Shown one piece after another: positions 1-35,948 of a DNA stretch of 35,948 nt. The notes beneath the pieces are model-generated. The model worked only from the letters and a program-made list of their open reading frames with translations. It was not told where the DNA came from and did no database searches. The position numbers and the translations under genes were made by a program. Within the stretch, counting starts at the first letter, position 1. Each line of letters opens with the position of its first letter. The stretch comes from Ignavibacteriota bacterium (lineage in GTDB: Bacteria > Bacteroidota > Ignavibacteria > Tepidaquicellales > Tepidaquicellaceae), in assembly GCA_026390735.1 (NCBI GenBank), contig JAPLFJ010000068.1:1-35948 (forward strand), written 5' to 3'.

Positions 1-90
1 AATGGAAGAAAAGATGAAAAACTTAAAGAAAGAGAATCAAAACTAATAGAAGCAAAAAAGGTAAGATATGAGGCTGCTAATGTTAGTTAA
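1..90 (+). CDS. 3' end of a gene cut by the window edge
   Basis: Reading frame 1 is open from the first base to a TAA at 88-90 and gives 29 residues rich in Lys and Glu (…DEKLKERESKL…), consistent with the end of a charged helical or coiled-coil protein. The start lies outside the window. It is in the same frame as the open frame at 133-1140, separated by stops at 88-90, 109-111 and 130-132. It may therefore be the remains of the N-terminal part of that decayed gene rather than a separate gene. No function can be assigned. Confidence 0.35.
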   Translation, partial: NGRKDEKLKERESKLIEAKKVRYEAANVS

Positions 91-132
91 TTATTACAAA
101 ATATCTTTTAGGAAAAGTCCAATTTCCGCTGA

Positions 133-1140
133 ACCAATACAGGTTCGTATCCATTAACAAACTGGGAAAGCTATCCGATTACTTCTGATCTATCAATAGA
201 TTCAATATTTAATCGAGGAAAAATTAATAATTATGGCCCTAGAAATTATACAGTCTTTATTTACAATAGCGAAGTATATGTAAGAGATAGCAGAAACAAT
301 GAAAGTGATTTTAGCATATCAAATGATGAATCATGGATTTACAAATTAGGATGTGGTTATATTAATGACAAAACTAAAGTTTTTAAAATAGAACAAGGAT
401 ATTTGATATACTGCAATCGTGGTGAATGGGTTGGGGAAATTGATTTTTTAGACTCAATTAGCAACACAAGGTATGAAATATCAAAATGTAATGTAGAAAA
501 CATAATTACAAATAAAGGAAAGATATATGCTGTTGTTTACAATATTGGATCCGAACCTCTTTTTGGAATGAAAGTTCTTGAAATATCTAATATAGATAAC
601 AAATGGAACGTTACTAATATTATAAACCATTCCAAACAGAAAGTCTTTATCAGAAACAATAAATATGTTACCGAAGACAACAAAGATGTACCCTCTTGGG
701 GTTTAGTCGTACAAGATTTTCATGATTCATTAAATTATTCAAAATTTGATTCCACATATAGTTATATAGTAGATTATCCTAAGAAATTATTTTTTGACTC
801 AAAGGATAATATGTTCGTTTTGACAACCAAATATCTGATTAAGAGAACTTCTGAATCAATTGCCGACACAATAGCAAATGAAAATACAAATTCGCAATTA
901 CTTTCAGAGTTTATGGCTTTTGATTCAAAAGACAATATGATTGTATTGAGAAAGGATGCCCTCATAAAAGTTAATGCTGATTTATCCTTTAATGTTTTAT
1001 CAAGCATCGACTTACTAAAGAATTCAAAAGAAATTACTTCGTTGGCAATAAAAGATGATATTGTTTATATAGGTTTGAAGAATTTTGTGTATAAATATGA
1101 TTTGAGAAATAATTCAGAAGCATTGTTGACGAAGTTTTAA
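133..1140 (+). pseudogene. 5'-truncated gene: C-terminal beta-rich domain of a TPR protein
   Basis: The frame is open from 133 (after a stop at 130-132) to TAA at 1140, but it has no ATG or GTG in its first 270 bases. The first usable start is a TTG at 403. The translation from about 150 onward resembles the C-terminal domain of the intact TPR protein at 1818-3335. Shared blocks include W-x-SY near the beginning, an EQGYL/NDGYL block, the (F/I)DSKDNMIV motif, and the end (IYxGLKNxVYKYDL, then NN). Homology starts well upstream of the TTG, so the TTG is unlikely to be a true start. The simplest reading is a paralogue that lost its signal peptide and TPR region through stops at 88, 109 and 130. 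The domain looks like a small beta-propeller or sensor fold, but that is inference. Confidence 0.6.
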
Positions 1141-1276
1141 ACCAAATATTTATAAAATTTAAAAATAAGGGATAAGTATGTTTGATTTCAACTTATGTCA
1201 AATAGTTTCTAAAAGCGTGTACAACGATACAATCGTCAAATAACATTTATATGTCATCAAATCTAACTAATAAAAT

Positions 1277-1738
1277 ATGAGAATAAGTATATTTATACTA
1301 ACAATTACGCTCGTGTTTCCCATAATTTCAGTATCGCAGACAAAAGATAATTTCTTTACTTATAAGACTATTAGAGAAAACGCTATTATAGTGTTTACTG
1401 AAATAATTGAAACAAACCCAAATGATGCCGATGCTTATTTTAATAGAGGGGTTATTTACGATTGGTTACAGGATTATACCAAAGCAGAATCAGATTTTTC
1501 AAAGCTCATTCAAATTAAACCAAAAGATGCATTTGCACATTACTGTTTAGGTGAGCTATATAGAAGGTCACACGAATATTCAAAGGCTCTAAATAGTTAT
1601 ACAAATGCGATAGAAATCAATCGGTTATTTGGGCCTGCATATTATGGACGTGAATATGTTTATAAAGAAATAAATTTAAACAATAAAAGTTACAAAGACT
1701 TTCAAATGGCAAAATCATTGGGTGTTACCGCGTATTAG
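1277..1738 (+). CDS. Secreted TPR-repeat protein, 153 aa
   Basis: It has an N-terminal signal peptide (about residues 1-20, hydrophobic core IFILTITLVFPIISVS, cleavage before Q). Two to three tetratricopeptide repeats follow: NPNDADAYFNRGVIYDWLQD, then KPKDAFAHYCLGELY, then a weaker third. TPRs are helical-hairpin scaffolds for protein-protein contacts, and export places this one in the periplasm or outside. The protein is short, with nothing beyond the TPRs, so it may be a scaffold fragment of the longer TPR protein that starts 79 nt downstream on the same strand. The ATG at 1277 is chosen because it gives the signal peptide directly. No partner can be named. Confidence 0.8.
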   Translation: MRISIFILTITLVFPIISVSQTKDNFFTYKTIRENAIIVFTEIIETNPNDADAYFNRGVIYDWLQDYTKAESDFSKLIQIKPKDAFAHYCLGELYRRSHEYSKALNSYTNAIEINRLFGPAYYGREYVYKEINLNNKSYKDFQMAKSLGVTAY

Positions 1739-1817
1739 ACACCTTGCGAGAAATAGCATTAAAAGTTTAATAAATTTAATAGCTATGTACACTGAATATT
1801 TTAAAAACTATTTATAT

Positions 1818-3335
1818 ATGAATAAATTAATATTGTGTGGATTAATAACTTTATCTTTAATTTCTATTGCATATACCCAAACTGCAAAAGAATATAATCA
1901 AAGAGGTGAGGATAAATATGAGGCAAGAATGTTTAAAGAGGCAATTGACCTATATAACAAAGCAATAGAAATTAATACAAATATTCCAGAAATATATTTT
2001 AACAGAGGCAATGCATATTTTTTCAATAAGGACTATACGAATGCAATATCAGACTATACTAAAGTACTTGATATAAATTCAAATTATGTTGCAGCATATT
2101 GTTGGAGAGGAAACTGTTATGTTATAGGTTTCCAAAAATATTCAAACGCAATAAAGGAATATAATAAAGCAATAGAAATAGACTCTAACAATACTTTAGC
2201 ATACAATAATCGTGGTCTAGTTTATTTTAACTTAAATAAATATTTAAATGCTCTTATGGATTATACGAAGCAAATAGAAATTAATAAAAATGATGTTGTG
2301 GCGTTATACAATAGAGGTTATATAAATGATTATTTAAAAAACTATTCAACGGCTATAGCTGATTATACAAGAGCATACTTACTTGACGGAAATTATTGGG
2401 CTGCAAAGGACAAAAGAAATATTGCCTATTCAAAATTAATTAATTCTACTAAAGAATTAAATAATAAAAGTATTATTGATATATGCCCTAATTACTATAT
2501 AGATGAGCCAGAAGCAATTAAAGGTTGGATAAGTTATTCAGTACCAACCGATATTGATACATTAGAGAATATGTTCGGTGTAATACTTGAGAAAATGACA
2601 ATTAGCAATAGCAAAGGTGAATTATCAATTATTGATAGAGAAGACCGCAAAGTGAACGAGTACTACCATTTATTATTAACATCTAACGAAATAATGGTAA
2701 CTTCAAAAGCGCCCCAAATAATAACAAAGGATACAATACCTTTTAATTTAAAAACATCCGCATACGCTTATTTTTCAAAATATATAGATAAATATACGGA
2801 GAAGACAGCAATTAAAGTTAATGATGGATATTTGTTTGCTTTTAATAATGGGGAATTTGGGAGTTGGTTATACTGGCTGGATTCAAATGGAATTGGCAGC
2901 TATGAAATAAAAAGCCCTGGATATCCTATTAGAATGTTTTATTATCGAAATAATAATATTTATGCTATGGCTGGTAATGAACATATGGTACCAGGACCAT
3001 ATAGTATATTAAAATTATTCAGACAAAATGGTGTTTGGGAGACAATGATTTGTTATGAAACTAATTGGTCTGATACTTATAATAATATTGATGTTAAGCC
3101 TAGATTATTCGCAATAGACTCTAAAGATAATATGATAGTAAATACTTCAAATAATTTAATTAGGGTAAATATAGATCATTCAGTCGATTCTTTGGGTAAT
3201 CAAATATTTTGGAATATGCATAAACAAGCAACTTCAATGGTAATTTTAGATGACATTATCTATGTAGGGTTGAAAAATTGTGTTTATAAGTATGATTTAG
3301 TAAATAATAAAGAAGGGATTTTAAGGAAATACTAA
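1818..3335 (+). CDS. Secreted TPR protein with C-terminal beta-rich domain, 505 aa
   Basis: The frame is open from 1722, but the ATG at 1818 gives a clean signal peptide (MNKLILCGLITLSLISIAYT, cleavage before Q), so 1818 is taken as the start. About five TPR units follow to residue ~190, each with the NxAYxNRGxxY pattern and a repeated 'YxKAIEIxxN' helix. The remaining ~290 residues form a second domain without recognisable catalytic motifs. It ends in a DSKDNMIV block and IYVGLKNCVYKYDL, and the same domain recurs in the broken gene at 133-1140. The tail looks like beta-propeller repeats. The likely role is a periplasmic or surface protein-interaction module; the specific function is unknown. 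Confidence 0.8.
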   Translation: MNKLILCGLITLSLISIAYTQTAKEYNQRGEDKYEARMFKEAIDLYNKAIEINTNIPEIYFNRGNAYFFNKDYTNAISDYTKVLDINSNYVAAYCWRGNCYVIGFQKYSNAIKEYNKAIEIDSNNTLAYNNRGLVYFNLNKYLNALMDYTKQIEINKNDVVALYNRGYINDYLKNYSTAIADYTRAYLLDGNYWAAKDKRNIAYSKLINSTKELNNKSIIDICPNYYIDEPEAIKGWISYSVPTDIDTLENMFGVILEKMTISNSKGELSIIDREDRKVNEYYHLLLTSNEIMVTSKAPQIITKDTIPFNLKTSAYAYFSKYIDKYTEKTAIKVNDGYLFAFNNGEFGSWLYWLDSNGIGSYEIKSPGYPIRMFYYRNNNIYAMAGNEHMVPGPYSILKLFRQNGVWETMICYETNWSDTYNNIDVKPRLFAIDSKDNMIVNTSNNLIRVNIDHSVDSLGNQIFWNMHKQATSMVILDDIIYVGLKNCVYKYDLVNNKEGILRKY

Positions 3336-3566
3336 AAGATATGCATAAAAATTATTATCCCACCAGCATATTACAGTAAAACATTTTCAAAAGTCCCACA
3401 GATATATAATACCATATAGATAGATAAAAGGGAGCGCGCGAGTATGGTATTTTGGAATAGACAACGCCCCCTTTTGTGATAAATTACCTTCGAGAAAACG
3501 TATGGTGGGATTTGTGAAGTGGTGTTATGGGGAAGGATAGAGATATAATAGCAAGTAAATCCCAAT

Positions 3567-3717
3567 AAAATACCATAAATACATAAGCACTACCATAATT
3601 AATTCGAGGAGCTATTTGTCCACTATTTTGACGCAAAACGGGGTAAAAAAAGGTTATCAAGATGAGAAAAAACCCAAAAACAGACTATAATCGCCATTTT
3701 TGAGGTTCCGAGATACT
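3567..3717 (+). repeat. Dispersed ~140-bp intergenic repeat, copy 1
   Basis: The segment from about 'ATACCATAAATACATAAG' to 'TTGAGGTTCCGAGATA' recurs at 5560-5690 and 11865-12015 in the same orientation. Shared blocks are the TACCATAATTAATTCGAGG region, GAGCTATTTGTCC, and CTATAATCGCCATTTTTGAG followed by GTTCCGAGAT. It carries no ORF. This copy sits just downstream of the Fic gene. The rest of the 3336-3772 gap shows no gene. Confidence 0.75.
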
Positions 3718-3772
3718 TTACCCTAAGCGGATAAAACCTATGTTTCGAGATGGTAAATTTATTCGAAGGTTT

Positions 3773-5326
3773 TTAATTAATTTTCTTTGCAATTGGTTTA
3801 CCTGATAATCCTGCTTTTACAAGGCGAGCTAAAAACTTAGTAAATGGTACAATATCATTTTCAGAACTCGCTTTTTCAAGAGTATCAATATATATTTTGC
3901 GATCTTCAACAGGAATAACTGTCCAAGGATATCCCCCTGAAGCAAGCATAGCATTCATAAGAAATCTACCTATTCGACCATTTCCATCAAAATACGGGTG
4001 GATATAAACAAAGATAAAATGGCCAAGTACTACACGAACCGATGCCTCTTTTTCATCTTTCAACAGTTCCAAAAAAACAGGTATTGCTTCTCTAACTGAT
4101 TGAGCAGTCATTGGAACGTGCAACGAGTTAAGAATAAAGACAGAACCATTTCTATAACCGGCGAGATCAGAGGATTTCAAAATACCAGCTGTTACAGAGG
4201 GACCAAACAACTGTCTATACCAATCCCCATGATCCTCGTCAACAACGGCTCCAGCGTTCATCCTTTTTAATATTTTTTCAATACTTAATTTAACAGATTG
4301 AAAAGCCTGCCAGTAACCTTTTGCTGCCATTGCATTTTTTTGATTTTTATCTTCTTCATTTTCATCAGGATTCCACGTTTCATTAGCAATACGGTTTATG
4401 AGTTCGGCTGTAACTTTATATCCTTCAATGGATAATGAGTGATATGCATCTGTAGTATAAGCATCTTGAACTTCATTTAAATAATTTTCAACATTCGCAG
4501 GTATTCCATTCTCTTTAGGGAAATGATTCAGAACTATTTCCCTCATTTCCTGCCACATTAATTTTATACGGATTACGTTAGGAGATATTTCTCTTTTGGG
4601 GAAATCATAAAGAAGTTTACTATTGAAGGGATCTACTTCTCTAATATTATATCCTGCCTCTTTCATTGTTTTCAAAATATCATTTGCAATACGGTCACGT
4701 CCAATATTTCTAAAAGCACCTATTAATCTTCCGGCGACAACACTCCGACCTTCTTTAAGAAGTAATGCGAGGATTTCCGATGCATCACTAATCATTGCTA
4801 ATGCAATTCTGGTTTCCTTCGAATTCTGTTCAAAATATTTTTCGCTACAATTAATTAAAGCAGAGGATAATGAACATAAACGAATCCCATTTTTATTCAC
4901 AATTTCTGCATTCTTAGGTAACTGTGATTTTGTATTTACTATTGATGTATTATATAATAAACGGGTTATAGTATTATTAGCTTTCGGAGATTTTACTAAC
5001 AGTTGCGTTGGGATGGAATAATTTCCACTGTGAAGAAACAGAGATTGTTCAGGAGAAATACACCAGTCGTTATCAAATCTTTCTTCTAAATATTTAGCAC
5101 AGAAGTTCCAAAACGACGAATACCAAATTGTACTTTCTCCTTTAGTTTCGGCAGGATTAACAATAATATACCACCCCATTATTACTTCCCTGATAAAACC
5201 ATTTTTTAAAAGCCGCTCTCTATGTACTCTAGATAATTCATGTGTATTTATAACACCGCTGTTTTTCCTTTGTAATTTATTTAATACTTTTAGTGACTCA
5301 GCAAGGTTTTCATTTGGCGTTGCCAT
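3773..5326 (-). CDS. Fic-family AMPylase with AbiEi-like N-terminal domain, 517 aa
   Basis: Fic enzymes transfer AMP (or related groups) from nucleotides to target hydroxyls. The catalytic loop is complete at residues 443-454 (HPYFDGNGRIGR): catalytic H443, D447 for metal, and the GNGR anion hole. An inhibitory helix motif S-x3-E-G (SLSIEG, about 297-302) lies before the Fic core, marking a class II, self-inhibited Fic protein. Residues ~1-240 are an extra domain. Its start (VINTHELSRVHRERLLKNGF… then GWYIIVNP) resembles the winged-helix N-terminus of AbiEi-type antitoxins, suggesting DNA-binding autoregulation. The gene stands alone on the minus strand between two direct repeat copies and next to a tRNA-Lys remnant, the setting of an accessory island. 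Spaced operator-like repeats lie upstream (5368-5424). The Fic call is secure; the AbiEi-like assignment is moderate. Confidence 0.92.
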   Translation of the reverse strand: MATPNENLAESLKVLNKLQRKNSGVINTHELSRVHRERLLKNGFIREVIMGWYIIVNPAETKGESTIWYSSFWNFCAKYLEERFDNDWCISPEQSLFLHSGNYSIPTQLLVKSPKANNTITRLLYNTSIVNTKSQLPKNAEIVNKNGIRLCSLSSALINCSEKYFEQNSKETRIALAMISDASEILALLLKEGRSVVAGRLIGAFRNIGRDRIANDILKTMKEAGYNIREVDPFNSKLLYDFPKREISPNVIRIKLMWQEMREIVLNHFPKENGIPANVENYLNEVQDAYTTDAYHSLSIEGYKVTAELINRIANETWNPDENEEDKNQKNAMAAKGYWQAFQSVKLSIEKILKRMNAGAVVDEDHGDWYRQLFGPSVTAGILKSSDLAGYRNGSVFILNSLHVPMTAQSVREAIPVFLELLKDEKEASVRVVLGHFIFVYIHPYFDGNGRIGRFLMNAMLASGGYPWTVIPVEDRKIYIDTLEKASSENDIVPFTKFLARLVKAGLSGKPIAKKIN

Positions 5327-5367
5327 TGTTCTATTACTTTATAATTTATTTTATTTTAAATACCTCT

Positions 5368-5424
5368 TATTTTGTTATAAACCTGTTCTATTATTTTGTG
5401 CTGTACTAATTCTATTATTTTGTG
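5368..5424 (-). promoter_or_regulatory. Three 24-bp-spaced iterated sites upstream of the Fic gene
   Basis: The octamer TATTTTGT occurs at 5368, 5392 and 5416, exactly 24 bp apart. In the last two copies it sits inside an identical 15-mer, TTCTATTATTTTGTG (5386-5400 and 5410-5424). The array starts about 40 bp upstream of the Fic ATG (5326). Its position fits an operator bound by the gene's own winged-helix-like N-terminus; this role is inference. Confidence 0.45.
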
Positions 5425-5559
5425 TAAAGTTAGCATAATATTGTGTGTTATGCAAATCAAATTGAACATTACAATTAACTATAAAACAATAGTTCAAACA
5501 TTTACTATGGGTTTCATATTCATATTTGGTGATAAAAGAAAAGGACATAATATAATATG

Positions 5560-5690
5560 GTATACCATAATTAATTCGAGGAGCTATTTGTCCGCTATTG
5601 CACCCGAAAAAGGGGCAATTTGGGGTAACTTTGGGAAGAAAAAACCTCAAAAACAGCCTATAATCGCCATTTTTGAGGTTCCGAGATAAT
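5560..5690 (+). repeat. Dispersed ~140-bp intergenic repeat, copy 2
   Basis: Same element as at 3567-3717 and 11865-12015. This copy contains a perfect 11-bp inverted repeat, AACCTCAAAAA at 5643-5653 and TTTTTGAGGTT at 5670-5680, able to form a hairpin with a 16-nt loop. Its right end abuts a tRNA-Lys fragment. Together with copy 1 it brackets the Fic gene in direct orientation. Confidence 0.75.
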
Positions 5691-5730
5691 TAAGAGTCAG
5701 CTGCTCTACCAACTGAGCTACGAATGCGAG
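5688..5730 (-). pseudogene. 5' half of a tRNA-Lys(CUU) gene, truncated
   Basis: The minus strand reads GTAGCTCAGTTGGTAGAGCA followed by GCTGACTCTTAAT: an intact D-arm and a CUCUUAA anticodon loop (anticodon CUU, Lys). The sequence then leaves the tRNA, and the 3' anticodon strand, T-arm and acceptor are missing. It is therefore not functional here. The break coincides with the right end of the dispersed repeat copy 2. Confidence 0.7.
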
Positions 5731-5778
5731 TCAATTTACGACAATTAATATTTAAATTCAATTCAGAAGGAGGGACAC

Positions 5779-5860
5779 AATTAAGAAATGGAAGTCAGCT
5801 GACCAAATAGCTACGAATGTGGGCAGCATTTCGACAATTAATATTTAAATTCAATTCAAT
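5779..5860 (-). pseudogene. Second, degenerate tandem copy of the tRNA-Lys fragment and its upstream DNA
   Basis: The block AATTAAG…GTCAGCTG…TAGCTACGAATG…CGACAATTAATATTTAAATT at 5779-5860 repeats the block beginning at 5688, offset by 91-93 bp. The flank CGACAATTAATATTTAAATT is identical in both units. The D-arm is eroded in this copy (ACCAAATAGCTAC in place of ACCAACTGAGCTAC). This is a tandem duplication of a tRNA 5' half with its upstream region. Confidence 0.65.
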
Positions 5861-5888
5861 GGAAGGCCAAATTGTGGAGACTTAAATA

Positions 5889-6374
5889 TTATTTAAAGTT
5901 ATACCCTACTCCTGCAAGCGAAATATACATATTCGACGGCAATTCAACACCGAGTCTGTACATCATCCCGGAATCATCCGGCTGATACCTGTACCCCAAT
6001 CTAAGTGCAGGGAAAAATACGTTAGTGTTTTCATCGGTGAGACTGATTCGCGGACCGCCACCAAGACCTACCTCAAATTTGTTTTTGTTATTTGTCATGT
6101 AATTTATTGTTACCGGAAATCCGATGCTTGTACCTTCAACCTTGTCCCCTATTACGTTCGTATTGTATAAACCGATGTTCACACCGGCCCTTACGCTGAA
6201 ATTATCGTTTAACATCCGTTCGTAATTCAGCCCCATTCCCAAAGCATACGCACTGCCTGTAAATATTATTCCTACATCGAGATATACTATGTTCCTGGGT
6301 TTTGATATATCCTGTGAATATACATTCATCGACAGAAATAATGATATTAATATTATAAGCTTTTTCATTTTCAT
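5889..6374 (-). CDS. Outer-membrane beta-barrel protein, 161 aa
   Basis: A signal peptide (MKMKKLIILISLFLSMNVYS, cleavage before Q) is followed by alternating amphipathic strands (LDVGIIFTGSAYALGMGLNYERML, FEVGLGGGPRISL, LRLGYRYQ) and a typical outer-membrane-type C-terminal strand ending in Phe-Lys (YISLAGVGYNFK). It is a paralogue of the gene directly upstream (6384-6878), 9 nt away, so the pair arose by tandem duplication and is probably co-transcribed. A small 8-strand barrel is the likely fold; no substrate or function can be read from it. Confidence 0.8.
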   Translation of the reverse strand: MKMKKLIILISLFLSMNVYSQDISKPRNIVYLDVGIIFTGSAYALGMGLNYERMLNDNFSVRAGVNIGLYNTNVIGDKVEGTSIGFPVTINYMTNNKNKFEVGLGGGPRISLTDENTNVFFPALRLGYRYQPDDSGMMYRLGVELPSNMYISLAGVGYNFK

Positions 6375-6383
6375 TAAATTATT

Positions 6384-6878
6384 TTATTTGAAATGATACC
6401 CTATACCTGCAAGTGAAATGTATAGGTTCGACGGGAACTCAACACCTGCCCTGTACATCATTCCGTCTTCATCCGTCTGATACCTGTATCCTACCCTCAC
6501 AACAGGGAAAAGTCTTAATTTCTTAGTGTCGAATCCGATATAAGGTCCGCCGCCTGCGCCAACTTCAAATTTATTCTTATTGTTTGTCATATAATTGAAA
6601 GAAACTGGAAACCCAATTCCGGAACCTCCAAAAGCATCACCGCTTTTTCCTGCCCCAAACATACCAATGTTTACTCCTGCCCTTATGCTTACATTATCGC
6701 TGAGCATTCTTTCGTAATTCAATCCGACACCTAATGCTCCCGTGCTTCCTGTGAAGAAAATCCCAAGATCAAGATATATAATGTTGTTAGCCTTTGAATT
6801 CACCTGCGAAAAAGAATTATCTGCACTTAAAGTAACGATAATTAATATTGCAAGAATCACTTTTAAAGTTAGTCTCAT
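6384..6878 (-). CDS. Outer-membrane beta-barrel protein, 164 aa (paralogue of next gene)
   Basis: The start at 6878 is chosen over the in-frame ATG at 6899 because AGGAG lies 4 nt upstream and the signal peptide (MRLTLKVILAILIIVTLSAD…FSQ) then begins directly. Strand patterns match the downstream paralogue nearly block for block: LDLGIFFTGSTGALGVGLNYERML, FEVGAGGGPYIGF, VRVGYRYQ, and a terminal YISLAGIGYHFK. Predicted small outer-membrane barrel. It lies at the distal end of a minus-strand cluster with the zinc-ribbon proteins. Confidence 0.8.
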   Translation of the reverse strand: MRLTLKVILAILIIVTLSADNSFSQVNSKANNIIYLDLGIFFTGSTGALGVGLNYERMLSDNVSIRAGVNIGMFGAGKSGDAFGGSGIGFPVSFNYMTNNKNKFEVGAGGGPYIGFDTKKLRLFPVVRVGYRYQTDEDGMMYRAGVEFPSNLYISLAGIGYHFK

Positions 6879-6919
6879 TTTACTCCTGTTTATAATCAAT
6901 TAATTAATGTTTGAACTTA

Positions 6920-7714
6920 TTATTTTCTTTTCTCTGCTGATTTTATTGTGGCAATATTCTTCTTCTCAATATTTGACAATAGATTATCAACATTATCCCG
7001 TTCCGCACGATACCAGCTTTGCTTACTAAAATATGATTTCAGATCATCTGTCTTAAAAATATACCCGTGTCTCGCAAATATTTCGTTCCTCATAATTTTA
7101 AGTTCTTCTTTACCGTAATAGACATTTAAATCACTTTCATCGAGGTATATTTTACTCCCTTCGGGATATTTACCGGGAAAACCGCCCGTTGTCTTTTCGG
7201 TTTCTGTCGAAGACTTGCTTACATCACTTTTGTCAATCTTCTTATTTTCCTGTGCTGTTTCCTTTTCCTTTACTGTCTCAGTAATATTCTGCCCTGTCTT
7301 AGTTTGTTGATTTTCTTTAGGGACCTCTTTTGTGATTTCCTTATCAACTTTAGTATTTATCTTTTCAACAGTATCGGAAGCCTTTTTCACGATGTATTTA
7401 TACGCAAAATAACCACCAACACTACCCAGTGCAAAAAGAACAAAAAGAATAATTAATACAATCGGAAGTATGCTTTTCTTCTTTGCAGGCTGCTGTTGAT
7501 AATACTGTGGCGGAGGCGGTTGATATTGCTGCTGTGGCGGAGACTGATAACTTTGCTGTACCTGGTGTAGTGGTGGTGTCTGAAAAGTTTGCTGAACAGG
7601 AGGTGTTTGAAAGACATCCTGCGATGTTTCATTTTTAGTTACAGGACTTCCACAGGACTGACAAAACAAATCATCCTGGCTTAGTCCATTGCCGCAATTA
7701 GTACAAAAGCTCAT
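6920..7714 (-). CDS. Zinc-ribbon, membrane-anchored YARHG-domain protein, 264 aa
   Basis: Residues 1-25 form a zinc ribbon (C4, C7, C18, C21). A Pro/Gln-rich linker (~35-76) and one transmembrane helix (~81-105, SILPIVLIILFVLFALGSVG) follow. Then comes a charged coiled-coil-like Lys/Glu/Thr stretch and a C-terminal YARHG-type domain with MRNEIFARHGYIF, the family hallmark with F in place of Y, and a following SWYRAE. With a cytoplasmic zinc ribbon, the YARHG domain would be periplasmic. YARHG is a small extracellular domain common in Bacteroidota and Firmicutes with no firm function. The gene follows a subtilase with the same N-terminal architecture by 44 nt, so a shared pathway is likely. 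Confidence 0.88.
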   Translation of the reverse strand: MSFCTNCGNGLSQDDLFCQSCGSPVTKNETSQDVFQTPPVQQTFQTPPLHQVQQSYQSPPQQQYQPPPPQYYQQQPAKKKSILPIVLIILFVLFALGSVGGYFAYKYIVKKASDTVEKINTKVDKEITKEVPKENQQTKTGQNITETVKEKETAQENKKIDKSDVSKSSTETEKTTGGFPGKYPEGSKIYLDESDLNVYYGKEELKIMRNEIFARHGYIFKTDDLKSYFSKQSWYRAERDNVDNLLSNIEKKNIATIKSAEKRK

Positions 7715-7758
7715 ATTATATAATTAGTTTAAATTTAATTTTTCAAAGAATGTTCAGT

Positions 7759-10044
7759 TTATTTAATATTCTTACTTGCCTTCCATCTGCCGTTCATTTT
7801 AATTCCCGGGTTTGATGAAGACCACTCACCGTTAATAACGTACTTCCCTCCTTCTGCAGTTACCTTACCTGTAAAATGATATTTGTTAGTCATTGCAAAA
7901 GCATTAGCTTCAATATTCCCGTCGTTAAAAGTAAAATTCATCGGTGGAGGAGGCATTGCCGAACCTTCTACTTTCATGTTTGCACCAATCATACTTTCTG
8001 AAATAAATGTTACACTCATCTTCATAGGGATAAATTCTCCTTTTGCAGAAAGCATTGCCGCTTTAATTTTTGATTCTGCAATCTTGTACGGAGTACTCCA
8101 TGCATCCCAGCAGGTACCGCCGTCCCAATCACCCGCAAGATCCTTTGCTTCAATCTTTCCTCCTACAAGTATTGTTTTACACGCCTTCGTATCAAGCCTT
8201 GTAACCTTCACGCTTAAAACCGTTTCAGGCTTTATAACAGAAACCTTCCACGAAACCGAACCAGCAGAGCTCAAAGTCTTTATCCTGTCTCCGCCTAATG
8301 CAAAATCACCGCCTGTGCATTCAATCTCAAGTTTCGTACCTTTCTCACTTGCCGATGAAATCGTCGCAGTAATTGTAAACTCAGGGGCCGCACCTTCAGA
8401 TTTCAAATCAACAAACATCATTGCAAGCAGCTTATTCTTATCCCACTTCTTACCAGTCGCGCTCTCAAGCGCTTTAAGAACCGCATCATCTGCCTGAAGC
8501 AATTGCTGGTTAAACTTCTTCATAGAAGTATCTTTTTCTTCAACCTGTTTCGTAGACTCGGATAGTATTTTCTTGATTTCAGCGGGGGTGAGCTTTGGGT
8601 TAATGGAACGAAGCAAAGCAATCACACCAGTAACCTGAGGTGCGGCAAAACTTGTACCGAAATGAGATTTACCGTCTTCCATTTTATTCTCGCCGCATAC
8701 AACAACAGTAACTTCATCATTCGTATTTTTTTCCGCAACATTCGAATAATCTGCCCAGGTCCCATCTCTGTTGACTGCGCCAACGGTAACGAGGTTGTCC
8801 ATCTTATGGCTCCAGATTCTTGTCCCTTCAATTATATTCGCGTCATTACCTGCTGTCCCGACAATAATCACATTAGGATATTTTTTCTGAGTCCGTTCAA
8901 GAAAACTTTTAAAGACTTTGGAGTAATCCTTATGCTGAGCCAGTGAATAATCTTTCCAGTGATTCCCGAACGAACAGTTAATTACAGTAGCACCATTTTC
9001 AATTTGTTTCTGAATATTTTTCATTGCATCCATAGTATAGATTTTCCCGTTGTACTCAAACTCTGATACATTTTCAGCATCAACCTTAGGCTTATTTAAT
9101 CCTTTTAAAGACAAATTGGATCCTGCGGTAGTACTTACAGTCAGATTTTCGCCAAGTATAGAAGCAACACCTGTCATTCCACCGTTTTCACCGTTTGCGG
9201 CTATAATTTCTGTGACCATGGTTCCATGTGTAAGTTCTCCTTTTGTATTCATATCTGTTTTTTCCAGCGGAACAATTACTGACTTACCCGTATTAAATTC
9301 ATCCGAGCCATAATTTACATTAACATCTACAACACCAACATTCACGTCATTCAGTTTCACTCCCGAAGCTTTTATAATATCCCATGCCTGTTTTAAGTTA
9401 ATCATCTTATACGGATTGCCGTCCTTTCCTTCATAAAACGGATCATCAAGCGGATTGCATGAAGAATTTTCTGCACCATCTATTCTAAGTATCCCGTCAG
9501 GAAAAGCTATATCAACCTTCTCAGAAGATTTCACCTTCTTCAGGGCTGCATATAAATCTCCCTTTGTCTTACCGTCAAATTCTATCTGATAAACATTATT
9601 AATTTCTATAACACCAACGATCTTACCATTAACCAGTTTTGCCACATCTTCAGCATCACTCTTGTCGTTTCCTTCTTTAAGCATAACACCGAACATATTC
9701 GCAGGTGCCATTCCGCTACTGTCCAGCTTCACCAGAGAGTTTTTTGAAGGGACTTTGTATTCAGCAATCATTTTTTTAGGACCGGAGAAGAAATAATTAT
9801 AACTAAAGAATAATCCAACACCAATGATTACTAAAGCAGCAATCCAGATAACAACCCCCTTCCTGCTTTTACCTTTTTTAACTGGCATACTTACGACAGG
9901 AGGTTGTTGTTCGTGTTTAGGGGGAACAGAAGACTTTGGCTGTTCAGGTACAGATTCTTTTTTGCCTGAAAGACTATTCCCGCATTTCGGGCAAAACCTT
10001 GCACCTTCGTTTAATTGGTTACCGCATTTTCCGCAAAAGCTCAT
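7759..10044 (-). CDS. Membrane-anchored subtilisin-like (S8) serine protease with zinc ribbon, 761 aa
   Basis: An N-terminal zinc ribbon (C4, C7, C18, C21) is followed by a Pro/Lys linker and one transmembrane helix (~63-86). A pre-domain (~90-200) precedes the S8 catalytic domain. The triad is visible: D240 (VGVVDVNV), H273 (LTHGTMV) and S465 (HFGTSFAAPQ), with oxyanion Asn at N400 (GTAGND). The last ~230 residues are beta-rich, without catalytic motifs, and may bind substrate. Topology predicts a periplasmic protease held at the inner membrane with a cytosolic zinc ribbon. Neighbours in the likely operon are a YARHG protein with a matching N-terminus and two outer-membrane barrels. The substrate is unknown. 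The large antisense frames across this gene are shadows. Confidence 0.93.
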   Translation of the reverse strand: MSFCGKCGNQLNEGARFCPKCGNSLSGKKESVPEQPKSSVPPKHEQQPPVVSMPVKKGKSRKGVVIWIAALVIIGVGLFFSYNYFFSGPKKMIAEYKVPSKNSLVKLDSSGMAPANMFGVMLKEGNDKSDAEDVAKLVNGKIVGVIEINNVYQIEFDGKTKGDLYAALKKVKSSEKVDIAFPDGILRIDGAENSSCNPLDDPFYEGKDGNPYKMINLKQAWDIIKASGVKLNDVNVGVVDVNVNYGSDEFNTGKSVIVPLEKTDMNTKGELTHGTMVTEIIAANGENGGMTGVASILGENLTVSTTAGSNLSLKGLNKPKVDAENVSEFEYNGKIYTMDAMKNIQKQIENGATVINCSFGNHWKDYSLAQHKDYSKVFKSFLERTQKKYPNVIIVGTAGNDANIIEGTRIWSHKMDNLVTVGAVNRDGTWADYSNVAEKNTNDEVTVVVCGENKMEDGKSHFGTSFAAPQVTGVIALLRSINPKLTPAEIKKILSESTKQVEEKDTSMKKFNQQLLQADDAVLKALESATGKKWDKNKLLAMMFVDLKSEGAAPEFTITATISSASEKGTKLEIECTGGDFALGGDRIKTLSSAGSVSWKVSVIKPETVLSVKVTRLDTKACKTILVGGKIEAKDLAGDWDGGTCWDAWSTPYKIAESKIKAAMLSAKGEFIPMKMSVTFISESMIGANMKVEGSAMPPPPMNFTFNDGNIEANAFAMTNKYHFTGKVTAEGGKYVINGEWSSSNPGIKMNGRWKASKNIK

Positions 10045-10126
10045 AAGATTATAATTAAGTTTGATAAAATGTATATTGGATTATAAATCTGTAAATCACA
10101 GTTTGCATTTCAAGTTTTACGATATA

Positions 10127-10852
10127 TCAGTTACCCAGTTTCTCTGTCTTGAATTTTTCCCACTGTTTTTTTGCATAATCAAGAAAACTGTCGGGTGCTT
10201 TTTTAAATGAAGGATCAACCTCCTTTATATCCCCTCCTTCAGCAACGTTTTCATACTTAATGAATGTTTCACCGCGAAGAGCATATTTAATATCTTTTTC
10301 GTGCATCATTAGTTTCAGACCAACAGGGCTTACGTCACCTCTGCATCCGAGCATATACAGGAATGTACTTTCTGCGATGCCGTTATTATTTATATCAGTG
10401 ATTGTTAATGAATTTGGTATGTATGTAAGGTCTAAAGCAGCAGGACATTGATCAACAAAGTCCTGAATCTTCCAGAGAAGTTTGTTTGAAACATAGTGGT
10501 ATCCGTATAACCATTTACTAAGTTCCGGATCGTCAGGTCTGCTTTTTATCTCAGTAGTTTTCACATCTGTTTCAGTAATAACAATCACATTATCACCATT
10601 TTTATCAGACCACTTTGCTGAGGCAATTACTTTACCGTCATATTTTATATCTTTGGGGATATCCTTTATACCATAGACCAGGCCAGATATAGTTGTAGGA
10701 ACGGTCTCGGTAGTCTTTGGCAAAGTATCTTTTAATACGGTACCGGATGTGGTTGGCTTTTCTGTTTGTTGTACCTTTAATTCCTGGGTCTTAGCACAAC
10801 CGATTGAAAAGAATAAAATAACGCATACAAAATGAAAGATTATATTCTTCAT
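10127..10852 (-). CDS. Lipoprotein, possibly of the M949_RS01915-type surface family, 241 aa
   Basis: The ATG at 10852 begins a lipoprotein signal peptide (MKNIIFHFVCVILFFSIGC) with lipobox Cys about residue 19; the in-frame ATG at 10891 adds 13 residues before it and is less likely. The mature part has a Thr-rich linker and then a domain with DINNNGIAESTFLY, CRGDVSPVGLKLMM and YALRGE. These resemble a Bacteroidota family annotated for surface polysaccharide biosynthesis (M949_RS01915). I recall that match rather than having tested it, and the function is not established. The D-x-N-x-N-G-I-A-E stretch resembles a Ca2+-binding or FG-GAP-type loop. It is the first gene of the minus-strand cluster running to 5889. 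Confidence 0.65.
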   Translation of the reverse strand: MKNIIFHFVCVILFFSIGCAKTQELKVQQTEKPTTSGTVLKDTLPKTTETVPTTISGLVYGIKDIPKDIKYDGKVIASAKWSDKNGDNVIVITETDVKTTEIKSRPDDPELSKWLYGYHYVSNKLLWKIQDFVDQCPAALDLTYIPNSLTITDINNNGIAESTFLYMLGCRGDVSPVGLKLMMHEKDIKYALRGETFIKYENVAEGGDIKEVDPSFKKAPDSFLDYAKKQWEKFKTEKLGN

Positions 10853-10940
10853 AGTTTGTTTTTTCAATAATGATTTCACTCCAATGGCCAAGTTAAAAAT
10901 ATTAATTTATAAAGTCAATATTTAAAATAATATTATCGCC

Positions 10941-11015
10941 GCATAGTATTGCGTCGTAAATAATGTAACCATGAGTTGAGCAGAAATACATTCGTTGCTT
11001 CATAAGTAATGAAAT
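10941..11015 (+). repeat. Left arm of a ~75-bp inverted repeat pair
   Basis: TTGCGTCGTAAATAATGTAACC followed by …CATTCGTTGCTTCATAAGTAAT matches the reverse complement of 12181-12256 over most of its length. A weaker third block (CATATTCGCTGGCTTATTAGTAATGTAAC at 11032-11060) repeats its second half. The arms enclose ~1.2 kb with two small genes and a dispersed repeat. Confidence 0.65.
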
Positions 11016-11179
11016 CAAGGACGAGGAGAAACATATTCGCTGGCTTATTAGTAATGTAACGCACTTACTAATTTCTCCTAAAATGTTAGTTAATTTATGA
11101 ATTACAGATCTCTATATTTTGCTATTGATTTTATAAATTGAATTGCTCATGTTTAACTTTTTAAACATAATTATTTCAC

Positions 11180-11527
11180 GTGAATAAAATAATAACAATT
11201 CTATTTGCTTTGTTTGTTTTTACAACAATCACAAAAACATTACAATCACAGGATTTCAGCGGTACATATTCCGAAAGCAACTCCAGCAAGTTGGTTATTT
11301 CTACTGAAAATGAGGGATATACGTTAACATTTACTGATTATGGGAATATTTATGCTGTTGGTAAAGGATATGTTATCGGAGGAAAACTATATTTTACATT
11401 TTACAGAACTGATAAATCTTCGGAAGGTGGTTTTGGAATTTACAGTCTTAACGTAAATAATATAAGCGCTAATCACTTTAATCTTGATTTCAGTAAAAGA
11501 TGGAACGGGACCTATAAGAAAGATTAA
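11180..11527 (+). CDS. Small secreted protein, 115 aa
   Basis: GTG start at 11180, giving a signal peptide (about 24 residues: MNKIITILFALFVFTTITKT…, cleavage near Q). The mature ~90 residues are beta-rich (FSGTYSES…KLVISTENEGYTLTFTDYG…KLYFTFYR). The FSGTYSES opening and the terminal W-N-G-T-Y-K-K look like a small beta-barrel or lipocalin-like module. I do not recognise a named family. It sits inside the inverted-repeat segment 10941-12256. Confidence 0.65.
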   Translation: MNKIITILFALFVFTTITKTLQSQDFSGTYSESNSSKLVISTENEGYTLTFTDYGNIYAVGKGYVIGGKLYFTFYRTDKSSEGGFGIYSLNVNNISANHFNLDFSKRWNGTYKKD

Positions 11528-11620
11528 TTTCAAAAACCAATAAACATTTAACTTACAAGTTTGTTCTGTTTATTAAATTAAAATTTTCTACAAAAGACTT
11601 TATTCGCTCCTTACAATAGC

Positions 11621-11845
11621 GTGCACGAAAAGAATAAAATGCGCTATATAACCGGAACAGAGTTTTCCTATCTAATATATTATAATAAAACATTTTCTGA
11701 TGTACCTCAGAGATATCTCAAAATAAAAAGTGATGGTTTGATAAAAGAACTTAATGCCGTTAGCGATATGGTTTTATTAAGCACTCCGAGAAGTTTTACT
11801 TTCATGATTAAAAGTGAGGAGGAATTCAAAGAAGTAAAAGATTAA
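11621..11845 (+). CDS. Short hypothetical protein, 74 aa, possibly a fragment
   Basis: GTG start at 11621, though the frame is open upstream to 11582 without a better start. The ORF has no signal peptide, unlike its secreted neighbours. The product is hydrophilic (RYITGTEFSYLIYYN…, ending KSEEEFKEVKD) and matches no family I know. Lack of a clear start and position between repeats suggest a gene remnant. Immediately downstream lies dispersed repeat copy 3. Confidence 0.35.
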   Translation: MHEKNKMRYITGTEFSYLIYYNKTFSDVPQRYLKIKSDGLIKELNAVSDMVLLSTPRSFTFMIKSEEEFKEVKD

Positions 11846-11864
11846 ATATAGAGTTAAATCTCAA

Positions 11865-12015
11865 TGAAACACCATAAATATATAAGTGCTACCACAATTA
11901 ATTTGAGAGGCTATTTGTCCGCTATTATACCCGAAAACGGGGCAATTTTGGATAACTTTGGGAAGAAAAACCCTCAAATACAGACTATAATCGCCATTAT
12001 TGAGGTTCTGAGATA
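11865..12015 (+). repeat. Dispersed ~140-bp intergenic repeat, copy 3
   Basis: Matches copies at 3567-3717 and 5560-5690: ACCATAAATATATAAGTGCT, GGCTATTTGTCCGCTATT, GGATAACTTTGGGAAGAAAA and CTATAATCGCCATTATTGAG. Like copy 2, and unlike copy 1, it continues into AATTAAGAGT, the sequence that in copy 2 is the tRNA-Lys anticodon loop. Confidence 0.75.
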
Positions 12016-12180
12016 ATTAAGAGTGCGAACCATTCGTAAATATTCTGTTGTTCGCAAGGTTTACCGGCTGAAGAGGAGCAATAAACTTGGATTGGGTTGG
12101 GTTTGGGTAAATCCTCCCGTTCTTGTAAAGTACTTTATGAATTAATGAAAACATACTGATTTAATTAATGGATTTACAAC

Positions 12181-12256
12181 ATGGTTATATTACTTATGAG
12201 GCAACGAATATTGTTAATGCTTATCCCATGGTTACATTATTTTTGACGCAATGCGA
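12181..12256 (-). repeat. Right arm of the ~75-bp inverted repeat pair
   Basis: The reverse complement (TTGCGTCAAAAATAATGTAACC, then …TATTCGTTGCCTCATAAGTAAT) matches 10941-11015. The 12021-12363 gap holds no gene; besides this arm it has a short G-run motif at 12089-12107. Confidence 0.65.
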
Positions 12257-12363
12257 ACCCCCAACTCTATTTCTTTTATTCTTGAACATCTCTTTTAGAT
12301 AATTTATCTTATCATGTAATTAGTTAGGGTTGTCAACTTTTATTAACTAATATTTCTCCGTAG

Positions 12364-12609
12364 ATGAAAAAGTTTGTATTTTCAATTTGTCTCGTTATTA
12401 CATTTTCCATATCAGTTAACTTCTATAATCCAAATACAGGCCCCATTATCTCAAACCTCACTTACAATAATATTACTCAATCAGGTCTTACAGTAAGCCG
12501 GACAACTGACGTCGCCGCAGACACCAGCATCAGATTGATGGTAACTGATTCAAATAAAATGCAGGCAGGAGATTTTATATCTGCAAAAAAGTTAATTCTA
12601 CTAAAATAA
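12364..12609 (+). CDS. Short secreted Fn3-like fragment, 81 aa
   Basis: A signal peptide (MKKFVFSICLVITFSISVNF) is followed by PIISNLTYNNITQSGLTVS then RTTDVAADTSI. This closely resembles the start of a fibronectin type III-like domain, in which I-x-W-T-T-D is usual; here the W is replaced by R. The domain is cut after ~50 residues, so this looks like the stub of a larger secreted protein. The tail (AKKLILLK) mirrors the signal-peptide start of the next gene (MKKLILLSL), 25 nt away, suggesting a small duplication. Confidence 0.5.
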   Translation: MKKFVFSICLVITFSISVNFYNPNTGPIISNLTYNNITQSGLTVSRTTDVAADTSIRLMVTDSNKMQAGDFISAKKLILLK

Positions 12610-12633
12610 TTTTTAAACTTTATTAAAAGTAAT

Positions 12634-13023
12634 ATGAAAAAATTAATTCTATTATCACTGGCAATTATTTGTTCTGTATTAATGCTGAGTAATTACACCA
12701 TTGCACAGGATAATAACGCAACGACTCCCGACAGCACGATTATCGTAATCAACGGGGATTCATTCTCAATTGTTCTTGAGTCGAACAAGACAACCGGCTT
12801 CAGCTGGCAGCTTGGAAGTAATTCGGATTCGAACATTGTGCATCTTTTAAGCACGGATTACATAGCACCATCAACGGATATGCAGGGACAGGGGGGAAAA
12901 GAAGTTTGGACTTTCAAAACGGAATCTCCAGGGACGGCAACAATCATTTTACAATATCTAAGACCCTGGGAAAAAGACACGCCACCAGCCCAGATAAAAA
13001 GATATGATATAGTAGTTCGGTAA
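12634..13023 (+). CDS. Chagasin-type (I42) cysteine protease inhibitor, 129 aa
   Basis: A signal peptide (~1-24, cleavage after IA before Q) leads into a single chagasin domain. The three inhibitory loops of the family are present: NKTTGF (51-56, usual NPTTGF), GQGGKE (85-90, usual GxGG) and RPW (110-112). Such proteins block papain-family cysteine proteases by inserting these loops around the active site. Length matches bacterial members (~110-residue domain). It is secreted, so it probably protects the cell surface or controls exported proteases. The upstream neighbour is a secreted stub; no target protease is in the window. Confidence 0.92.
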   Translation: MKKLILLSLAIICSVLMLSNYTIAQDNNATTPDSTIIVINGDSFSIVLESNKTTGFSWQLGSNSDSNIVHLLSTDYIAPSTDMQGQGGKEVWTFKTESPGTATIILQYLRPWEKDTPPAQIKRYDIVVR

Positions 13024-13039
13024 CAGATAAAATTTTAAT

Positions 13040-13680
13040 CGCAATGTAACCGGAGGAAAGAACGCACACTGATTTTCACTGAAAGAGCTGATTTTCACAG
13101 ATTAAAAGATTTTTCAGGGTTAGAGACAAGCAAAAATACCGATGAATCGGAATTAGAAAAATAAGAAACTTAAAAATGGAACGCGGATGACGCTGAAAGA
13201 GCGGATTTTCGCAGATAGAGATTTTTTTAGGGTTAAAGATTAGATTAGAGAAAGAGATTTCACGCAAAGACGCAAAGGGCACCAAGAGAGCAGAAAAAAT
13301 TGGAACGCGGATGACGCTGAAAGAGCGGATGAAAAACAATTATACAGTTATGAGTGAAAACGTGCACAAAATGGCAAGAAAAGATAAAAGAAGAAATGGC
13401 ACACTGATAAAAGACGATTAGAGCTGATTTTCACTGATTGTTTTTTAGGGTTAAAGATAAGAAAAGATAATTCTGGTTTACCAGCGTATGAATGATGAAA
13501 TAAGAGAGTATAGAGATAGATAAAGAATTTCCCCGCTAAATTCATCCCGGACCTACGGCGAAATTCACGAAATAGAGAGAAGAGATTTATCAGGGTTAGA
13601 GATAAAAAGAATGGAACGCGGATTTTTTCAGGGTTAGAGATAAAAGATTTCTGGTTTACCAGGTTATGAATCAGTATTTG
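13040..13680 (+). repeat. Mosaic word-repeat block 1
   Basis: Non-coding. Built from recurring short modules: 'GAACGCGGATGACGCTGAAA' (twice), 'AGGGTTAGAGA' after 'GATTTTT(T)', 'GAGTGAAAACGTGCACAAAA' (13350), and TCTGGTTTACCAG followed by (C)GTATGAAT (twice). The same modules recur at 16.3, 23.8, 26.8, 33.2 and 35.1 kb. The gap 13024-13818 holds no gene. Confidence 0.75.
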
Positions 13681-13818
13681 GAAGCAGAAAATGCAGACTC
13701 TTGCTACATTCTTGTTGAGTGTGAGGCTACTGATACAGTAATTTATGGTTTATCAACTTCTTTTTGTTTCTCAGCAAAAACTTTGTTTTTAAAAATAATT
13801 TAATGAAAGGGTTATAAA

Positions 13819-14883
13819 ATGTCTAAGTTTAAAAATATGTCACTCAAAATCGCCGCAATGATGTTGCTGGTTGTGGTTGTCACAATGCTGAACGGATGCA
13901 CGACGGATCCAATGGGTGGAACGGGTGAAACGTTTCGTTTCGTCTTCATGGCAGACAGCCGTCTTGACTCACTTGAACATCCTGTGAACACACCAGTGTT
14001 GAACGCCATCATCAACCAGGTATCCACGTTGTCACCAAAACCGTCCTTTGTGATGTTCGCCGGCGATATGTCCTACATGGGCTATCTCGATTCCTCCTAC
14101 ACATTCCAGGCATGGAAAGACTTGTTCGCGCCCCTGACCAGCAGTGGAATAGCCTTGTACAGTGCCATTGGCAATCACGAGTTGTATCACCAGCACTCTT
14201 CTTCACACGCCTTCCTGCTCGGCAACCAGCTGGCTTTCCAAAGTGCGTTTCCAGAGAACCCCGGCAACGGTCCGACCGGCTACGAACACCTGACCTATTC
14301 CTTCACCGCTCAGGGCGGCAATTCTTTTTTCGCTGTACTTGATCCATACTATCTGACGCAAGACACAACCCACGAAAGCCTGGGGGGCAACATAGATTAC
14401 ACACAGATGTCATGGCTAAGAACACAGGTGTCACAGACCAGGGCAACACACAAATTCCTTTTCCTTCATACACCCTATTACTATGTTTACGACGACCCGC
14501 AAGAACCATCGGCAGCAAACCAGTCCTATACAGCGCTTTGGTCTTTCCTTGACTCCAATAATTTCGACATCTACGCCTGCGGACATTCGCATCTCTTTTC
14601 CCGCAAGACCGTTGATAGCAGTGTCCCCCCGAATCCACAGACTACGCCACCGACACCCCTATGGAAGAATAATGTTGTTCAGCTTCTCAATGGCACCTGC
14701 GGGGCGGGACCAGACGTTAACTATATCGATCCAATTGTCAGAACTAACTGGAACGTGCACAATGACCAATTAACCTATTACTTCAGCGTCGTGGACATTA
14801 CCGGCAACTCCGTAACGGTAAACAGTTACCGCGGCTACACAGGGAGCTACATCTTGTTCGATACTTTTACAATTACCAAGTAG
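13819..14883 (+). CDS. Calcineurin-like metallophosphoesterase lipoprotein, 354 aa
   Basis: A lipoprotein signal peptide has lipobox Cys at C27 (LNGC). The metallophosphoesterase motifs appear in order: D46 in FMADSRLD, GD at 82-83 (FAGDMSY), GNHE at 118-121, H217 (FLHTPY) and GHSH at 255-258. The first motif is D-S-R rather than the usual D-x-H, so one metal ligand is missing or replaced, a variant seen in some exported members. Predicted role is phosphate-ester hydrolysis at the envelope. The gene is clearly richer in G+C than its neighbours (about half GC in sampled lines) with C/G-ending codons, which suggests recent transfer. A GC-rich hairpin follows at 14933-14962. Confidence 0.9.
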   Translation: MSKFKNMSLKIAAMMLLVVVVTMLNGCTTDPMGGTGETFRFVFMADSRLDSLEHPVNTPVLNAIINQVSTLSPKPSFVMFAGDMSYMGYLDSSYTFQAWKDLFAPLTSSGIALYSAIGNHELYHQHSSSHAFLLGNQLAFQSAFPENPGNGPTGYEHLTYSFTAQGGNSFFAVLDPYYLTQDTTHESLGGNIDYTQMSWLRTQVSQTRATHKFLFLHTPYYYVYDDPQEPSAANQSYTALWSFLDSNNFDIYACGHSHLFSRKTVDSSVPPNPQTTPPTPLWKNNVVQLLNGTCGAGPDVNYIDPIVRTNWNVHNDQLTYYFSVVDITGNSVTVNSYRGYTGSYILFDTFTITK

Positions 14884-14932
14884 AACACGTTATGACGCAG
14901 GTAAATACAAATGAACAGGCAGGAGATAAATG

Positions 14933-14962
14933 AATTCTCCCCGCTTCAAGCAGCGGGGAATT
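14933..14962. repeat. REP-like CCCCGC palindrome
   Basis: CCCCGCT…AGCGGGG forms a 7-bp GC stem with a 6-nt loop, flanked by AATT on both sides. Similar palindromes occur twice at 33418-33488. It could end transcription of the phosphoesterase gene, but it lacks a T-run. Confidence 0.5.
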
Positions 14963-15133
14963 AAGCCCGAAGTCATTAACCTGCCGGTGAGTTTATACAG
15001 ACAATATTGGTTGTTTTACTGAAATCAGATAATAGTGTTAACAGCACAGAGGTATAAAAGATGTTTAATTTAAATGAATGTTATTGGCGGGATGAATGTT
15101 GTTAGATTTAACATTAATTTAAACAATAATAGT

Positions 15134-15550
15134 ATGGTAAAATTATTAGGGATTTCAAAAGTGCTGGCAGGTATGCTGGTTTTAGCTGTGGTATGTTTTT
15201 CAAGCATATTTCCGTCGTGCAGTGTTTCAACTGCAAATCTTTCTGACGTTAAGTTATGTTCTTCGATGAACGGTAATGATTGCAGCGGTGATGCTTCTTC
15301 TTTTCACGCAGATGTAGCAGCGATTTACTGCACAGGAAACGTGAAGAATGCTCCGTCGAAGACAAAGGTAACCTTTGAGTGGAAACACGAAGGTACATCA
15401 ATGGGAAAAGCCGAAGTGGAAACAGACGGCGGTTCTGTGAACTCAACTTACAAACCAAACGGTACACTTGAACCGGGTAAATACTCTGTGACAGTGAAGA
15501 TTGGTGTGGATAATGCAACTCCTGTAACGAAAGAGTTTACGATAGAATAA
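15134..15550 (+). CDS. Ig-like lipoprotein, 138 aa
   Basis: The frame is open from 15074, but the ATG at 15134 directly begins the signal peptide (MVKLLGISKVLAGMLVLAVV) with a lipobox-like IFPSC. The mature domain has four further cysteines in its first half and a beta-sandwich pattern (TKVTFEWKHEGTSMGKAEVE…, ending LEPGKYSVTVKIG…KEFTIE), typical of Ig/Fn3-like modules. The likely location is the outer membrane or periplasm. No specific function. It is followed closely by three stacked hairpins. Confidence 0.7.
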   Translation: MVKLLGISKVLAGMLVLAVVCFSSIFPSCSVSTANLSDVKLCSSMNGNDCSGDASSFHADVAAIYCTGNVKNAPSKTKVTFEWKHEGTSMGKAEVETDGGSVNSTYKPNGTLEPGKYSVTVKIGVDNATPVTKEFTIE

Positions 15551-15568
15551 AATTACGGATATACATTC

Positions 15569-15658
15569 AACCCGCACAGCGGGTTGGAGGATTACAGATT
15601 ATAACCCCCGGTTGCCACCGGGGGTTATTCATATTAAACCCGCCCCGGCGGGTTTTTT
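15569..15658 (+). terminator. Three consecutive hairpins ending in a Rho-independent terminator
   Basis: Hairpin 1: AACCCGC-ACA-GCGGGTT (15569-15585). Hairpin 2: an 11-bp perfect stem ATAACCCCCGG…CCGGGGGTTAT (15601-15628). Hairpin 3: AAACCCGCC…GGCGGGTTT followed by a T-run (15636-15658). The last is a canonical terminator for the Ig-like lipoprotein gene. Between 15661 and 15907 I see no gene. Confidence 0.85.
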
Positions 15659-15907
15659 GGTATTTGAAGGGAGTTGCAGAAAGTATCAAGAATGAACCTA
15701 CAGGTTGTAAGGGGCGGTGAATTTACAATAAGTGAATAAACATATCAGATAAATTCCCGAAATAAAATCAGGCAATGATTGAAGAGACAAAAAAAATGCA
15801 CAATAAGTTAAGACAGAATAATATAGCAAAGTCACCTCTTTTATTCATTCCAGGACTATAAAGTCTTTGAAGGAATCCTTGAAACAGGGCGGAAACGAAC
15901 TTTTTGA

Positions 15908-15922
15908 TGGCACAATAATTGC
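15908..15922 (+). promoter_or_regulatory. Sigma-54 -24/-12 promoter
   Basis: TGGCAC-AATAA-TTGC matches the sigma-54 consensus TGGCAC-N5-TTGC exactly. The next gene downstream on the strand is the 54-residue membrane protein at 16091. A near-palindrome, AAGGAATCCTT (15870-15880), lies 33 bp upstream and differs from the GTCTCA palindromes found at the other promoters. Confidence 0.7.
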
Positions 15923-16090
15923 CTTATAATGAATAGGGCCAAATTCATTTTTCTGCTTCAGGCATTCATTTGATTTTGCATTTTATAACTGGTTGCTTAA
16001 AGATTAAGCAAGTTTATTTAATTTAGTTTTGGGATTAGCGCTCCTGAAGAAACATACATCCTTACAAAACCGGGGAGAGGAAATCACTTT

Positions 16091-16255
16091 ATGTATGATG
16101 ACGAAAGCAAGGCGGGTATAAGAATATATACCTTAGTTTTTGTAATAGTGTTAGTATCATTTATCGGGTTTATAATATACAGGGGCATTGGAGATAAAGA
16201 TACGGGCAGCAACAATAAACATCAGACACGGTCACAGATTAAATCACAGAATTAG
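16091..16255 (+). CDS. 54-residue single-pass membrane protein
   Basis: ATG at 16091 is preceded by the purine-rich ribosome site GGGGAGAGGAAA. The product starts MYDDESKAGIRIY and has one hydrophobic helix (about residues 13-30, YTLVFVIVLVSFIGFIIY). A hydrophilic basic tail rich in Gln, Asn and Lys follows. A consensus sigma-54 promoter stands ~170 nt upstream and a hairpin terminator downstream (16438-16466), so it probably forms its own transcription unit. A perfect 7-bp hairpin (TTGCTTA…TAAGCAA, about 15991) lies in the leader. No family recognised. The regulated small-membrane-protein setting parallels the micropeptides at 16.6 and 21.6-22.2 kb, but the sequences are not similar. Confidence 0.6.
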   Translation: MYDDESKAGIRIYTLVFVIVLVSFIGFIIYRGIGDKDTGSNNKHQTRSQIKSQN

Positions 16256-16261
16256 ACAGGC

Positions 16262-16412
16262 GCGAGTGAAAACGTGCATACGCCGAGACTGTGCAAAGAA
16301 ATAGAAAAGAATGGGACGCTGATAAAAGACGATTAGAACTGATTTACACTGATTAAAAGATTTTTCAGGGTTAGAAATAAGAAAAGATTCTTCTTGTTTA
16401 CCAGTGTATATA
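16262..16412 (+). repeat. Mosaic word-repeat block 2
   Basis: Short non-coding block with the modules GAGTGAAAACGTGCA, 'GATTTACACTGATTAAAAGA', TTTTTCAGGGTTAGA and TTGTTTACCAGTGTAT, shared with blocks at 13.0, 23.8 and 26.8 kb. Confidence 0.6.
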
Positions 16413-16437
16413 TCTTATTAAGAAACGATTTTACAGG

Positions 16438-16466
16438 AAGGGCTTACTAAACGTCAGCCCTTTTTA
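16438..16466 (+). terminator. Rho-independent terminator
   Basis: AAGGGCT (16438-16444) pairs with AGCCCTT (16456-16462), followed by TTTTT. Plus-strand orientation; it would end the transcript of the 54-residue membrane protein. Confidence 0.7.
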
Positions 16467-16500
16467 TATTTATAACTTAATGGCATTGCTGTATAATATG

Positions 16501-16531
16501 AAAAAGCCGGGAGCATAGCTTCCGGCTTTTT
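16501..16531. terminator. Bidirectional terminator after the solo micropeptide
   Basis: AAAAAGCCGGGAGC-ATA-GCTTCCGGCTTTTT, a 14-bp stem (one G-T pair) with A- and T-runs on both sides. It is closely related to the hairpins at 20219-20245 and 21513-21548. Confidence 0.85.
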
Positions 16532-16558
16532 GTTTATAAGATATATATTGGGTATGTT

Positions 16559-16657
16559 TTATCTGGCGATAAATCCGACTACAAGCATACCTATGACGAC
16601 AGAAATACCAACTAGAAAACTGAAGTCTGCGCCTGTGAATGATTTAAGATTTTTCAT
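16559..16657 (-). CDS. Solo FTGAD membrane micropeptide, 32 aa
   Basis: ATG at 16657 to TAA at 16559 encodes MKNLKSFTGADFSFLVGI and then a hydrophobic helix ending VGFIAR. It is a diverged homologue of the five tandem peptides at 21568-22244: identical length, MK-x-(I/L)-K-x-FTG-(A/T)-D-(I/F)-SF start, Gly at 17, GFI near the end and a final basic residue. The conserved layout is a short basic cytosolic N-terminus, an FTGAD motif at the membrane boundary and one ~20-residue transmembrane helix. A -24/-12-like promoter lies 61 nt upstream of the ATG, the same distance as at the array, and a terminator follows. The coding call rests on cross-locus conservation; the function is unknown. Confidence 0.8.
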   Translation of the reverse strand: MKNLKSFTGADFSFLVGISVVIGMLVVGFIAR

Positions 16658-16703
16658 TTTTTTATTTTTAATGTTTATAAATTTCAATTATACTGTTTAT
16701 ATA

Positions 16704-16718
16704 TCAATTTCCGTGCCA
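16704..16718 (-). promoter_or_regulatory. Sigma-54-like promoter of the solo micropeptide
   Basis: The minus strand reads TGGCAC-GGAAA-TTGA. It continues into TATATAAACAGTATAAT, closely matching the promoter at 22291-22305. The -12 GC doublet is GA in both. Distance from the first T to the ATG is 61 nt in both. Only a GTCTCA half-site (16736-16741) is seen upstream. Confidence 0.6.
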
Positions 16719-16828
16719 TAGTTTTATGTGCGTTCGTCTCAAATAATGGGCTTTTAAGTGCACATTTACCGTTTATAAAAAGTATTTAGACTATTATAGA
16801 TGTATGAAGACTATGTTTTCTTAAGAGC

Positions 16829-17243
16829 GGTGACAAGGTAACAGGGTGAAAAAGTAACAGGGTGAAAAAGTGACAAAGTGAAAAAGTAACAGGGTGACAA
16901 AGTAACAGGGTGAAAAAGTGAAAAAGTAACAGGGTGAAAAAGTGAAAAAGTAACAGGGTGAAAAAGTGAAAAAGTAACAGGGTGACAAAGTAACAGGGTG
17001 ACAAAGTAACAGGGTGACAAAGTAACAGGGTGACAAAGTAACAGGGTGACAAAGTAACAGGGTGACAAAGTAACAGGGTGACAAAGTAACAGGGAGACAA
17101 AGTAACAAGGTGAAAAAGTAACAGGGACAGGGTGAAAAAGTGACAAAGTGAAAAAGTAACAGGGTGACAAAGTAACAGGGTGACAAAGTAACAGGGTGAC
17201 AAAGTGACGAGGTGACAAAGTGACAAGGTAAGGAAGTGAGGGA
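16829..17243 (+). repeat. Octanucleotide minisatellite (about 50 units)
   Basis: Tandem 8-bp words of the type (A/G)(A/G)(A/G)GT(G/A)AC, mostly alternating AAAGTAAC and AGGGTGAC to give a 16-bp period. Because 8 is not a multiple of 3, all three minus-strand frames stay open with 8-residue periodicity (SPCYFVTL…); these are not genes. It lies between the solo micropeptide promoter and the T9SS cargo gene at 17333. Confidence 0.95.
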
Positions 17244-17332
17244 CAAAATTGGTATGAATTAATCAATTTCAGATGAACCATTTAACTATCAATTTGTTTT
17301 ATTGAAAAGGGGGCAAAACTAAATCACACACT

Positions 17333-20110
17333 ATGAAAAACAACAAACTCACTGTTCTGGCAGTAACATTATTAATTGCTGTATCTTCAATAATAATGTT
17401 TACGGCTTCCAAAAACAGCAACTCACAACTTTCAGAAAAAGAAACAGAAAAATCTTACAGTACAGGCGACAAAGACGACCCGCGGGCACGTCTTGAGCAG
17501 GAATTCAAAATGTTAAGGGATATAAAGACTAACAGGATTCCCGATAACATTTTTAACCTTGAGCAGGACTTTGCGTCGAGATTACCAAAGGCAACTGACA
17601 GGGATAATCCTAATTCACTTACGTGGACTGAAAGAGGTCCTAACAACGTTGGCGGAAGAACAAGAGCACTTGCGTGCGACGTCAGCAATCCAAACATTAT
17701 CATTGCGGGCAGTATTACAGGAGGAATATGGAGAACTGCAAATACGGGAGGCAGCTGGACACAAACGACAACAAGTTCACAACTGCATTCTGCAACCTGT
17801 ATTGCGCAGGACAGAAGAACAGGCAATACAACAAACTGGTATGCAGGAACGGGTGAATGGACAGGAAATTCAGCAGGACAACCCGGAAGCGGTATGGCAT
17901 TTACAGGCAACGGTGTTTATAAATCCGGCAATAACGGATTAAGCTGGACACTGCTTCCATCAACATCAGGAATACCACCTAACAATTTTACTTCGGACTG
18001 GCAGTACGTTTGGAATTTGGCTACAGACGTTTCGAACACATCAGAGGAAGAAGTATACGCAGCAACAGTTGGCTCCTTATACAGAAGTTCAAACGGCGGC
18101 ACAAACTGGACACAGGTACTGGGTTCTTCCACAAACAGGTCTGAGTATACGGACGTTGCAGTTAATCCGAACGGAGTTGTTTATGCAGCAGGAAGTTTTA
18201 ATGCGGCAGGTCCGATGAACGGAATCAGAAGGTCAACAGACGGAATAAATTTTACAGACATAACACCGACTTCAGGTTTTCCTCCGAATTACGGAAGAAT
18301 AGTACTTGCACTTGCACCTTCAAACCCTAATGTGGTTTACGTTGCAGTTCAGGGAGTACTGAACGGATTTCCGAATTCAGTTAACGGACATATGCTATTC
18401 AAATATACATACGTAAGCGGTAACGGAACAGGGACAGGCGGCATCTGGGAAAGCAGAGGAGCAAATTTACCTCAGGCAGGACAGAACAATTACGGAACAT
18501 TTAATGAGCCATTCGATTCACAGGGCGGATATGATTTATTTATGAGCGTAAAACCTGACAATGAAAATTTCTTAATAGTTAATGCTGTGAATATGTATGT
18601 ATCAACAGACGGCTTTGCGACTACAGGTAATGCGAGAAGAGTAGCCGGTTATCAACCAACACAGGAAAACGGAACATATCCAAATCATCATCCGGATATA
18701 CATTCGGGATTTTTCAGACCGGGAAATAATGTAGAATTCTTTTCAGGTCACGATGGCGGAATATCGAGGACGAGTGATATTACTGCAAACATTAATACAA
18801 GTAATCCGGTTGATTGGCAGTTACTTAACAATGGTTATAACGTAACACAGTTTTACGGAATATCGATTGCACCCGAAGCGGGAAACAACAGACTTGCAGG
18901 CGGTTATCAGGATAACGGAAGTTATATGACGACGTCATCATCACTTTCAACGCCGTGGTCTGCAATAAACAGCGGTGACGGCGGGTTCTGTGCAATACCT
19001 CCTGCAGGAGACGACAGGATTTATTCATCTTCACAAAACGGAGAACTTCAGAGAACAAATTTTGACCAGTCGAATTATTCGACATTAAAACCAACGGGTT
19101 CAACGAATCCTCAGTTCATTAATCCGTTGGTACTGGACAAAAATAATTCTTCATTGTTATATTTCGGAGGAGGCAACACAGCAACAACTACAGGTATATG
19201 GAGAAACAATAATGTACAAAACGGAACAAATACTGTTGGATGGACTTATTTAGCGGGAACGGATTTTGGTTCGACTTCTGCTAAAGTGAGTACTATAGGA
19301 ATATCAAGAGCGAACAATCCGAATGTGGTTTATTACGGTTCAGATGAAGGACACATAAGAAGGATTACGAATGCAAACGGATCATATACAGTAAGTGGAA
19401 ATCTGAACACAGGCCTGCCTGCAGGATATGTTTCGTGTATTGCAGTTGACCCTTCAAATTCGGACTTTGCACTGGCAGTATTCAGTAACTACAACATGCA
19501 AAGTTTATGGTACACAAACAACGGCGGAACGAACTGGACGGCCGTGGAAGGAAACCTTTCAGGTGTAAACGGACCATCAGTAAGATGGGCTGAAATATTT
19601 TACATAAACAATACGATGCAGACAATGCTCAGCACATCTACCGGAATGTATTTCACGAGCGTGTTAAACGGCAACAGCACAGTCTGGACACAACAGGCAG
19701 TTTCAACAATCGGAAATGTGGTTTGCGTACAGACAGATTTCCGTCCGGCAGACAACACTCTCGTAGTGGCAACACACGGCAGAGGTTCATTTCAGACAGT
19801 CATAACAGAGCCGATATCAGTCGGACAGATTTCAAGCGAAGTACCATCTTCATACTCACTGAAGCAGAACTATCCGAACCCGTTTAACAGCAGTTCAAAT
19901 TTAAAATTTGAAATTGCAAATTTGGGGGATGTAAAACTTGTTGTTTATGATATTCTGGGTAAAACAGTACAAACGCTTGTGAATGAAAGACTTCAACCGG
20001 GCACTTATGAAGTAAGGTTTGACGGAAGTACGCTGAACAGCGGAGTTTACTTCTACAGACTGCAGAGCGGAAACTTTACAGAAACAAAAAGAATGCTGAT
20101 GATTAAATAG
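17333..20110 (+). CDS. Secreted BNR/sortilin-like repeat protein with T9SS sorting domain, 925 aa
   Basis: A signal peptide (~1-25, TVLAVTLLIAVSSIIMFTAS) and a propeptide-like charged region come first. A large beta-propeller array follows with BNR/Asp-box-type motifs: NTGGSWTQT, NNGLSWTLL, SNGGTNWTQV and NNGGTNWTAVEG. This architecture resembles VPS10/sortilin-type or exo-alpha-sialidase-like propellers. Residues ~841-925 are a T9SS type A sorting domain (YSLKQNYPNPFN…, VVYDILGK, SGVYFYRLQSG, ending KRMLMIK). The protein is therefore exported by Sec, crosses the outer membrane by the type IX system and is released or anchored after removal of the tail. The ligand or substrate is unknown. An octamer minisatellite lies upstream; a hairpin and a strong terminator lie downstream. 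Confidence 0.9.
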   Translation: MKNNKLTVLAVTLLIAVSSIIMFTASKNSNSQLSEKETEKSYSTGDKDDPRARLEQEFKMLRDIKTNRIPDNIFNLEQDFASRLPKATDRDNPNSLTWTERGPNNVGGRTRALACDVSNPNIIIAGSITGGIWRTANTGGSWTQTTTSSQLHSATCIAQDRRTGNTTNWYAGTGEWTGNSAGQPGSGMAFTGNGVYKSGNNGLSWTLLPSTSGIPPNNFTSDWQYVWNLATDVSNTSEEEVYAATVGSLYRSSNGGTNWTQVLGSSTNRSEYTDVAVNPNGVVYAAGSFNAAGPMNGIRRSTDGINFTDITPTSGFPPNYGRIVLALAPSNPNVVYVAVQGVLNGFPNSVNGHMLFKYTYVSGNGTGTGGIWESRGANLPQAGQNNYGTFNEPFDSQGGYDLFMSVKPDNENFLIVNAVNMYVSTDGFATTGNARRVAGYQPTQENGTYPNHHPDIHSGFFRPGNNVEFFSGHDGGISRTSDITANINTSNPVDWQLLNNGYNVTQFYGISIAPEAGNNRLAGGYQDNGSYMTTSSSLSTPWSAINSGDGGFCAIPPAGDDRIYSSSQNGELQRTNFDQSNYSTLKPTGSTNPQFINPLVLDKNNSSLLYFGGGNTATTTGIWRNNNVQNGTNTVGWTYLAGTDFGSTSAKVSTIGISRANNPNVVYYGSDEGHIRRITNANGSYTVSGNLNTGLPAGYVSCIAVDPSNSDFALAVFSNYNMQSLWYTNNGGTNWTAVEGNLSGVNGPSVRWAEIFYINNTMQTMLSTSTGMYFTSVLNGNSTVWTQQAVSTIGNVVCVQTDFRPADNTLVVATHGRGSFQTVITEPISVGQISSEVPSSYSLKQNYPNPFNSSSNLKFEIANLGDVKLVVYDILGKTVQTLVNERLQPGTYEVRFDGSTLNSGVYFYRLQSGNFTETKRMLMIK

Positions 20111-20143
20111 CTAAAGCTAGTTAATCAGGGGGCACCCTCTGGG

Positions 20144-20176
20144 TCAATCCTCGATTGCGAAGCATATCGGGATTGA
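20144..20176. other. Imperfect hairpin downstream of the T9SS gene
   Basis: TCAATCC(T)CGAT pairs with ATCG(G)GATTGA around a ~10-nt loop. There is no T-run. The flanking GATGATTAAATAG repeats the 3' end of the coding region, suggesting a small local duplication. Confidence 0.45.
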
Positions 20177-20218
20177 TGATTAAATAGGGATGTAATAAAA
20201 GATATTTATAATAAAAGA

Positions 20219-20245
20219 GCCGGAAGTACTATGCTTCCGGCTTTT
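20219..20245. terminator. Bidirectional terminator between convergent genes
   Basis: GCCGGAAG-TACTATG-CTTCCGGC followed by TTTT, preceded by AAAAGA. It serves the plus-strand T9SS gene and the minus-strand rubrerythrin gene. Same stem sequence as the terminators at 16501 and 21513. Confidence 0.85.
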
Positions 20246-20276
20246 GTTATATAATACAAAAAGATTTAACTTTAAC

Positions 20277-20930
20277 TTAGATTTTCACCCAAGGTTCTTT
20301 TTCATTTTTACAGATAGTACATTTCTTTATGTCGGCTTCGTTTGTAACAGTGTTTCCGCATACAGGACAGACCCAGTAAGCTGATGGAAGTTTATCGACT
20401 GTTTTACCGTCGAGTGCTTTGAGTGCATCTTCGTAGAATACTTTATGTTTAGCTTCCGTACGCATTGCAAAGTCGAATGACTTTGAAGCATCTTTTCCTG
20501 TTTCTCCCATTGAGTCTGAGAGTTTTTTGAATTCAGGATACATATTTATTGCCTCGTGTGTTTCGCCTTTGATAGCGTCCTCAAGGTTTTCCTTTGTGGT
20601 TTTAACAGTGAACTCAGGTTTTACTTCAGGAGCTTTCTCACCGAGTTTTTCGAGAACGGCTTTATGGTTCTTTACATGAAATGCTTCTGATTTAGAAGCT
20701 GCTTCAAATAGCTTAGCGATGTTATCGAAACCTTCTTCTTTTGCTTTTCTGGAATAGGCTTCATACTTAGCGCTTGCTGTTGATTCGCCAGTAAAGGCAT
20801 CTTTCAAGTGCTGAACGAGTTTCTGTTTATCTGCATCAGAAACTTTTGGTGTTTCTTCTTTCTTGCCGCAACCTGCGATGACGGCAAATATTAATAAGAA
20901 AGAAAACAAATAAATTAATCGTGACTGCAT
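20277..20930 (-). CDS. Exported rubrerythrin lipoprotein, 217 aa
   Basis: Rubrerythrins are non-haem di-iron peroxidases that reduce H2O2, with electrons passing through a rubredoxin site. The ferritin-like di-iron ligands are visible: E49, E82-x2-H85 (SEAFH), E123/E126 (GETHEA) and E159-x2-H162 (TEAKH). The C-terminal rubredoxin-like knuckles are C188-x2-C191 and C204-x2-C207. The N-terminus is unusual: a lipoprotein signal (LIYLFSFLLIFAVIAGC, lipobox Cys 21) places this normally cytosolic enzyme in the periplasm. A strong Shine-Dalgarno (GGAGG, 5 nt spacing) supports the start. It lies 42 nt downstream of a haem-binding protein gene on the same strand, which suggests a periplasmic peroxide-defence or electron-transfer pair. 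Confidence 0.93.
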   Translation of the reverse strand: MQSRLIYLFSFLLIFAVIAGCGKKEETPKVSDADKQKLVQHLKDAFTGESTASAKYEAYSRKAKEEGFDNIAKLFEAASKSEAFHVKNHKAVLEKLGEKAPEVKPEFTVKTTKENLEDAIKGETHEAINMYPEFKKLSDSMGETGKDASKSFDFAMRTEAKHKVFYEDALKALDGKTVDKLPSAYWVCPVCGNTVTNEADIKKCTICKNEKEPWVKI

Positions 20931-20972
20931 AAATCCTCCGTATATTTGATTATAAAAAGTGTTGCTTTATTA

Positions 20973-21428
20973 TTAAAGTGAATCTTTCAGGTTCTTAGCC
21001 CAGTCCAATAGCATTTTAACATCCGCATCCGACATCTTTGCCTCGGGATGCAAGGGAAGATAAATTGACATTGGCATTTCACCATCTTTAACTTCGGTGA
21101 TTATTCCGTCGAGTTTATCAATCATCCTTGATTTATCATAATCAGTCCAGACGGAAAAGTTAAGATGTTTTCTGCCGTCATTAACATCATTGTTAACAAG
21201 ATAAACGACGGGAGAAATTTTGCTGTACCACGGCCATTTAGTTCTGTATGAATGACAATCGAAGCAGGATTTTTCGAGTTTCTGAAAAACGTTATCGGGA
21301 ATCTGATGTTTGGATGTAATGAATTTTGATTTATCTTCAACGGGATTGACCGTATCGGGTTTAAAGAACTGAAGAGCAATGATAAGAACTATTACAACAA
21401 CTGCAGCTATTTTCAATATCTTTTTCAT
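20973..21428 (-). CDS. Haem-binding (Haem_bd-type) c-type cytochrome domain protein, 151 aa
   Basis: An N-terminal membrane anchor or uncleaved signal (IAAVVVIVLIIALQFF, ~8-22) is followed by one CxxCH haem site (C55, C58, H59 in SCFDCHS). Then come the characteristic WPWYSKISPVVYLVNNDV, GRKHLNFSVW and GEMPMSIYLPLHPEAKMSD blocks of the Haem_bd family. The protein would hold a covalent haem in the periplasm and probably carries electrons. It is the upstream partner of the exported rubrerythrin (gap 42 nt), so it could supply electrons to it; that link is inference. Confidence 0.9.
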   Translation of the reverse strand: MKKILKIAAVVVIVLIIALQFFKPDTVNPVEDKSKFITSKHQIPDNVFQKLEKSCFDCHSYRTKWPWYSKISPVVYLVNNDVNDGRKHLNFSVWTDYDKSRMIDKLDGIITEVKDGEMPMSIYLPLHPEAKMSDADVKMLLDWAKNLKDSL

Positions 21429-21512
21429 GTTGGGAATTTTCTACGAGCTTAGCAATTTAGTAATCAAATTGAAACAGCGTAATTAATGACGATGTTTATC
21501 TGTATTTGTAAT

Positions 21513-21548
21513 TAAAAAAAGCCGAAAGCATGGCTTCCGGCTTTTTTT
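21513..21548. terminator. Terminator at the end of the micropeptide array
   Basis: AAAAAAAGCCGAAAGC-ATG-GCTTCCGGCTTTTTTT, a long stem with one mismatch and A/T-runs on both sides. It follows the last array peptide on the minus strand and shares its stem sequence with hairpins at 16501 and 20219. Confidence 0.85.
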
Positions 21549-21567
21549 GATATACTTTAATTAATAC

Positions 21568-21666
21568 TTATTTGACTATGAATCCAGTTACCAGCAAACT
21601 TACTACCATGATTATTCCGACCATGAAACTGATATCTGCGCCTGTAAACTCTTTGATTGCTTTCAT
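21568..21666 (-). CDS. FTGAD membrane micropeptide A, 32 aa (array position 5)
   Basis: ATG 21666 to TAA 21568. It starts MKAIKEFTGADISF, followed by one hydrophobic helix ending TGFIVK. A GGGGAAAA purine run lies ~5-10 nt upstream. Against peptide C it has one amino-acid change (Ala3/Thr) but seven synonymous codon differences, the signature of protein-level selection. Last gene before the terminator. Confidence 0.85.
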   Translation of the reverse strand: MKAIKEFTGADISFMVGIIMVVSLLVTGFIVK

Positions 21667-21717
21667 TTTGTTTTCCCCTTTTACTTTTTGTGTTTTTAAA
21701 ATTGTTTAGTGATTGAT

Positions 21718-21816
21718 TTATTTAACTATGAATCCTGTTACGAGTAAACTTACTACTAAGATGATTCCGATCATGAAACTGAAGTCTGTACCTGTGAATG
21801 ATTTAATGTTTTTCAT
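21718..21816 (-). CDS. FTGAD membrane micropeptide B, 32 aa (array position 4)
   Basis: ATG 21816 to TAA 21718, preceded by AAAGGGGAAACAA. It begins MKNIKSFTGTDFSF and continues as one hydrophobic helix ending in Lys. The protein is identical to peptide D, 286 bp away, consistent with duplication of a two-gene unit. Confidence 0.85.
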   Translation of the reverse strand: MKNIKSFTGTDFSFMIGIILVVSLLVTGFIVK

Positions 21817-21859
21817 TTGTTTCCCCTTTGTGTTTTAATTTTTAATTTTAATGTTTGAT

Positions 21860-21958
21860 TTATTTAACTATGAATCCTGTTACGAGTAAACTTACTACCA
21901 TGATTATTCCGACCATGAAACTGATGTCTGCGCCTGTGAATTCTTTGATTGTTTTCAT
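21860..21958 (-). CDS. FTGAD membrane micropeptide C, 32 aa (array position 3)
   Basis: ATG 21958 to TAA 21860, with AAAGGAAAATTAAAA before it. It begins MKTIKEFTGADISF and ends TGFIVK. It is the sister of peptide A (same FMVGIIMVV helix variant). Genes recur every 142-150 bp through the array. Confidence 0.85.
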   Translation of the reverse strand: MKTIKEFTGADISFMVGIIMVVSLLVTGFIVK

Positions 21959-22003
21959 TTTTAATTTTCCTTTGTGTTTTATGTTTTTAATTTAATGTTT
22001 GTT

Positions 22004-22102
22004 TTATTTAACTATGAAGCCTGTTACGAGTAAACTTACTACTAAGATGATTCCGATCATGAAACTGAAGTCTGTACCTGTGAATGATTTAATGTTTTTC
22101 AT
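22004..22102 (-). CDS. FTGAD membrane micropeptide D, 32 aa (array position 2)
   Basis: ATG 22102 to TAA 22004, with AAAGGGGAAACAA upstream. The protein is identical to peptide B (MKNIKSFTGTDFSF…); the coding sequences differ at one synonymous base (GGC versus GGA glycine near the end). Confidence 0.85.
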   Translation of the reverse strand: MKNIKSFTGTDFSFMIGIILVVSLLVTGFIVK

Positions 22103-22145
22103 TTGTTTCCCCTTTGTGTTTTAATTTTTAATTTTAATGTTTGTG

Positions 22146-22244
22146 TTATTTAACTATGAATCCTGTTACGAGTAAACTTACTACTAAGATGATTCCGATC
22201 ATGAAACTGAAGTCTGCGCCTGTAAATTGTTTGATTGCTTTCAT
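22146..22244 (-). CDS. FTGAD membrane micropeptide E, 32 aa (first gene of the array)
   Basis: ATG 22244 to TAA 22146, preceded by AAAGGAAAATTAAAA. It begins MKAIKQFTGADFSF with the FMIGIILVV helix variant and ends TGFIVK. The -24/-12-like promoter begins 61 nt upstream of its ATG, giving a predicted leader of ~35 nt. Hydrophobic, single-pass, with Lys at 2, 5 and 32 and a conserved Asp11 at the helix start. No known family recognised. Confidence 0.85.
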   Translation of the reverse strand: MKAIKQFTGADFSFMIGIILVVSLLVTGFIVK

Positions 22245-22290
22245 TTTTAATTTTCCTTTGTTTTAAGTTTTAAATTATACTATCTGTATA

Positions 22291-22305
22291 TCAATTCCCG
22301 TGCCA
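22291..22305 (-). promoter_or_regulatory. Sigma-54-like promoter of the micropeptide array
   Basis: The minus strand reads TGGCAC-GGGAA-TTGA then TATACAGATAGTATAATTT. The -24 element is perfect; the -12 has GA for GC. The same variant and downstream sequence stand before the solo peptide at 16704-16718. Confidence 0.65.
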
Positions 22306-22356
22306 AACTTTTAGTTACGATTACAGGCTGTTTTTGCACTTTACTTAAAATTGTGA

Positions 22357-22392
22357 GTCTCAAAATGAGACAGCCATTCTCAAATTGAGAAT
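22357..22392. promoter_or_regulatory. Two palindromic activator-type sites upstream of the array promoter
   Basis: GTCTCA-AAA-TGAGAC (22357-22371) and ATTCTCAAATTGAGAAT (22376-22392), centred 59 and 79 bp upstream of the -24 element and 20 bp apart. The same sites at the same distances occur at the promoter of the 1183-residue T9SS protein. Likely enhancer-binding-protein sites. Confidence 0.7.
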
Positions 22393-22531
22393 CCGGTTAC
22401 ATGAATCTCGACGAACGAATATTACACTCGATGAACGGGAATCGTTTGTAGATTATAAAGATGTTTCATCGCAATCCCAACCGAATGTTGCGTTATTTTA
22501 TTGTTTTGGGGGTTTCGGGTAGACTCAGTTT

Positions 22532-22546
22532 GTCTCATTTTGAGAC
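22532..22546. promoter_or_regulatory. Distal palindromic activator-type site
   Basis: GTCTCA-TTT-TGAGAC, centred 234 bp upstream of the array -24 element. It also lies ~150 bp upstream of the divergent gene at 22690, which shows no -24/-12 site of its own. The rest of 22245-22689 is AT-rich without other clear features. Confidence 0.65.
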
Positions 22547-22689
22547 TGGGGAATCTGACAGATTCATTCCTTTTTAACGAATTATAATTTATGTAGATTA
22601 TTTATGTATAATAAAATATATATTTAGGTCCGGGAGGAACAATCGGGCAGTTTTACAGTTAAATAAATAACAAATTCTAATTAATTGCT

Positions 22690-23760
22690 ATGAAGACACA
22701 TTTTAAGATTTTCGCGGCACTAATGCTGATAGTTGTATTGTTTAATTTATCCTTTGCACAGGGAAATGACGATAAAGTAATATTATGCGACAACTACGAT
22801 ACTTTATACAGTATGATTAACAAGGGTATACCCGCATCGATGTACAAGAGTGCAACAATAGAAGGTTTTACACTTGTTGAGAAAAGTATGATAACGGTTT
22901 ATCCGAAAGTCAGCGAGGGATATTTAGTGGAGATGCAGATAATAAAGATAACGCAGGGAGAGAATTTCGGAAAGTATGAGAGCAATGCAGTACTCGGATT
23001 CTTTGCATCAGGGTGCAAGGAATTTAAAAAGAATTTCAGCAGGTTTAACAAAACATCCTGCAGGTTTTATGCAGACAGTCCTGAAGATGCGATGGATGCA
23101 GCAAGAAACGGGATATCGGTTACGATAGAGAGCAAGTATATTCTGGAAGGAACGCTGGTGGATACGTATAAAAAGATTTGTTTTTCAGACGCTCCCGACC
23201 CGATGCCTGTAAAGAAGCCTGCCGTGTATCTTTATCCGACAGAGCAGGTGAACGTTTCGGTAAAGGTTAACGTGAATGGGAAACTTACTTACACTGACCC
23301 GGCATACGGTACGGGATGGAACGTGAACGCGACAGCTGACGGAATGATAGATAACAAATATGATTATCTTTTCTATGAAGCGGATTTGAACAAGGTTGAA
23401 CTTCCGAACGAAGGTTGGGTAGTAGAGTATGGAAATCTGAAAGAATGGTTTGAAGAATATCTGCCGAAACTTGGATTGAACAAGAAAGAGAAAGAACAGT
23501 TTGAAGAATACTGGCTTGCGAAATTAAGGAAGGCAAAGTACTACGACATAAGAATACTGGGAGATAAATTCCTTGCAGAGAATATGGAGTTGCTGATTGA
23601 GCCGAAACCTGAGACATTGTTAAGACTGAACTTTTACTTTAAGCCGTTGAGTTCGAAGACAGAGTTAACGGCGCCTGAGATAAAAGGAGTAAGGAGGAAA
23701 GGATTTACGGTTGTAGAGTGGGGTGGTGTAGACGGCGGGGAGTTGAGGATAGTGCCGTAG
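22690..23760 (+). CDS. Secreted KPxxYLYP-domain protein, 356 aa
   Basis: A signal peptide (~1-23, FAALMLIVVLFNLSFA, cleavage before Q) is followed by an N-terminal region of ~150 residues with several cysteines (C33, C109, C124, C164). The second half begins KPAVYLYPTEQVNVSVKV (176-193). It runs on with GKLTYTDPAYGTGWNV, a YDYLFYEAD block and a helical WFEEYLPKLGLNKKE segment. I recognise this as a recurring bacterial secreted domain (KPxIYLYP motif) but know no established function. Divergent from the micropeptide array and sharing its regulatory region. Confidence 0.75.
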   Translation: MKTHFKIFAALMLIVVLFNLSFAQGNDDKVILCDNYDTLYSMINKGIPASMYKSATIEGFTLVEKSMITVYPKVSEGYLVEMQIIKITQGENFGKYESNAVLGFFASGCKEFKKNFSRFNKTSCRFYADSPEDAMDAARNGISVTIESKYILEGTLVDTYKKICFSDAPDPMPVKKPAVYLYPTEQVNVSVKVNVNGKLTYTDPAYGTGWNVNATADGMIDNKYDYLFYEADLNKVELPNEGWVVEYGNLKEWFEEYLPKLGLNKKEKEQFEEYWLAKLRKAKYYDIRILGDKFLAENMELLIEPKPETLLRLNFYFKPLSSKTELTAPEIKGVRRKGFTVVEWGGVDGGELRIVP

Positions 23761-23769
23761 AGGATTTAG

Positions 23770-24150
23770 GTCGGTTCACAGAGAGAGGTTTGGAACGCGG
23801 ATGAACGCTGGAAGAGCGGATAAAGAACAATTATGAATTCTTCCGCCACGGCTGACGCAAAGAACGCGGAATTATACAGTTACGAGTGAAAACGTGCACA
23901 AAATGGCAAAGAAAGGAATGGAACGCGGATGACGCTGAAAGAACGGATAAGAGCGGATAGAGATTTTTTAAGGTTAGAGATTAAAGAGAAAGAACTTTTC
24001 CCGCGAAATTCACGAAAAGAGATAAGAGAAGAGATTTTTTAGGGTTAGAGATTGAAATTCTGGTTTACCAGCGTATGAATGATGAATTAAAGAATGTTCA
24101 GAGAAAAGAATTTTTTAGGGTTAGAGATTTTAGATTCCTGCTTAAAACAT
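23770..24150 (+). repeat. Mosaic word-repeat block 3
   Basis: Non-coding modules: GGAACGCGGATGACGCTGAA, AGAGCGGATA, 'GAGTGAAAACGTGCACAAAA', CCCGCGAAATTCACGAAA, 'TTTTTTAGGGTTAGAGATT' and TTCTGGTTTACCAGCGTATG. The gap 23761-24211 holds no gene. Confidence 0.75.
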
Positions 24151-24181
24151 GCGGGAATAACAAAAATGAGAAATGCTAAAT

Positions 24182-24210
24182 CCCCCGTTTTGTTTACACG
24201 GGGGGTTTTT
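24182..24210. terminator. GC-rich terminator next to the MgtE gene
   Basis: CCCCCG…CGGGGG stem followed by TTTTT on the plus strand. It lies directly against the minus-strand mgtE stop and probably stops transcription from both sides. Confidence 0.75.
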
Positions 24211-24211
24211 A

Positions 24212-25591
24212 TTATAATAGAGTGCCACTTAAGAATATTATTGCGACGAGGAAATATATGACGAGGCCTGTGACGTCGACGAGTGTTGCGACGAAAGGGG
24301 CGGATGATTTTGCCGGGTCGAACTTTAACTTCCTTAATATAAGAGGAAGCATAGAGCCTGAGAGTGTTCCCCATAAGACAACGAGTACAAGAGAAAATCC
24401 GACAGTGAATGCTATCAATATCCAGTGTTCGCCGTAAACGTTTGAAAATGCAGACCACACAGAAATCCTTATAAATCCTATAATACCAAGAATGGTTCCG
24501 AGTAATAATCCTGACAGAACTTCCCTTTTCATAATCTTCCACCAGTCTGAAAGTGCTACCTCTCTCAAAGCCATTGCCCTTATTATTAATGACGTTGCCT
24601 GAGAACCTGAATTACCTCCGCTGGAAATTATAAGCGGAATAAAAAGAGCAAGCACCACTGCTTTTGCAATCTCGTTTTCAAAGAAACCCATTGCAGTTGC
24701 AGTAAGCATTTCGCCGATAAAAAGTATCACGAGCCACACGGCACGCTTCTTCACCATCTGAAGCAATGGAGTTGCCATGTATGGTTCATCGAGTGCTTCC
24801 GTACCGCCAAGGCTCTGCATCTCGCGAGTATCTTCACGTTGAGCAACGTTCAGAATATCATCGATAGTAACGATTCCGATAAGCAAACCCGCATCATCAA
24901 TCACTGGCAGAACCGTCCGTGCATTCTTTTTAAACAAATCAATTGCTTCATCAAGGTCCTGCGATGTTTTCAGGTACAGGAATTTATTATCCATCACATC
25001 GCTAATCTTTTTATCAAGCGGAGCAAGCAGGAGTTCGCGGCTTCTGACATCATCAATCAGTATTCCCCCATCATTAGTAACGTACACGACATTCAGAGTT
25101 TCGCTGTCATTTCCGTTTGTCCTTATAAAATTGAGCGCTTCTTTAACCGTCCAGGAACTTTGAATAGTAATGTAATCAGGCGTCATCAGCCTGCCGACAG
25201 AATTTTCAGGATAACCGAGAAGTGACAAAGTTACCTTCCTCTCTTCTTCGCTGAGTAACTCCATAAGTTCTTTCACAACCTTACCAGGCAGACTGCTGAG
25301 CAGAGCGGTTCTGTCATCGGGCGCCATTTCATTCAGAATACTTTCTATCTGCCCGCCTTTAAGAATGTTCAGGATTTTCTTCTGATCGGAGAAATCGAGA
25401 AACTCAAAAGTCTTCGCGGCAATTTTCAGAGGAATCAGGTCAAGCAGAATAAGCTGTTCAGCGGGTGAAAAATATTTTATAATGTCCGCAAGTTCCGGAG
25501 GCTGAAGTACCTGAAGAAATCCTTTAAGCTCAAGAAACTTCTTCTCTTCGATGTAAGAACTTATTTCAGGAAACTTTGTATTAGATGCCAT
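24212..25591 (-). CDS. mgtE: MgtE-family magnesium transporter, 459 aa
   Basis: Domain order is the full MgtE plan. The cytosolic MgtE N domain (~30-130) has LLSLLG-type Mg2+-sensing helices (ALLSSLPGKVVKELMELLSEEERK). A CBS pair follows (~137-255, VGRLMTPDYITI and a second half ending LIGIVTIDDIL). Then come five transmembrane helices, including the pore-lining signature SSGGNSGSQATSLIIRAMAL. MgtE is a homodimeric Mg2+ channel gated by Mg2+ binding to the N and CBS domains. Length is typical (450-ish residues). Stands alone on the minus strand; terminator adjacent. Confidence 0.96.
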   Translation of the reverse strand: MASNTKFPEISSYIEEKKFLELKGFLQVLQPPELADIIKYFSPAEQLILLDLIPLKIAAKTFEFLDFSDQKKILNILKGGQIESILNEMAPDDRTALLSSLPGKVVKELMELLSEEERKVTLSLLGYPENSVGRLMTPDYITIQSSWTVKEALNFIRTNGNDSETLNVVYVTNDGGILIDDVRSRELLLAPLDKKISDVMDNKFLYLKTSQDLDEAIDLFKKNARTVLPVIDDAGLLIGIVTIDDILNVAQREDTREMQSLGGTEALDEPYMATPLLQMVKKRAVWLVILFIGEMLTATAMGFFENEIAKAVVLALFIPLIISSGGNSGSQATSLIIRAMALREVALSDWWKIMKREVLSGLLLGTILGIIGFIRISVWSAFSNVYGEHWILIAFTVGFSLVLVVLWGTLSGSMLPLILRKLKFDPAKSSAPFVATLVDVTGLVIYFLVAIIFLSGTLL

Positions 25592-25726
25592 AAAAATAAA
25601 GTTATGAATTTACAAAAATAATGCGTTATAGAAATGATTAACGAATAAATGAAGTATGTTGTTCCAGCAACAAAGATAAAATCAGTCCGTAGGAGAGGTA
25701 TGGAAAGATCATTATATCACATTCCC

Positions 25727-26500
25727 CTATCTCACTTTCATAAAGAAAGTTTTATACGGTCCTTTAGGTTTTTCTTTTTCGGTTTTTATTGGAGGGACTA
25801 CAGGGTCAGGATCTCCTTTCACTATTATACCATTGTTTTTTGACCAGACAGGTTTATTCTTAAGGTTCTGGGAAACTACTGCGGGAAACACTACCACCTT
25901 TTTGAAATCTTTCATTATCTCAAACTGAGACGGTTCAACATCAAACTTATACAAAGCAGCTTCATTTTGCTTAAGCACTAAATCTTTAGGTTCCTGTTCA
26001 AGTACTGCTGTTGCCTCCCTGTTTCCTTTACTAACATCAACGGGAAAACACATATAAACAAATGCTATAAAGTAATAAGGAGGAACGGTAGTTTCACAGA
26101 AATCTTTATCAGGATAAAACTCATAAGAAAGAGAATCAGCGTCCATCTTCACATTCCTGAAAGAGCCTAAATGTTTCAGGGGCAGAATACTAAATAAAGT
26201 AGAGACATAATCTTTTTTTACAGATTTATAATTATATTTAAACATTTTATGGTAAGGTTCTTTACCCGGAAGTTTAGAATAGTTCCAAACAAGACCGATA
26301 AGAGGTGATTCATCAAAAAACCTGAAGAAAGTGGATCGTCTTGAAAAGATACTTCTGTTTTCAATCAGCCGTTCGGAAGTAGTTTTCTTGTAATGCCTGA
26401 TTCTTTTAGCTGAATAGTCTGTGCCTTTATTGCTTTTAACGACAACGTCGCCGACAGCACCTTTCACTTTTCCAAGAATACCGTGTTCGAATAATGCCAT
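25727..26500 (-). CDS. DUF6266-like protein, 257 aa
   Basis: The start at 26500 is chosen over 26557 because AGGAGGT lies 7 nt upstream. The N-terminus (MALFEHGILGKVKGAVGDVV followed by VKSNKGTDYSAKRI) follows the G-x-L-G-x-x-x-G-x-V-G-x-V-V pattern with a basic stretch seen in DUF6266 and related Bacteroidota proteins. The remaining 200 residues are mixed alpha/beta with a Pro/Lys-rich tail (PPIKTEKEKPKG). There is no signal peptide. The family has no firm function. The family match is a memory-based suggestion. Confidence 0.6.
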   Translation of the reverse strand: MALFEHGILGKVKGAVGDVVVKSNKGTDYSAKRIRHYKKTTSERLIENRSIFSRRSTFFRFFDESPLIGLVWNYSKLPGKEPYHKMFKYNYKSVKKDYVSTLFSILPLKHLGSFRNVKMDADSLSYEFYPDKDFCETTVPPYYFIAFVYMCFPVDVSKGNREATAVLEQEPKDLVLKQNEAALYKFDVEPSQFEIMKDFKKVVVFPAVVSQNLKNKPVWSKNNGIIVKGDPDPVVPPIKTEKEKPKGPYKTFFMKVR

Positions 26501-26809
26501 TTTCAGACCTCCTAAGTATAAATTTTCAATTAAATTTATTAATGCCCCTGCCTGCACATTGCTAAAGTGTTGCAGGATATTGACTAAATTACTGCTAAAT
26601 CAGGTGGATTACAAGTGTATTTGATGTGGGTTAGACGTGTATTTGATGTGTATTAGGTGCTTAAAAATGCTGTTTTGGGATTTTAAGGCATTTTTTGCCG
26701 AAAAATCCAATAGAATTTCAGAGAATTCTGTAATGTACGAATGATTATACATTATAATAGTTAAACAAGTGGTTGCTGAAAAAAGTTCCCGGAAAATGAA
26801 GAATAAGGA

Positions 26810-27540
26810 GAGCAATTATACAGTTACGAGTGAAAACGTGCACAAAATGGCAAGAAAAGATAGAAGAAGGAATGGAACGCGGATGATGCTGATTTTTAAG
26901 AGCGATGACTGCTGATAGAGATTTTTTAGGGTTAAAGAAGAGCAATTCAGAATTATGAATGATGAATTGAAGAGCAAGAGAAAATTGGAACGCGGATTTA
27001 CACTGATTGAACGGATAAGAGCGGATAGAGATTTTTTAGGGTTAGAGAAGAGCAATTCAGAATGATGAATTGAAGAGCAAGAGAAAATTGGAACGCGGAT
27101 TTACACTGATTGAGCGGATAAGAGCGGATAGAGATTTTTTAGGGTTAGAGAAGAGCAATTCAGAATGATGAATGATGAATTGAAGAGCAAGAGAAAATTG
27201 GAACGCGGATGACGCTGAAAGAACGGATAAGAGAGCAATGATGAATTATGAATGATGAATTGAAGAGCAAGAGAAAATTGGAACGCGGATGACGCTGAAA
27301 GAGCGGATAAGAGAGCAATTCAGAATTCAGAATTCAAACGCGGATGACGCCGAAAGAGCGGATAAGAGCGGATAAAGATTTTTTAGGGTTAGAGAAGAGC
27401 AATTCAGAATTCAGAATTATGAATGATGAATTGAAGAGCAAGAGAAAATTGGAACGCGGATGACGCCGAAAGAACGGATAAGAGCGGATAGAGATTTTTT
27501 AGGGTTCAAGATAAGAAAAGATAATTCTGGTTTAAAAGAG
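26810..27540 (+). repeat. Mosaic word-repeat block 4 (largest)
   Basis: At least six passes through the unit 'AATTGGAACGCGGAT…', '…GAGCGGATAAGAGCGGATAG', 'AGATTTTTTAGGGTTAGAG' and 'GAATGATGAATTGAAGAGCA', with word-level insertions and deletions. The whole gap 26501-27772 has no gene; 26600-26650 carries a small GTGTATTTGATGTG direct repeat. Confidence 0.85.
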
Positions 27541-27567
27541 TAGGCAATAGGCAATTCGGGGATTTTG

Positions 27568-27593
27568 AGAGCCGGTAATAGTACCGACTCTTT
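27568..27593 (+). terminator. Terminator-like hairpin
   Basis: AGAG-C-CGGTA-ATAG-TACCG-A-CTCT followed by TT. There is no obvious gene upstream on either strand within range, so the role is uncertain. A weaker AT-rich hairpin (TTATCT…AGATAA) follows at about 27611. Confidence 0.4.
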
Positions 27594-27772
27594 GCATTAT
27601 AGACGCTTCTTATCTAAAAGCTTAAGATAAAAAGATTAGGAATTGAACGCGGGTTTCCACAGATGAAACAGATTTCCGCAGATGAAAAGGAATGGAATGG
27701 ATTCCAGGAATCAATCATTGCAAATAGATAATTAATATTTGAAATTGCAAAATATTCTATTTATATTACACC

Positions 27773-28264
27773 ATGGAAGAACTATTTAAAATATATCTGG
27801 ATACTTCAGTCATAAACTTTCTATTCGCAGATGATGCACCGGAAAAGAAAGAAATCACAATAGACTTCTTTGATAACTTTATAAATAAGAACAGATATCA
27901 GACATATATTTCAGGTTTGGTTATTGAAGAAATTCAGCAGACTAAAAATACAGACAAGCGCAAATTATTAATGGATGTAATTGAGAGATACCCAATTGAT
28001 TTTATTACAACTGAGAAGACAGAGGAGATTGAATGTCTTGCTAATAAATACATAGAAGAAAAGATAATACCTGAAAAAAAGTTTATGGATGCATATCATA
28101 TTGCAGTTTGTGTTGTTAACGGAATAGATTATCTTGTAAGCTGGAACTATAAGCATCTTGCTAACGTACTGAAAGAAAGGCAGGTTAAGATGACCAATAT
28201 TTCAAATAACTATTTTAAAGAATTCAGGATATTAACTCCTATTGAACTAATAAATTATGAATAA
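27773..28264 (+). CDS. PIN-domain ribonuclease (toxin-like), 163 aa
   Basis: PIN domains are Mg2+-dependent ribonucleases typical of VapC toxins. Acidic residues are in place: D10 (IYLDTSVINFL), E52/E53 (VIEEIQ), D106 (FMDAYHIAVC), followed by the LVSWNYKHL strand with N125. Length is a little above usual VapC size (~130-140), with an extra C-terminal segment ending TPIELINYE. That ending is typical of the group of stand-alone PIN proteins in Bacteroidota and Spirochaetes. The next gene overlaps it by 8 nt, making a probable translationally coupled pair in reverse (toxin-first) order. Confidence 0.85.
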   Translation: MEELFKIYLDTSVINFLFADDAPEKKEITIDFFDNFINKNRYQTYISGLVIEEIQQTKNTDKRKLLMDVIERYPIDFITTEKTEEIECLANKYIEEKIIPEKKFMDAYHIAVCVVNGIDYLVSWNYKHLANVLKERQVKMTNISNNYFKEFRILTPIELINYE

Positions 28265-28466
28265 TATATCAAAATCACAGAGCGAAGTCTGGGAATGGAA
28301 AGAAAGTCTTTATAAAGAAACCATGAATTTGCCAAAGAATAAAAGACTTGAGTATCTTTGCGATAAATCTAAAGACACAATAATAAGCATCTTGAAGAAT
28401 AGAAAATCTTTTTACAAGAGTTCCATAAACACAGATTCACCTGTTGTAGCAGATTCTTCGGATTAA
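28257..28466 (+). CDS. Small partner of the PIN protein (putative antitoxin), 69 aa
   Basis: ATG at 28257 overlaps the PIN gene by 8 nt (ATGAATAA), a classic coupling arrangement. The protein is charged and helical (SQSEVWEWKESLYKETMNLP then KNKRLEYL), with a Ser/Asp-rich tail (VVADSSD). No ribbon-helix-helix or AbrB motif is evident, so antitoxin status rests on context only. Confidence 0.6.
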   Translation: MNNISKSQSEVWEWKESLYKETMNLPKNKRLEYLCDKSKDTIISILKNRKSFYKSSINTDSPVVADSSD

Positions 28467-28509
28467 TATTATATTATTTCTGATATTGAAAATACAGATG
28501 CAAATAATG

Positions 28510-28745
28510 TAATAGAACGCAGATTTCCACAGATGAAACAGATTTCCGCAGATATAAAGGAATCTTAAAGTATATTAGTGAAATTCTTGTTAATTTGTGT
28601 TAATTCGTGAGAAAGCTCTTTTTAGTGAATTTCGTGAGTTTCGCGGGAAAAATGGTCTTCTCTAATCTTATTCTCTAATTCGCGTAATTAGTCTAATTCG
28701 CGGATTCTTTTCTTTATCTCTTTTGGTGTTTTAGTGGTTAATCTC
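28510..28745 (-). repeat. Mosaic word-repeat block 5, inverted orientation
   Basis: After a plus-oriented start (GAACGCAGATTTCCACAGAT), the stretch 28575-28745 is the reverse complement of the usual modules: minus strand 'GAATCCGCGAATTAGACTAA', CCCGCGAAACTCACGAAA and AGAGATTAACCACTAAAA. It is the only block so oriented. Confidence 0.65.
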
Positions 28746-29020
28746 TATTATGATGGTTTCCTGATGGTATTACGATGGTATATTTTCTGTATCATTTCAG
28801 TATCATTCCAGTATCAATCCTGTATATTCCCGGTATCAAACCAGTATCCGCCAAATATCCAATCCTCTTCCCTACTTACCCAATTACTAACTTTCTTACT
28901 GCACTAATACTTTCTCACTGCTTCAAACATACATTTCTGATACACTTCACATACACTTAAGGGTTACTTACTGGCATGGAAAAGCCAACTAAAAGGCAAG
29001 AAAAAGGCATCCAAAAGGCA
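28746..29020 (+). repeat. Degenerate short-period repeats
   Basis: 28750-28865 repeats C-x-GTATCA-x-TC at roughly 10-bp steps (TCAGTATCATTCCAGTATCA). 28985-29022 repeats AAAAGGCA four times. From 29021 to 29297 the DNA is AT-rich and I see no feature. Confidence 0.5.
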
Positions 29021-29297
29021 TTAATTCAGTTTTCGCGAGATATTATTTTTATTGCAGGAATTTGAAGAGAAAATATGTAAGTAATCTACATTCATTATTA
29101 ATATTGATTATAAAAGTTAAACATCAAATATAGCAAAACAGTTCCCGAAGTATCAAATATTTCTATTAGTAATTGATAAAACAATAGTATAGTGACAAAA
29201 TACTCTAAAAACAAAACATAAAGTCTATAAAATAAATGGTACAAATGACGTAATACTGCCACAAAAGACAAATACCAATGCTTAGCAACGGTATAGA

Positions 29298-29312
29298 ATC
29301 TCAAAACGAGAC
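29298..29312. promoter_or_regulatory. Distal palindromic activator-type site
   Basis: ATCTCA-AAA-CGAGAC, one symmetric pair short of GTCTCA-N3-TGAGAC, centred 214 bp upstream of the -24 element at 29519, that is 20 bp nearer than the equivalent site of the micropeptide array. Confidence 0.5.
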
Positions 29313-29432
29313 AGAAATTACAAAATAACAATGAATAATAATTGCAGACAATAAGAACCGCTAAAACATTAAAAATAAGCACTTTAATGGGAATATATCA
29401 TCACCAAATTTCACCTGCATTCCTTAAAAATT

Positions 29433-29467
29433 GTCTCATAATGAGAAAACTTGTCTCAATATGAGAC
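29433..29467. promoter_or_regulatory. Two palindromic activator-type sites upstream of the T9SS gene
   Basis: GTCTCATAATGAGAA (29433-29447) and TTGTCTCAATATGAGACAA (29451-29469, a perfect palindrome around ATA), centred 79 and 59 bp upstream of the -24 element. Identical geometry to the sites before the micropeptide array. Confidence 0.75.
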
Positions 29468-29518
29468 AAATATAAGCGATAAGAGACGATTACAAGCCAC
29501 AACCGCACCTTTTTTCTT

Positions 29519-29534
29519 TGGCACTCTAATTGCT
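29519..29534 (+). promoter_or_regulatory. Consensus sigma-54 -24/-12 promoter
   Basis: TGGCAC-TCTAA-TTGCT, a full match to the consensus, with its first T 56 nt upstream of the ATG at 29575 and a predicted leader of ~30 nt. Confidence 0.85.
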
Positions 29535-29574
29535 ATATGAAAGATAATTTTAAACAAATTAAATATTAAAGAAA

Positions 29575-32500
29575 ATGAAAACTTTATTTAAAACATTGGG
29601 GATGTTAGGATTGTTTTTCTTTCTGCTGGGAATAGCTACTCCTAGTGATGCTCAGATAAAATACTGGAAGAACAAGAGCACAGGTAGTTGGAATACGGCT
29701 GCAATTTGGCAAAGTTCTACAGACGATATAATATATGATGATGATGCTTCTTATCCTAATAAAACATCTATGAGTTCTGAAACAGATTATCCAACTGACT
29801 TTGTTCGAATAGTAACAGGAACTATGACATTTAATCAAAGCAGTATATATTTATGCTATCTATCAATTGAAACAGGGGCTGCAATGACAGTTAGTACAAC
29901 AAAAAAGTTATATGTTTATAAAAATGAGTCAGAAATCATTGGTAGCTTTTATGTTCAAGCTAATGCTACTTTTACGATTGCATCAACAGGTAGTGCTACT
30001 TATGGTACCTTTACAACAGGACCGAATGTTTATTCGGAAATTACAATTGATGGCTGTTTTAACAATGGTCCAGCATTAACTACTCCAGGTAAATATGCTA
30101 TTGCTTCTTTTTCAGGAACATTAGTGAATCATTCTACTAAATTAAATAATTACAACACACTTACAAGTCCATCTTCAAAAATGTTCCAAATTAAAGGTAT
30201 CTTTAGAAATTATGAAGATCTAGCAACTGAAGGAAATATCTCTATGGTTTCAGGTTGCATTTACGAACATTGCTTTACGGAGGCCCCAGGTACAATTCCA
30301 AATTCACTTTGGGCAGCTAATTCAACATGCAAAATTGAAAGTTATACTTTAAATGCAGATGCACCAGGCGGACTTGGTCAAACATTTGCTAACTTAATAT
30401 GGAATTGTCCAAATCAAGAATCTGATATAAATTTCCTCGGATCTCTGAATGCCGTAGGTGGAGATTTTACTGTTTCGTCGACAGGTACGGGTAGTATCTC
30501 TTTTGATGTCACTGATAATTTATCTCCTTTAACTATTTCAGGTACGTTTACATTAGAAGGTGGAAAAGTTTATTTGAATAATTTTATAGATTTTGCTAAT
30601 GATAATACATATACAAACCTATCAGGAAATGTAGTCTTAACAGGAGGAACACTTAAAAATTGTAAATCGGGTTCAAGTATTGGATATATAACTTTTAACA
30701 AACAGAACACACCTCAAGTACTTACAATTAATTTGACATCTATTCAAGGTAAAATTGCATTTAAAGTAGCATCTGGTTCATCTTTGGAATTTGGGAATAG
30801 TAGTTCAGTTTTATTAAATACAGATTTAGGTTCTACTTTTGATGTATTAACAGGAGGAGCCTTGAGAATAAGACATATTTATGGTATTTCAAGTTCAGGT
30901 TCAACTGGATGCATTCAAGTTGGAGGGACAAGAACATTTAGCAATAGTGGAACTTATGATTATTGTGGCGACGAACTTCAAATTACTGGTAATGGGTTAC
31001 CTACATCATTAGTTGCTGGTCAAATTATTATTGGTAATCCGTCGGGGGTTAAATTATCAAATAATTATGATTTTAGCAGTGCAAGCGGTGGATTAACAGT
31101 AAATAACTCGGGTTATCTAATTTGCAACTCATATTATATAAGTGGTTCTGGATTTTTCACTTTTAACTCGGGATGTAAAATTGCTATTTGCAGCGCGAAT
31201 GGCATAGTTGGTGGTGTTACTTCCGTAGGAAATATAAGGAACTCTGGGACAAAAACATTGAATACTGAAGCAACTTATGAATATGTTGGAACATCCGCTC
31301 AAACAACAGGGTCCGCTCTGCCATCATCAGTTCAAAATTTGTTAATTAATAATTCATCAGCTACTGGTGTTACATTAACAAATGATGTTACCGTTAGCAA
31401 TAGTTTAACATTGACAGATGGAGAATTAATAACAAACTCTAAGAATCTGATAATAAGTAACTCATATACGATAACATCAGGTACTATTTCAGGAGATAAT
31501 GCCTCAACATTAACAATAAATGGTTCAGGGGCAATAACTGGCTCTTTAACTTTTACTCCATCCTATCAGGTTTTAAAAACATTAACAATTAATAGATCTG
31601 CAGGAACAGTAACATTAGGTTCTCCATTAACATTAGATGGAACAACAGATGGTACTTTAAATTTAACAGCAGGTACACTTGATATTTCAGGTCGAACATT
31701 AACTTTTATAAAAGGAAATACACCAATTGTAAAAGGTGCTGGTTTTATTACAACAAGTACAAATTCAGGTTTAGTATTTGGAACAGAAGGAAATACGGGC
31801 GGAAGTGCATTCCTAATTCCTGCTGGTACATTCACATCTGCACCTATTGTTAATAACTTTTCAGTAAACAGAACAAACAGTCTAACACTTACGCAGGATT
31901 TGAATGTAAATGGAACCTTAACTTTGACTTCAGGTCTTTTAATTGGTTCCACAAACAATAATTTAGTAACTCTCGGTAATGCTTCGGGAAATGGTATTTT
32001 ATCATTACCTACACCTGTTACAACAGGAAGAATTGTTGGAAATTTTAAAAGGTTCCTTTCTTCACCGGATAAAACTTATATTTTCCCAATAGGAACAACA
32101 ACAAATTATAATGGTATTGTAATTGATTACGCTGGTGGTGTTTCTGTTGCAGGATCATTGACTGCGGCTTTTACAGTTGGCGACCCGGGAAACAACAATA
32201 ACCCAAATCCTATTGATGATGCAAACCCAACTTATACTGTTAATAAATACTCTCAATTTGGATATTGGACAATTTTAAATACAACAGTTGCAGGTACATA
32301 TTCAATTGATGTAAATACAAATGGATTTACAGGAATTCGTATGGGCTCAACCCAGACAGATAAAGATTGTAGAAGTAACTTAAGATTGCTAAAAAGAAGT
32401 GGTTCTACAGTCAATTGGTCATTAGAAAATACTTACGTTGCAGCAACCGGTGATGATCACACAAATATGGTAGTAAAAAGAGCAGGACTGACAACTTTTA

Positions 32501-33126
32501 GTGAGTTTGCATTAGGAAGTAATATGAATGACAATAACTTCGACGGTCCACTACCTGTAACTTTGTCATCATTTAACTCAACATTAAATGCACGTGATGT
32601 AAACCTTAAATGGGTAACATCATCAGAAATTAATAATGCAGGATTTGATGTAGAAAGAAAAACAATTGAAGGTACCTGGTCTAAGGTTGGTTACGTAAAA
32701 GGAAACGGAACAGTTAACTCATCATCAACATACAATTTCACAGACAGAAAATTAAACGCAGGTAAATTCAATTACAGACTAAAACAGATTGACAATAACG
32801 GTAACTTTGAATATCATAACTTAAGCGGAACAGTAGAAGTAGGCGTTCCGAAGGATTATGCACTTTCGCAGAACTATCCGAATCCGTTTAATCCGACTAC
32901 AAAGATTGACTTTGCACTGCCATTCGACAGTAAGGTTTATATGGTAGTTTATGATATGACGGGCAGAGAAGTGAAGACACTCGTAAACGAAGCAAGACAA
33001 GCAGGATACCATACAGTAGAAATGAATGCGAGTATGCTTTCGAGCGGAACGTATTTCTTCAGGATAATAGCAAATGCAAACGGTAAGGATTTTATAAGTA
33101 CAAAGAAGATGGTATTAGTGAAATAA
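29575..33126 (+). CDS. Large secreted beta-strand-repeat protein with T9SS sorting domain, 1183 aa
   Basis: A signal peptide (~1-26, LGMLGLFFFLLGIATPSDA, cleavage before Q) leads into a start typical of Bacteroidota surface proteins (YWKNKSTGSWNTAAIWQSS). About 850 residues of Ser/Thr/Gly/Asn-rich beta-solenoid-like repeats follow (LTLTDGELITNSKNLIIS, LNLTAGTLDISGRTLTF, LTLTSGLLIGS). An LPVTLSSF linker and an Fn3-like module (DVNLKWVTSSEINNAGFDVE) come next. Residues ~1095-1183 are a T9SS type A sorting domain (YALSQNYPNPFNPTTKIDF, VVYDMTGREV, SGTYFFRI, ending KKMVLVK). The likely role is a surface-attached adhesin or structural filament exported through the type IX system. It is preceded by the best sigma-54 promoter in the window with three activator-type palindromes. 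Confidence 0.92.
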   Translation: MKTLFKTLGMLGLFFFLLGIATPSDAQIKYWKNKSTGSWNTAAIWQSSTDDIIYDDDASYPNKTSMSSETDYPTDFVRIVTGTMTFNQSSIYLCYLSIETGAAMTVSTTKKLYVYKNESEIIGSFYVQANATFTIASTGSATYGTFTTGPNVYSEITIDGCFNNGPALTTPGKYAIASFSGTLVNHSTKLNNYNTLTSPSSKMFQIKGIFRNYEDLATEGNISMVSGCIYEHCFTEAPGTIPNSLWAANSTCKIESYTLNADAPGGLGQTFANLIWNCPNQESDINFLGSLNAVGGDFTVSSTGTGSISFDVTDNLSPLTISGTFTLEGGKVYLNNFIDFANDNTYTNLSGNVVLTGGTLKNCKSGSSIGYITFNKQNTPQVLTINLTSIQGKIAFKVASGSSLEFGNSSSVLLNTDLGSTFDVLTGGALRIRHIYGISSSGSTGCIQVGGTRTFSNSGTYDYCGDELQITGNGLPTSLVAGQIIIGNPSGVKLSNNYDFSSASGGLTVNNSGYLICNSYYISGSGFFTFNSGCKIAICSANGIVGGVTSVGNIRNSGTKTLNTEATYEYVGTSAQTTGSALPSSVQNLLINNSSATGVTLTNDVTVSNSLTLTDGELITNSKNLIISNSYTITSGTISGDNASTLTINGSGAITGSLTFTPSYQVLKTLTINRSAGTVTLGSPLTLDGTTDGTLNLTAGTLDISGRTLTFIKGNTPIVKGAGFITTSTNSGLVFGTEGNTGGSAFLIPAGTFTSAPIVNNFSVNRTNSLTLTQDLNVNGTLTLTSGLLIGSTNNNLVTLGNASGNGILSLPTPVTTGRIVGNFKRFLSSPDKTYIFPIGTTTNYNGIVIDYAGGVSVAGSLTAAFTVGDPGNNNNPNPIDDANPTYTVNKYSQFGYWTILNTTVAGTYSIDVNTNGFTGIRMGSTQTDKDCRSNLRLLKRSGSTVNWSLENTYVAATGDDHTNMVVKRAGLTTFSEFALGSNMNDNNFDGPLPVTLSSFNSTLNARDVNLKWVTSSEINNAGFDVERKTIEGTWSKVGYVKGNGTVNSSSTYNFTDRKLNAGKFNYRLKQIDNNGNFEYHNLSGTVEVGVPKDYALSQNYPNPFNPTTKIDFALPFDSKVYMVVYDMTGREVKTLVNEARQAGYHTVEMNASMLSSGTYFFRIIANANGKDFISTKKMVLVK

Positions 33127-33170
33127 TAAAAGCGTTACTCCCCATAAATAAATAGTGGTTTCGTTTATTT

Positions 33171-33203
33171 AAAAGCGGCTCAGAGGGTTGGGCCGCTTTT
33201 TTT
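33171..33203 (+). terminator. Rho-independent terminator
   Basis: AAAGCGGC…GCCGCTTT with a 12-nt loop and a TTTTTTT tail, ~45 nt after the T9SS gene stop. Confidence 0.85.
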
Positions 33204-33219
33204 ATTAAGACTTTTTTAG

Positions 33220-33610
33220 GTAGGTTCACGGAGAGTCACAGAGAGAAGGATTGGGACGCGGATGACGCGGATTTTTAAGAGCGATGACCGCTGATAGAGA
33301 TTTTTCCCGCGAAATACACGAAAGGCACGAAAGAAAGATTAAAGAAAAGAATCCGCGAATTAGACTAATTAGACGAATTAAAAGAATTAGAGATTTTTTT
33401 AGGGTAAGAGAATGAAACTCCCCGCCGCAAGCAGCGGGGTATCTATTTATTATATTTGTAAAAACCTTTCGCCGCAAGCGGCGGGGAATTTACCCTAAGA
33501 GATTAAAGATTTTTTCCCGCGAAATACACGAAAGACACTAAAAAGAGATTAGAGATTTTTTAGGGATAGAGACAAGAAGAGAGCAGTGAGGGAGTAGGGA
33601 GTAGAAAGTA
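33220..33610 (+). repeat. Mosaic word-repeat block 6 with two REP-like hairpins
   Basis: Modules GGGACGCGGATGACGCGGAT, CCCGCGAAATACACGAAAG, GAATCCGCGAATTAGACTAA and TTTTTTAGGG, ending in GGGAGTAG-type words. Embedded palindromes: CCCCGCCGCAAGCAGCGGGG (33420-33439) and CGCCGCAAGCGGCGGGGAA (33470-33488). No gene in 33127-33618. Confidence 0.8.
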
Positions 33611-33618
33611 GGGAGGCG

Positions 33619-34869
33619 CTATTTTAAGTGTTCAATGATTTGGTAGAATGGAATTATGTGGACTTTGGTATTCTCTATTTCAACTGTTTGGTTTGCTGTC
33701 AGGTTTAAGATGTATGCATTTTGGGGATTATACTTCTGTATGAAACTGCGCAATGAACGGCTTATGCTGTTACTTTTTAATGAAGTGTATTTAACTTCGA
33801 TGGGTATCAGGTCATTTATTTTATCAATAACGAAATCAACCTCCGCTCCTGAATTTGTCCGCCAGTAGTTTATTTTGTATCCGCTGTTCCTTAATATGTC
33901 TCTGATGAAAAGGTATATAAAATTCTGAAATATAAACCCGCTGTCGTTACCTGCGTTTTCATTACCGTATAAACCGAGTGCATAATTGCGAATTCCTACA
34001 TCGTTGAAATTAACTACAGGCGCTTTTGTTATTTCCTTCTTATGGCTGCGGGAGTAAGGTTTGACAAGGTCAATTAAATATGTCTTCTCTGCATAGAATA
34101 AATAATTCATAAGCGTTGGCAAGCTTAATGATGTCTCAGAGGAAAGTTTTCTGTGGTTCAGGAGTTTCCCCGCTGATGCTGCTAAAAGTCTGACGAGGAT
34201 TAAAAAAGCATCTTCCTTTTCTACGTTCATAAGTTGTTTAATGTCTTTTTCCACGTAACTGCTGAATATTTCATTTATCAGATTCCTTTTACTTACAGGA
34301 TTTTCTTCAGTGACAATTCTCGGGTAGCCTCCGAAAGCAATGTATTCTTTTAAAAGTGATTGCGTTTTTTCTGAATTAAATGATAAATAAGCAATTATGT
34401 TTCCTTCAAATTCATATTTTGTTTTGTAGTTTACAAATTCCGTAAAACTGACAGGTGAGACTATGAATTCAAGTTTTCTGCCTGTTAAAGATTCTTTTGT
34501 CTTCGCCTTTAGTTCTATGCTTCCTGAACCTGAAACTATGAATTTGAAATTATACCCTTTATCGTATATTCCTTTTAGAAATATTGCCGCATCAGGAATC
34601 CTTTGAATTTCATCAACGAAGAGAAAAACTTTATCATTGCCATAGAGAGATTTTATCTTGTCAATAAAGTATTGTTGTGAAGAAAAGAGTTCTTTATCGG
34701 AATAGAAATCAAGATTGAATAATGCAACTTTTTCGCCTTTTGCTTTTAATTCATCTGAAAGAATATTCATAAGAGTAGTTTTACCAACCTGCCTGGCTCC
34801 AATGATGAATGTCATTTCCTTCTCGCTAATGTGATTTCGAATGTCTGATAATATGTCTCTTTTTATCAT
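33619..34869 (-). CDS. AAA_14/DUF4143 ATP-binding protein, 416 aa
   Basis: An N-terminal ATPase has Walker A GARQVGKTT (24-32, K30), Walker B VFLFVDEIQ (D86, E87) and a sensor segment FIVSGSGSIEL (110-120). A middle winged-helix-like part contains the LLNHRKLSSETSLSLPTLMN block. The C-terminal DUF4143 domain carries PD-(D/E)xK nuclease-like residues (GAEVDFVI with D345; IPIEVKY with E358 and K360). The family is widespread, often on mobile or accessory DNA, and its biological role is unsettled. The gene stands alone between two repeat blocks. Start at 34869 fits the family (MIKRDI…). Confidence 0.92.
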   Translation of the reverse strand: MIKRDILSDIRNHISEKEMTFIIGARQVGKTTLMNILSDELKAKGEKVALFNLDFYSDKELFSSQQYFIDKIKSLYGNDKVFLFVDEIQRIPDAAIFLKGIYDKGYNFKFIVSGSGSIELKAKTKESLTGRKLEFIVSPVSFTEFVNYKTKYEFEGNIIAYLSFNSEKTQSLLKEYIAFGGYPRIVTEENPVSKRNLINEIFSSYVEKDIKQLMNVEKEDAFLILVRLLAASAGKLLNHRKLSSETSLSLPTLMNYLFYAEKTYLIDLVKPYSRSHKKEITKAPVVNFNDVGIRNYALGLYGNENAGNDSGFIFQNFIYLFIRDILRNSGYKINYWRTNSGAEVDFVIDKINDLIPIEVKYTSLKSNSISRSLRSFIQKYNPQNAYILNLTANQTVEIENTKVHIIPFYQIIEHLK

Positions 34870-35049
34870 AAGGCAATTATTATTAAGGTTAACTTTAACT
34901 TTAACCCTGTTAATATATATATTGACTTATCAATATTAAAGTGAATTAATTGATAAAATTACATAGTTATTAATTTTCAGGGGTCAAGAAAATGATGATT
35001 AATGGCAGTGATATTGCATACTTGTTGGATACTGGTTTGATACTGAAAA

Positions 35050-35805
35050 TGTAGGACTTCGGAGAAAAGAGATTTCCCGGGAAATACACGAAATACACGA
35101 AAGAAAGATTAAAGAAAAGAATCCGCGAATTAGACTAATTAGACGAATTAAACGAATTAGAGATTTTTTAAGGGATAGAGATTAGAGATTTTTTCCCGCT
35201 AAATACACGAAAGGCACTAAAGAAAGATTAAAGAAAAGAATCCGCGAATTAGACTAATTAGACGAATTAAACTAATTAGAGATTTTTTTAGGGTAAGAGA
35301 TAAAGAAGGATTGGAACGCGGATGACGCTGATTTTTAAGAGCGATGACCGCTGATAGAGATTTTTTAGGGTTAGAGATTAGAGATTTTTTCCCGCTAAAT
35401 ACACGAAATACACTAAAGAAAGATTAAAGAAAAGAATCCGCGAATTAGACTAATTAAACTAATTAGAGATTTTTTTAGGGTTAGAGATAAAGAAGGATTG
35501 GAACGCGGATGACGCTGAAAGAACGGATAAGAGCGGATAGAGATTTTTTAGGGTTAGAGATTAAAGAGAAAGAACTTTTCCCGCGAAATTCACGAAAGGC
35601 ACGAAAGGCACGAAGGAAAGATTAGAAACTTTGTCCTCTGATTATACAGATTAGAACAGATTAAAAAATCAGAGAAAAGATGTCCGCGAATTACACTAAT
35701 TAAGCGAATTAAACGAATTAGAGATAAGAACACTTTTAGGGTTAGAGACAAGATAGAAAAGTAATGGAGTAGGGAGTAGGGAGTAAGGAGTAGTGAGGAA
35801 GTGAG
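35050..35805 (+). repeat. Mosaic word-repeat block 7
   Basis: Repeated passes of TTTCCCG(C/G)GAAATACACGAA, AAGAAAAGAATCCGCGAATT, AGACTAATTAGACGAATTA, 'GATTTTTTAGGGTTAGAGA' and GGAACGCGGATGACGCTGA, ending with GGAGTAGGGAGTAAGGAG words. No gene; 34870-35049 upstream is AT-rich spacer with only the AAA gene's own leader. Confidence 0.85.
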
Positions 35806-35807
35806 GG

Positions 35808-35948
35808 TGTCTTTTCCTGGAATAGGTTGACAGAAGTTAATAAGTTAAACCTAAAGAAAGGATAAGAAATGACAACAAGATTTATTCAAGGCGAGAACCT
35901 ACAATACAGCCATGCTTTTAAACAGAAGGTTGTAGGTGAAATAGAGAG
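35808..35948 (+). mobile_element. Left end of an IS3-family insertion sequence (cut by window edge)
   Basis: A likely terminal repeat begins near TGTCTTTTCCTGGAATAGGT (35808), followed by TTGACAGAAG and then an orfA-like start. It has inserted at the edge of repeat block 7. The right end lies outside the window. Confidence 0.6.
35869..35948 (+). CDS. IS3-type transposase OrfA, N-terminal 26 residues
   Basis: ATG at 35869 with AAAGGATAAGAA upstream. The fragment MTTRFIQGENLQYSHAFKQK followed by VVGEIE matches the beginning of the HTH domain of IS3-group OrfA proteins (…F-x-x-x-F-K-x-x-V-V-x-E-I-E). It continues beyond the window. Confidence 0.65.
   Translation, partial: MTTRFIQGENLQYSHAFKQKVVGEIE

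What the first reader, a model, noticed from the sequence alone, without database searches (positions are those of the whole stretch)
21568..22305. Tandem array of five 32-residue FTGAD membrane micropeptides
Seen: five ORFs of exactly 99 nt on the minus strand, 142-150 bp apart, each with an upstream purine run. Each encodes MKxIKxFTG(A/T)D(I/F)SF, one hydrophobic helix and a terminal GFIVK. One promoter-like site precedes them and one terminator follows. Known: hydrophobic peptides of this size include type I toxins and small regulatory membrane proteins, but I know of no family with the FTGAD motif. Inference: a co-transcribed multi-copy envelope micropeptide operon, apparently undescribed.
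Basis: partly seen in the sequence, partly recalled or inferred. Interest (0 to 1): 0.92.

Follow-up and report, generated by a model that had tools for sequence, protein, structure and literature searches.

The report
Sigma-54-controlled membrane micropeptide array
Five near-identical 32-residue single-helix membrane peptides stand in a row behind what looks like a sigma-54 promoter with binding sites for a dedicated activator, and belong to an apparently unnamed peptide family that in related bacteria often sits inside the signalling operon itself.

Summary
The five ORFs are real, and a sixth copy lies at 16559-16657(-). Mostly silent differences among homologues show that they are translated. 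No family match worth the name in Pfam, NCBIfam, PHROGs or PDB sequences. That architecture recurs in the genome (24 of 33 palindrome clusters, random mean 1.25), often before secreted proteins, and tracks one NtrC-type activator across genomes. Relatives of the peptide occur in 12 genomes of six genera of one family. Of 30 peptide starts examined, 22 have a sigma-54 element upstream (3 of 134 control ORFs), and 15 of 30 are followed by a single-domain receiver gene. Best explanation: an inducible membrane peptide that feeds back on, or tethers, a sigma-54 phosphorelay, the array being a dosage expansion of an alternating two-peptide unit. Family and control are well supported; the molecular action is inference, and an effector role is almost as likely. 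In one related genus the core locus has the receiver but no such peptide.

The parts
22146..22244 (-). micropeptide 1 in transcription order (w5, mosaic of subtypes A and B), 32 aa
22004..22102 (-). micropeptide 2 (w4, subtype B)
21860..21958 (-). micropeptide 3 (w3, subtype A)
21718..21816 (-). micropeptide 4 (w2, subtype B, same peptide as w4)
21568..21666 (-). micropeptide 5 (w1, subtype A)
21517..21538 (-). terminator-like hairpin with T run after the array
22290..22305 (-). sigma-54 -24/-12 element TGGCACGGGAATTGAT, 61 bp before the first ATG (the -12 part is TTGAT, not TTGC)
22357..22371 (.). activator-site palindrome, 66 bp above the -24 start, no mismatch
22377..22391 (.). activator-site palindrome, 86 bp above the -24 start, two mismatches at the outer bases
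22532..22546 (.). distal palindrome, 241 bp above the -24 start, no mismatch
16559..16657 (-). sixth, stand-alone micropeptide copy
16703..16718 (-). sigma-54 element of the sixth copy, TGGCACGGAAATTGAT; only a half palindrome (TGAGAC) above it
29433..29467 (.). pair of palindromes of the same kind, 86 and 66 bp above a second sigma-54 promoter of the regulon
29519..29534 (+). sigma-54 element TGGCACTCTAATTGCT before the type IX-secreted protein 29575-33126
29575..33126 (+). co-regulated 1183-aa protein with type IX sorting tail

Best explanation
The array encodes members of a family of roughly 29-38 residue, single-helix membrane peptides that are outputs of a sigma-54 phosphorelay. Shown by sequence: (1) the peptides are under protein-level purifying selection; (2) most of their transcription units carry a -24/-12 sigma-54 element, about half with recognisable activator palindromes; (3) the palindromes track one NtrC-type activator (receiver, AAA+, HTH_8; about 451 aa) that is encoded next to a receiver-histidine kinase without a predicted sensor domain; (4) in the core locus of several genomes that activator is followed by promoter, micropeptide and a CheY-like single-domain receiver. 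Inferred: when the kinase activates the activator, peptide and receiver are induced together with surface and type IX-secreted proteins; the peptide inserts as one helix, perhaps pairing through conserved small residues, and acts back on the relay, by anchoring the receiver or a kinase at the membrane or by damping a membrane sensor. The FTGAD array is a dosage expansion made by duplicating a two-peptide (A/B) unit, under the same promoter but away from the receiver. Confidence by step: real coding family 0.95; sigma-54/activator control 0.9; feedback or tethering action 0.35.
For: Coding: synonymous to non-synonymous differences 12:4, 16:2, 13:4, 11:6 in four homologous pairs with about one synonymous to 3.5 non-synonymous sites. 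Control: 24 of 33 palindrome clusters with a sigma-54 site at the right distance against a random mean of 1.25, maximum 6 of 2000; pair spacing 20 bp in 23 of 25; distances 64-66, 74-76, 84-86, 96, 110, 120 bp. Composite motif in 27 of 294 genomes, none in the reversed control. Activator orthologues (63% identity or more) in 12 of 43 genomes of the order, motif in 12, shared 11. rpoN present. Peptide starts with a sigma-54 element 22 of 30, control ORFs 3 of 134; palindrome with at most one mismatch above 16 of 30 (no control); single receiver downstream 15 of 30, activator directly upstream 6 of 30 (no control). Small residue 5 before and 1 before the invariant Gly in 15 of 22 rows each.
Against: The array itself lies beside no signalling gene. 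The -12 element is TTGAT instead of TTGC in both window units. In G026 and G028 the core activator is followed by a receiver with no micropeptide between, and none was seen at that place in G019, so the peptide is not obligatory for the relay. In G011 the core has peptides but no receiver. Eight of 30 starts lack a scored sigma-54 element. One relative sits in an ECF-sigma/LTXXQ/PqqD operon. No interaction, topology or expression data exist here.
Confidence: 0.38

Rival explanations
1. The peptides are effectors, not regulators: an abundant inner-membrane component needed when the regulon turns on surface and type IX-secreted proteins, as membrane protection or as an accessory subunit of a transport or assembly complex. 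High copy number supplies dosage.
For: Array and sixth copy stand alone, away from signalling genes; of nine regulon proteins tested by Pfam, six have type IX tails; the peptide is missing from the core locus of G026 and G028.
Against: Half of the starts examined are followed by a single-domain receiver, and two own C50 units are peptide-receiver pairs, which an effector role alone does not explain.
Confidence: 0.32
2. Type I toxin-like peptides that depolarise the membrane, as the Ldr and Ibs repeats of E. coli do (families recalled; reviews seen only as listing).
For: Size, hydrophobicity and tandem repeats.
Against: No promoter-like site on the antisense strand of 21400-22700 by a sigma-70 consensus (the host's promoters may differ); no Rfam family in the window; inducible sigma-54 control; conserved signalling context.
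Confidence: 0.08
3. Leader peptides: translation of the small ORF matters only for expression of the gene behind it.
For: Often directly before a receiver gene.
Against: Amino-acid sequence is conserved while silent sites change; the array is followed by a terminator, not by a coupled gene; same family in different operons.
Confidence: 0.05
4. Secreted product: leaderless bacteriocin pair, modified peptide or pilin-like subunit.
For: Alternating A and B peptides; one relative beside a PqqD-like protein.
Against: No exporter, immunity or modifying enzyme recognised among the ORFs of 100 aa or more of the window (by eye, with Pfam on ten of them); no prepilin motif (recalled consensus); conserved signalling context.
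Confidence: 0.07

Closest known systems
MgrB of the PhoQ/PhoP system (47-aa inner-membrane feedback peptide; PMC2789325, abstract and outline seen)
   Same: tiny single-helix membrane peptide made by a gene of the regulon of the phosphorelay it may act on
   Different: different sequence and length, sigma-54/NtrC-type control, co-encoded receiver, tandem arrays; feedback not shown here
Sigma-54 regulons with tandem activator sites (PMC4641369 and PMC12316311, passages seen)
   Same: -24/-12 element and palindromic activator sites upstream, found by comparing genomes
   Different: other binding motif; regulon of surface and type IX-secreted proteins and micropeptides; 'ignavi' does not occur in the main text of PMC12316311
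Ldr/Ibs type I toxins (recalled; PMC8309996 seen as listing only)
   Same: small hydrophobic peptides in tandem repeats
   Different: no antisense promoter or RNA family found; regulated promoter; tie to a phosphorelay
PEP-CTERM genes under RpoN and PrsK/PrsR (PMC9850573, listing only; details recalled)
   Same: sigma-54 phosphorelay controlling secreted surface proteins
   Different: type IX instead of exosortase cargo; includes membrane micropeptides

Membership tests
sigma-54 dependent transcription unit | -24/-12 element with GG and GC at fixed spacing | tested here: inconclusive
   TGGCAC, spacing and TTG present; GC of the -12 is GA in both window units; family-wide enrichment 22 of 30 against 3 of 134
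sigma-54 dependent transcription unit | activator sites upstream, in helical phase | tested here: met
   for the array; the sixth copy has only a half site
sigma-54 dependent transcription unit | rpoN and a matching activator in the genome | tested here: met
   the match of activator to site is by co-occurrence
sigma-54 dependent transcription unit | loss of transcription without sigma-54 | not testable with these tools
   needs an experiment
type I toxin-antitoxin | antisense RNA over the toxin transcript | tested here: inconclusive
   no antisense sigma-70-like site, no Rfam match; host promoters may differ
type I toxin-antitoxin | growth arrest on over-expression | not testable with these tools
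   needs an experiment
MgrB-like feedback peptide | made by the regulon of the relay | tested here: met
   by motif and locus only:
MgrB-like feedback peptide | binds and represses the sensor kinase | not testable with these tools
   needs an experiment; the kinase beside the activator has no Pfam sensor domain
any described protein family | profile or sequence match | tested here: not met
   Pfam and PHROGs on 22 members: one member at best, E 0.025 or worse; NCBIfam on five; PDB sequences, one hit E 0.24

The most novel reading that the evidence does not exclude
A new class of signalling micropeptide: sigma-54 phosphorelays in this lineage make a single-helix membrane peptide together with a stand-alone receiver; the peptide, as A/B hetero-oligomers, is a membrane platform that captures receiver or kinase and sets the gain of the relay, and arrays such as this one tune that gain by gene copy number.
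Probability: 0.2. Interest if true: 0.85.

Novelty: new variant of a known kind. Interest (0 to 1): 0.6.

Why it matters
It adds an apparently unnamed family of conserved membrane micropeptides with a ready regulatory handle (promoter, binding site, activator, kinase) in a phylum for which the paper searches made here found no account of sigma-54 activators or, in the three papers listed, of such small proteins (listing only). Such peptides escape usual annotation; finding them through a shared promoter shows a way to find more. It makes testable how tiny membrane peptides might act back on phosphorelays outside the proteobacterial examples.

Tried and rejected
A profile of the five window peptides alone gave matches at E 1 or better in 62 of 99 genomes; judged by score, nearly all are short fragments; those kept were G004 C243 and G003 C292. 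The genome-contig scan returned one locus, the G004 contig. I first guessed that ORF 24212-25591 was the activator; it is an MgtE transporter. A first composite pattern used a wrong gap (2 of 149 genomes) and was repeated.

Rows dropped: of 31 starts listed one (second G006 pair, mistyped) was not found. G022 C8 (contig edge), the hits in G017 and G034 (judged spurious) and eight genomes outside the family (G073, G178, G210, G221, G222, G227, G229, G285) were not followed. Own C50:175 was left out because its promoter seems to lie on another contig, and included; L208 gives two starts and one. The G019 peptide (L193) was found through the promoter pattern, so it is circular; without it 21 of 29. 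Loci for one search came from the 50 places that one search listed of 51. Among promoter matches outside the family, 11 regions from eight genomes were read; none had a peptide of this family.

Full report
Observation. The array fits 2.5 copies of a 286-bp unit (90% matches) as well as 4.9 of a 142-bp unit (83%): subtypes A (KxIKEFTGADISFMVG) and B (KNIKSFTGTDFSFMIG) alternate, the two B peptides are identical, and the promoter-proximal peptide is a mosaic. A sixth copy at 16559-16657(-) has its own copy of upstream element and terminator.

Is it a protein? Differences are mostly silent: the G004 pair has 12 synonymous and 4 non-synonymous, G003 against G001 16 and 2, own C50:175 against G004 C97 13 and 4 (over the shared part), w1 against G004 11 and 6. 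Against the ratio of sites the binomial p is 4e-6, 3e-9, 4e-6 and 1e-4; for the more distant sixth copy against G004 (14.5 and 15.5) 0.003. Pairs were chosen and are not independent. Within the array dN/dS runs from 0 to 0.57, the high values resting on few changes. AlphaFold gives one helix (residues 3-30 of 31, mean pLDDT 83, five-row alignment); best 19-residue hydropathy is 2.6-2.7 in the five peptides computed.

Control. Both units carry TGGCACGG(G/A)AATTGAT 61 bp before the first ATG: a sigma-54-like -24/-12 element whose -12 reads TTGAT, not the usual TTGC. Above that of the array lie palindromes at -66, -86 and -241. The genome holds 51 such palindromes with at most one mismatch, 8 for the reversed control. 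In the loci read, 24 of 33 clusters have a sigma-54 site (score 13 or more) 55-145 bp downstream, against a random mean of 1.25 and a maximum of 6 in 2000 placements; at score 14 it is 18 against 0.66. Of 25 close pairs, 23 are 20 bp apart; distances to the -24 are 64-66 (14 times), 74-76 (5), 84 and 86, 96, 110, 120, close to steps of one helical turn. rpoN is present.

Activator. The composite motif occurs in 27 of 294 genomes of the class and not in the reversed control; 12 of the 27 genomes, with 76 of 96 matches, are in the window's family, 15 outside it. An activator with receiver, sigma-54 interaction and HTH_8 domains (own C60:703-2055) has orthologues at 63% identity or more in 12 of 43 genomes of the order (one cut by a contig end), the next best matches being 43% or less. 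The motif occurs in 12 of these 43, 11 shared, Fisher p 2e-8. Exceptions: G026 (activator, with a one-mismatch palindrome beside it) and G017 (motif only). The link of activator and site rests on this co-occurrence and on the core locus.

The wider family. A profile of eleven peptides (A3) finds matches in 13 of 44 genomes of the order at E 0.05, two of them judged spurious; one of 22 peptides (A4) in 20 of 294 of the class at 0.01: 12 in the window's family, from six genera, and eight weak ones elsewhere. In A4 one Gly is invariant, and D11, F14 and F29 are nearly so; small residues stand 5 and 1 before that Gly in 15 of 22 rows each, which could let helices pair. Of 30 starts examined, 22 have a sigma-54 element 30-230 bp upstream against 3 of 134 ORFs of 150 aa or more in the same loci (p 1e-17); 16 of 30 have a palindrome with at most one mismatch further up. 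Fifteen of 30 are followed within 700 bp by a single-domain receiver, three others being cut by a contig end, and six have the activator directly upstream.

Core locus. Receiver-kinase, activator, promoter, micropeptide, receiver, TPR protein and M64-type peptidase follow one another in G002, G003 and G009 (Pfam on representatives); G001 and G004 hold parts on short contigs, and the own genome has them on the ends of contigs C60 and C50. G011 has two peptides but no receiver there. Against this, in G026 and G028 the activator is followed by the receiver with no micropeptide between, and none was seen at that place in G019; in G019 another locus has the composite promoter, a 36-aa membrane peptide of different sequence and a receiver. 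Pairs of peptides occur in G002 C9, G003 C292, G006, G010, G011 and G022 as well.

Regulon. Many first genes behind these promoters in the own genome begin with a signal-peptide-like stretch (by eye). Type IX tails were found in the window protein 29575-33126 and in five of eight others tested (L148, L152, L154, L156, L158; not L151, L155, L066). The genome has at least 150 such tails (150 of 276 candidates were scored), so this is a subset, and no enrichment was tested.

Mechanism. Shown: coding, control elements, context. Inferred: induction with the regulon, and action on the relay (feedback or membrane tether), because the peptide is repeatedly co-encoded with a receiver in the activator's own operon. 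The effector rival is almost as likely: the array stands beside no signalling gene, and the relay can lack the peptide.

Known or new. No useful match in Pfam, NCBIfam, PHROGs or PDB sequences. The held papers contain neither the two palindrome strings nor the two peptide strings searched, and none with Ignavibacter, sigma-54 and enhancer binding together; type IX secretion with sigma-54 gave four papers, seen as listing. Sigma-54 regulons and feedback membrane peptides are known kinds (PMC2789325 abstract; PMC12316311 and PMC4641369 passages). I file this as a new variant of a known kind. The host is taken to be an uncultured Ignavibacteriota bacterium from the one named relative, the record, which has the length and match of G004 C243.

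Noticed in passing
G000 contigs C60 (L144, first 160 bases) and C50 (L145, first 160 bases): Both contigs seem to end in the same inverted sequence (CACTACTGTCCCGT...) beside a shared ATATAATTT: probably an insertion sequence between the core promoter (C60) and the first micropeptide-receiver pair (C50), so the own core unit may be uncoupled (by eye).
   Followed up: partly
L214 (G004 C248) 419-523 (-): A family member in another setting: sigma-54-like element, ECF sigma factor, small protein, LTXXQ (Spy/CpxP-like, below cut-off) protein, micropeptide, PqqD-like protein.
   Followed up: partly
L193 (G019 C28): A 36-aa membrane peptide of different sequence stands between the composite sigma-54 promoter and a receiver gene.
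   Followed up: no
L189 (G061 C1): Composite promoter before a 30-aa membrane peptide and what looks like kdpA; possibly sigma-54 control of potassium uptake (by eye).
   Followed up: no
window 16829-17229: About 25 copies of a 16-bp repeat GGTGACAAAGTAACAG between the sixth micropeptide and a type IX-secreted protein.
   Followed up: no
window 26914-27327 and 35073-35301: Longer intergenic tandem repeats of 80-119 bp with GAATTAGA-like or AAGAGAAAATTGGAACGCGGAT-like units.
   Followed up: no
window 25727-26557 (-) and L010 665-1441 (-): A protein without Pfam match whose 39% identical relative is the first gene upstream of the G004 array: a trace of shared neighbourhood.
   Followed up: partly
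window 20277-21428 (-): After the array terminator lie a haem-binding-domain protein and a rubrerythrin-like protein with a lipoprotein-like start.
   Followed up: no
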